41,985 nucleotides of DNA from Varibaculum cambriense (GTDB taxonomy: Bacteria; Actinomycetota; Actinomycetes; Actinomycetales; Actinomycetaceae): assembly GCF_022133705.1 (NCBI RefSeq), contig NZ_JAKNHJ010000021.1, positions 1-41,985 on the forward strand. The letters are read 5' to 3'. This document shows, in pieces, positions 1 through 41,985 of this stretch. The notes beneath the pieces were generated by a model, which had not been told where the DNA came from, ran no database searches, and worked only from the letters and a program-made list of their open reading frames with translations. Position 1 is the stretch's first letter; each line of letters opens with the position of its first letter. Position numbers and translations under genes: made by a program.

Positions 1-66
1 GAAAACGCCGCTACGTTTTCCGAATTTCTTGGGCGGGAGGAAAAACCCAGGCTCCACGCGGGAACT
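1..66 (-). repeat. Dispersed palindromic repeat, copy A (cut by window edge)
   Basis: Read on the minus strand this segment contains GTTTTTCCTCCCGCCC followed by AAGAAATTCGGAAAACG and the hairpin core GGAAAACGT-AGCG-GCGTTTTC, which is cut by the window edge. The same string recurs at 31431-31470 and 31576-31640. It lies downstream of the 63-residue ORF and may serve as its transcription end. Copies are intergenic only. The function is unknown. Confidence 0.75.
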
Positions 67-87
67 ACAAGAAAACCCAAATGATGA

Positions 88-279
88 CTATTGGTTACGC
101 TCGCGCCAATGCGGGGGCATTTCGGATAGGTAGTCTATTTCCGGGTGCTGATTAGCAGTTGCTCGGCGCTCGCCTTGAACCGCGGTCCGATCTGCACTTT
201 CCTGCCAGGAGGTAGGTTTACCTTCGCGGATGCGCTGCCGGTCAACCTCGGAGTAGCTACGCGCGGCCGGATGTTTCAT
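88..279 (-). CDS. Small hypothetical protein (63 aa)
   Basis: The ATG lies two bases after the TAA stop of the large helicase-like gene (stop at 284-282, start at 279), so translation is probably coupled to it; I see no separate ribosome binding site. The protein is short, charged and hydrophilic, rich in Arg, Glu and Gln, with no signal peptide or membrane segment. I do not recognise a family. The only argument for a real gene is the tight same-strand spacing; it could also be a chance ORF. The dispersed repeat at 1-66 follows it. Confidence 0.45.
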   Translation of the reverse strand: MKHPAARSYSEVDRQRIREGKPTSWQESADRTAVQGERRATANQHPEIDYLSEMPPHWRERNQ

Positions 280-281
280 GG

Positions 282-3200
282 TTAAGCGTTCCGGGTGACG
301 ACATTCTTCAGTATCGTTTCCACCTGACCATCTCGGCGCTGCAAACCTAGCTCATTAAACAGCAGATCTACTTCTTCCTCCACGCTGCGAGTTTTATCGT
401 CCGAACGAATCCAGGCGAGCAGATCATCTAGCTGGTCATCACCGTAGGCGGTTAGAGGCAATCCTCGGGAGATGGCGGGACGCTTTACACTACGCTGTTC
501 TTCACCTGTTGCCTCGTGCGAAACGGGAGAGGAAGCCGGAAGTGGCGCTACCGCTACCGCGGGCGCAGGGGAGGCAGCTGGCGCGGGAGCTGCCACTGCT
601 TGGCGCTGTGCCTGCGCTTTTTTGCGTTCCTCAACCACATCCACCACCAAGTCTAGTAGCTGCTGAGCCTGTACGGCCGGATCCATAAATACCGCGGTGG
701 AATAGACGATGCTAACCACCCATCCGTATTCTTTGAGTCGTTGCCGCCAATGACGTTCCCGCCGCCGTAAAGATTTCTCGGCGACATAGTCGGGGTTGTC
801 GGTCAGCACCGCCACCAGCAGTTCATCGGGATAGTCCGGGTGTCCGATGGCTAGGGGGATCCTCATACCGTTCTTGGGCCCTAAGTTGGGAATCACGGTC
901 AGCCCCACTGAATAGAGCCGTTCGGCGAGATCAAGTAGTAACCGATCAGGTTGAGATTCTTCCTCCCCCATCGCCTGCGCGGCCTCAACTGGCCCTACAG
1001 TTTGGGCTTCGGCTCGGGCAGCCTGCAGCAAATCGTATAGCATCTGGGAGCCCGGATGATGCAGCCGTTGCGGGTCGATCGCTTCCGGTGCCATCGACGA
1101 CACCAGAGATAGTTCTTTACGCACCATTGAAACCGCGTCTACCAGTAGCGCCGTACCATCTGCTGCCGAGATTACTCCGAAGTCATGAAGTACTTGGCCG
1201 TGAGGAGTCTTGGCGAACCCTACCGATAAAATCACGTGGTCACGGCGCAAACCTGCTGCACCAGCTGCGTCTACTATCACGAAGGGTTCTTCTTGCTGAC
1301 TACCCAAGAATTTATCTAACTGTGGGTTACGAGCGACTTCACTCATGATCGCGGCACTGATTCGCCGGGCATGTTTGACCGTCAAAGCTACCACCCCCAA
1401 AGACTCTTTGCTTTGGGTCTGGGCGTGCAAGCAAACCTGTCGCACTACCTCTTCAACTTCTTGGGAAGAGGTTTCGACGCATTGGGCACCGGGGGCAGGC
1501 ATTCCACGTCCATCGACTACTGTCAAAGTCACCGGGCGGGAGGGGCGCGGTACGGTCACCGGCATTACGTCTCGCCCATAGTCGTGATCGGCCAGGAACG
1601 ATGCCACCCACTCATTTACTCGAGATCGGGTAGGAGGTGCGGTGAGCTGCGGGAATATCCCCGCAAACTCCGAGATGGTGCCTTGCTCGCTGCGGCGCAC
1701 ATCCCCTACGACTACCACTTGTTTGGCTCTCGCAATCGCGGGAATGACTTCCGCCAAGTCAGTGTTTTCCACTCCGTCCAGTACCAGTAAATCCACGGGG
1801 TGATCATTACCAAGAATCTGCGGTACCAGCACCGGAGGAATCGCGCGAATCGGGCGCAGGCGCTCCACAATCGGGAACTGCCCGATCACTTCCGGCAGAT
1901 CGCTGCGGGCATCTTTCAACACTTGCTCTAGGTCTGAGACCGTTTCAGACTGGGTGCCTACCAGTTTGGCTACCTGGTGACGCACCTGGCGCAAGACTTG
2001 TTCCGACAGCGAGTTCACCTGAGCAAGATCCAGTTCCCGTAGCCGCGCAGATAGCTCGGCGAGACGTTCTCCATCAAAATGAGCCAGACGGTCATCTAGA
2101 CGTAGCATTTCTGCCAATGCTGATGCCCACCAGGAAAGGTCAAGCTCTGCACGCAACAAATCGAAAGGAACTCTCCGTTCTCGCAGGTCATCAACCAATT
2201 CGTCGAGACCTAAATCGTGAAGCTCTTTCAGGATCGCTACCCGTTGCGGCAGGCGCTCGGCTCCTTGCTCATCTTGGGACAAGTTATCAAGCAAACTGGC
2301 TAACTCGTCTAGTGGCATTTGCATTAGATCGCCGAATCCAGTGGAGAAGAACGGCTGTAAGCGCGTGATATGGCCGCGCAGCGCTTCCTCAGCTTTTTGC
2401 ATCTGGTCAAGGCGCCCCGGCAATACCGGCCAGCCGCCAGCGGGAGAGTATTCGCGCCAAATCCGGCGTTGCTGTTGCACCCGAATCAGTTCCCGATGCA
2501 GGTCTTCTACTTTTCGTCCTGGCCGCACCATGTCTTTGGCCTGTTTTATCAGGCGTCGCCGCTGGGATTCCTTCATATTGAGTGCGCGTTCTTTACGCCA
2601 TTTCTTGGTCGCGGTGGCGATCACCATATCAGCAGCTGAGCGCTCGAAAATCTGGGGCTTAAACACATCCATGGCTTCGCGCAGACCATCTAACATGCGT
2701 AACTGGTCATGCCATTGGTTCAGGTTCTTGGCACGCAGCAGGCCGGTTTCTTTCTGGGCGCGATCAATATCCGCACGCACCTGCGGCAACATTCGTCCCG
2801 CTAACTGGTTGACCCCCTCTACTGCGGTGTCAACCATTTCGGGGGAAGAAATTACCACCGAATGCCACGGATTGGTTGCCCGCGTCTGGGAGAAGATTCC
2901 TTCTTTAGCAGCTTGTGCCAGTAACTCTTGGGCACGTTTCGCACCATCGGAGGCAATCCGATGCAAAGTTTCTAGGTCAAAACGTACTTTAGTGCGCGGC
3001 CCGGGCTTCATAGAAGTCAAATCTGCCAGCACCTGCAAGGCATCATAGGCGGACACCTGCCAGGGGTCGCGTTTACGATGCAGCTGCTCCATATAGCCAC
3101 CCAGCTGAGAGCGCACCTGCGTTAGTTCGTTACGCATCTTTATAGTGGCTTCGTCAGCTGCCGGATCTTCTGATTCTTCAGGAGCGTTTAGAGATTCCAG

Positions 3201-4487
3201 TAACTTGGCGGGGATGAGGTCGCGCCACCGGCTGCGACTGGACAAATCCAGGGTGAGGCTCTCTAGCCCCAGACGATTCAAATACCCCAACACTTGTTGG
3301 AGACGACGCCGCGCGCCTGGCACATAGGCAATGGTGCGCCCCGCACTGGCAGCGTCAGCTAATATTGCTGCCACCGTGGAAGTCTTTTCCGATTCCGGAG
3401 GTGCATCTAGAAGTAGATTTGCCCCGGAAGCCACCGCATCTAGCACGTTATGCTGCGCGGGATCCAAATCCCCTATCCCATGCTCGGCCAGGGGATCCCG
3501 GTCGGTCAACACGGGTTGCGGTAGCGGAGAAAGCACCTTTCCAGCGGCCTCTACATCTCCGCAAAGGGCGGCTGTCACGTCTGACTGTTCCAGTAGATCT
3601 TGATTGAGCGCAAAGTCTTTGACCAGATTGGAGAGAGGATGCAGGTATTGCCCTACGGTGAGCGAATCGTAGAGGTCAAATCCCAGCAGATGCCGCAATC
3701 CCAGGCGTCGCAATTCGTGTAGCGCATTGGTGGGGCTAAAAGCTACTTCTGCTTGCAGACCTTGCAGAATGGAAACGATTTCCGCCTGCTCGCCCTTTTC
3801 TCGCAGCGCTGCTTCCAGCGGCGGCCAGACTTCTACCGCACTATCTAGAGTAATCAGCACGTCCTCATCAGCGGTTAAAGACAGCTCTACCGGGCAGAGT
3901 AATGCCGGTCCGGTGATAGTGCGCGACTCACTGGCACGTACTTTTTCAATATCGTAAACCGCGCTGTCTGCAGCCTGCTCCTGAGCAGTATCTTCGCTGC
4001 TAGAGAGGTCACTTTCTGCATTCACTGCCGTGGCAGCGGTTGCCGACATTTTCGTGGTCGAGGACGCGGATTTGCTCGCGGCGCGTTCCCAGGCGGCTCC
4101 TAATGTGCCGCCTTGTCGCCAGGAGGCAGTCCCGATCGCCAGATAAACCGGCGCGCTACCATAACGGGATTCGCGGTCTCGGGAAGCGGACAATACTTCG
4201 CGAGCCCGAATCCGGCAATGGGACAGGGCACGCGGTTCGCGTACCAGATTAGATAACCGAGTCGGACGCCCTCCATATAATTGAGCTAACCCCCCGGGGT
4301 GGGCGGCAGACAGCTCCAGGTAGCCGGAGGAGGTCTCTTCGGCGATTGTATGCTCTAAGTTGGCGTTCCAATGCGACAGCATCTCTTGTACCAGCTGCTT
4401 ACGGCTTTTAGCTGCCGCTGGTTCCGCGGCGGCCTCGCTAGTGACGTTTTCCGCTGTGGTCATCTCTGTTTCCGGGTTAAAGCTCAC
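282..4487 (-). CDS. DUF4011/SF1 helicase-nuclease family protein with decayed catalytic motifs
   Basis: This 1401-residue protein follows the architecture of actinobacterial DUF4011 proteins: an N-terminal DUF4011-like part (about 30-300, with HPGGLAQLYGGRPTRLSNLV), a UvrD/Sen1-like helicase core, and a C-terminal MTES_1575-type endonuclease-fold domain (about 1190-1270). The motifs needed for chemistry are altered. The Walker A site near residue 365 reads APPESEKTST instead of GxxGxGKT; motif II near 902 reads VLDGVEN where DEASQ is usual; the GD..Q motif reads GDVRRSE; motif VI near 1121 reads VDAVSMVRK where VALTRAR is usual; the nuclease reads IPLAIGHP and AVLTDN where ID and E-x-D are expected. 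The frame is intact throughout, so it is not a decaying pseudogene. The start is GTG, six bases after TATGGT (leaderless type). A structural or regulatory role is inference. Confidence 0.85.
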   Translation of the reverse strand: MSFNPETEMTTAENVTSEAAAEPAAAKSRKQLVQEMLSHWNANLEHTIAEETSSGYLELSAAHPGGLAQLYGGRPTRLSNLVREPRALSHCRIRAREVLSASRDRESRYGSAPVYLAIGTASWRQGGTLGAAWERAASKSASSTTKMSATAATAVNAESDLSSSEDTAQEQAADSAVYDIEKVRASESRTITGPALLCPVELSLTADEDVLITLDSAVEVWPPLEAALREKGEQAEIVSILQGLQAEVAFSPTNALHELRRLGLRHLLGFDLYDSLTVGQYLHPLSNLVKDFALNQDLLEQSDVTAALCGDVEAAGKVLSPLPQPVLTDRDPLAEHGIGDLDPAQHNVLDAVASGANLLLDAPPESEKTSTVAAILADAASAGRTIAYVPGARRRLQQVLGYLNRLGLESLTLDLSSRSRWRDLIPAKLLESLNAPEESEDPAADEATIKMRNELTQVRSQLGGYMEQLHRKRDPWQVSAYDALQVLADLTSMKPGPRTKVRFDLETLHRIASDGAKRAQELLAQAAKEGIFSQTRATNPWHSVVISSPEMVDTAVEGVNQLAGRMLPQVRADIDRAQKETGLLRAKNLNQWHDQLRMLDGLREAMDVFKPQIFERSAADMVIATATKKWRKERALNMKESQRRRLIKQAKDMVRPGRKVEDLHRELIRVQQQRRIWREYSPAGGWPVLPGRLDQMQKAEEALRGHITRLQPFFSTGFGDLMQMPLDELASLLDNLSQDEQGAERLPQRVAILKELHDLGLDELVDDLRERRVPFDLLRAELDLSWWASALAEMLRLDDRLAHFDGERLAELSARLRELDLAQVNSLSEQVLRQVRHQVAKLVGTQSETVSDLEQVLKDARSDLPEVIGQFPIVERLRPIRAIPPVLVPQILGNDHPVDLLVLDGVENTDLAEVIPAIARAKQVVVVGDVRRSEQGTISEFAGIFPQLTAPPTRSRVNEWVASFLADHDYGRDVMPVTVPRPSRPVTLTVVDGRGMPAPGAQCVETSSQEVEEVVRQVCLHAQTQSKESLGVVALTVKHARRISAAIMSEVARNPQLDKFLGSQQEEPFVIVDAAGAAGLRRDHVILSVGFAKTPHGQVLHDFGVISAADGTALLVDAVSMVRKELSLVSSMAPEAIDPQRLHHPGSQMLYDLLQAARAEAQTVGPVEAAQAMGEEESQPDRLLLDLAERLYSVGLTVIPNLGPKNGMRIPLAIGHPDYPDELLVAVLTDNPDYVAEKSLRRRERHWRQRLKEYGWVVSIVYSTAVFMDPAVQAQQLLDLVVDVVEERKKAQAQRQAVAAPAPAASPAPAVAVAPLPASSPVSHEATGEEQRSVKRPAISRGLPLTAYGDDQLDDLLAWIRSDDKTRSVEEEVDLLFNELGLQRRDGQVETILKNVVTRNA

Positions 4488-4493
4488 GATGCC

Positions 4494-4499
4494 ACCATA
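4494..4499 (-). promoter_or_regulatory. Candidate -10 box for a leaderless transcript
   Basis: TATGGT lies exactly six bases before the GTG start of the helicase-like gene, and there is no Shine-Dalgarno sequence. The TANNNT-N6-start geometry matches leaderless actinobacterial transcripts. I see no convincing -35 box. Confidence 0.5.
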
Positions 4500-4594
4500 C
4501 GCGAAAGTGCGGGTTTGCCCTGGTTGCCATGCCCTAAGATAGCGAAAACGACAATTGTCACGTCTCGATTCGTCCTCGATAAACCTGACTGCAA

Positions 4595-4623
4595 TTTTGA
4601 GGCCAGTAAACCAGTGCTATCCT
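4595..4623 (+). promoter_or_regulatory. Promoter of tRNA-Arg
   Basis: TTTTGA (4595-4600), a 17-base spacer and TATCCT (4618-4623) form a plausible sigma70-type promoter about 30 bases upstream of the tRNA-Arg. Confidence 0.5.
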
Positions 4624-4654
4624 GGACTGGCTGAGGCGCTGACGGCCGCCTTGC

Positions 4655-4727
4655 GCCCTCGTAGCTCAGGGGATAGAGCACCGCTCTCCTAAAGCGGGTG
4701 TCGGACGTTCGAATCGTCTCGGGGGCA
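4655..4727 (+). tRNA. tRNA-Arg (anticodon CCT)
   Basis: A full cloverleaf folds: a seven-pair acceptor stem (4655-4661 with 4720-4726, one T-G wobble), a D arm GCTC/GAGC, an anticodon stem CCGCT/AGCGG with loop CTCCTAA giving anticodon CCT at 4688-4690, and a T arm with TTCGAAT loop. The discriminator is A and the CCA end is not encoded. It reads the rare arginine codon AGG. Confidence 0.95.
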
Positions 4728-4775
4728 CTAGTTGACGGCAGTATTTACGGTGTCATCTTCCTCTAGAAAACCGTT

Positions 4776-4818
4776 TTGGCCAGGCACTACGAGGACGAAC
4801 CTCGGGGTACCTGGCCAA
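4776..4818 (-). terminator. Hairpin after the phosphate permease
   Basis: TTGGCCAGG (4776-4784) pairs perfectly with CCTGGCCAA (4810-4818), with an inner CGAGG-ACGAA-CCTCG stem between them. On the minus strand the hairpin follows the permease stop by about 20 bases and is followed by AAACGGTTTTC, a weak T-rich tail. The tRNA-Arg lies just to the left, so it also separates the two units. Confidence 0.55.
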
Positions 4819-4836
4819 GTAGGGGTAACTACCGGT

Positions 4837-6471
4837 TTAGAAAATGACCCGCAATACGCTGACCGTGATCGCGGAGATAACCCCCGCTGCCGGCAAGGTA
4901 ATCACCCAAGCCAATGCAATCGGTTTCATTAAAGACCAGTTTGCCGCTTTGTTCACGATCCCAATCCCGAGCACCGCACCAATCAAAATATGGGTGGAAG
5001 AAACCGGCAGTCCCAGCAGTGAAGATCCCATAACCACCGCCGCAGCTGAAAGCTCTGCCGCAAATCCCGAGGCCGGGTGCATTTCGGTAAGCCCAGAACC
5101 GACAGTTTTAATAACGTAGCGGCCAATGAACCACAGCCCCGCAATCAGCGCGATCCCCAAGGTGAGCATAACAGCTCCCGGGACAGCACTCTCAGTGGAA
5201 ATCCCCCCGGTTCGCAAGACGTCTAGCACCGCGATGAACGGACCAATAGCGTTGGCAATATCGTTCGATCCATGCGAGAAAGCGAACGCGGAAGCGGTAA
5301 ATACCTGCATCCAAGAGAACAACAGGAAGGTGGAGCGGGAAAGATCACGCCGCTTGAGGGAACGGGCAAAAATGAATACTGCCATCCAAACTGCTGCCGC
5401 CAACATTGTCAGGATCAGGACATTCCCCAACATAGATAGGCTGATATCCAGGTTATCCAGCCCTTTAAACAGCATGAGAGAACCAATGATGATCGCTCCA
5501 AATGCCGCCAACAATGGCACCCAAGTATCTAGAGCTTTATGGGCATTAACATCATCTTTTTCGCGGTTGATCCGTTCTAGCTCTTTGAAGTAATCAGATT
5601 CCAGGTCAGAGGGATCATAGTCCCCCATATTCATGGTGGTGGCGTCACGTACCATCGCGTTGGTGTAGGAAACCTGCTGGATTTCATTGAGCCGCTCAAA
5701 CCAGGCCTTATGACGAGTACGCAGGTCTGCACGTTCCTGCTTGATTTCACGTAGACGCTGGTCGGCGCGTTCATTGTAAACCAGGATCGAGGATTTAATA
5801 GATTTGAACAAAATATAGGCCACTACCCCACCCAGTACCGGGGACAGCACCCAGGAGATCGCGATTTTCCCGATACCTCCCCATTGCACCATGTTCCAAC
5901 CTCCAGTGTGGGTGGTAAATCCTACCGTGAGGGCGGCCCCAACGATGCCACCCACAATGGAGTGAGTGGTAGACACCGGCCAACCCATACGGGTCGCTAA
6001 CAGCAGCCATACTGCCGCCCCTAGCAGGGAAGACGCCATGATTAGCGCAAAGTCCATAGCCTGCAGATTTGAGATCGCCGATAGGTCTACGATTCCGGAA
6101 CGCACCGTATCGGTTACTTCTCCCCCGGCAATTACTGCCCCGGACACCTCAAAAATCGCGGCCACTACTAGGGCTTGTTTCATTGATAGAGTGCCCGCAC
6201 CGACGGAGGTTCCAAAGGAGTTGGCCACATCGTTACCGCCAATGTTAAAGGCCATGAATACGGCGAAGGCGATCGTGATTACTAGCAGTAACGCTTGATC
6301 AGTTTCTCCTACATAATCGAAAGCCCAAAAAATGAACCAAATGGCACTACCCAAAAGCAGGCCACCGAAAGCCAAATGCCAGTACACATCTCTTTTCGCC
6401 AGTTTTTGGAAAAAAGTCAGCTGTCCCAAAGGTGCTTCGGCCTCTGTTGGGGGCATATCAGTTTTAGCCAC
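4837..6471 (-). CDS. pit: Inorganic phosphate transporter, Pit family
   Basis: This is a PiT-family (PF01384) permease, which takes up phosphate, usually as a metal-phosphate complex driven by the proton gradient. Many hydrophobic segments surround the duplicated PiT signatures: [19 protein letters not shown] near the N-terminus and [14 protein letters not shown] in the second half. A hydrophilic charged loop of about 90 residues separates the halves. The reading frame extends to a GTG at 6510, but the GTG at 6471 (VAKTDM) is preceded by AAGGGAG at eight bases while the upstream one has no binding site, so I place the start at 6471 (544 residues). It is monocistronic. The candidate PHO box upstream suggests control by phosphate starvation. 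Confidence 0.93.
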
Positions 6472-6514
6472 GGGATTAACTCCCTTCAGATGAGAATTTT
6501 TAACTTTCACCTGG

Positions 6515-6558
6515 AAGTTAACAACCTAAGGTTACCTATTGGTTAACAAAGTGGAACC
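6515..6558 (-). promoter_or_regulatory. Candidate PHO box (11-bp direct repeats) upstream of pit
   Basis: On the minus strand GTTAACCAATA (6547-6537) is followed directly by GGTAACCTTAG (6536-6526) and then a weaker GTTGTTAACTT (6525-6515); GGTTCCACTTT (6558-6548) precedes them. Eleven-base units beginning GTTAACC or GGTAACC resemble the PhoP-binding direct repeats of actinobacteria (consensus near GTTCACC). The location upstream of a phosphate permease supports the reading. Confidence 0.45.
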
Positions 6559-6666
6559 GCAGGAAAAACTGCTAAGAGGAAGAGTAACCCAAGAAGTATG
6601 ACCACACCTGCGTATTCTCGCGTTTTGTGACCGCGAAAGCAGTATCAATGGCGGAACCGATACCTT

Positions 6667-8001
6667 CTAGGTTCCGGTGTCGCGTGACTGGTTATCCATA
6701 ATCCGCTGCCGTTCAGCGCGTTCCTTCCGACGCCGCATCGCTCGTTCGCGCGGCCCTTCGATGCTGACGAAGGGGCGGGAGGCGCGCAGGGTAACGTCTA
6801 CTTTCCAATGTCGCCACAGCCAAAACCCCACTATCAGCGCAACCAGCAAGGACGCGATGGCGCCCACCCCTAGTGACCAACGCGGCCCCCAATGTTCAGC
6901 TACCCAACCGATTATTGGCGCCCCAATCGGGGTGGTCCCCAGGAAGAAGAGGAAATAGATAGACAGAACTCTGCCCCGAATCTCTTCATCGGTGGAAATC
7001 TGAATAGCAGCATTAGCGCTGGTAAGCAGGCTTAACATTACAAATCCGGTGGGGATAAGTAACAGAGCAAACACCTCATAGGTGGGAGCTAACGCGAGCG
7101 CGCCCTCTAAAACTCCAAATAGTACGGCTGATACCACTACGGTGAACACTCGGGGCTGGCGCCGCCGGGCAGCCTGCAGGGCTCCCGCCAGAGCTCCAAT
7201 CGCCATAATCGAGCCCAATAACCCATATTCACCCGCACCTTTACCGAACACTCGGGTAGCCATGACCGCTTGGGTGAGCTGGAAATTTAACCCCAAGGCC
7301 CCCACTACCGTAAGAATGGCGATAATCGCTTTAATGTCGGTACGGTTTTGGACATAACGCAGCCCTTCCCGCATCATTCCTTTAGTGCGAGAAGTCTTTT
7401 CCGGGCGATAAAGCCGGGCAGGATCCATCAGCGCCAAGCCGAGAACTGGAACGATAAAGAGGACGAAGTTGGCGATAAAAACCCAGCCCGGCCCGATACC
7501 AGCGATCACAAATCCGGCAAGTCCCGGACCGATCAGACGTGCCGAGTTAAAGGCAGTCGAGTTTAGCCCCACCGCATTAGGCAGGTCTTCTTTAGTTACC
7601 AGTTCGGATACGAAAGCTTGCCGCGCTGGGGAGGTTAGGCAGTCTGCAACCCCGGTTATCAGGGCGATTATATAAATATGCCAGAGAGCGGCGACTCCCG
7701 TGAGTAGCAAAATCCCAGTTAGGAGCCCGCAGAGGGCAACTACGCATTGGCAGATCTGAATAATGCGGCGCCGATTGAAGCGGTCAGCCACCATCCCCGC
7801 CGGTATCGACAGCAACAATTGGGGCAGGAACTGCAACGCAGTGACCACCCCGACTGCAAAGCCGGACTGGTCGGTAAGCACCATCAACACTACCCAGTCT
7901 TGGGCGACTCGTTGCATCCAGGTGGCGGTGGAAGCAAAAATATTAGATAGCCACCAGATCCGATAGTTGTGGTATTTGAAGGAGGTAAATGTGCGCGACA
8001 A
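6667..8001 (-). CDS. MFS transporter, EntS-like (MFS_3)
   Basis: This 444-residue protein has about twelve hydrophobic segments and the loop motif GMVADRFNRRR near residue 70, typical of the major facilitator superfamily. The opening FTSFKYHNYRIWWLSNIFAS and the TWMQRVAQDWVV stretch fit the MFS_3/EntS-like group of exporters; the substrate cannot be read from the sequence. The C-terminal 45 residues are highly basic and Arg/Glu-rich, a cytoplasmic tail. The start is TTG, chosen because AGGAGGT sits about five bases before it. No partner gene is adjacent. Confidence 0.85.
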   Translation of the reverse strand: MSRTFTSFKYHNYRIWWLSNIFASTATWMQRVAQDWVVLMVLTDQSGFAVGVVTALQFLPQLLLSIPAGMVADRFNRRRIIQICQCVVALCGLLTGILLLTGVAALWHIYIIALITGVADCLTSPARQAFVSELVTKEDLPNAVGLNSTAFNSARLIGPGLAGFVIAGIGPGWVFIANFVLFIVPVLGLALMDPARLYRPEKTSRTKGMMREGLRYVQNRTDIKAIIAILTVVGALGLNFQLTQAVMATRVFGKGAGEYGLLGSIMAIGALAGALQAARRRQPRVFTVVVSAVLFGVLEGALALAPTYEVFALLLIPTGFVMLSLLTSANAAIQISTDEEIRGRVLSIYFLFFLGTTPIGAPIIGWVAEHWGPRWSLGVGAIASLLVALIVGFWLWRHWKVDVTLRASRPFVSIEGPRERAMRRRKERAERQRIMDNQSRDTGT

Positions 8002-8228
8002 AACTACCTCCTCAAACCTTGCAATCTATATCCCTGCTTATTTAGCCTAGCTCTATTGGAATACTGCCCGCAGCTTTCCACGCTTTAAGCGTAGCGACGC
8101 CAGCTGCAGGTGGGTTTTAAAGAGTAAAGTGCGGCGTTTTACCTGTTGAAAGCGAGCGCCCCGACAACGGCTTACTAGGTAAACAACTGGGATAAGGGAG
8201 CTAGTGACCGGATGCACGCGAACAGTTT

Positions 8229-8257
8229 TTGCCGCTAACCTTGCTGTCCGTTAAACT
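8229..8257 (+). promoter_or_regulatory. Promoter of tRNA-Ser
   Basis: TTGCCG (8229-8234), a 17-base spacer and TAAACT (8252-8257) lie 20 bases upstream of the tRNA. Apart from this, 8002-8276 holds no gene that I can see. Confidence 0.5.
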
Positions 8258-8276
8258 ATGGGGGTGCTTTGACATT

Positions 8277-8367
8277 GGAGATGTCGCATAGTGGCCTAGT
8301 GCGCTCCCCTGCTAAGGGAGTTGGGGTGGATAGCCCCTCGAGGGTTCGAATCCCTCCATCTCCGCCA
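8277..8367 (+). tRNA. tRNA-Ser (anticodon GCT)
   Basis: The acceptor stem GGAGATG (8277-8283) pairs with CATCTCC (8357-8363). The anticodon stem CTCCC/GGGAG encloses CTGCTAA, giving GCT at 8311-8313. The long variable arm (GGGGT...CCCC) is typical of class II serine tRNAs, and the T arm is GAGGG-TTCGAAT-CCCTC. The discriminator is G and CCA is encoded (8365-8367), unlike tRNA-Arg and tRNA-Met in this window. Confidence 0.95.
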
Positions 8368-8521
8368 ACAGACCAGGTTTTAACCCCTATTTATGTCAGT
8401 TTTTAGGGTGGTTGTTAGCGATTCTCACCAGTTCTAATGCCAAAGTGACAGAAAAATACGCGAAGTTTTTTATTTCGCCACCCCATACGCGGCAAATCAC
8501 GCCTATCTGGGCGTTATTAGT

Positions 8522-10225
8522 TTACTCCCCGCTATATATATGTTTTGGCCACGCCATCACTCGGCGTAGATTGCGCACCTGGAAGCGTTCTAACAGTTTT
8601 CCGCCACCGTAGATTCCCCCCACCAGCACCGCAGCGGTAATGAGGGCAGCTATCAAGAGCGAAACCCAAGAGGTATCCAAAAGGACGCAGACCAACACAA
8701 TTAATCCCGAAGGGAGAGCACACAGCAATAACGCCGCCATTGAGGATGCCATGGCAGCCAGCATAGATTTTCCGCTTCCGCCCGAATTATTACGCAGAGC
8801 CGACTGTCCCGGTGCCGGACCGGGGATAGTAACCACCGCAGAAATCAAAGAATTTGCGCCCAAAGCCACTAACAGGTAGCAGCAGGCTAAAATGGCAGAT
8901 TTCATAATTGCGGAGGTGTCCATTTTTAGCGCGAAACCAAAAATCAAAGTAATCGCCACCATCACCGGAAGTTGATAGCTAGCAAGAACCCCAACACGCA
9001 CGGTTCTGTCAGTTTTACCGGCAACCCCGGCAATAATCTGATACCAGTAGGCGGAAGAATCATTGGACCACATATTCAGCAGCGCAGTTGCGGCTGTCAC
9101 CGCTACCAGCAAGATAGTTCCGTTTAACGCCCAAAAAACCATTTCTCCCGAGGGATGGTTTGCCCACAACATAATCCCAAAAATAACTGCCACATACAGT
9201 ATCGAAGATAGGGAAATAATTTGGCGCGGGTCTTTTCGCTGGTAATAACTTATTCTTGCCCAATGAATCTGTCCTACCGGCGACAGGGGTAACACTCGAG
9301 CTAACAGAGGAATCCTCCACTCGTCCTCACTATTTTCGTTAAAGGACGCATCTAAGTTCTTGGCAGCGGATACTTCCGCTAAAACCCGCCCTCGCCCCAT
9401 TAGAGCGTTCGCAAAAACCTTCGGCCACGCCCTCAAGATTAGAACCCCATAAAAGCAGGTAGAGGCGAGGGAGAGTGCCAGCCCCCAATAAAAGTGAGCC
9501 ATCACGAAAGGGGCAAGCAGGAAAGGAGCAAGCGGAGTAAGTGCCAAGAAATACCAAAAAATCTGTGCTGTACTTCCGGTCAGCTTTTGCACCAGCAGCG
9601 GGAAAAACGCGGTTGCGCCACCGCTATCAGCAAACCAATGCGGAATCGTAGTCACCAGCAAGTATCCCAAGGCGATTACCACCATCACCCCAATAGCGGT
9701 AAAAAGCTGGCGAGAGCTAGCGCGCTTCGCAGTTAATCGCGATACCAGCCGAGTTTGCAATATCTGAGTGAACGCTGCAATCAAAAATACCCCTAGCAGC
9801 CCACTTAGAACGGTAAGCACACTCGCACCAAGGCTACCGGCGGCTAGCCACCCCGCCAGCGACACCTCGTAGATAACGAAAACTACGCAAGAGGAAACAC
9901 TGACGATATTAGCCGCGAGCAGCCCGTAAGCGGCGCGCCGGGTCGGACCAATATAGGGGCTTAAAGCCTGGGGAGTCAGGCTTTGCTCACCAGCTACCGA
10001 TGCCGATACCATCATCATCCACACCAGGACGATAAGCAGCGCGTAATAGATTTGAATCGGAGCGGTAAGCCCTGCTTGACCTGCTTGCCAAAACCCGGTT
10101 GCCACCCCAAGTAATATAAATGCCACGTAGATGATAGCTAGGACACCGAGGACTATTCGCCACCACTGTTTAGTGAACTGTTTGGTTTGCAAACGCAGGT
10201 TTAGCCGGATTAACGTCCCAACCAT
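8522..10225 (-). CDS. ABC transporter permease (exporter type)
   Basis: This 567-residue protein has about a dozen hydrophobic segments spread over its length with a hydrophilic stretch near residues 285-330, and no signal peptide. It is the membrane partner of the ATPase encoded just upstream: its start overlaps the ATPase stop by 16 bases (10210-10225), so the two are translated together. The arrangement is that of ABC-2-like export systems, and the substrate is unknown. The product ends at 8522; no clear terminator is visible in the 150 bases before tRNA-Ser. Confidence 0.8.
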   Translation of the reverse strand: MVGTLIRLNLRLQTKQFTKQWWRIVLGVLAIIYVAFILLGVATGFWQAGQAGLTAPIQIYYALLIVLVWMMMVSASVAGEQSLTPQALSPYIGPTRRAAYGLLAANIVSVSSCVVFVIYEVSLAGWLAAGSLGASVLTVLSGLLGVFLIAAFTQILQTRLVSRLTAKRASSRQLFTAIGVMVVIALGYLLVTTIPHWFADSGGATAFFPLLVQKLTGSTAQIFWYFLALTPLAPFLLAPFVMAHFYWGLALSLASTCFYGVLILRAWPKVFANALMGRGRVLAEVSAAKNLDASFNENSEDEWRIPLLARVLPLSPVGQIHWARISYYQRKDPRQIISLSSILYVAVIFGIMLWANHPSGEMVFWALNGTILLVAVTAATALLNMWSNDSSAYWYQIIAGVAGKTDRTVRVGVLASYQLPVMVAITLIFGFALKMDTSAIMKSAILACCYLLVALGANSLISAVVTIPGPAPGQSALRNNSGGSGKSMLAAMASSMAALLLCALPSGLIVLVCVLLDTSWVSLLIAALITAAVLVGGIYGGGKLLERFQVRNLRRVMAWPKHIYSGE

Positions 10226-11052
10226 GACAGGTCTCCTTCGCGTTGCTGATGTCCCCCTACTAGCTGTAGGAAGCGCGAGTTGAGGTCTTGCCCTGCCGCG
10301 ACTTCTTCGGTGGTTCCGGATACCAGAATACGACCCTGATTAATCACTGCCACATGGGTACACAACGATTCCACGGTCGCCATCACGTGGGAAGATAACA
10401 CTACTGTTCCCCCTCGCTTCACATATTCTTTTAACACTTGTTGTAGGGTGTTTGCCGAAACCGGATCGACCGCTTCAAAAGGTTCGTCCAAAACCACTAG
10501 GCGCGGGGAGGTTACCAGCGCTAAAGCTAAACCGATTTTCTTGCGCATACCGGTTGAGTATTCGCTTATCGTTTTCTTTTTATCTAGCGGCAGTTCAAAT
10601 GTTTGCAAAAGTGAACGGGAGCGCTGAATTGCACTCTGTTTATCAAGACCGCGCAGCTGAGCGACAAATGTTAAGTGTTCAATCCCGCTGAGACGGTCAA
10701 ACATATGCATCCCGTCGGGTAATACCCCCAACGCTCCCTTTGCCGCTACCGGTTCGTCCCACATACTGATGCCATTAATGAAAACTGTGCCTCTGTCGGG
10801 TTCTAAAAGACCGGTAGCGATAGACAGAAACGTGGATTTTCCAGCCCCATTAGGACCTACCAGCCCGAAAAATGAGCCAGCCGGTATTTGCAAATAAAGA
10901 TGGTCTAAAGCAAGGTTATTGCCGTAGAGTTTCACCACGTCCTGAGCATCTATCGCATTACCTATCCCCGCGGCTTGAGGTGCGCGCCTCTCCGGTTTTT
11001 CTGGTGAATCCAGCTTAGGTTTGGGGTTAGGTTTGGGGAGTTCATGTTCCAT
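10210..11052 (-). CDS. ABC transporter ATP-binding protein
   Basis: This 280-residue ATPase has all the canonical motifs: Walker A GLVGPNGAGKST (about 74-85), a signature variant YSTGMRKKIGLALAL, Walker B LVVLDEPFEAVDP, and an H-loop SSHVM. The STGM-type signature is common in ABC-2/CcmA-like exporters. A 40-residue Pro/Lys-rich N-terminus precedes the domain. It energises the permease whose gene overlaps its end. The ATG has no Shine-Dalgarno sequence, but TAGTCT lies six bases before it, which suggests a leaderless mRNA. Confidence 0.9.
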   Translation of the reverse strand: MEHELPKPNPKPKLDSPEKPERRAPQAAGIGNAIDAQDVVKLYGNNLALDHLYLQIPAGSFFGLVGPNGAGKSTFLSIATGLLEPDRGTVFINGISMWDEPVAAKGALGVLPDGMHMFDRLSGIEHLTFVAQLRGLDKQSAIQRSRSLLQTFELPLDKKKTISEYSTGMRKKIGLALALVTSPRLVVLDEPFEAVDPVSANTLQQVLKEYVKRGGTVVLSSHVMATVESLCTHVAVINQGRILVSGTTEEVAAGQDLNSRFLQLVGGHQQREGDLSWLGR

Positions 11053-11058
11053 GGGTAA

Positions 11059-11064
11059 AGACTA
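11059..11064 (-). promoter_or_regulatory. Candidate -10 box, leaderless ABC operon
   Basis: TAGTCT, then exactly six bases (TTACCC), then the ATG of the ATPase gene. The same spacing is seen before the helicase-like gene and map. Confidence 0.45.
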
Positions 11065-11107
11065 ACAGCCCCCCCCATTCGCCAACTGTGCGACAGGCGG
11101 ATTCTAG

Positions 11108-11521
11108 GAGGGCAAAGCCGCTGCCGGAGACTCCAAGAAGACCGATAAAAATGTCGACAACAGCAAGCTGGCTATCGGAAAAGCTGTTACTTTAGATAAC
11201 GGTTTACAAATATCGGTTGATTCGAAAGAAGAAAAGACTGATCAGGTTGGCGACAAATATCTGCTTGTTACGGTTACTTACAAAAATACCGGGTCTGAAC
11301 CAGTAGATTACAACCAGTTTGACTGGAAGCAAACGTCTGATTCGGGAAATATGAAAGATCCCGAAATTCCGGTTCTAGACGAAGAACCCCTAGGTGACGG
11401 ATCCTTAAAAGCCGGTGGAACCGTGACCGGGATTGTTCCAGTCAAACCTGACGCTGCCAGCATTTCCTACTTCGGAAACATCATAGATAAAGAAGCCACG
11501 GCTACTTGGCTACTGAAATAG
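11108..11521 (+). pseudogene. 5'-truncated DUF4352-type lipoprotein remnant
   Basis: A frame of 137 codons is open from the TAG at 11105-11107 to the TAG at 11519-11521 but has no ATG, GTG or TTG near its beginning; the first ATG is far inside. The translation has a Lys/Asp-rich linker (GDSKKTDKNVDNSKLAIGKA) followed by a beta-rich domain with YLLVTVTYKNTGSEPVDYNQFDW and ending ATATWLLK. This is the pattern of DUF4352 domains found in secreted actinobacterial and Firmicute lipoproteins. The expected signal peptide and lipobox are missing, so I read it as the C-terminal part of a gene that lost its start. A sequencing frameshift near 11100 is the alternative. Confidence 0.7.
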
Positions 11522-11587
11522 GTTCTTAATTTAAACTACTTTTATCTCTCATTTTTAGCTACGTATTTTCCGGCTAGTTAATTGAGT

Positions 11588-11628
11588 AAAAGTTGTCCCC
11601 GGGCTTTCTAAGCCCGGGGACAACTTTT
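11588..11628. terminator. Bidirectional rho-independent terminator
   Basis: A 19-bp perfect stem (11588-11606 with 11610-11628) with a TCT loop; the arms end in AAAA and TTTT so either strand yields a T-rich tail. It sits between the DUF4352 remnant (+) and the surface-protein gene (-). Confidence 0.9.
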
Positions 11629-11652
11629 AATTACTTAGGGAGGTTTGGCTTC

Positions 11653-14600
11653 CTAGACCTCCTGGGATCGGCGACGGCTGGCGGCGACCAGTCCCACTCC
11701 GGTGACTACCGCTAGCGAGTTCAACGCCAACAGGGAAGTCATAGATACCCCGGTCACTGCCATTTGCTCGCCGGCCGCCGGTTTCCCGGCAGCCGGTTTG
11801 ACGGTGCTAACCTCTTTAACTACGACAGTTTTGATGGTTTTCTTTCCCTTGGGTTTCGCCGGTAGTTTCTCCCCTACTTCGAATTGGAAGCTGGCGCGCT
11901 CACCCCATTCGTTGGTAGCGGTGATGGTGTGTACACCTTGCTCCCGTGGCGCCTGCACGGATACCATAAATTCGCCTTTTCCTACCGCGGGATGTACCCC
12001 CAGGTCAACCACGGTTGAATGCATAATGACGTGGTTCTGACTATTAGGACTAAAACCGGTGAAACGTACCTGGAACTTGGTTCCCGGCAAGAACTTGCTC
12101 TGCCCATTGGCTGATTTGGCTGCCTGCACCTGATGGTATTGTTCGTAGACTGCCTGGGCAGCTGCCAGCTGAGCTTGAGCTTCCCGATTAGCCGCGGTGG
12201 CTTCCTCCAAGATATCTTGCGCAGCTTGAGCCAGTCTCGCTAGTTCATCTGCTGCTTTCTGCGCCTCCTCGGCAGCGGTAGCCGCATCGCGATAAGCAGC
12301 AAAGGAAGCGGGCAATCCCAGGTTGTCTAGGTCGCTGTCCCCAGCGGGCAGGCCATCTTTCAAAGCCTGCTCACCATCAATAGCCGCCAGTTTATCCGCT
12401 AGTGCCTGCTTGGCTTCCGCTTGTTTTTGCAGGTCGTCCGCCACCTTAGTGACGGCTTGCAATTCTTTATTAGCTTTGGCGGCGATAGCTTCGGCCGCTT
12501 GCAGGTCTTGCTCCGCCTTTTGCGCCTTTCCAGCCGCCTGATCGTGAGCTATCTGCTGCTCGACAAGTGGATTTAGCGCCTGTTGCGCGTTTGCACGCTC
12601 GCTTTCAGCCCGGTTGGCAGTCTCTGCAGCTTGCTGATTTTCGGTTGTCGCCTCCTCTAGCGCAGTATCTGCAGCCTCTTTCGCTGCCTGTGCCTGTTGG
12701 AGTGCCTGGGTCGCCGTTTCCAGCTGGGTGGCGGCTGCTTGAGCTTTGGCTTTAGCCTGGGTTAAAGCTGCTTTCGTCTCGGACAACTCTTGCTGGGCAT
12801 TTCCTAACGCCGTGCCTTTAGCCAGCTCTTCTAGTTCTTTTTCCTTCTCTAGTTGCGCTGCCTCTTTGTCTTTAACGTCCTGCTTTGCCGTTTCCAGGGC
12901 TTTCTGCGCAGTAGCTAATTCTGCCTTAGCATTCTCGAGGGCGCTCTTAGCGTCAGTAGCGGCCTGAGTAGCTGTCTGCACCGCCTGCTCTTTTTCCTTA
13001 GCCACACCCTCGGCAGTCTGCTTATTGTTCTGCGCCGCCGCAACCTTTTCTTTTTCGCTTTCTAGAGCCGCAGCGGCGTCAGCTTCTTTGCTTTGGGCAT
13101 CCTTCCAGGCATTATCCTTTTCCTGAGTTTTAGCTTCCGCCTCTGCTACCGCTGCTTCAGCTGTAGTTATATTGTCACCGGCAGTCTTTGCCGCTGCTTG
13201 CAACTTTGCCAGTTTTGCTTTCGCATCCGCTAGCTTCTGCTTTGCGCCCTCGGTAGTCACCGAGTTGTAGTACTCCATAAACCGTTGTTCGTATTCATCA
13301 ACGGTATAGGTTTTTTCTCCCTGCCTGACTCCGCTATAGACTTCGCCCCAAACAGCTCCATATTCAATCCCCTCACCTGCTGCACCCGCAAAACCGGTGG
13401 CAGTAGAGTGACCTACGATATTGAGGTAATGCCCTATATCGAAATATATGCTGGGGTACTTCTGATAAATCTGATACGAGGACATATTCGCCATATCGGG
13501 GTGCTGTTTCAAAGCTTCTTCATAGATGGATTTCTCGGCGTACCACCTGGCCACCGGATCGCTTTTAGCCCACGCTAAGTTTTCTGCCACCCCAAAAGCA
13601 CCAGAGTGCTCAATCTGGTACCTCGACCAGTTAGCTCGCGCTTGAGCAATCGCCATTAAGCGGTCAGTAATCACGTAATCGTCAAGCTTTTCGCCATTGC
13701 GTCCACCTTTGGCGCGATATTGATTAACTACCCGTACCCAGGCGATGGCCTCTTTCATATTGTCTAAATTGGTAGTGTCGTCCGGGGCACCGGGTTTCAA
13801 AGTGCCGTTAACCAAGGTGCCATCGTCAGCGGTAGTGGTTTTATCATTCAAAATCTCAAGAGCATCCGCTGCCCCTACACTTTCAAAGAACCCAAAGCTG
13901 CCCTTCTTGAATTTTTCGGCAGCTTCTTTCACCGCTTTTTCCGCGTTCGCTACTTCGGCTTCGGCTGCTTTTACCGCTGCGTCGGCTTGCTGTTTCTTAG
14001 TCTTCGCTTCTTCGAGATCTTTTTCTGCTTTAGTTTGTGCAGCTTTAGCCTCATCCGCAGCCTTCTTGGCAGCCGCAGTTTCACCCTGGCGGGTCGCAAA
14101 AACCGCCTCAGCTTTACTTTGCTCTGCTTGCGCGGCTTTTACCTGTTTCCCGGCAGCCTGCACTGCCTGGTCTGCCGCAACTTTATCTTTCTGAGCTTGC
14201 TCAACTGCTGCCTGTTTCAATTGCAGCTCGTTTTGCGCAGCCGGGACTGCCTGTTGCGCTTTTTCTAGCTCTATTTGCCGTTGCTCAACATTGTTCTTAG
14301 CTGCCGTCACCTGTGCTTTAGCTGCCTCTACCGCTGCCTGCGCGTCCTTTAAGGCCTGCTCGGCGTCCTCACTCAGCTGTTTAACTTTGGCTTCTAGCTC
14401 GCTAACTTTTTGTTCCTTGGCGCGTACATCAGCTTCGGCATCTTGTTTTGCTTGGGTAGTCTGATTGACCGTTTCCGTGGCGGATTGCAAATTCGTAGCC
14501 GCAGTTTGCGCGCTTGCCTGTGCGTCTTGCAGCGCTTTTTGTGCTGCGGCCGCTTTGGCGTCTGCCTCTTGCTTGGCTTTTTCGGCGGCAGCTACCTTGT

Positions 14601-15141
14601 CTTTGGCTGCCTGCAGCTGTCCAGCATCGGGGGCAGGATTATCCGCGACTGCTTTATCTGCTTCCGCCTTTGCTTGCTCGGCTTTGGTTACGGCTTCACC
14701 CGCAGCTTTTGCGGCGCTCTCGGCAGCCGTTTTCTTCTCATTGGCTTTTTCAAGCAGGCTGGCTGCATCACTTGCCGCTTGCGCGCTCTCTTTCTGCGCT
14801 TTCGCTAGGGCATCGAGGGCGTCTTGCTTCGCCTTTTCGCTGGCCGCAGACTTTTCTCCGGATTGCTCGGCAGCTTCCTGCGCTTTCTTCGCAGCTACTT
14901 GCGCTTTAGTTTCCGCATCCGCGGCCTTATTTGCGCTCTCTTGGGCGCTATTCTTCGCGGCTTCCAGGTTTTTTTCCGATTGAATTTTCGGATTGGTTTG
15001 CTGGTTTTGCTGTTCAGTACCTGTGCGATCAGCGGGCCCGGTAGGCTCGGGAGCGGCTTGCGCGATCCCCGTGGCCGGCAGAGTTCCCGCCAACGCCAAA
15101 GCGAATCCGGTAGCAGTTAGTTTTGCGGCATGCTGCTTCAT
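11653..15141 (-). CDS. Wall-anchored coiled-coil surface protein with central CAP domain
   Basis: This 1162-residue protein begins with a signal peptide (hydrophobic core near 10-30, cleavage after AQA). Residues 33-410 and 630-985 are Ala/Lys/Glu/Gln-rich heptad-like coiled coils. Between them (about 415-630) lies a CAP/SCP-like domain with the signatures EHSGAFGVAENLAW and GHYLNIVGHSTATGF. A beta-sandwich-like domain follows (about 1010-1085), then a Lys/Pro-rich stretch. The C-terminus carries MAVTG, a hydrophobic helix and RRRS, an LAxTG-like sortase signal. The layout resembles SEC10/PgrA-type surface proteins. A role in adhesion or cell contact is inference. The ATG follows AAAGGAG by eleven bases; the terminator at 11588-11628 ends the gene. 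Confidence 0.88.
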   Translation of the reverse strand: MKQHAAKLTATGFALALAGTLPATGIAQAAPEPTGPADRTGTEQQNQQTNPKIQSEKNLEAAKNSAQESANKAADAETKAQVAAKKAQEAAEQSGEKSAASEKAKQDALDALAKAQKESAQAASDAASLLEKANEKKTAAESAAKAAGEAVTKAEQAKAEADKAVADNPAPDAGQLQAAKDKVAAAEKAKQEADAKAAAAQKALQDAQASAQTAATNLQSATETVNQTTQAKQDAEADVRAKEQKVSELEAKVKQLSEDAEQALKDAQAAVEAAKAQVTAAKNNVEQRQIELEKAQQAVPAAQNELQLKQAAVEQAQKDKVAADQAVQAAGKQVKAAQAEQSKAEAVFATRQGETAAAKKAADEAKAAQTKAEKDLEEAKTKKQQADAAVKAAEAEVANAEKAVKEAAEKFKKGSFGFFESVGAADALEILNDKTTTADDGTLVNGTLKPGAPDDTTNLDNMKEAIAWVRVVNQYRAKGGRNGEKLDDYVITDRLMAIAQARANWSRYQIEHSGAFGVAENLAWAKSDPVARWYAEKSIYEEALKQHPDMANMSSYQIYQKYPSIYFDIGHYLNIVGHSTATGFAGAAGEGIEYGAVWGEVYSGVRQGEKTYTVDEYEQRFMEYYNSVTTEGAKQKLADAKAKLAKLQAAAKTAGDNITTAEAAVAEAEAKTQEKDNAWKDAQSKEADAAAALESEKEKVAAAQNNKQTAEGVAKEKEQAVQTATQAATDAKSALENAKAELATAQKALETAKQDVKDKEAAQLEKEKELEELAKGTALGNAQQELSETKAALTQAKAKAQAAATQLETATQALQQAQAAKEAADTALEEATTENQQAAETANRAESERANAQQALNPLVEQQIAHDQAAGKAQKAEQDLQAAEAIAAKANKELQAVTKVADDLQKQAEAKQALADKLAAIDGEQALKDGLPAGDSDLDNLGLPASFAAYRDAATAAEEAQKAADELARLAQAAQDILEEATAANREAQAQLAAAQAVYEQYHQVQAAKSANGQSKFLPGTKFQVRFTGFSPNSQNHVIMHSTVVDLGVHPAVGKGEFMVSVQAPREQGVHTITATNEWGERASFQFEVGEKLPAKPKGKKTIKTVVVKEVSTVKPAAGKPAAGEQMAVTGVSMTSLLALNSLAVVTGVGLVAASRRRSQEV

Positions 15142-15159
15142 TGCTCGTAAATCTCCTTT

Positions 15160-15179
15160 AGGTCACCCCTCAATGACCT
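15160..15179 (-). promoter_or_regulatory. Inverted repeat at the leader of the surface-protein gene
   Basis: AGGTCA and TGACCT face each other across eight bases, about 20 bases before the ATG and beside the AAAGGAG ribosome site. It may be an operator or a translational hairpin; the arms are short. Confidence 0.3.
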
Positions 15180-15365
15180 ATCTCAACCCTCAACTTTGAA
15201 ATTTGGAGTGCCCACTAGCGGTGACCAAACTCACCAGGGCAAACGATTAAAATCTTATCAGACTGAGCAGCATCCCTCAATGGACGTAAGTCTCATGCGC
15301 TATGAGGAAACTACGTTCTATTGCTATTAACCTCGAACACCCCTACGTGCCGCTAAAATAAAAAT

Positions 15366-15389
15366 CCTCAGTGCCGGTAAGCACTGAGG
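15366..15389 (-). terminator. Terminator of tRNA-Asn
   Basis: CCTCAGTGC (15366-15374) pairs with GCACTGAGG (15381-15389); on the minus strand the hairpin follows the tRNA by eight bases and is followed by ATTTTTATTTTA. Confidence 0.85.
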
Positions 15390-15396
15390 TTTTGAG

Positions 15397-15468
15397 CTCC
15401 CCCAACTGGATTCGAACCAGTAACCCTTCGATTAACAGTCGAATGCTCTACCGTTGAGCTATGGGGGA
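15397..15468 (-). tRNA. tRNA-Asn (anticodon GTT)
   Basis: On the minus strand TCCCCCA pairs with TGGGGGA as the acceptor stem, the anticodon stem TTCGA/TCGAA encloses CTGTTAA (anticodon at 15436-15434), and the T arm ACTGG-TTCGAAT-CCAGT is perfect. The discriminator is G; CCA is not encoded. Confidence 0.95.
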
Positions 15469-15507
15469 TCGACTTGAATAAGCCTACCGTGAGAGGGCGA
15501 AAACTTC

Positions 15508-16044
15508 CTAATCTTCCTGCCCCAGAACAATCCCCAATTTTTGTTCCCACTCACTCACTACCGAACGCAAATACTGCTGGTCATCAGGGTTTTTGAAGCT
15601 TGATATCGGCGGATGTAAACGTAAATTGCGGTTATCGTCACGCAAGATCTGTGCGCTAACTCTCTGTCCGGAAGGCAGCTCTAGGGGGGTAATAAACACC
15701 TGCGCCTCACTCAGTGCCTCTCGGATAATGTCCATAAAGTTGTGTTTGGGAGCTTCAATCGGAGTAAGAACCAAATCTTCGCCCTCATGAAAAACGATCC
15801 GCAGCGTGCCAGCTTCACTATCCCAACGGACGTGAGAAACTTCATCCCAGCCAAAACGTGACTTTACCTGCCCGGATTCCACTTCGGTTAATGCCTGCAT
15901 AGTCACAACCAGGAAACGATCCTCCGCTACCTCCAGGAATTCAAAAACTCTATCCGAGGAGGTGAGGACGGCTTTTACTGCGTCCGGAAGCTTACGCCCC
16001 TGCAACTTTCGCAAAATGTTGGTCACGTTCTCCACCCTAAACAA
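15508..16044 (-). CDS. Hypothetical protein, PH-like fold possible
   Basis: This 178-residue soluble protein has no signal peptide. Residues about 25-95 alternate short beta-like stretches (RVFEFLEVAEDRFLVVTMQA, RFGWDEVSHVRWD, GTLRIVFHEGEDLVL) in the way of bacterial PH-like domains, followed by helical regions; the last third is mixed. I do not recognise a named family. The frame opens with TTG at 16044; GTG codons at residues 4 and 7 are alternatives, the latter after GGTGGAG or seven bases after TAGGGT. It lies between tRNA-Asn and the divergent tRNA-Met with no operon partner. Confidence 0.7.
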   Translation of the reverse strand: MFRVENVTNILRKLQGRKLPDAVKAVLTSSDRVFEFLEVAEDRFLVVTMQALTEVESGQVKSRFGWDEVSHVRWDSEAGTLRIVFHEGEDLVLTPIEAPKHNFMDIIREALSEAQVFITPLELPSGQRVSAQILRDDNRNLRLHPPISSFKNPDDQQYLRSVVSEWEQKLGIVLGQED

Positions 16045-16082
16045 AATTCATTATTCTGCCCACCATCCGGTAGGCTAGATTC

Positions 16083-16157
16083 GCCCCGTTAGCTCAGTTG
16101 GTTAGTAGCAGCGAACTCATAATTCGTGGGTCGCGGGTTCAAGTCCCGCACGGGGCA
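16083..16157 (+). tRNA. tRNA-Met (anticodon CAT; elongator, or Ile2)
   Basis: GCCCCGT (16083-16089) pairs with ACGGGGC (16150-16156). The anticodon stem GCGAA/TTCGT encloses CTCATAA with CAT at 16118-16120, and the T arm is GCGGG-TTCAAGT-CCCGC. The anticodon stem lacks the three G-C pairs of initiators, so it is an elongator Met or a lysidine-modified Ile2; sequence alone does not settle which. The fourth D-stem pair is a C-T mismatch next to a ten-base D loop. CCA is not encoded. Confidence 0.9.
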
Positions 16158-16202
16158 CCCCTGTGTTCCCTGTTTCCAACGTCCTCGGCCTCTATATTTA
16201 GC

Positions 16203-16234
16203 GGTGATGAGGGCGCGTTTGCACCCTCATCACC
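16203..16234 (-). terminator. Hairpin after pheT
   Basis: GGTGATGAGGG pairs perfectly with CCCTCATCACC. It lies about 16 bases after the pheT stop on the minus strand; the sequence beyond is only A/T-rich, without a strong T run, so this is a probable rather than certain terminator. Confidence 0.55.
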
Positions 16235-16250
16235 ACCAACGAGTATCCCC

Positions 16251-18899
16251 TTAGGCGCGCAAAGTCGCCTTAAACTTCTTCGCAGTAGCCTTAATAATCC
16301 GGGTGCGCACCGCCTGAATTTCGCTAGCACTAAGCGTGCCTTCCCTGGAGCGAATCTTCACCGAGAACGCCAGTGACTTCTTGCCTTCTCCCAGCTGTTC
16401 GCCACTGAAAACATCGAAGAGACGTACTTCTTCCAGCAGGTCTCCCGCCTGTTTCTCAATCACTTGTTGTACGTCAGCCGCGGGAATATCTGCCTCCACT
16501 ACCAGCGCAATATCTTCTTTTGCGGGTGGGAAGGACGATACCGGCTTCACCTGCAAATCTTTCTTCGGCATCGCGGCCGTAAACTTCTCGAAGTCGATCT
16601 CGAAGCCGCAAGCAGATTCCGGTAAGCCAAAGTTGCGGCAAACCGCCGGGTGCAGCTGGCCGGCCAACCCAACGCAGGCACCCCGCACCACGATCCGGGC
16701 GCACCGCCCTGGATGGAAAGGCGCGACTGCCTCTGGCGAGTTCGGCTCCCCCATCATATTGTCGTTAGTTACCCGCTGACGTCCATCTTTGCCTTGCACG
16801 CGCATCGGTACCGCCAAAGTTTGCGCCACCGTCCGCACAAACTCCACTGCGTCCGCCCAATCATAGGAGCGGCCTGCACCCAGCGCGCCGGCTAGTTCCG
16901 CCTGTCCCACTAGCACCCCAGCAATATGTTCTGGCTGGTAAGGGACTCCTTTTTCGAGGGCGTGCTGCTGGTCAGGATCCGGTTTTTGCGCCACCCCGAA
17001 GGAACCGGTAAGTTCAGTTCCCATTCCTCGGGTCACTAAACCGGTCTCAAATATCGCGCACTGCTCATTACCACGCGCGATATTACGCTGGGCTACCCCC
17101 AGCAAAGTATCGAGCAGCGAGGTGCGCAGCAACGGTTGATCATCCGCCAGCGGATTCGCGACCCGCACCGCCTGGCGGCGCACATCCTTTTCTCCTAACA
17201 GTTCGCTATCAAACACGTCCTCGGAAATAAAGGGGTAAGAAAGCACCTGCACCAGGCCGCCTTGTGCGAGCGCCCGCCCCACGTCACGGCGAGCCCGCTG
17301 CTTGGGAGTGTATCCGCGGCCGGCAATCGGGCGCGGCCTGCGCGAAGGAATCGTGTCATAGCCGGCCAACCGAGCAATTTCTTCTACCAAATGCGCCGGT
17401 CCGGTCAAATCTGGGCGCCAAGAGGGCGGCTGGGCAATGACTTTGCCGTCCTCCACCCGTACTTCACATCCCACGTCTTTTAAGAGGCGGGTGATGGTTT
17501 CCTGATCATATTCCACCCCGGTCAGCCGTGCCGGTTCATGCAGCGGCATTACGATTTCCGGGAAAGGCTCGGTGTTATTGAGGTCGCTGACCCGCCCACT
17601 GTCGGTGCCCCCGCCATATTCCACCAAAATGTCCACTACCCGCTGGGCAGCTACCGGCGCCAGCTCGAAGTCCACGCCACGTTCAAAACGTTTAGAGGCT
17701 TCGGTGGGTAGTTTATGCCGCCGCGCAGTACGCGCAATCGAGGTAGGTTGGAAATGCGCCGCTTCTACCAGCACGTTCACCGTATCGGCGGTTACCTCGG
17801 TGGAGGCACCCCCCATTACTCCGGCCAGACCCAGCACGCGGGAGCCTTCCTGACCCTGCGGGGAGTCGGTGATCAGCAGATCTTCGAAATCTAAGGTGCG
17901 CTCTACCTCATCAAGGGTAGTTAGCTTTTCGCCGGCTTTAGCCCGGCGAACCACAATCGGTTCGCACACTTTTTCCAAGTCGTAGGCGTGCAGGGGTTGC
18001 CCCAAATCCAGCATCACATAATTGGTGGCATCGACTGCCAAAGAAATGGAACGCATGCCTGCCTGTTCTAGACGGCGCACCATCCAATCGGGAGTCGCCG
18101 CCTGGGCATCAATGCCGGTCACAATGCGGGTGACAAACCGATCACACCCAACATTGCCATTTACCGGAGCCTCATCTGCGACTTTAACCGCAAATCCGTC
18201 CTCAGTGACCGCCGGGACTGCCCCGGAAGGAAGGTTTTCCGCCAACCCCAGATCGGTAAACTTCGCGCCGGTGGAATGCGCGTATTCACGCCCCACCCCG
18301 CGCATTGCAAAACAGTAGCCGCGATCAGGGGTGATATTGATTTCTAGGGTTTCCTCCCCCAATCCCAGCAGTTCAATCACCGATTCTCCGGGAGCGGGCA
18401 GCTCCCCGGCCGCTGCCTTTTCCGGCAGCAACTGTTCCAGGACAATAATGCCATTGTGGTCATCACCAATCCCCAGCTCCCGCTGGGAACAAATCATTCC
18501 GTCAGAAACATGTCCATAGGTTTTACGGGCAGCAATCTGAAAATCACCCGGCAAAACAGCTCCCGGCAGCGACACCACCACTAAATCCCCAACTTTAAAG
18601 TTATGGGCGCCGCAAATAATTCCGCGACTGGGCAGTTCGGAGGGCTCTTTGCCTTCCCCGGGACGGTCATTAAACTCGCCTACATCTACTCGGCAATAGT
18701 TAATGACTTTCCCATTGGATTGTTCTTTGGCGTCCAGGGTCAAAACCCGCCCTGCCACCAGAGGACCGATTACTGCTGCGGGATGGATGGCTTCTTCTTC
18801 CAAACCTACTTTCACCAGGTCATATGAAAGCTGTTTGATGTCCGTGCCCGGCACTACCTCGACGTGATCTTTGAGCCAATCAAGCGCTACAAATGGCAT
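16251..18899 (-). CDS. pheT: Phenylalanyl-tRNA synthetase beta subunit
   Basis: The beta subunit of the alpha2-beta2 enzyme that charges tRNA-Phe. Domains appear in order: an N-terminal tRNA-binding EMAP-like domain (about 40-155, with GIICGAHNFKVGDLVVVSLPG), the B3/4 editing region (LPTEASKRFERGVD), B5 (EYDQETITRLLKDVGC and PPSWRPDL), the catalytic-like core, and a C-terminal anticodon-binding FDX-ACB domain (SSFPPAKEDIALVVE to the end). At 882 residues it is somewhat longer than usual. The ATG lies two bases after the pheS stop, with GGAAGGGG as binding site. The two form an operon. Confidence 0.97.
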   Translation of the reverse strand: MPFVALDWLKDHVEVVPGTDIKQLSYDLVKVGLEEEAIHPAAVIGPLVAGRVLTLDAKEQSNGKVINYCRVDVGEFNDRPGEGKEPSELPSRGIICGAHNFKVGDLVVVSLPGAVLPGDFQIAARKTYGHVSDGMICSQRELGIGDDHNGIIVLEQLLPEKAAAGELPAPGESVIELLGLGEETLEINITPDRGYCFAMRGVGREYAHSTGAKFTDLGLAENLPSGAVPAVTEDGFAVKVADEAPVNGNVGCDRFVTRIVTGIDAQAATPDWMVRRLEQAGMRSISLAVDATNYVMLDLGQPLHAYDLEKVCEPIVVRRAKAGEKLTTLDEVERTLDFEDLLITDSPQGQEGSRVLGLAGVMGGASTEVTADTVNVLVEAAHFQPTSIARTARRHKLPTEASKRFERGVDFELAPVAAQRVVDILVEYGGGTDSGRVSDLNNTEPFPEIVMPLHEPARLTGVEYDQETITRLLKDVGCEVRVEDGKVIAQPPSWRPDLTGPAHLVEEIARLAGYDTIPSRRPRPIAGRGYTPKQRARRDVGRALAQGGLVQVLSYPFISEDVFDSELLGEKDVRRQAVRVANPLADDQPLLRTSLLDTLLGVAQRNIARGNEQCAIFETGLVTRGMGTELTGSFGVAQKPDPDQQHALEKGVPYQPEHIAGVLVGQAELAGALGAGRSYDWADAVEFVRTVAQTLAVPMRVQGKDGRQRVTNDNMMGEPNSPEAVAPFHPGRCARIVVRGACVGLAGQLHPAVCRNFGLPESACGFEIDFEKFTAAMPKKDLQVKPVSSFPPAKEDIALVVEADIPAADVQQVIEKQAGDLLEEVRLFDVFSGEQLGEGKKSLAFSVKIRSREGTLSASEIQAVRTRIIKATAKKFKATLRA

Positions 18900-18901
18900 T
18901 G

Positions 18902-19987
18902 CTAGTTACCCCTTCCGGTAGTACCGAACTGTTTAGAAAATCGCACGTCGCCCTCGACAATATCGTGCATATCGGTGATTCCATGCCGCAGCATCAACGT
19001 GCGTTCAATGCCCATACCGAAGGCGAACCCTGAATACACATTAGGGTCAATCCCGCACGCTACCAGCACATTTGGGTTAACCATGCCGCAACCGCCCCAT
19101 TCGATCCAGCCCGGCCCGCCTTTCTTTTGCGGGAACCACAAGTCCATTTCCGCGCTGGGTTCAGTGAAGGGGAAAAACGAGGGGCGCAGCCGGGTTTTCG
19201 CTTCCATCCCGAACATGGATTGTGCGAAATGATCCAAGGTACCCTTCAGATCTGCCATAGTCAGACCTTTATCCACCGCCAGGCCTTCTACCTGGTGAAA
19301 TACCGGGGTGTGGGTGGCGTCTAGTTCATCGGCGCGGAAAACTTTCCCGGGGCAAGCGATATAGACCGGGACTCCTCGCGAAAGCATCACTCGCGCCTGT
19401 ACCGGCGAAGTGTGGGTACGCAACACCAAGTTGCCATCCCCGGGATTTTCTCCTCCCAAGGAACGCCCATCTACATATAGGGTGTCCTGTTCTTGCCGCG
19501 CCGGGTGATCCGGATCGATGTTGAGGGAATCAAAGTTGAACCATTCATGCTCGACCTGCGGGCCTTCCGCGATTTCCCAACCCATAGACACAAAAAAGTC
19601 GGAAATATCTTCCATCAAGGTTTCCAGGGGATGGCGCGCTCCCTGCGGATACCGGCTTGCCACTTGGGTTACGTCTAGCGCCTCCGCCGCCAGGGTTTGG
19701 GCTTCTTTTTCCTTTTCGAGGGCGCAGCGCCGCTGGTCATAAGCGGCGTGCAACTGTTTCTTGGCGCCGCCCAGATTCTTTCCCGCCTGGGCTTTGTCTT
19801 TCTTTTCGAGGTTGCGGATTTCCCGGTTAGCCAGGATGATCGGGGCGTTATCCCCCAGGTGCGCTCCCCGCGCCCTCTTTAATTCGTCTAGTGAGCCCGC
19901 CGCAGAGAAATCCGCTTTCGCGGCCTCAACTGCCCGAGCTATCCCCTCTTGATCTAACGGAGAAATAGGTGTGGTCGCCTCAGACAC
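18902..19987 (-). CDS. pheS: Phenylalanyl-tRNA synthetase alpha subunit
   Basis: The class II catalytic subunit (361 residues, normal length). An N-terminal helical coiled-coil region (about 1-110) precedes the aminoacylation domain, which shows motif 2 ([20 protein letters not shown]) and motif 3 ([18 protein letters not shown]). The start is GTG after AAAGGTGA. It is the first gene of the pheST pair. The upstream 195 bases are shared with the divergent LacI-like gene; I saw neither a T-box nor a Phe leader peptide there. Confidence 0.97.
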
Positions 19988-20182
19988 TGGTTCACCTTTC
20001 TTAAATAATTCTTTCCCTTTTGTCTTACACTCTAGTTGCCGAGCAAATTCAGGGCTAATTTCCGCCCACTAAGCGAACCCCCTAGAGATTTCACGCCTTT
20101 TGGCACATTAAAAACCCAAGATTATCGGTATGAACGCCATTAATATGTAGAATGGAATCACACTTGTAATTGAGGAGGCATT

Positions 20183-21007
20183 TTGGCGACCCTGGCTGGA
20201 AAAACGAAAGTTGATCTCGTTGTGCCCTGCGTTGATATCGGCGCCATTAACTCTGCTTTGCTGCGCGACATGACGGTGCTGCTAGCCCAGGCCGGGGTTA
20301 GTGTAGTTTGCACCGTTCACCTCGAAGATCATCCGGAAAATCTGATTTCCACGATTAAGGAAACCGACGCGGCAGTTTTACCGCTCCTGCCTTTAGATCA
20401 GAACACTCTAAAGCAGCTAGAACAGTGTGGGGCTACGGTTCTTGACTCCTTAACGCAGGGCAAGGATCGGCAAAATCCAACCAGTTTAATGACCTTCCAA
20501 ATGGTGAAAATCCAGGTAGATGCCCTGGCATCCCGTAATCGGCGTAACTTGGCTTTCGTGCATTGGCGCGGAAAACATCCGGAAGAGGGCGCAACCGTTT
20601 ACTACTTCTTTGCACAAATGGCTTGCCAGGCGGCGGGACTTTCTGCCCCCACCCAACTGGTGCTTCCCCAAGATCCCGAGAACATTCCTTCCTATCTGTT
20701 GGGGGCGCTGCAAAAACATCCGAGCTTAGATGGGTTTTGCGCTATTGATGATATGGCCGCCATGGCGGTTGTTCATGGCCTGCGTGAATGCGGAAAGATG
20801 GTTCCCCAGGACGCTTCGGTAGTTGGGGGATTCGATTCGCCCTCGGGGCAGGTTTCCCGTCCTCCCCTAGCGTCGGTGGTGGTAGACACCCCGGCTTTGG
20901 CCTATCAAGAGTTAATACATATCGCACAGCGCGAGGGCGGCGATCTAGATTTAGGCAAAGCCCCCAGCGGTCAGATTTTGCAATACGTGGCTCGCGAGTC
21001 TGTCTAG
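20183..21007 (+). CDS. LacI-type periplasmic-binding-like protein lacking the HTH domain
   Basis: This 274-residue protein resembles the effector-binding half of LacI/GalR regulators: KVDLVVPCVDIGAINSALLRDM at the start, DGFCAIDDMAAMAVVHGLRECG, PQDASVVGGFDS, and LASVVVDTPALAYQELIHIA near the end. The roughly 55-residue helix-turn-helix that normally precedes this is absent. GAGGAGG lies immediately upstream of the TTG start, so the short form is the intended product. There is no signal peptide, so it is cytoplasmic and not a transporter binding protein. A ligand-binding sensor or a relic of a repressor are both possible. Confidence 0.75.
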   Translation: MATLAGKTKVDLVVPCVDIGAINSALLRDMTVLLAQAGVSVVCTVHLEDHPENLISTIKETDAAVLPLLPLDQNTLKQLEQCGATVLDSLTQGKDRQNPTSLMTFQMVKIQVDALASRNRRNLAFVHWRGKHPEEGATVYYFFAQMACQAAGLSAPTQLVLPQDPENIPSYLLGALQKHPSLDGFCAIDDMAAMAVVHGLRECGKMVPQDASVVGGFDSPSGQVSRPPLASVVVDTPALAYQELIHIAQREGGDLDLGKAPSGQILQYVARESV

Positions 21008-21165
21008 GGTTTTCACTGCTGTTATTTTTGTTTGCTACGGATGCAGTTTCACTAGCTTGGTCTGCATTTTCTGCGCGTCCTCTGCTATGCCTGCCTGCGC
21101 CCTCACCCCAGCTACCCCAACCACGGAATCCGATATTCGAAATCTGGAACATTTACCTGAACGCG

Positions 21166-21171
21166 TAGAAT
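21166..21171 (+). promoter_or_regulatory. Candidate -10 box for leaderless map transcript
   Basis: TAGAAT, six bases (AGCGGT), then the ATG of map; no Shine-Dalgarno sequence is present. The 170 bases between the LacI-like gene and this point hold nothing else recognisable. Confidence 0.5.
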
Positions 21172-21177
21172 AGCGGT

Positions 21178-22089
21178 ATGAATGAATATCCAGGACTTAG
21201 CCTTAAAGAACTTGCCGAACGTGCCCCGCTGGGGCATCAAGAAGCCGGACAGATTAGCCCCGAGCTTGAGGTACCTAAAAATATTGAACGCCCAGAATAC
21301 CTTTTCCATGACGGCCCCGAAAAGGTAACTGCTTCCGATACCAAATCCGCCGAAACGGTCGAAAAGATTCGCGCGGCCGGACAGATCGCTGCCGATGCCC
21401 TCGCCGCGGTAGGTAAAGCGATTGGACCCGGTATAACTACCGATGAACTCGATAAAATCGGTCACGAGTATATTGTTTCTCAGGGAGCCTACCCTTCTTG
21501 CCTAAACTATATGGGTTTCCCGAAATCCCTGTGCACCTCGGTAAATGAAGTTATTTGTCACGGGATCCCGGATGATAAACCGCTGCAGGAAGGCGATATT
21601 GTCAACGTGGATATCACCGCCTACAAGGACGGGGTACACGGAGATACCTGCGCCATGTTTAGCGTGGGTCAGGTAGATAAAGAATCTGAGCTGCTGGTAG
21701 AGCGCACTTATAACGCCATGATGCGCGGGATTAAAGCGGTGAAACCGGGACGCGAAATCAACATTATTGGGCGGGTAATCAGCGCCTACGCGAAGCGTTT
21801 CCGTTACGGAGTGGTACGCGATTTTACTGGGCACGGCGTGGGAGAGGCCTTCCATTCCGGTCTGATTGTCCCTCATTATGATTGCGCACCCTCCTATGAC
21901 ACCGTAATGGAGCCGGGAATGGTGTTCACTATCGAACCGATGCTCACTTTAGGTACAATCGAGTGGGAACAATGGAACAATGGCTGGACAGTAGTAACTA
22001 AGGATCGTTCCCGAACTGCCCAGTTTGAACACACCGTTGTGGTAACTGAATACGGCGCAGAAATACTGACTCTGCCTAGTAAGGAGTAA
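21178..22089 (+). CDS. map: Methionine aminopeptidase, type I
   Basis: Removes the initiator methionine from nascent proteins in the cytoplasm. All five metal ligands of the family are visible: Asp in IVNVDITAY, Asp in VHGDTCAMF, His in FTGHGVGEAF, Glu in FTIEPMLTLG and Glu in AQFEHTVVV; CHGIPDDKPLQEGD precedes the first. At 303 residues it has a roughly 45-residue N-terminal extension like the actinobacterial type Ic enzymes. The ATG at 21178 is supported by the TAGAAT box six bases upstream. ppgK follows after three bases. Confidence 0.96.
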   Translation: MNEYPGLSLKELAERAPLGHQEAGQISPELEVPKNIERPEYLFHDGPEKVTASDTKSAETVEKIRAAGQIAADALAAVGKAIGPGITTDELDKIGHEYIVSQGAYPSCLNYMGFPKSLCTSVNEVICHGIPDDKPLQEGDIVNVDITAYKDGVHGDTCAMFSVGQVDKESELLVERTYNAMMRGIKAVKPGREINIIGRVISAYAKRFRYGVVRDFTGHGVGEAFHSGLIVPHYDCAPSYDTVMEPGMVFTIEPMLTLGTIEWEQWNNGWTVVTKDRSRTAQFEHTVVVTEYGAEILTLPSKE

Positions 22090-22092
22090 CAA

Positions 22093-22842
22093 ATGGCTAT
22101 CGCATTTGGCATCGATATCGGCGGATCTGGAGTTAAAGGAGCGCCGGTCGATTTAGAGACCGGCGAGCTAACCCAGGAGCGTTTCCGGATAGAAACCCCC
22201 TACCCGGCAACCCCGCAAGCGGTATCAAAAACCTCGGCGGATGTCCTAGCTCATTTCGACCTTCCCGAGGACGTGCCGGTGGGGGTTTGTTTCCCGGCTC
22301 CCCTTCCGGGAGGGCTGGTTCCTTTCATCGCTAACCTGGATCAAGAATGGGTAGGTTGTGACGCAGCGGAAGTGTTCTCTAATGCGTTCGGGCGCCCAGT
22401 TACAGTTCTAAACGATGCTGATTCTGCCGGGGTGGCAGAGCAAGCATACGGCGTTTTCAAAGATCAACCTGGGGTTACTATTTTTACTACCTTAGGAACC
22501 GGGATTGGAACTGCCCTGTTTATTGACGGGGTGCTGGTGCCTAATACTGAACTCGGTCACATAGAAATTAATGGTCATGACGCAGAAACTCGAGCAGCTG
22601 CTTCGGTGCGTAAACGTGATGATTTGGGTTGGAAGAAATGGGCGAAGCGCCTGACCCGGTACTACCAGGAACTCGAGAAACTATTTAGTCCGGATTTGTT
22701 TGTAGTAGGTGGGGGCGTTTCTCGTAAACACGAGAAGTTCTTGCCGCTATTGGATATTAAAACTCCGATTGTTCCGGCGGAACTGCGTAACACCGCCGGG
22801 ATTGTAGGGGCAGCGGTTAGCGCCAGTAAAGCCGCTAAGTAA
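22093..22842 (+). CDS. ppgK: Polyphosphate glucokinase
   Basis: A ROK-family kinase that phosphorylates glucose with polyphosphate (or ATP), found mainly in actinobacteria. FGIDIGGSGVKGA is the N-terminal phosphate-binding motif, VTVLNDADSAGVAEQAYG contains the catalytic Asp, and TTLGTGIGTALFIDG the second phosphate loop; TELGHIEINGHDAE and LFVVGGGVSRKHEKF are typical of the PPGK group. At 249 residues the length is normal. The map stop is three bases upstream and AAGGAG overlaps it, so the genes are co-transcribed. The terminator at 22861-22909 follows. Confidence 0.95.
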   Translation: MAIAFGIDIGGSGVKGAPVDLETGELTQERFRIETPYPATPQAVSKTSADVLAHFDLPEDVPVGVCFPAPLPGGLVPFIANLDQEWVGCDAAEVFSNAFGRPVTVLNDADSAGVAEQAYGVFKDQPGVTIFTTLGTGIGTALFIDGVLVPNTELGHIEINGHDAETRAAASVRKRDDLGWKKWAKRLTRYYQELEKLFSPDLFVVGGGVSRKHEKFLPLLDIKTPIVPAELRNTAGIVGAAVSASKAAK

Positions 22843-22860
22843 AACCGTCGTACCTTAGGG

Positions 22861-22909
22861 CGCGCCGGCCTTACCAATTATTTTTAACTACTTGGGTAAG
22901 GCGGGCGCG
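22861..22909. terminator. Bidirectional terminator between convergent genes
   Basis: Fifteen-base arms (22861-22875 with 22895-22909) pair at 14 positions around a 19-base A/T-rich loop; CTTTTATT follows on the plus strand. Confidence 0.7.
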
Positions 22910-22920
22910 TCCTCTCGCTT

Positions 22921-23796
22921 TTATTGGGAGTTGCTCTCACTGGGGTCGGGCCGCTCGCTAGGCTGCTCGCTAGGCTGCTGACTTCCGGTGGGTTGTTCGG
23001 CTGGTGGGGTTGGATTTTCCGCAGTAGGCCGGGTGGTGCCAGTAGTCTTCGTAGGCGTTGGCTCTCGGCTGGTAGTTTGAGTTTGTGAAGGCTCGCTGGA
23101 GGTTGGCTCTGGCGTCTGGGGCTGGCTACGGGTAGTTTCCGGAGTTGAAGAACTGGTAGTAGCCCTTTGGGAAGTGGTGGTTTCTTGCTCTGCCGGTGGT
23201 AAGACTTGTCGAGAGGAAATCATTAGCGCCACTACGACTACCGCTCCCGTTAACAGCGCCACAATTGCAGTCACGATTCCCACTACTTTCAACAGGCGGC
23301 GTTTATCGGCGCGTTCTTCCTCGTATTCTTGCTCTTCACGTAGTTTTTCTGCGTCGACTTGCGGATCGTAGGCGGGAGGAACCCCTTGCGGATAAGAATC
23401 TACCTGCGGGGTGGCAGCAGCGGGATCAATCGGAGGCAGCTGGGTAGTAGCTGCTCCCGAATCCGGATAGGAATTCCCGGATCCGTCAAGTACCCGGGTA
23501 CCTGCCGCATGGGAAGGAACATAGCCGCTGCTGGTTGCGGCGGGAGCATTAGCTTTAGGAATCGCTTCCGTTTGAGCATTGGCGGCTAAGGCAGCGGCAT
23601 CAGGAACTGCCGAGGGCGCGCCTGCCGGCGGATTCGGTACCGAGATTTTTCTTTGCGCGCCGCTGTCAACATCAGGCTGAGCTACCTGCCGAGTGATCCG
23701 TCGATTAGTCTGACGTCCCCGAGGAACGTAGGCGTTTGCCATCGCTCCCCCCGGTAGGTACTCGGTAGGTTTATCGTCTGAGGCATCTTTGCTCAT
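22921..23796 (-). CDS. Single-pass membrane protein with Pro/Thr/Ser-rich exterior
   Basis: This 291-residue protein has a long hydrophilic N-terminal half rich in Ala and Pro, a charged helix (DAEKLREEQEYEEERADKRR, about 148-167), one membrane helix (about 169-193), and a C-terminal stretch of about 95 residues composed almost entirely of Thr, Ser, Pro, Glu and Gln. Basic residues before the helix place the N-terminus inside and the Thr/Pro-rich tail outside, where it may be glycosylated or span the wall. I recognise no family. The ATG follows GTGGGAGCACC. It converges with ppgK. Confidence 0.75.
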   Translation of the reverse strand: MSKDASDDKPTEYLPGGAMANAYVPRGRQTNRRITRQVAQPDVDSGAQRKISVPNPPAGAPSAVPDAAALAANAQTEAIPKANAPAATSSGYVPSHAAGTRVLDGSGNSYPDSGAATTQLPPIDPAAATPQVDSYPQGVPPAYDPQVDAEKLREEQEYEEERADKRRLLKVVGIVTAIVALLTGAVVVVALMISSRQVLPPAEQETTTSQRATTSSSTPETTRSQPQTPEPTSSEPSQTQTTSREPTPTKTTGTTRPTAENPTPPAEQPTGSQQPSEQPSERPDPSESNSQ

Positions 23797-23967
23797 GGTG
23801 CTCCCACTTTCTGTCGTTACTTCCAGTCTAAGGGGCTACCACCTCTAAAATCACACCTGCAGCAAATTTCAAGACTTTTCCCCGGATTTTTAGGACGTTC
23901 TTCGCACCTAACCCAGGTAGGCTAGTAGCTAAGTAATCGTTTATCACTAACATCAAAGGAGCTACAC

Positions 23968-25368
23968 GTGAGCGAAGAATATCGGATTGAACATGACACC
24001 ATGGGGGAAGTTCGGGTACCTAAGGACGCCCTCTACGCAGCCCAAACTCAAAGGGCGGTAGAAAATTTCCCGATTTCAGGTCGCACTCTTTCCAGCCACC
24101 ATATTGCAGCCCTCGGTCAAATCAAACGAGCCGCAGCAATTGCTAACGCCGAACTAGAGGTAATCGATACCGAAACCCGTGACGCCATTGTTAAAGGCGC
24201 CGAAGAGGTTATCGCTGGCAAACATGACGACCAGTTCCCGATCGATATTTTCCAAACCGGATCCGGCACCTCCTCGAATATGAACACCAACGAGGTCGTC
24301 GCTACCCTGGCAACCGGATTTAAGGGCAGCAAAGTTCACCCCAATGACCATGTGAACGCTTCCCAGTCTTCTAATGACGTGTTCCCCTCCTCCATTCATA
24401 TCGCCGCTTACGAGGCCGTAGAGCACGCCCTACTTCCGAAACTGGATCAGCTGGCTAACAGCCTAGAAAAGAAAGCTGACGAGTTTGCAAACATCGTCAA
24501 GGCGGGGCGCACCCACCTAATGGATGCCACCCCGATTATGCTGGGGCAAGAGTTCTCCGGTTATGCCGCGCAGGTACGCAAAGGCATTGACCGGGTAAAG
24601 GACGCGGAAAAGAACCTGGCAGAGCTACCCTTGGGCGGAACTGCCGTCGGTACCGGGATTAACACTCCCGAAGGTTTCTCCGAGCGAGTGATTGCCCTGA
24701 TCGCCGAGAATATGGATCTACCGTTCCGTCAGGCAGATAACCATTTCGAAGCCCAAGCCGCGCAAGACTCCCTAGTAGAAATGTCGGGGGCGCTGCGGGT
24801 AGTAGCAGTTTCCTTCGTGAAGATCGCCAACGATCTGCGCTGGGCATCTTCTGGGCCTCGTTGCGGACTCGGCGAAATCACCCTGCCAGATTTGCAGCCT
24901 GGCTCTTCGATTATGCCTGGCAAGATCAACCCGGTATTGCCGGAGGCCACCGTGCAGGTAGCTGCCCAGGTAATCGGTAACGATCAGACGATCGCTTTCG
25001 CGGGTGCCCAAGGCAACTTCGACCTGCTGGTGATGCTGCCGGTAATGGCAGTCGACCTGCTAGAGTCGATTAACTGCCTGGGAGCAGTCGCCGGTCTGCT
25101 GGCCGAGCGTTGCGTGGATGGCATCGTGGCTAATCCGGAGCGCTGCCTAGAATTGGCAGAATCCTCGGCTTCGATTGTTACTCCGCTGAACCGCTACATC
25201 GGCTATGAAAATGCCGCTAAGATCGCTAAACACGCGGTGAAAGAGAAGATGACGGTCAAGGAATCGGCTCTGGATCTGGGATTTGTTGAGCGCGGGGAAA
25301 TCAGTGAGGAAGATTTAGATAAAGCTCTAAATGTTGCCGATATGACTCACCCGAAAGCCAGCAAGTAA
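23968..25368 (+). CDS. fumC: Fumarate hydratase, class II
   Basis: Catalyses the reversible hydration of fumarate to malate in the TCA cycle; a homotetrameric iron-independent enzyme. Family motifs are complete: [14 protein letters not shown] (about 95-108), [27 protein letters not shown] (near 180, active-site His), and the lyase signature [12 protein letters not shown] (about 312-323) with the catalytic serine. At 466 residues the length is normal. AAAGGAG lies six bases before the GTG start, and a strong terminator follows. It is monocistronic. Confidence 0.97.
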
Positions 25369-25385
25369 TTAACTACTAACTAGGT

Positions 25386-25418
25386 CGCGCTTGCCAGTTG
25401 TTATCACTGGCAAGCGCG
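25386..25418. terminator. Terminator of fumC (convergent with xthA)
   Basis: CGCGCTTGCCAGT (25386-25398) pairs perfectly with ACTGGCAAGCGCG (25406-25418) and is followed by ATTTTATATTT on the plus strand. It lies four bases before the end of xthA and may serve both genes. Confidence 0.85.
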
Positions 25419-25421
25419 ATT

Positions 25422-26270
25422 TTATATTTCGTAAGTAACTACCACCGGGGCATGGTCGGAAAACCGCTGGTCATAGGCCGCGGCGCGATCTACTTGCTGG
25501 CTGCGCGCCGCCTCCGCCAGTCGCGGGGTGGCTAAGTGATAGTCGATACGCCACCCGGCATCATTATCGAAGGCTTTTCCCCGCCACGACCACCAGGAAT
25601 ACGGCCCTTGCACCTCACCGGCTAGGGTACGCACCACATCTACCCACCCCTGCTCGCGCCAACGATCCAAGAAAGCGATTTCTTCGTCTAAGACTCCGGC
25701 GCGTTTATTGTGGTTCGGTTTCCAGTTTTTTATATCTCTCTCCGTATGTACCACGTTAAAATCCCCGGCCACCAGCACTAAGGGTTCGGTATTATCCGAG
25801 GACGCGTCCGCACACATCAGCTGCTCTAGCCGGTGCCCGATTCGCTCTAGATGTCCCATTTTATGGTCTTGTTTTTCAGATCCCACTTCCCCGGAATGAA
25901 AATAGGCAGAGATTACTCGCAACCGCGCATCCTCACCACCCCCGGTTTCATTTTCTTTTACCAATAAGGCTTCTAACCAGCGACCGCCATCTTGGGGAAC
26001 CTCGACCGGTACCGTGTCGGCTTTAGAATCTTCTAAGTGCCAGGGCGAGGATTTACGCACCGCGACCGCTACTCCCGCGCGCCCTTTGAGCTGCGAGGCA
26101 TTTACTGCCACCTGCCATTCATCCCCAAAAAGTTCCTGCGTGATTTCTTCGCTAGCCCGTACTTCTTGCGCCAACACTACATCGGGATTTGCCTGCTCCA
26201 GCCAGGTATCCATTCCTTTTCGGAACGCTGCCCGGATCCCGTTTACATTAACTGTGGCTATCTTGAGCAT
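25422..26270 (-). CDS. xthA: Exodeoxyribonuclease III family AP endonuclease
   Basis: A DNA repair nuclease of the endonuclease/exonuclease/phosphatase fold that cuts at abasic sites and trims 3' ends. Conserved elements are present: KIATVNVNGIRAA at the start, the metal-binding Glu in DVVLAQEVRAS, VLVAGDFNVVHTERDI (Asp and Asn), DDAGWRIDYHLAT-like RIDYHLATP, and the catalytic His in FSDHAPVVV. At 282 residues the length is normal. The ATG follows AAGGGAG and lies 26 bases after the BMP lipoprotein gene, so it is probably the last gene of the glyA unit. Confidence 0.94.
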   Translation of the reverse strand: MLKIATVNVNGIRAAFRKGMDTWLEQANPDVVLAQEVRASEEITQELFGDEWQVAVNASQLKGRAGVAVAVRKSSPWHLEDSKADTVPVEVPQDGGRWLEALLVKENETGGGEDARLRVISAYFHSGEVGSEKQDHKMGHLERIGHRLEQLMCADASSDNTEPLVLVAGDFNVVHTERDIKNWKPNHNKRAGVLDEEIAFLDRWREQGWVDVVRTLAGEVQGPYSWWSWRGKAFDNDAGWRIDYHLATPRLAEAARSQQVDRAAAYDQRFSDHAPVVVTYEI

Positions 26271-26296
26271 ATTTCTCCCTTACCTGGTGCCCGCTA

Positions 26297-27406
26297 CTAT
26301 CTTTGGTGAGCTGCAAGTTTGGTGATATCAATTTTTTTGCTGTCGATTTGGCTGCGAATCCCTGCCAATTCGGCGGTAAGACTATCAGAAAACCTAGGAG
26401 CATATTCACCCCAACCAGCGAGTTTAACTCCGGAGTTCTTGAGAGTTCCCCGGTAATCGTTCCCGGCAATCGAACCGGTTTGCAATTGCTTAAGCAACTT
26501 TTTTACGCACCCGGAAGGATCAACCACTGTCGAAGTGAGCACGTTGCTCTGTAACTTTGGGGAGGCGGCGGCCAAATCCTGCCCGTTCCAGATGACGGTG
26601 GCCTCTTTCGCCGCGAGTCCCTCTACCACTCCAGATTCACCCGGGGGTGCCATTACAAAAATAATGTCCACCTTTTTATCCGCTAGTTTGAGTAGCTGGT
26701 CGCGCAGCTGCACACTTGTCACCTGAACTGGCTCTCTAGAGTTTTGATCCCAAGCGGCAAGTTTTACTCCCGAACCTTTAAACTGGTTATAGTACTCCAC
26801 CCCCAGACGAAAGCTATTTGCCCAGGAAGATGGGGTATAGATACCGGGAGAACCGCCTGCTTCTTTAGCGGTTTTATCTGCCTCAAGGTCACTTACGGCT
26901 CCCACTAATCCACTTTTCGTGACGCCGGCAGCGGCATATCCAGCAAGGAAAGCTGGTTCCCGCAAATCAAAATCGATCCCACTGGCATTAGTTAACGCTT
27001 CCGTTTTCCCGACCGCTCCCATGACCGCAAAATTCATATCTGCGTTATCTCTAGCGATCTGCAACAGAGCCCACGCAAATCCGGGTTCTAAAGAAAGCAC
27101 ATTTTTGCATTTCTTTTCCTGGAGTTTTCCCGCGATTTCTTCCGCGGTTTTCACACTGAGATTAACGACCTTGGCTATCTGCTTATTCTCCGGCTTTGCC
27201 AGTGCCTCCTCCATTTCTTTCCCTAACGCCACGGCTCTTATATCTTGCGAATTCTGTTTTTCTACCACACAAAACGCTTTATTTACCTGAGTGTTTACCG
27301 GTGACGAGGTACTAGGAGTGGCCTGAGGCTTGGCAGTACAAGCACCCAGAGTTAGCACCAAAGTTGCCGCCCAGGTTATGGCAGTCGAAACTTTCCAGAT
27401 CCGCAT
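26297..27406 (-). CDS. BMP-family (PnrA-like) substrate-binding lipoprotein
   Basis: This 369-residue protein starts with a lipoprotein signal peptide and lipobox (VLTLGAC, Cys near residue 23) and a Ser/Thr/Pro linker. The rest fits the Bmp/PnrA family of nucleoside-binding lipoproteins: DIDLREPAFLAGYAAAG-type sequence (here FDLREPAFLAGYAAAGVTKSG), SSWANSFRLGVEYYNQ, and VDIIFVMAPPGESGVVEG. The similarity is clear in pattern but not close. No ABC transporter genes are adjacent, so its partner must be elsewhere. The start lies 14 bases after folD with GGTGGAG upstream. Nucleoside binding is inference from the family. Confidence 0.72.
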   Translation of the reverse strand: MRIWKVSTAITWAATLVLTLGACTAKPQATPSTSSPVNTQVNKAFCVVEKQNSQDIRAVALGKEMEEALAKPENKQIAKVVNLSVKTAEEIAGKLQEKKCKNVLSLEPGFAWALLQIARDNADMNFAVMGAVGKTEALTNASGIDFDLREPAFLAGYAAAGVTKSGLVGAVSDLEADKTAKEAGGSPGIYTPSSWANSFRLGVEYYNQFKGSGVKLAAWDQNSREPVQVTSVQLRDQLLKLADKKVDIIFVMAPPGESGVVEGLAAKEATVIWNGQDLAAASPKLQSNVLTSTVVDPSGCVKKLLKQLQTGSIAGNDYRGTLKNSGVKLAGWGEYAPRFSDSLTAELAGIRSQIDSKKIDITKLAAHQR

Positions 27407-27420
27407 AGGGAATTCTCCAC

Positions 27421-28323
27421 CTAGTTGGCGTGCCGCATCGCGGTTTCTACCACGTTGAGCAGCAGATTAGCGCGGGTCATCGGACCGATTCCTCCCGGGT
27501 TCGGCGAGAGCCAGCCCGCTACCTGGTCGACGCCTTCTGCCACGTCGCCCTCTAGCCGGGCTTTCCCGGTTTTAGGATTGATGGCGCCGCGGGAAACCCC
27601 CACATCCAGTACTGCTGCGCCCTCTTTAACCATTTCGGGTTTAATAATTCCCGCGGATCCCGCGCAGGCAACAATCACATCTGCTGCGCGCGTATGGGCA
27701 GCTAAATCCCGGGTTCCGGTATGGCAACAGGTGACGGTGGCATTAATATCTTTGCGAGTAAGCATTAGCGGCAGGGAACGTCCCACCGTGGTTCCCCGTC
27801 CCACTACGCACACTTGCGCGCCCTCTAGTGGCACTTGGTATTGCTGCAGCAAATCGATACAGGCTCTGGGGGTGCAAGGCAGCGGGGAGGTTACCGGCTC
27901 TTTAACCCGCAGCACCAGCCGTCCCAGGTTCATGGGGTGTAGTCCGTCCGCATCTTTATCGGGATCGATCGCCTCTAGCACCTGGTTAACGTCAACTTGG
28001 CGTGGCAGCGGCAGCTGCACAATATAGCCGGTACAAGCCGGATTCTCGTTGAGTTTTTCAATTTCGGCTAAAACCTGGGCAGTGGAAACCGTCTCGGGCA
28101 GTTCTACCCGAATCGACTCGATTCCTACCTCGGCACAGTCACGATGTTTACCGGCCACATAGGAAACCGAACCCGGGTCACTTCCCACCAAAATAGTACC
28201 GAGCCCCGGCTTAATTCCCTGGTCATGCAGGCGTTCCACCTGCTGACGCATTTCTTCTTTCAACTGCCGAGCCCGCGCCGCCCCATCCAGCAGCACCGCG
28301 TCCCCGCTCCAACCTTTACGCAT
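27421..28323 (-). CDS. folD: Methylenetetrahydrofolate dehydrogenase/cyclohydrolase
   Basis: Bifunctional FolD converts 5,10-methylene-THF to 10-formyl-THF, feeding purine and formyl-Met synthesis. Signatures: [22 protein letters not shown] (active-site Tyr and Lys, about 38-59), [37 protein letters not shown], then the Rossmann part [18 protein letters not shown]. At 300 residues the length is normal. The ATG is fixed by AAGGAG five bases upstream. It follows glyA by 73 bases containing a hairpin and precedes the BMP gene by 14. The ZTP riboswitch before glyA probably governs it too. Confidence 0.96.
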
Positions 28324-28341
28324 TTATTCTCCTTAGTTTGC

Positions 28342-28374
28342 GGAGCGGGCAGACCCTACCAGTCTGCCCGCTCC
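28342..28374 (-). other. Strong hairpin between glyA and folD
   Basis: GGAGCGGGCAGAC (28342-28354) pairs perfectly with GTCTGCCCGCTCC (28362-28374). On the minus strand it is followed by CCGCAAACTAAGG, not a T run, so it looks more like an mRNA-stability or processing hairpin than a full terminator. It lies just before the folD ribosome site. Confidence 0.6.
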
Positions 28375-28396
28375 CCCATCGACTATTGATTGCGCT

Positions 28397-29689
28397 TTAC
28401 GCTATCTGATTGAGCCCCACATACAACGGGAAACGTTTAATCAAAGCATTTACGCGCTCGCGATAGCTGGACTTATCGACATTGCCTCGGCAAGCATCCA
28501 CCAGCACTCCGGCGATAATCTCTGCTACCTCGGTGAACTCTTTCTTCCCGAAACCGCGAGTAGCGAGCGCCGGGGTGCCAATCCGCAGCCCGGATCCTAC
28601 CCGCGGAGGACGCGGATCGAAAGGCACCGTATTGCGGTTAATAGTAATTCCGGCTTCATGCAGCAAATCTTCGCCCTGTTGCCCATCTAGCTGGGAGTTA
28701 CGCAGATCGACCATCACCAGGTGCACATCGGTTCCTCCAGTCAGTAAGGAAATCCCGCAATCGGCCACATCTGCTTGAGTTAACCGCTTGGCCAGAATCT
28801 TCGCTCCCTCTAAAGTGCGTTTTTGCCGGTCTTTGAAATCGTCACTGCCCGCAATCTTCATGGCGACTGCTTTCGCCGCAACTACATGCATCAACGGGCC
28901 GCCCTGCTGGCCGGGGAAAACCGCGGAATTAATTTTCTTTCCGAGTTCCTTATCGCGCGACAGAATCATCCCGGAGCGCGGCCCGCCCAAAGTCTTATGG
29001 ACGGTGGTAGAAACCACATCGGAATACGGCACTGGGTTCGGGTGTAATCCCGCAGCTACCAGCCCCGCAAAGTGCGCCATATCTGTCCACAGGTAGGCTC
29101 CGACCTCGTCCGCGATCTCCCGGAAAGCTTTGAAGTCTTCCTGGCGGGGGTATGCCGACCAGCCCGCGATAATAACTTTGGGACGATACTTCAAGGCCGC
29201 ATCGCGCACCTGATCCATATCCACCCAGTTGCTCTCTTTATCCACCTGGTAGGCGGTGGCGTTATAGAGCTGACCGGAGAAATTGATTTTCATACCGTGG
29301 GTAAGGTGCCCGCCGTGATCTAACGCCAGCCCCATAATGGTGTCCCCTGGCTTAGCCAGTGCCGATAGCACTGCTGCGTTGGCTTGCGCACCCGAATGGG
29401 GCTGCACATTAGCGAACTCGGCGGAAAATACTTCCTTAGCGCGATCCCGGGCCAAGTTCTCGGCTACATCGACCGCCTCGCAGCCACCGTAGTAACGTCG
29501 GCTTGGGTAGCCTTCCGCATATTTATTGGTGAGGACGGATCCTTGCGCCTGCAGCACGGCGCGTGGCACGAAGTTTTCGGAAGCGATCATTTCCAAAGTG
29601 CCGCGTTGCCGCTCTAGCTCTTGGTTTAGCACCGCTGCAATCTCGGGATCTACTTGTGAAATGGATTGAATAAGAAGCTTGTCTCCCAT
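28397..29689 (-). CDS. glyA: Serine hydroxymethyltransferase
   Basis: A PLP enzyme that interconverts serine and glycine while loading one-carbon units on THF. Family signatures: [20 protein letters not shown] (about 35-55), [28 protein letters not shown], and the PLP-lysine site [16 protein letters not shown] (Lys near 232). The open frame extends 31 codons further to 29782, but those codons lie in the riboswitch; the ATG at 29689 (MGDKLL) has AAGGAAAA before it and gives a normal 430-residue protein. First gene of the glyA-folD-BMP-xthA run. Confidence 0.97.
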
Positions 29690-29717
29690 TGAGTTTTCCT
29701 TATTTTCGTAGTGCCAA

Positions 29718-29795
29718 ATCAGCCCAGGCGAGCGACTGATTGACCACTTGTTCCCCGGTGGTATCCCACCTACGCCAGTCACGGTTACGCCCTAA
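29718..29795 (-). promoter_or_regulatory. ZTP (pfl) riboswitch upstream of glyA
   Basis: On the minus strand the conserved blocks of the pfl/ZTP motif appear in order: CGTGACTGGCG (29783-29773), a GGTGG-GATA-CCACC stem followed by GGGGAA, a variable stretch, and CGCCTGGGC (29730-29722). The motif senses the purine intermediate ZTP/ZMP and is known upstream of glyA, folD and purine genes. It ends about 20 bases before the AAGGAA ribosome site, with no terminator stem between, so translational control is likely (inference). The outer P1 pairing is weak by eye. Confidence 0.88.
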
Positions 29796-29950
29796 GTCTA
29801 CCGTGACCGAGGGGACTTTTACCTAAATATTTCCTGATATAAATATCTGATTCCACATGCTGACTACCTAAAATGTCTGTCACTGCCCTAACTTATACTC
29901 CCTATGTGCTCTGATATCGAGCATCAAAGGTAAAACTTAGGAGAAATCTA

Positions 29951-31423
29951 ATGAGCGAAACTCAAAAACCGATTAGCGGTACCCCGCATCGTGATAAATC
30001 CGATGAGGGCTACCGCAAAGGGTTAAAGTCTCGCCACATGCGCATGATTGCGCTGGGCGGGGCCATCGGGTCCGGCCTGTTTTATGGCGCATCTGGACGT
30101 ATCGCTGACGGGGGACCGTCAGTTGCTATTGTTTACGCAATCTGTGGGGGGATAGCTTATTTAATGCTTCGCGCCCTCGGAGAACTTAGCCTGTATCGCC
30201 CCTCTTCTGGAGGATTTATTTCTCATGCTCGCGAGTTTATGGGCGAGCGCGGCGCCTATTTCACCGGATGGTTTGCCTTTATTACTTATTCTTCTGCTTT
30301 GATGGCGGATATCACCGCAATCGCTAACTATATGCATTATTGGAAGCCCTTCCAGATTGTCCCGTTGTGGGCGTGGGCTTTTATCGCCTTGGCCTTAATG
30401 GTGATTGTCAATCTGGCCAGCGTAAAGTTTTTCGGCGAATTCGAGTTTTGGTTCGCGATGATTAAAGTCGCTGCGATCGTAATCTTCATGATTTTGGCGG
30501 TAATAGCGATTGTTTTCGGGATTTCCTTAACGGTCAATGGCAATAGCTACACTCCCGGCGTGCACGCAATCACCGAGCATGGAGGACTATTCCCTAAGGG
30601 TGCATTCACTATGGTGACCCTTTCTTTAGGGATTTTGTTCGCCTACGGGGGCTCTGAATATTTGGGGGCTGCCGCTGGTGAGGCCGAGGATCCCCAAAAG
30701 GAAATGCCAAGGGCAGTTAACTCGATGATGTGGCGTATTTTGTTGTTCTACGTAGGGTGTATTGTCCTGTTTACTTTGCTGTTGCCCTATAACGTATATA
30801 ACCGTAACGAGTCGCCGTTTGTGACTTTCTTTAGCGGTCTGGGGATTCCCGCTGCTGGTCACATCATGAACCTGGTGGTATTGCTGGCTGCCGCTAGCGC
30901 TATTAACGCGGAACTTTACACTTGTGGAAGGGGTCTGCGTTCCCTCGCGGTGTCCGGGTCTGCTCCTCGTTTCTTGTCCGGTATGAACCGGAACGCGGTT
31001 CCCTATGCGGCTATTATCGCTGCTGGCACTATCGGTTTAGTAGGCGTGATGGTGAATCTGTTCTACCCCAATGAAGCTTTTGACGTGATTGCCAATATGG
31101 CGGGGATTGGGATCTGTGCCATGTGGGGATCGATCATGATTTCAAATATTTTGTTTGTGCGTCACTGCCGTAAGAATGGTATTGAACGCCCCAAGTTCCA
31201 TGTGCCTCTCGCTCCCTACTCTAACTACCTGGTATTAGCAGTTTTGGGAGCAATGATTGTGCTTATGTGGTTCGAGGGCGGACTGGGACCAACCGCGATT
31301 ATCGCTTTCGCGTGCGTAACCGTAGCCCTGGCTCTGGCTTGGCTCATAGTGCGTAACCACGTTGACCATGACATGTTTACTGCTGACGCACCCGCCGAGA
31401 CCGGAGCAAGCGATAACCAGTAA
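29951..31423 (+). CDS. Amino acid permease, APC superfamily (AAT/CycA-like)
   Basis: This 490-residue protein has twelve hydrophobic segments and the APC/AAT hallmark RHMRMIALGGAIGSGLFYGAS at the N-terminus, ALGELSLYRPSSGGFISHAR after helix 2, and EAEDPQKEMPRAVNSMMWRIL in the middle loop. These place it among proton-driven permeases for amino acids such as proline, aromatic residues, or D-Ala/Gly (CycA-like). The specificity cannot be assigned. AGGAGA precedes the ATG by six bases and TATACT (29894-29899) is a likely -10 box. It diverges from glyA, so a link to glycine or serine use is possible but unproven. Confidence 0.88.
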   Translation: MSETQKPISGTPHRDKSDEGYRKGLKSRHMRMIALGGAIGSGLFYGASGRIADGGPSVAIVYAICGGIAYLMLRALGELSLYRPSSGGFISHAREFMGERGAYFTGWFAFITYSSALMADITAIANYMHYWKPFQIVPLWAWAFIALALMVIVNLASVKFFGEFEFWFAMIKVAAIVIFMILAVIAIVFGISLTVNGNSYTPGVHAITEHGGLFPKGAFTMVTLSLGILFAYGGSEYLGAAAGEAEDPQKEMPRAVNSMMWRILLFYVGCIVLFTLLLPYNVYNRNESPFVTFFSGLGIPAAGHIMNLVVLLAAASAINAELYTCGRGLRSLAVSGSAPRFLSGMNRNAVPYAAIIAAGTIGLVGVMVNLFYPNEAFDVIANMAGIGICAMWGSIMISNILFVRHCRKNGIERPKFHVPLAPYSNYLVLAVLGAMIVLMWFEGGLGPTAIIAFACVTVALALAWLIVRNHVDHDMFTADAPAETGASDNQ

Positions 31424-31430
31424 CACTTAA

Positions 31431-31500
31431 GCGTGGGGGAGAGTTTTTCCTCCCGCCCAAGAAATCGGGGAGAGACCTAGTCTCTCCCCGATTTCTTATG
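31431..31500 (+). repeat. Dispersed palindromic repeat, copy B, acting as terminator
   Basis: GCGTGGGGGAGAG, GTTTTTCCTCCCGCCC and AAGAAAT match copies A and C; beyond that the copy diverges into a 17-bp perfect hairpin (31459-31475 with 31481-31497, loop CCTAG) followed by ATG. The hairpin is the probable terminator of the amino-acid permease. Confidence 0.75.
31459..31497 (+). terminator. Terminator of the amino acid permease
   Basis: A 17-bp perfect stem (AAGAAATCGGGGAGAGA with its complement) and a five-base loop, 36 bases after the permease stop. The stem's own 3' end (TTTCTT) supplies the T-rich tail. Confidence 0.75.
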
Positions 31501-31575
31501 TCCAGCGCGCCCGCTAGATCACAGTCCTTCCCTCGCTAAGTGCGCCCTTATCACGCTGAGGAATCCTAGAGCTAC

Positions 31576-31680
31576 GCGCGGAGGAGAGTTTTTCCTCCTG
31601 CCCAAAAATTTGGAAAACGTAGCGACGTTTTCCAAATTTTGCGCCCACCTAGCCTGCTCGGATAAAACTCTCCCCCGCGC
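31576..31680. repeat. Dispersed palindromic repeat, copy C: nested 105-bp inverted repeat
   Basis: The outer arms GCGCGGAGGAGAGTTTT (31576-31592) and AAAACTCTCCCCCGCGC (31664-31680) pair at 16 of 17 positions. The inner arms AAAATTTGGAAAACGT (31605-31620) and ACGTTTTCCAAATTTT (31625-31640) pair perfectly around AGCG. The left half matches copies A and B. It lies between the permease (+) and the convergent ligase gene (-). No gene is visible in 31424-31717. Confidence 0.8.
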
Positions 31681-31717
31681 TGTCCGTGAGCGTTACTGCT
31701 ATTGGTGTCTGGCACTA

Positions 31718-32917
31718 TTAGCGGGCGCGGGCTTTCCAGCCTTTGACCCCGCTCTTATGCAGGGATTTGTCGACAAAACACCCTGGGTCTAAGGGTTCGC
31801 CGGCCTCCATTTCGGCTATTAGGAAGGCTACTACTGCCTCGTAAGAATTGGTGCGGTCAAAAATGGTGCGTTGCCGCTGATAGCCGACACCGATTTTCAC
31901 CATTTCCAGGATTGACCAGAGTTCTTCTGCGCAATCTAAATCTTCGGCGGCAGGCGTCAGTTCCTCTAACCACGCGGGTAGGGAATCTGTTAACAGTTCT
32001 TCTTCCCCGTGTGCGTCCTCGATCAAGATGGCATCCATCCCGTAGCGGGCTGCACGCCAACGGTTTTCGCGCACGAACCAATCCGGCATAACCGGTAGTT
32101 CTTTACCGGCGTCTAGCTGACGGGAAGCCGTTTCTACCAGGGATTGGGTGAGTGCGGCTGCGGCGGCGACCTCTTTAATAGTGGAGGAGGCATCGGCTAC
32201 CCGCGCTTCAATGGTGCCAAACTTGGGCGAGGGGCGAATATCCCAACGCACCTCATCGAAAGAATCAATCACCCCAGTTTTGAGCATCCCCGCTGTGAAA
32301 TCTTCCAGTTGCTCCCAGGTTTCAAACTGATAGGGCTTGCCGGCGGTGGGTAGCTGCTGGAATACCATTGCCCGATTGTCGCAATATCCAGTGTCGACTC
32401 CCGCCCAATAGGGCGAGGACGCAAATAGCGCCTGCATATGACCAAGTTTGCTGGTCAAATAGTTTTGGATCGGCAAGACTTTGTCGCGGTCTTCTACCCC
32501 CACATGCACGTGGGTGCCAAAAAGTAGCATCTGGCGTCCCCAATACTGGGTGCGATTGACCAGTTCTTCATAACGTTTAGAATCGGTGACCTGTTGATAA
32601 CTGGGGTTAGCGAAGGGGTGGGATCCGGCAGATGCTAGCTCTACTCGCAGCGCCGAAGTAACCGGACGCACCAGATTGATACCCTCTTTCAGATCCATGA
32701 TGCAGTCACGAACGCTGTGGCGAGGACGGGATATTACTTCTACCGTATTCAGCAGCATTTCCCGATGTACCAGGGGGTTTTGGGGGTGGAGCCGCTCCAC
32801 TTCCTCCATCACCGCGCTAGCGCATTGCCGCAGGTCGAAAGAGTCTTTATCAATTAGTTGTAGTTCCCATTCGATCCCAATGGTGGATCGTTCAGAACGA
32901 GAAAACTTTATGCTCAT
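31718..32917 (-). CDS. GCS2-family carboxylate-amine ligase (YbdK-like)
   Basis: This 399-residue protein belongs to the GCS2 branch of glutamate-cysteine ligases: RSTIGIEWELQLID at the start (ATP/metal-binding Glu residues), the His-rich FGTHVHVGVEDRDK, SSPYWAGVDTGYCDNRA, and WDIRPSPKFGTIEARVADA. Members such as E. coli YbdK form gamma-glutamyl peptide bonds weakly, and the real substrates are often unknown. The gene starts ten bases after the amidotransferase gene, so the two are co-translated. It ends next to the palindromic repeat copy C. Confidence 0.88.
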   Translation of the reverse strand: MSIKFSRSERSTIGIEWELQLIDKDSFDLRQCASAVMEEVERLHPQNPLVHREMLLNTVEVISRPRHSVRDCIMDLKEGINLVRPVTSALRVELASAGSHPFANPSYQQVTDSKRYEELVNRTQYWGRQMLLFGTHVHVGVEDRDKVLPIQNYLTSKLGHMQALFASSPYWAGVDTGYCDNRAMVFQQLPTAGKPYQFETWEQLEDFTAGMLKTGVIDSFDEVRWDIRPSPKFGTIEARVADASSTIKEVAAAAALTQSLVETASRQLDAGKELPVMPDWFVRENRWRAARYGMDAILIEDAHGEEELLTDSLPAWLEELTPAAEDLDCAEELWSILEMVKIGVGYQRQRTIFDRTNSYEAVVAFLIAEMEAGEPLDPGCFVDKSLHKSGVKGWKARAR

Positions 32918-32927
32918 CGCCTGCCTC

Positions 32928-33683
32928 CTAACGGCGGTAATGCTCGGTAAAGGCTGATAGCAACCGGTGCGAGCTAGTTACATCTTGACTCATGCAGCGG
33001 GCAATGACTGCTTCGCGTTCGGCGGCCGCATAGTAGGCGTCCCCATATTGGTCGATGCGGATCTGCATTCCCGCAGTAGTGATTTCGGGGTGAAATTGGG
33101 TGCCGTACAGATTATTTTGTAATCGAAGTAGCTGGTAGTGGCAGTGTTTCCCGCTGCCCAGCAAAGTTGCTCCCTCCGGAAGTTCCGCCAGGGAATCCCC
33201 ATGCCCGGTGTAACCGCGGATTACCGGATCTAGCTGCCCGGTCACCGGGTCTTGTTGCCCCTTCGCGGTTAAAGTAACTTCCACCGCCTGCAGGTCTTCG
33301 CCGGTGCGGTCGGTTAACGTGGCGCCAGCCGCCTGTCCCAACATTTGCAGCCCGTAGCACAGCCCCAAGGTGGGAAAATCCTGGTCTAGTAGGTAATGCA
33401 TGAGTGGCATTAGCTGGTTATATAGCTGCCTTTGTAGGGGATTATCGGAGCCAGTTGGTGGCTGCGCCCGAAAGGGAGAACCGGAAATAATGACTGCGCT
33501 GTACCGGTTCTTAAAGTCAAGGTCGCGCACCAGGTCAAGGTCAGTTTCTTCTGGCAGCAGGTAAGAATGTAGTTCCTGGCCAATCTTTAGTCCGGTGACC
33601 TCGGCAATGGTTTGCAGCTCGTCACGCGCTATTTTTCCGGCGGGACGGCATTGGATAAATAAAAACGGCAGCCTTTCTCGCAT
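32928..33683 (-). CDS. Class I glutamine amidotransferase
   Basis: This 251-residue stand-alone GATase has the catalytic triad: Cys109 in TLGLCYGLQMLG, His198 and Glu200 in YGTQFHPEIT. YSAVIISGSP is the oxyanion strand. It resembles the amidotransferase half of GuaA rather than a PurQ or HisH. No synthase is fused; the next gene is the GCS2 ligase, ten bases away, suggesting it supplies ammonia to, or hydrolyses the gamma-glutamyl product of, that ligase (inference). Confidence 0.85.
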   Translation of the reverse strand: MRERLPFLFIQCRPAGKIARDELQTIAEVTGLKIGQELHSYLLPEETDLDLVRDLDFKNRYSAVIISGSPFRAQPPTGSDNPLQRQLYNQLMPLMHYLLDQDFPTLGLCYGLQMLGQAAGATLTDRTGEDLQAVEVTLTAKGQQDPVTGQLDPVIRGYTGHGDSLAELPEGATLLGSGKHCHYQLLRLQNNLYGTQFHPEITTAGMQIRIDQYGDAYYAAAEREAVIARCMSQDVTSSHRLLSAFTEHYRR

Positions 33684-33715
33684 GGGTTATAGCTTACGGG
33701 TTAGCGCGCCATCCG

Positions 33716-34810
33716 TCATGCCAAACCCTTCGGGCTGTTAGCACTTTCATAGCCTTTTGCCCAGGTGGGAGTGGGGGCAGTGACGGTTACGGTGTTAGCA
33801 GGATTTTCCGGATCGGGAAACTGTAGCTCTTGGGCGTGCAGGCACAGCTGGGGCTCAACATTTTCTGGGGTATCTGCAGGCAAAACTTCCGGATAGAGGG
33901 GGTCGCCCAACAGGGGATACCCGAAATGCGCCAAGGTGGCGCGCAGCTGATGAGTAAACCCGGTTTCTGGCTCTAACTGCCACAATAATTCTTCTTCTGG
34001 CACGTGTCCCTGGCTGTCCGGGTTTACGTTTCCCTCTCCCTCCGGCTTTTCTGCCTTTTCGGGGAGGGGGAATTTTCCGAGGACGAGGCCGCGGGTACGG
34101 CTTTGGCAGCGCGCCACCTTTTTCCCGCGCGGGGGCGCTCCTATCGATACTGTGAGCGAGCCGGTTTCCTTAAACATAGGGAGCTGGAAGTCAAAACACT
34201 CCCCCACCTGGGGAGTCACCCCTTCTCCCCTATCGCCACCGCCGCGGCTGCGCGCCAAGTAGGTTTTCTTTACTTGCCGGCGGTCAAATAGCTGCTGGTA
34301 ACGCGCCCGACATTTCGGATCTAGGGTCAGCAATAAACATCCGGTAGTGAGGCGATCTAGGCGATGAGCAGCGGTTATTTCGTCGTTTCTAAATTGGCGG
34401 CGAGCCGCTACCACCACCGAGCGGGTAACCCAGGAGCCGCGGGGAATAGTTGCCAGGCTAGCGGGTTTATTAACTACGATTGCCCCCTCGCCCTCCCAAA
34501 GCACCTGCAACTTTGGTAAAGCAGCGTCCTCATCGGGAGCTACTCGATGCAAGTAGTAGCGTTGCCCCTCAAAAAGCTCGCTGTCCGGGGATAAAGCGAT
34601 CCCTAAGGGAGACACCACATCCCCCGCCGCGAACGCGTTCACTACAAAATCCGCAATCTCACTGGTAGACAGTGATAGTTTGCGTTCCAGCTGGGCTTGC
34701 AACTGCCGCGATAAAGCTTTCTGACCAGTAGAAACAAACCCCACCGGATCAATTCCGCCCCGCGCAGGCGGACGTGTCCCCGCCCTCCGCTTCCTACGTC
34801 TTCCCACCAC
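33716..34810 (-). CDS. RluA-family RNA pseudouridine synthase
   Basis: Converts uridine to pseudouridine in rRNA or tRNA. A basic N-terminus (VGRRRKRRAGTRPP) and an S4-like region (about 35-95) precede the catalytic domain with AIVVNKPASLATIP and the active-site motif AAHRLDRLTTGCLLL (catalytic Asp near 153), and later ETGFTHQLRATLAHFGYPLLGDPLY. The insert around residues 190-260 is longer than usual, Gly/Lys/Glu-rich and low in complexity. The target is unknown. The start is one of two adjacent GTG codons with a weak upstream site; the frame ends 33 bases before the amidotransferase gene. Confidence 0.9.
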   Translation of the reverse strand: MVGRRRKRRAGTRPPARGGIDPVGFVSTGQKALSRQLQAQLERKLSLSTSEIADFVVNAFAAGDVVSPLGIALSPDSELFEGQRYYLHRVAPDEDAALPKLQVLWEGEGAIVVNKPASLATIPRGSWVTRSVVVAARRQFRNDEITAAHRLDRLTTGCLLLTLDPKCRARYQQLFDRRQVKKTYLARSRGGGDRGEGVTPQVGECFDFQLPMFKETGSLTVSIGAPPRGKKVARCQSRTRGLVLGKFPLPEKAEKPEGEGNVNPDSQGHVPEEELLWQLEPETGFTHQLRATLAHFGYPLLGDPLYPEVLPADTPENVEPQLCLHAQELQFPDPENPANTVTVTAPTPTWAKGYESANSPKGLA

Positions 34811-34903
34811 ACCCCGCCTATCTCCGAGATTTTTCCGTCAGCCCCCCTACTGTATATCGCACCTGTACGCATGTTCTTTTCTGTTATAGGTATGCATACT
34901 CAG

Positions 34904-35848
34904 TCAGCACAATCGGGCACCCTTGACTCCGACAACCCGCGCACCGCAGTCTAACGCCTGGGAAATGCACTGTTCGAAAGAATACTTTTTCGCTAAACCA
35001 GCTACTAATCCTGCGATAAAAGCATCGCCTGCTCCCGTAGGATCCACAACCGTAGCTGGAGTTACTTTCCACAGGCGCCACCCACCTCGGTAAGTCCATA
35101 CCCCCTTTTCTGCCCCGGTGACAATTAACGTAATATCTGAATCAGCAAAAAAAGATGAAACATCTAGTGGTTGGTTCGGCAGTCGCGCAGATAGCTGTTC
35201 CCAGTTCATACCGAATAAACGCTCAACCCCGAACTCGTTCATGATTATCACGTTGGCGGCTTGTTCTAGAGGATTACCCGGATTGAACTCTGCACCTGTA
35301 TCTATATCAAGTACCAGTTGCCCTCCAGAAGACTTCAGTTTTCGAATTACTCTGAGAAAATCATCCTTATTACTTATCCTTCGTAGCTTCTCAGGTGTTG
35401 AACACACAACTTTCGACCTCGAAATACTTTCAAGGCTTTCCTGATCCAGTAACAACTTTTCCGTTGAACGATCTGGATACACTGCGACGTTACTACCTTC
35501 AGTTAAAAATACGTAGCATAGCGGCTCAGGAGCATCAGGAACCATGTCGATAAGATTTGCGCTAACGCCGTGTGCGCTTAAATCAGCTACAAGTTGCTCG
35601 CTGATTTCTCCAGCTTTTAACCTGCCAACCATGCAAGTCTTCAGTCCCAGCCAGGAAGTGTCGACCGCCATGTTAGCTACGGTTCCCCCGGGAAGGTTTT
35701 CTTGATTCAACAAGCACGCTTTGTCTCCAAGTTTTGGCCAATGGTCAAGGGTTACATATACGTCAAGAACAGGCTCCCCAATGAAACAGATATCAACTTG
35801 GTTCTCTAAATCAGGTTCAGGCGCCCCCTTTAACTCGCTAAAAGACAT
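34904..35848 (-). CDS. PfkB-family carbohydrate/nucleoside kinase
   Basis: This 314-residue ribokinase-fold protein has the N-terminal motif NLPGGTVANMAVDTSWLG (about 51-68) and the C-terminal anion-hole motif TVVDPTGAGDAFIAGLVAG with catalytic Asp275. The family phosphorylates sugars, nucleosides or similar alcohols; the substrate here is not assignable. It is the last gene of the ECF operon, and its start overlaps the cupin gene by 11 bases. Together with the transporter it suggests trapping of an imported molecule as its phosphate. No clear terminator follows in the 93 bases before the pseudouridine synthase gene. Confidence 0.9.
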   Translation of the reverse strand: MSFSELKGAPEPDLENQVDICFIGEPVLDVYVTLDHWPKLGDKACLLNQENLPGGTVANMAVDTSWLGLKTCMVGRLKAGEISEQLVADLSAHGVSANLIDMVPDAPEPLCYVFLTEGSNVAVYPDRSTEKLLLDQESLESISRSKVVCSTPEKLRRISNKDDFLRVIRKLKSSGGQLVLDIDTGAEFNPGNPLEQAANVIIMNEFGVERLFGMNWEQLSARLPNQPLDVSSFFADSDITLIVTGAEKGVWTYRGGWRLWKVTPATVVDPTGAGDAFIAGLVAGLAKKYSFEQCISQALDCGARVVGVKGARLC

Positions 35849-36341
35849 TATGGTTACTTTCCGTCTCTGCGTGAGTCTCTAAGCCGCCTCCTGCTAACGG
35901 TACCCACTCCGATGGGAAGCGTGGATCAGAGGTAGCGATCCAGTAGTACTGGGTTGCTTTCCTTATCCCAAAACATGGAGAATGCCAGGTGCCCTTATCC
36001 ATAACTAGAGAAGTACCACAGGGAATTTCCAATAACACACATTCAGCAGCCACCGGGATCTCAAATTCCTTTGCGCATACACCCAGCACTATTGGGTGGT
36101 CCGTCGGACACAGAGTTTCCTGAGTGTGATCGTGCCGCTCCATTTTTTCAATCTGTTTAGGTAAGACATCAACCTGTGTCATAGCTAGATTTACTGCAGT
36201 ATCGGAAATTTTTTTCGCACTCTTGTAGTCATTCCAACCATCACCATTGGTTACTACGACAGACTCGCTTTCCTCCTTAAAGCTTAGTGCCGTACCCCAT
36301 GCAGAAATATCATCGCGTCCCACGACCAGTCTCTTAGTCAT
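35838..36341 (-). CDS. Cupin-like protein (ureidoglycolate lyase/DUF4867-like)
   Basis: This 167-residue protein has the look of a small cupin enzyme: KIEKMERHDHTQE-type segment (here QIEKMERHDHTQETLCPTD, about 62-80, metal-binding His and Glu candidates), ALLEIPCGTSLVMDKGTWHSP (second motif with WHSP near 118-121). The GTWH element recalls ureidoglycolate lyases and related sugar-processing cupins. I cannot name the reaction; lyase or isomerase activity is inference. The ATG overlaps the BtpA gene by 8 bases with GGAG upstream, and the end overlaps the kinase start. Confidence 0.65.
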   Translation of the reverse strand: MTKRLVVGRDDISAWGTALSFKEESESVVVTNGDGWNDYKSAKKISDTAVNLAMTQVDVLPKQIEKMERHDHTQETLCPTDHPIVLGVCAKEFEIPVAAECVLLEIPCGTSLVMDKGTWHSPCFGIRKATQYYWIATSDPRFPSEWVPLAGGGLETHAETESNHNVF

Positions 36342-37101
36342 TGATATTCTCCTTTCCCGTCAAAGACCTCACTAGTGACACCAATCGCCTTACCCTGTCT
36401 ATTTCTAAATCTCCTTTAGCTATTCCGCCATGCTTAAGAGAAGATCCAATAATCGCACCATCAGCTATTGACAGCTGTTGAGCGCAGTTATTCTCGTTGA
36501 CTCCAGCACCTACTATCAGAGGGAAATCTCCTATAAGTTCTCGAAACTGCTTTATCTTTTTTAGGTCAGTCTCCACGCCGGTATCTACCCCTGTAACGAT
36601 GATCCCATCACCGCGACTTTTAGCTAGTTGTAAATCAACTTCGAGAGAATTTCCGCTTAGCACCGGTTGGTTCTTCAATCGCACTCCACCTAAAATAACC
36701 GTGGATGTGTTCTCTTGACACCAGCGGATGCGCTTTTCAAAAGCTGGCTCGTCTTCTGGCGAAAGTTGTCCCGAAAGCGAGTCTAGTTGAATAAAAGGCA
36801 GCTGGTGCTCAACAGCTAAATCGAAACTTTTATCGTTATCCCAAATAACATCCACACCAACAAACAAATCTGGAAATTTGCCCTTTAATCGTGGAAGGCA
36901 ATATCGCACGTCTTCAAGAGAGCCAAAATAGTTTTCAACCACCACTCCATCGAAGCCGCCGGTAGAATATATTTCGCATTCCCTTATTGCTCGGGAGTAT
37001 ATGTCCTCAATTCCGTCACCTTTAAGATGGATCATACCCAGCAGTAGTTTCTCGCCGTTTCCCGGCCAACCTTTAAGTAGATTATTACTGTCTTTCATCA
37101 T
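36334..37101 (-). CDS. BtpA/SgcQ-family TIM-barrel protein
   Basis: This 255-residue protein matches the BtpA family (PF03437) throughout: LLLGMIHLKGDG, STGGFDGVVVENYFG, VGVDVIWDNDKS, LPFIQLDSLSG, GGVRLKNQPVLS, DGIIVTGVDTGVETDLKKI, LIVGAGVNENNC and DGAIIGSSLKHGG. The family has a phosphate-binding TIM-barrel appearance; BtpA was named for photosystem I biogenesis, but SgcQ homologues sit in sugar operons and no reaction is established that I know of. Here it follows the second EcfA gene by 34 bases and overlaps the cupin gene, pointing to a role in catabolism of the imported substrate. Confidence 0.9.
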   Translation of the reverse strand: MMKDSNNLLKGWPGNGEKLLLGMIHLKGDGIEDIYSRAIRECEIYSTGGFDGVVVENYFGSLEDVRYCLPRLKGKFPDLFVGVDVIWDNDKSFDLAVEHQLPFIQLDSLSGQLSPEDEPAFEKRIRWCQENTSTVILGGVRLKNQPVLSGNSLEVDLQLAKSRGDGIIVTGVDTGVETDLKKIKQFRELIGDFPLIVGAGVNENNCAQQLSIADGAIIGSSLKHGGIAKGDLEIDRVRRLVSLVRSLTGKENIND

Positions 37102-37135
37102 TTTATAAACACTTTCTCCAAAACATAACTATTCA

Positions 37136-37939
37136 TTACTTTAAAAATTCTTTATACCAATGTTTAATCTGGTTCATTTTCAATAAGCCTTTGGGTGCGC
37201 CTGCAGATCGAGCAAGCGCTACCGCCGGAGGAACATTTAACTTAGCTTCCGCCAATACTTGGTCATCTAAGAAGGCCTCTGAAACCGAGCTATCACAGAT
37301 AATCGTTCCTTGACTCATCACTACTATTCGGGAAAAATTCTCAATTACAAAACGCATATCATGGGAAACTGCAATAACGCTTTTCCCTGAGTCTGAAGCC
37401 CATTCCATAATTGCTGTCAGATCTTCCCGGCCAACCTCATCCAACCCTGCAGTAGGTTCGTCTAGGATCACATAGTTGGGATTCATAGCTAGAACAGCAG
37501 CGATTGCAACAAACTTACGTTGTGCAAGCGGCAAGTCCAACGGATTAGTCTCAGTTTGATTCAACAATCCGCAGACTGATAGAGCTTCCTCTACTCTTCT
37601 ATTTCTCTCTGTCTCACTAAGTCCGATACGTTTCAGCGCATATTCACATTCTTCTTTAACAGTTTTTGAAAATATCTGATCATCAGGATTCTGAAACACG
37701 TATCCCACTTGCCGCGCTATTTCATCGGTTCGAAACTCCGCTGTATCTTTACCTTCTAAGAGAATAGATCCCGCCGTAGGCCTTAGCAGTCCATTAAGTA
37801 ACTTTGATAAAGTGCTTTTCCCAGCTCCGTTTTGCCCTATCAGTGCTACGCGTTCTTGTTGCCCCAACGTTAACGACACCCCTCTAAGAGCAGTCGTTCC
37901 ACCTGGATACTCAAATTCGACTTCATCGCAAGTTATCAT
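37136..37939 (-). CDS. ECF transporter ATPase A2
   Basis: This 267-residue ATPase of an energy-coupling-factor importer has a canonical Walker A (ALIGQNGAGKSTLSKLL, about 33-49), a Q-loop in YVFQNPDDQIF, Walker B YVILDEPTAGLDE and an H-loop VSHDM. Its signature is degenerate: LPLAQRKFVAIA stands where LSGGQ..RVAIA is expected. The C-terminal 55 residues follow EcfA patterns. The gene overlaps ecfA1 by 17 bases. Paired with A1, it should give one complete and one incomplete ATP site. Confidence 0.9.
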   Translation of the reverse strand: MITCDEVEFEYPGGTTALRGVSLTLGQQERVALIGQNGAGKSTLSKLLNGLLRPTAGSILLEGKDTAEFRTDEIARQVGYVFQNPDDQIFSKTVKEECEYALKRIGLSETERNRRVEEALSVCGLLNQTETNPLDLPLAQRKFVAIAAVLAMNPNYVILDEPTAGLDEVGREDLTAIMEWASDSGKSVIAVSHDMRFVIENFSRIVVMSQGTIICDSSVSEAFLDDQVLAEAKLNVPPAVALARSAGAPKGLLKMNQIKHWYKEFLK

Positions 37940-38777
37940 TTTTTCCCTTTAAAATTGTATTAACAGTGGTTTTAGCCTCAGCAAACGTTATCCATCGAGG
38001 ATCCAAATTTAACCAGTTTGACAGGGTAAAAAGCTCAGGAAATCCGCAGCGAATTTCATCATTTTGAGCTTGTGTAAGGATATCTCTAGCATTACCCACC
38101 GCATAGACTTTCCCGTTATCGAGTACCACTAGTTCATCTGCGATTTCCACCAATTGATCAATTTTATTTTCGCTTACTAAAACAGTTTTCCCTTCCTGCT
38201 TCATTTTTGTAATAGCTGCGAAAATCATTTCCGTAGTCGCGGGATCAAGTTGTGAAGTTGGTTCATCAATCACAATAATTGGCGTATCCATCGCCATAAC
38301 TGACGCTACTGACACCCTCTGTCGCTGCCCACCAGACAACTCCAATGGATCGCGAAATGCTAAATCTTTCAGATCCATTTCGTCAATTACACGTGCGGTT
38401 CTGCTGATTATACGATCCCGTTGCCAACCTAAATTCTCAAGCCCAAAAGCAATTTCTTCAACTACAGTTTGACAGGTTCCAGTTAGTTGCGTGTAAGGAT
38501 TTTCGAATACCAAGGCAACATTTTCAACAAGTTCTCGTTGTGAGAACTCCGCAATATTCTTTCCAAATATCTCTATCGTCCCTTTAAGCTCGCCTCCGAG
38601 AACCCCTGGAATCAGACCTTTGAGAGTGTTACATAGAGTCGTTTTCCCTGACCCATTAGCTCCAATCAACCCATAGACTTTCCCAGACTCTAAACTGAGA
38701 TTTACGTTTTCCAGGGCCCAGCTCTTTGCCAGAGGATGTTTAACCCCTAAATTTAAAGTCTTTATTGCTGCTACCAA
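37923..38777 (-). CDS. ECF transporter ATPase A1
   Basis: EcfA-type ATPase, 284 residues from the TTG at 38777. That start is chosen because GGAGGG lies eight bases before it; the frame runs 24 codons further upstream, but those lie inside ecfT. The TTG overlaps the ecfT stop in TTGGTAG. Motifs: Walker A GLIGANGSGKTT (about 36-47), VFENPYTQLTG with Glu in place of the usual Gln, a canonical LSGGQRQRV (about 147-155), and Walker B IIVIDEPTSQLDP. The H-loop reads VLVSENKIDQL, with Asn where the switch His belongs. Confidence 0.9.
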   Translation of the reverse strand: MVAAIKTLNLGVKHPLAKSWALENVNLSLESGKVYGLIGANGSGKTTLCNTLKGLIPGVLGGELKGTIEIFGKNIAEFSQRELVENVALVFENPYTQLTGTCQTVVEEIAFGLENLGWQRDRIISRTARVIDEMDLKDLAFRDPLELSGGQRQRVSVASVMAMDTPIIVIDEPTSQLDPATTEMIFAAITKMKQEGKTVLVSENKIDQLVEIADELVVLDNGKVYAVGNARDILTQAQNDEIRCGFPELFTLSNWLNLDPRWITFAEAKTTVNTILKGKNDNLR

Positions 38778-39580
38778 AGAAATCGCCCTCCGATTCCTAT
38801 AAATATTGAAAGAAAAGCCGCGACGAAAATAACACCATAACCCAGCCATGAGAGAGTTTGCTGAGGGATTAACCGCGTACCTTTTATTTCGGTGATACTG
38901 GCTCCTCTAACTTCCATCGCGACAGCTCTTTCTTCAACACTAGAAAGCGACGACAAGACCAGAGGGGCAACAGTCGGGAGAACTGCTTTCAGTTTAACGA
39001 TACGATTTCCCTCTACTTGAATCCCTCGGGAACGTTGAGCATCACGAACTGCTTTACCTCTATCAGCCAGTTCAGGAATCAACCTTGCTGAATTCATAAC
39101 TACGTAACATACCTGCCGCCTCGCACCCAACTGTTCTAAAGCGTTAGACAGGTCTTGTAGAGACAGAGTTGAAGTCAGCAGAACCAGAGGAGCACATACA
39201 GCTAGCAGCATTGCTATATACCAGTTAGCTGATATCAACCCTTCCGTAGTAACCGACAGAGGCCCGACAGTGAAAACTATGTGACTTCCATATTCGAAAA
39301 AAGCTCTTACCCCCAGAGTAAATATCGATACCGTTAATCCAATTTTCCAGAAACGCGACCAGAAGACCTTAAACACTTGGAGAACAACCGCTACAAGTAA
39401 GTTAACGATTGTGAAGGCATAGAAGATCGTGGCATTTCCACAAGCAAGAACTCCAAGCATCAGGATCAGTGGGACAGTAAATCTCACTAAGGGATTGATT
39501 CTCTGATAACGTCGATCTTGTCTCGGGTGAAACACAAACCTATTAATATCTTTTTCGATTTCTTCAGATTGTCCCATCAC
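38771..39580 (-). CDS. ECF transporter transmembrane component EcfT
   Basis: This 269-residue membrane protein has five or six hydrophobic segments. Between them lie the two coupling-helix motifs of EcfT: RDAQRSRGI (about 181-189) and VAMEVRGAS (about 222-230), each with the Ala-x-Arg-Gly-type core that docks on the ATPases. The N-terminus (FHPRQDRRYQRINPLVRF) is typical. Spacing to the S component is 6 bases, and the stop overlaps the ecfA1 start. It carries no sign of a vitamin-specific variant. Confidence 0.92.
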   Translation of the reverse strand: MMGQSEEIEKDINRFVFHPRQDRRYQRINPLVRFTVPLILMLGVLACGNATIFYAFTIVNLLVAVVLQVFKVFWSRFWKIGLTVSIFTLGVRAFFEYGSHIVFTVGPLSVTTEGLISANWYIAMLLAVCAPLVLLTSTLSLQDLSNALEQLGARRQVCYVVMNSARLIPELADRGKAVRDAQRSRGIQVEGNRIVKLKAVLPTVAPLVLSSLSSVEERAVAMEVRGASITEIKGTRLIPQQTLSWLGYGVIFVAAFLSIFIGIGGRFLW

Positions 39581-39586
39581 TAAAAC

Positions 39587-40204
39587 CTATTTCAAATCGC
39601 CTTTTAATTGCTTTTTTTCGCGGGTAAGAAGATAGGCTTCCCCCCGAGGGAATTTTGCAAGAGTACGCTGCGGCAGAGCAATCAAAATATAAAAAACGAT
39701 CAAAGCAGTTAATATTTTATCGGTAATATCACCAGACACTCCTGCCGCCATAGCAGCAGACCAGTTCGGAGCTCCTAGCTGCCGTAGCACCCCGGCGATA
39801 ATCCCAGTTCCAGTAGAGGAAAGACCACCATAAACCATAATTGTAATTAAGGATCCAGTGATTCCGGTCGCTAAACCATTAATGATTCCTGACAGCAACG
39901 ACCGCAGGAAAGAAGAGTAGCCATTTTTACGGGTCAATAGCGCTGCCACACCTGCCGTTACAATAAACAACGGAATATAGAAAATATTAGATGGATTAGT
40001 TATCAAGGAGGCAGCTCCTGTTAGTAGCCCCACAACAGTTGCCGGCCAAAAACCAGCGATTACCGCAGTAAGTACCACTCCAATTGAGTCCAACCAAATA
40101 GGAAGCTTCAGGGCAAACACAATCTGCGAAACCACAATATTTAATGCGATTGCAACCGGTATTAAATAGACCGTCATTTTATTCATACTTTTTGTGGACA
40201 TCAT
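39587..40204 (-). CDS. ECF transporter substrate-binding (S) component, unknown ligand
   Basis: This 205-residue protein has six hydrophobic segments (for example IPVAIALNIVVSQIVF, GVVLTAVIAGFWPATVVG, IPLFIVTAGVAALLT) with short loops, the size and pattern of ECF S components. Gly-rich GIINGLATGITGSLI and GLSSTGTGIIAG in the middle may form the ligand pocket. I could not match it to BioY, ThiT, RibU or another named vitamin group by eye. The ATG overlaps the GntR stop (ATGA) and AAAAAGGAG precedes it. It sits directly before ecfT, which suggests a dedicated rather than a shared module. Confidence 0.8.
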   Translation of the reverse strand: MMSTKSMNKMTVYLIPVAIALNIVVSQIVFALKLPIWLDSIGVVLTAVIAGFWPATVVGLLTGAASLITNPSNIFYIPLFIVTAGVAALLTRKNGYSSFLRSLLSGIINGLATGITGSLITIMVYGGLSSTGTGIIAGVLRQLGAPNWSAAMAAGVSGDITDKILTALIVFYILIALPQRTLAKFPRGEAYLLTREKKQLKGDLK

Positions 40205-40938
40205 TTAACTCCTTTTTCTAATGGTTTGGTGTATCCGTTAATATGGTCAATTTGCATACTGGCCTGCACACGAGATGAATAAGTTATCTCACTTTCTTCA
40301 ATGCAGGCGTAGTGTTCGTCATAAGTAGTTCCACTTGCATGTAATAAGCAACGGGTACTTGGCAATTCTTTTAGGATTCTTTTTGTTTCTCTATCTACTG
40401 TTCTTGATTTAAGAGAAACAACGGACCTGGTGGGATTTCTATTATATTTTTCGCGCAGAATTTCATAAATAGATTCGTCATTAAAATTATAAGTATCAAT
40501 GGCTGGAAATAAATCGAGAGGAAGAAATGAAATATCCAAACTGATAGGTATCACGCCGCTAGGAGTCTCCATCGCTCGTAATCTCTTCAACCGCAACATT
40601 CGCCGATTCTCACGCACTATGACAGCCTGCTCTAGCACCTTAGCGAGCGCGCGTTCATCAGTACCTTTTAAACGATCAGTCAAAGATCCAAAATTCCATA
40701 AGAGAGTTTTGCTCTCTGGCGAGGACACAAAAGTTCCTTTACCTTTTTTGGATTCAAGGATACCTTCTGCAATTAGCCCTTTTATAGACCTTCGTACGGT
40801 TCCCCGCGCAACATTATAGATTTCACAAAGATCATTTTCTGAAGGTAGTTTCTCACCTACAAGATAGTCTCCATCATGAATCTGTCTACGTATTATCTCA
40901 GCAATCTGCTCATAAACTGGTGGTGAACTATTAAGCAT
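40201..40938 (-). CDS. GntR-family regulator with UTRA domain
   Basis: This 245-residue regulator has the winged helix of GntR proteins at the N-terminus (VYEQIAEIIRRQIHDGDYLVGEKLPSENDLCEIYNVARGTVRRSIKGLIAEGILESKKGKGTFV in outline, about 5-70), then a UTRA ligand-binding domain (about 90-235) of the HutC/TreR type. It is the first gene of the operon and overlaps the S-component gene by four bases. The two inverted repeats flanking its promoter are likely its operators, so autoregulation with the imported or phosphorylated substrate as inducer is probable (inference). Confidence 0.93.
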   Translation of the reverse strand: MLNSSPPVYEQIAEIIRRQIHDGDYLVGEKLPSENDLCEIYNVARGTVRRSIKGLIAEGILESKKGKGTFVSSPESKTLLWNFGSLTDRLKGTDERALAKVLEQAVIVRENRRMLRLKRLRAMETPSGVIPISLDISFLPLDLFPAIDTYNFNDESIYEILREKYNRNPTRSVVSLKSRTVDRETKRILKELPSTRCLLHASGTTYDEHYACIEESEITYSSRVQASMQIDHINGYTKPLEKGVK

Positions 40939-40946
40939 TTTTGCCC

Positions 40947-40970
40947 CTTTACAAAAACCGTGTTGTAAAG
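40947..40970 (-). promoter_or_regulatory. Candidate GntR operator between promoter and start
   Basis: CTTTACAA and TTGTAAAG are perfect eight-base arms around an eight-base spacer, just downstream of the -10 box and before gntR; occupancy would block transcription. It shares TGTA-type half-sites with the repeat at 41007-41029. Confidence 0.5.
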
Positions 40971-40999
40971 AAAATACTTCCAGCCAATATACAAGTCAA
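40971..40999 (-). promoter_or_regulatory. Promoter of the gntR-ECF operon
   Basis: On the minus strand TTGACT (40999-40994), a 17-base spacer, and TATTTT (40976-40971) form a near-consensus sigma70-type promoter 33 bases before the gntR ATG. Confidence 0.7.
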
Positions 41000-41006
41000 C
41001 ACTTTT

Positions 41007-41029
41007 GCTGTACAGCCTTTATGTACAGC
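41007..41029 (-). promoter_or_regulatory. Candidate GntR operator upstream of -35
   Basis: GCTGTACA and TGTACAGC face each other across seven bases, directly upstream of the -35 box. The arms are perfect complements. Confidence 0.5.
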
Positions 41030-41053
41030 ATTTGAGTTCACTTCCTACCTGTA

Positions 41054-41067
41054 TATATGTACATATA
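41054..41067. promoter_or_regulatory. Palindrome TATATGTACATATA
   Basis: A perfect 14-base palindrome with a GTAC centre, 25 bases beyond the previous repeat. It may be a further regulator site. The rest of 41068-41240 holds no gene that I can see. Confidence 0.3.
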
Positions 41068-41242
41068 ATTGAGTTTCAGCTTTTGTATACCACTCACTTG
41101 CCCTTAGACAGTCGCAACCGCAGATAATTCTTATTAAGATGCGCAATTTAGATTTAGAGACAATAATAGATGGCAAAAATTAGCAGCTCACCCTGAATTA
41201 CAAGTCGAGATAAATCCAACCATGACATTGCACAGTTCCGTT

Positions 41243-41268
41243 ACATGTGCGGACATTGATCCTGAACC
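41243..41268 (-). repeat. Possible insertion-sequence end
   Basis: On the minus strand GGTTCAGGA-TCAA-TGTCCGC matches the two direct repeats at 41904-41973 (TTTCAGGA-N4-TGTCCG) but faces the opposite way. No transposase gene is present in the window. Confidence 0.3.
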
Positions 41269-41278
41269 ATTAGATTAC

Positions 41279-41346
41279 GCGGTATGTAAAACTGCTCCGC
41301 AGTTTTACATACCGCTGCGTCAAAAATGCCCACAAGCGCAAGCGCT
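41279..41346 (+). repeat. 68-bp hairpin repeat, copy 1
   Basis: GCGGTATGTAAAACTGC pairs perfectly with GCAGTTTTACATACCGC across TCC, followed by a 31-base tail ending in CAAGCGCAAGCGCT. The tail is identical in copy 2 at 41799-41866, and the copies are in the same orientation 520 bases apart. Confidence 0.85.
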
Positions 41347-41349
41347 CGG

Positions 41350-41380
41350 CGTAGCTTCCACGCTATAGCGCCCAGCTACG
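41350..41380 (-). other. Hairpin after the antitoxin gene
   Basis: CGTAGCT (41350-41356) pairs with AGCTACG (41374-41380), enclosing the palindrome CGCTATAGCG. It lies 20 bases after the antitoxin stop; there is no T run, so a terminator role is doubtful. Confidence 0.4.
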
Positions 41381-41400
41381 AGTAAAACCTAATATGGAGA

Positions 41401-41664
41401 TCAACTCAGTGCTTGGTTAGTAAGCTTTTCTGCCAGGTAAGTGTTTATTACTGCATTCCTAGAAATAGCCAGGTCGGCTGCCTGCTTATCCAGTCGCTGA
41501 ATCATCCACTCCGGCATTGTGAGAGTTACCCGCTTCTGCTCGATTGAACGCAGCGGGGTATTTACCTGTGGGTTTTCTAGATCAAAACATTCGAGGACGT
41601 CCTCACCGTCGTCAAACTTTTTATCAATCGCCTCGGCGGTTAAGGTATCAAATGTTTTGCTCAT
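41401..41664 (-). CDS. BrnA-type (CopG/RHH) antitoxin, orphan
   Basis: This 87-residue protein has the N-terminal TAEAIDKKFDDGEDVLECFD stretch and the C-terminal ribbon-helix-helix KRVTLTMPEWMIQRLDKQAADLAISRNAVINTYLAEKL, the pattern of CopG-type antitoxins that pair with BrnT ribonucleases and repress their own operon. The toxin gene should precede it; only the C-terminal tail of BrnT overlaps its start (41648-41716). The antitoxin itself looks intact. It lies between two 68-bp direct repeats, a hint of a small mobile or rearranged block. Confidence 0.85.
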   Translation of the reverse strand: MSKTFDTLTAEAIDKKFDDGEDVLECFDLENPQVNTPLRSIEQKRVTLTMPEWMIQRLDKQAADLAISRNAVINTYLAEKLTNQALS

Positions 41665-41716
41665 AAATCTCTACTTCCTTCTGCCTGGCGCGACGTACCG
41701 AAATTATCCGCGTGCG
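41648..41716 (-). pseudogene. BrnT toxin remnant (C-terminal tail)
   Basis: In a second frame overlapping the antitoxin start the minus strand encodes RTRIISVRRARQKEVEIYEQ and two more residues before TGA (41650-41648). This matches the C-terminal helix of BrnT toxins (usual form RIISARKATKRERRIYE). Upstream the frame stays open but no longer resembles BrnT, and the catalytic core is gone. The four-gene-end overlap with the antitoxin is that of an intact brnTA pair, so the toxin was deleted from its 5' side. Confidence 0.7.
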
Positions 41717-41757
41717 CCAATCCTCCTTGCATCCGAGACACCCCAAAATCCTAAAAA

Positions 41758-41789
41758 TCCCGCGACATATGCGGACATATGTCGCGGGA
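41758..41789. repeat. 14-bp-arm palindrome
   Basis: TCCCGCGACATATG and CATATGTCGCGGGA are perfect complements around CGGA. A degenerate version of the centre (CATGTGCGGACATTG) lies at the same distance before hairpin repeat copy 1, so the repeated unit probably includes it. Confidence 0.6.
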
Positions 41790-41798
41790 CATCACATT

Positions 41799-41866
41799 GC
41801 GGTATGTAAAACCGCTACGCGGCTTTACATACCGCTGCGTCAAAAATGCCCACAAGCGCAAGCGCT
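41799..41866 (+). repeat. 68-bp hairpin repeat, copy 2
   Basis: Same length and orientation as copy 1. GCGGTATGTAAAACCGC pairs with GCGGCTTTACATACCGC at 16 of 17 positions; one stem pair has changed from T-A to C-G on both sides relative to copy 1. The 31-base tail is identical. Confidence 0.85.
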
Positions 41867-41903
41867 TGGGGAATTTTTTCCTTGCGGTAGCGGTGGTGTG
41901 TGG

Positions 41904-41973
41904 TTTCAGGAGATGTGTCCGTTTTTCTTGGGGGTTGGGGTTTTAAGATCTTTCAGGACTTGTGTCCGCTTGT
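41904..41973 (+). repeat. Tandem direct repeats, possible insertion-sequence end
   Basis: TTTCAGGAGATGTGTCCG (41904) and TTTCAGGACTTGTGTCCG (41951) are direct repeats 47 bases apart. Multiple short repeats at a terminus recall IS21-like elements; the body would lie beyond the window. Nothing coding is visible from 41717 to the end. Confidence 0.35.
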
Positions 41974-41985
41974 AATAGGGAAAAA

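What the first reader, a model, noticed from the sequence alone, without database searches (positions are those of the whole stretch)
34904..41029. Dedicated ECF importer operon with BtpA, cupin and PfkB kinase: a candidate undescribed catabolic system
Seen: eight same-strand genes, most with overlapping ends, in the order gntR, S component, ecfT, ecfA1, ecfA2, btpA/sgcQ-like, cupin-like, pfkB kinase, from one near-consensus promoter. Known: ECF importers mostly bring in vitamins or metals and are rarely tied to catabolic kinases; BtpA/SgcQ proteins have no settled reaction. Inference: the S component imports a sugar, nucleoside or related molecule, the kinase phosphorylates it, and the cupin and BtpA proteins convert or cleave it. 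The block is visibly more AT-rich than its left neighbours, suggesting acquisition.
Basis: partly seen in the sequence, partly recalled or inferred. Interest (0 to 1): 0.82.

Follow-up and report, generated by a model that had tools for sequence, protein, structure and literature searches.

The report
Portable uptake-and-breakdown operon, importer swapped
Eight neighbouring bacterial genes form one unit that probably imports and breaks down an unidentified, perhaps nucleoside-like compound, and its regulator and three enzymes recur in distant bacteria with a completely different importer, which points to a pathway that our literature searches did not find described.

Summary
Eight minus-strand genes (34904-40938) run gntR, ECF S, T, A1, A2, btpA, AllA-like cupin, pfkB. 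The same eight genes in the same order occur in Mobiluncus curtisii and two Actinomyces. Only 1 of 6 genomes of the genus has a btpA match; the block is 43.8% GC against 54.0% for window 1-34800.

New here: the core gntR-btpA-cupin-pfkB is conserved across phyla with a different importer. In 14 proteobacterial plasmid records an amino-acid-type ABC binding protein, a close btpA, the cupin and the kinase lie in that order within 3.9 kb (14 of 14; five loci read in full).

The S component belongs to the CD3073-like group, whose relatives lie near nucleoside hydrolases in 9 of 17 loci examined. BtpA models as a phosphate-binding-type TIM barrel.

Best reading: a GntR-controlled pathway that imports a nucleoside-like riboside, phosphorylates it (PfkB) and cleaves or isomerises it (BtpA, cupin). 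The substrate is unproven. Rivals: Amadori/glycosylamine compounds, a simple sugar, queuosine salvage. I found no description in an open-access library.

The parts
41006..41030 (-). Palindromic operator candidate TGCTGTACA-N7-TGTACAGCA just upstream of the promoter; inferred GntR site
   Evidence: Inverted repeat; pattern TGTACA-N5-GCTGTACA exact in Mobiluncus L012; one place only in the 2.23 Mb own genome with up to 1 mismatch; not exact in Actinomyces L013.
40971..40999 (-). Promoter candidate TTGACT-17-TATTTT
   Evidence: 9 of 12 matches, not above chance as a scan hit, but TTGAC(T/C)TGTATAT is conserved in three genera.
40201..40938 (-). gntR, GntR/HutC-type regulator with UTRA domain
   Evidence: PF00392 72.6 bits, PF07702 52.4 bits; 33-36% identity over 217-229 residues to the GntR of the proteobacterial module, 3 of 3 compared.
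39587..40204 (-). ECF S component, CD3073-like group
   Evidence: NF045596 E=1.9e-26, below its cut-off; 91% identical in Mobiluncus and 80% in both Actinomyces.
38771..39580 (-). EcfT transmembrane coupling protein
   Evidence: PF02361 75.1 bits; two xRG coupling motifs QRSRG and MEVRG (role of motif recalled).
37923..38849 (-). EcfA1 ATPase; real start probably TTG at 38777
   Evidence: PF00005 89.9 bits; LSGGQ signature kept, H-loop His replaced by Asn; start by alignment and codon check.
37136..37939 (-). EcfA2 ATPase with degenerate signature (DLPLAQRKF in place of LSGGQ)
   Evidence: PF00005 104.6 bits; aligned with EcfA2 4mki, whose signature is canonical; degenerate in relatives too.
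36334..37101 (-). BtpA/SgcQ family protein, inferred phosphate-binding TIM-barrel enzyme
   Evidence: PF03437 103 bits against 30; AF2 model mean pLDDT 81.3, best matches include GGGPS, KDPGal aldolase, hexulose-6-P synthase, TrpA, PRAI.
35838..36341 (-). AllA-like (ureidoglycolate-lyase superfamily) cupin, specific subfamily
   Evidence: PF04115 28.7 bits against 23; ERH, TxE and WH residues invariant in 8 rows.
34904..35848 (-). PfkB-family kinase, nearest to ribokinase models but below their cut-off
   Evidence: PF00294 100.2 bits; TIGR02152 74.5 against 299.65; DPTGAGDAF here, DVTGAGDTF in the proteobacterial rows.

Best explanation
This is a self-contained, GntR-controlled operon for uptake and breakdown of a nucleoside-like riboside. 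(1) GntR represses its own operon at the TGTACA-N5-GCTGTACA palindrome until an intermediate relieves it [inferred; site conservation in one other genus shown]. (2) The S component with its own T-A1-A2 motor brings the compound in [ECF identity shown by sequence; ligand class inferred]. (3) PfkB phosphorylates the sugar part [family shown, acceptor inferred]. (4) BtpA, a predicted phosphate-binding TIM barrel, cleaves or isomerises the phosphorylated compound [fold predicted, reaction inferred]. (5) The AllA-like cupin finishes the nitrogen-bearing or open-chain fragment, so that a pentose phosphate and a base or amide are left [inferred, the weakest step]. The regulator and three enzymes are the functional core; the importer is interchangeable, being ECF here and an amino-acid-type ABC system in Proteobacteria [gene arrangement shown]. 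My split of confidence: a catabolic module acting through a phosphorylated intermediate, about 0.7; a nucleoside-like substrate, about 0.5.
For: Same eight genes and order in 3 other named genomes (these are the same three genomes as G053, G195 and G187). Cross-phylum core: the cupin (limit E 1e-2), kinase (1e-40) and binding protein (1e-60) searches each hit 14 plasmid records, and these are the 14 records with the closest btpA (43.1-44.2%) out of 104 with any btpA relative. By coordinates all 14 keep the order binding protein, btpA, cupin, kinase within 3.65-3.9 kb; the 5 loci read in full have a GntR between binding protein and btpA. BtpA clade of 9 rows 100/100 in a 25-row tree; GntR match over nearly full length, 3 of 3 compared. 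Nucleoside link of the S group: IU-nucleoside hydrolase in 9 of 17 relative loci examined, each within 4.3 kb of S; TudS-related desulfidase in 2, PCC-domain protein in 2, none of these in 4 (identities). Rough base rate: 7 hydrolase matches in 9 genomes of about 2 Mb, i.e. under 0.01 expected per 20 kb; those are not the genomes of the 17 loci, so this is no matched control. One relative (L067) has S, T, an A2 without LSGGQ, a PRAI-like barrel, PfkB and nucleoside hydrolase in one run. Phosphorylated substrate for BtpA: the predicted barrel matches phosphate-binding enzymes; a BtpA of the same clade sits with a mannose-type PTS, which phosphorylates what it imports (L070).
Against: No cassette contains a nucleoside hydrolase, so the S ligand is inferred from relatives only 25-35% identical. 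8 of 17 S-relative loci had no hydrolase in the stretch held; 4 of these, from two high-GC genera, have S and T with no such neighbour. The proteobacterial importer is of the amino-acid type. A same-clade BtpA with a PTS (L070) fits a sugar better than a nucleoside. Of 14 BtpA stretches of the phylum that I displayed, 7 showed no PTS or kinase neighbour that I could identify. The three other cupin matches in 396 phylum genomes lie in genomes without a listed BtpA match. The kinase is not pseudouridine kinase (14.2 against 540 bits). A shared barrel fold does not give a reaction. The cupin model failed (pLDDT 35.9).
Confidence: 0.48

Rival explanations
1. The substrate is a glycosylamine or Amadori-type sugar-amine conjugate. 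The kinase phosphorylates the sugar, BtpA rearranges or cleaves the sugar-nitrogen unit and the cupin splits the hemiaminal-like product, much as in fructoselysine use.
For: Amino-acid-type ABC importer in the proteobacterial module, with the deoxyfructosyl-amino-acid binding protein among its more distant PDB relatives (1.8e-10). The binding protein keeps the Arg but has Gly for the Asp of the alpha-amino site in the 2 sequences read, where the 5 PDB relatives aligned have Asp (roles recalled), which would suit an N-substituted amino acid. A distant BtpA (L083) lies beside a SIS-domain protein and a PfkB kinase. A same-clade BtpA lies with a mannose-type PTS. AllA acts on a hemiaminal-type substrate (recalled).
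Against: No SIS domain in the cassette; fructoselysine-6-kinase model 53.2 against 247 bits; the S group sits with nucleoside hydrolases, and I saw no deglycase beside it.
Confidence: 0.2
2. A plain pentose or rare sugar is imported, phosphorylated and isomerised; nitrogen plays no part.
For: Highest-scoring NCBIfam kinase models are ribokinase and IolC, both below cut-off; BtpA relatives with PTS, FGGY kinase or ribose-type ABC systems; a distant AllA-like cupin (24%) lies between a GPI cupin and what reads by eye as a ribose-type ABC transporter (L110).
Against: CD3073-like S relatives sit with nucleoside hydrolases and desulfidases; neither importer belongs to a usual sugar class.
Confidence: 0.14
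3. The operon salvages queuosine or another modified base for tRNA, as QueK-QrtT-QueL does.
For: tRNA-guanine transglycosylase is in 4 of 4 cassette genomes; the published Q salvage unit also pairs an ECF S component with a nucleoside hydrolase, most Actinomycetota are predicted there to salvage queuine, and C. difficile has two QrtT proteins, of which I saw the locus of only one, so CD3073 as the other is not excluded (PMC11477304, PMC11130926, passages read).
Against: TGT matched all 14 control genomes too, so it says little. No hydrolase in the cassette and no riboswitch at gathering score; the QueK-QrtT-QueL unit named is CD1682-84; kinase, BtpA and cupin have no place in that pathway as described; one passage says oral Actinomyces do not use Q.
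Confidence: 0.08
4. A micronutrient importer with unrelated enzymes caught in one transcript.
For: ECF importers mostly serve micronutrients (established knowledge).
Against: Order kept in 3 genera at 44-91% protein identity and the enzymes kept with another importer.
Confidence: 0.03

Closest known systems
CD3073-family ECF S components (NCBIfam NF045596) with dedicated T-A-A
   Same: The only NCBIfam model hit by this S and by each of 9 relatives scanned; second ATPase without LSGGQ in all relatives printed.
   Different: Score 92.8 against the 180-bit cut-off; no nucleoside hydrolase or TudS in the operon; instead btpA, cupin and pfkB.
PsuK-PsuG pseudouridine degradation
   Same: Logic of kinase first, then splitting of a phosphorylated nucleoside (PMC9247573, start of abstract in a search listing).
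   Different: No PsuG (PF04227) match in the genome (0 of 1); kinase 14.2 against 540 bits on the PsuK model.
QueK-QrtT-QueL queuosine salvage
   Same: ECF S component linked with nucleoside processing (passages).
   Different: No hydrolase domain or riboswitch match here; kinase, BtpA and cupin instead.
BtpA/SgcQ operons with PTS or ribose-type ABC importers (E. coli sgc recalled)
   Same: BtpA beside systems that yield phosphorylated sugars in 7 of 14 phylum stretches displayed and in Rhizobium and Paracoccus plasmids.
   Different: Mostly other BtpA clades (L070 is the exception); no cupin of this subfamily seen in those loci.
Ureidoglycolate lyase AllA
   Same: PF04115 over cut-off, ERH and WH residues conserved within the subfamily (likeness to AllA motifs recalled).
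   Different: Far below every AllA equivalog cut-off (23.4 against 212 at best); no allantoin gene among the eight.

Membership tests
ECF transporter with dedicated module (group I) | S, T and two ABC ATPases encoded together | tested here: met
   same order in 3 other genomes.
ECF transporter with dedicated module (group I) | EcfT with two xRG coupling motifs | tested here: met
   QRSRG and MEVRG; motif recalled.
ECF transporter with dedicated module (group I) | Canonical LSGGQ signature in both ATPases | tested here: not met
   A1 LSGGQ, A2 DLPLAQRKF. It should work like an ECF importer; the motor is a variant.
ECF transporter with dedicated module (group I) | No other ECF module in the genome shares the S component | tested here: inconclusive
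   at E<=1e-25 returned A2 and one 32% ATPase beside a permease that reads by eye as a methionine-type ABC system, but not the cassette's own A1, so it cannot exclude another module.
CD3073 S-component equivalog (NF045596) | Score at or above 180 bits | tested here: not met
   92.8 bits.
BtpA/SgcQ family (PF03437) | Score over Pfam gathering cut-off | tested here: met
   103 against 30 bits; NCBIfam TIGR00259 97.9 against 153.4 not reached.
Photosystem I biogenesis BtpA (NF045918) | Score over equivalog cut-off | tested here: not met
   70 against 400 bits.
Ureidoglycolate lyase superfamily (PF04115) | Score over Pfam gathering cut-off | tested here: met
   28.7 against 23 bits.
Ureidoglycolate lyase AllA proper | NCBIfam AllA equivalog cut-off | tested here: not met
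   Best 23.4 against 212 bits.
PfkB kinases (PF00294) | Score over cut-off and GAGD motif | tested here: met
   100.2 against 25.8 bits; DPTGAGDAF.
Ribokinase (TIGR02152) | Equivalog cut-off | tested here: not met
   74.5 against 299.65 bits.
Pseudouridine degradation PsuK-PsuG | PsuG in the genome | tested here: not met
   0 of 1 genome.
Queuosine salvage QueK-QrtT-QueL | Hydrolase and lyase beside the S component | tested here: not met
   No IU-nucleoside hydrolase domain among the 8 proteins, and no radical SAM domain (QueL type recalled).
Queuosine salvage QueK-QrtT-QueL | S component of QrtT/QueT type | tested here: inconclusive
   Best NCBIfam match is CD3073; no QrtT sequence was compared.
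Fructoselysine use (FrlB/FrlD) | SIS-domain deglycase beside the kinase | tested here: not met
   No SIS domain among the 8 proteins.
Nucleoside importers | Binding and transport of a nucleoside | not testable with these tools
   Needs a binding or uptake assay.
Phosphate-binding TIM barrels (TrpA, KDPGal aldolase, GGGPS and kin) | Fold and phosphate site | tested here: inconclusive

The most novel reading that the evidence does not exclude
BtpA of this clade is a new kind of phospho-nucleoside (riboside-5-phosphate) lyase which, like the alpha subunit of tryptophan synthase, splits a base from a phosphorylated sugar inside a TIM barrel. With PfkB and an AllA-like cupin it forms a third route, beside nucleoside hydrolases/phosphorylases and PsuK-PsuG, for breaking down a recalcitrant or modified nucleoside such as pseudouridine or another tRNA-derived one. 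It travels between phyla as a four-gene core that plugs into whichever importer is at hand, here an ECF importer run by a motor with one degenerate ATP site.
Probability: 0.2. Interest if true: 0.85.

Novelty: new variant of a known kind. Interest (0 to 1): 0.62.

Why it matters
BtpA/SgcQ proteins occur in bacteria and archaea (control genomes) and, as far as my searches show, have no settled reaction. Here one sits in a compact unit with a kinase and a cupin, conserved in two distant groups with the same regulator type but unrelated importers. If the unit is complete, the substrate must be handled by three purifiable proteins and recognised by two independent binding proteins, which makes the reaction directly testable. 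It would also add a catabolic, nucleoside-type cargo to ECF importers, which are known chiefly for micronutrients, and a heterodimeric ECF motor with one degenerate site.

Tried and rejected
Vitamin importer: disfavoured, as no vitamin S model was hit, there is no Rfam match in 34000-41985, and the enzymes are conserved with another importer. PsuK-PsuG: no PsuG match, kinase model far below cut-off. TGT search: positive in 4 of 4, but in 14 of 14 controls too, so uninformative.

Neighbouring NCS2/uracil-permease-like gene (Mobiluncus, two ORFs away) and cytosine deaminase and permease genes (both Actinomyces, convergent) hinted at pyrimidines. They are not in the operon and differ between genera, so they are not counted as evidence.

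'Only ECF module in the genome': tried; not supported, because the cassette's own A1 did not appear at that limit.

Cupin structure prediction failed (pLDDT 35.9) and was not used. A PDB sequence search of the cupin gave six designed TIM barrels and a LIM protein, taken as noise; the A7 kinase profile had no hit at the strict limit 1e-30. Viral-contig scans with S, BtpA and cupin alignments found nothing. PHROGs: 0 families for 3 proteins. Two weak hits (G142, G143) lie in trp operons and read as tryptophan synthase alpha; they and the two 25% G095 places, not checked further, were dropped. Of the three other phylum cupin matches, L110 is mentioned under rival 2; G351 lies among oxidase-like genes and G260 could not be read clearly, so neither was used. 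BtpA stretches L073 and L075 were fetched but not displayed.


Full report
What is there. The eight ORFs are real and in the order given: gntR 40201-40938, S 39587-40204, T 38771-39580, A1 37923-38849, A2 37136-37939, btpA 36334-37101, cupin 35838-36341, pfkB 34904-35848, all on the minus strand. Five of seven junctions overlap. A1 probably starts at a TTG at 38777, which leaves a 7-base overlap with T. The block is 43.8% GC, against 54.0% for window positions 1-34800. In Mobiluncus and the two Actinomyces the same block is also 5.9-6.7 points below its flanks (46.7 v 53.4; 51.7 v 57.6; 51.6 v 57.9), so part of the AT-richness goes with the cassette.

Is it more than chance? Yes. One scan of named genome contigs with the BtpA protein found 4 loci: Mobiluncus curtisii, Actinomyces sp. 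S6-Spd3 and Actinomyces marseillensis at 71-79% identity, and a cyanobacterium at 23%. The first three carry all eight genes in the same order; in A. marseillensis ecfA2-btpA-cupin is there twice. In whole genomes, 1 of 6 of the genus has a match. In 200 genomes of the family 7 matched; 4 of these are close (the window's own genome and the three just named), 1 has two 25% relatives that I did not check further, and 2 read as tryptophan synthase alpha. The S component is the most conserved part (91% and 80%). The patchy spread, with flanking genes that differ between the window, Mobiluncus and Actinomyces (the two Actinomyces share theirs), fits horizontal transfer within Actinomycetaceae (inference).

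Regulation. The palindrome TGCTGTACA-N7-TGTACAGCA lies just upstream of the promoter. Its core is exact in Mobiluncus, not exact in Actinomyces, and found at one place in the 2.23 Mb genome with up to one mismatch. As a mere consensus hit the promoter is no better than chance, but TTGAC(T/C)TGTATAT is kept in three genera. With only one such site in the genome, the regulon is probably this operon alone (inference). No Rfam family matched 34000-41985 at gathering score.

A core that outlives its importer. tblastn of the plasmid collection gave 104 records with a BtpA relative; 25 were listed, the best 14 at 43.1-44.2% identity and the other 11 at 25.9-27.9%. The cupin hit 14 records at a loose limit of 1e-2, the Ensifer kinase 14 at 1e-40 and the Ensifer binding protein 14 at 1e-60; the last two limits were strict and set by me, and looser ones were not tried. 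By accession these are the same 14 records: Ensifer 9, Shinella 2, Sinorhizobium 1, Roseateles sp. XES5 1, Antarctobacter 1. From the coordinates, all 14 have binding protein, btpA, cupin and kinase in that order within 3.65-3.9 kb. I read 5 of the 14 in full. All five run ABC permease, ATPase, binding protein, gntR, btpA, 'ureidoglycolate lyase', 'carbohydrate kinase'. The GntR proteins match the window's over 217-229 residues (33-36%, 3 of 3 compared), whereas three other GntRs match over 86-162. In a 25-row BtpA tree the window clade, the proteobacterial clade and one PTS-linked sequence (L070) form a group with 100/100 support. So gntR-btpA-cupin-pfkB is a unit and the importer is exchangeable.

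What the importer says. The S component and each of the 9 relatives I scanned match one NCBIfam model, CD3073. I examined 17 relative loci: all 6 distant family hits, all 4 others, and 7 of the 28 plasmid records, chosen for variety. An IU-nucleoside hydrolase lies in 9 of 17 (L027, L031, L066, L067, L069, L099, L101, L102, L105), within 4.3 kb of S; a TudS-related desulfidase in 2 (L068, L103), a PCC-domain protein in 2 (L100, L104) and none of these in 4 (L026, L028-L030). Hydrolase genes are rare, with 7 matches in 9 genomes of about 2 Mb, but those are not the genomes of the 17 loci. Of the four cassette genomes two (G053, G187) have no IU-hydrolase match at all, so such a hydrolase is not required. 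L067 is a telling parallel: S, T, A2, a PRAI-like TIM barrel, PfkB and hydrolase in a row. Against this, the proteobacterial importer is of the polar amino acid class. Its binding protein keeps the Arg that in this class binds the carboxylate, but has Gly where the five PDB relatives aligned have the Asp of the amino site (2 of 2 sequences read; roles recalled). A ligand without a free alpha-amino group is suggested, not shown. Whether the S component could be of the queuosine-precursor QrtT type was not settled: no QrtT sequence was at hand to compare.

A second finding in the motor. EcfA2 has DLPLAQRKF where the three ECF-type ATPases aligned from the PDB have an intact LSGGQ. All 8 EcfA2 sequences aligned (4 of them from cassettes), and the second ATPase or domain in 8 further relatives printed, lack LSGGQ. 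The partner keeps (L/I)SGG(Q/E) in the 11 sequences printed, and in the 3 cassette A1 sequences aligned has lost the H-loop His. This predicts one degenerate and one working ATP site (inference). In a folate ECF motor seen with Mg-ATP in both subunits, both are engaged with the signature motif (PMC10368641, passages read). I found no report of a degenerate ECF motor in one search.

Verdict. The substrate and the three reactions remain unproven. Searches for prior description (listings only, in an open-access library) turned up none; papers in closed journals may exist. Passages were read in PMC11130926, PMC11477304 and PMC10368641; other papers were seen in listings only.

Noticed in passing
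37136-37939 and relatives L012-L014, L027, L029, L031, L066-L069, L099-L101, L104, L105: In every relative printed the second ATPase of this CD3073-like ECF group lacks LSGGQ, an asymmetry for which one literature search showed no report in ECF importers.
   Followed up: partly
41401-41664 (-): BrnA-family antitoxin (82.3 against 60 bits); no ORF of 80 aa or more lies upstream of it on its strand before the contig end, so its toxin gene is missing, shorter, or beyond the contig.
   Followed up: partly
41279-41349 and 41799-41869: Two 71-base direct repeats (93% identical), each with a strong inverted repeat, flank the brnA gene beside the cassette; perhaps a dispersed repeat or mobile element trace.
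   Followed up: no
L014 9177-13462: In Actinomyces marseillensis ecfA2-btpA-cupin is present twice in tandem within the cassette; real duplication or assembly effect not resolved.
   Followed up: no
L104 6550-9602 and L100 6519-9737: A Salmonella record and Paracoccus yeei carry a complete CD3073-like S-T-A-A importer next to a PCC-domain protein, with no nucleoside hydrolase in the stretch held.
   Followed up: no
L096 6021-10356, L097 5180-9430: Another BtpA setting in Rhizobium and Paracoccus: ribose-type ABC, phosphotriesterase, glutamine amidotransferase, BtpA, TenA-family protein, with a ribokinase/PfkB gene; no substrate is named in the annotation.
   Followed up: no
11653-15141 (-): 1162-aa secreted, Ala/Lys/Glu-rich coiled-coil-like surface protein with a C-terminal hydrophobic tail; probably explains the strong AT skew at 12-15 kb (read by eye).
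   Followed up: no
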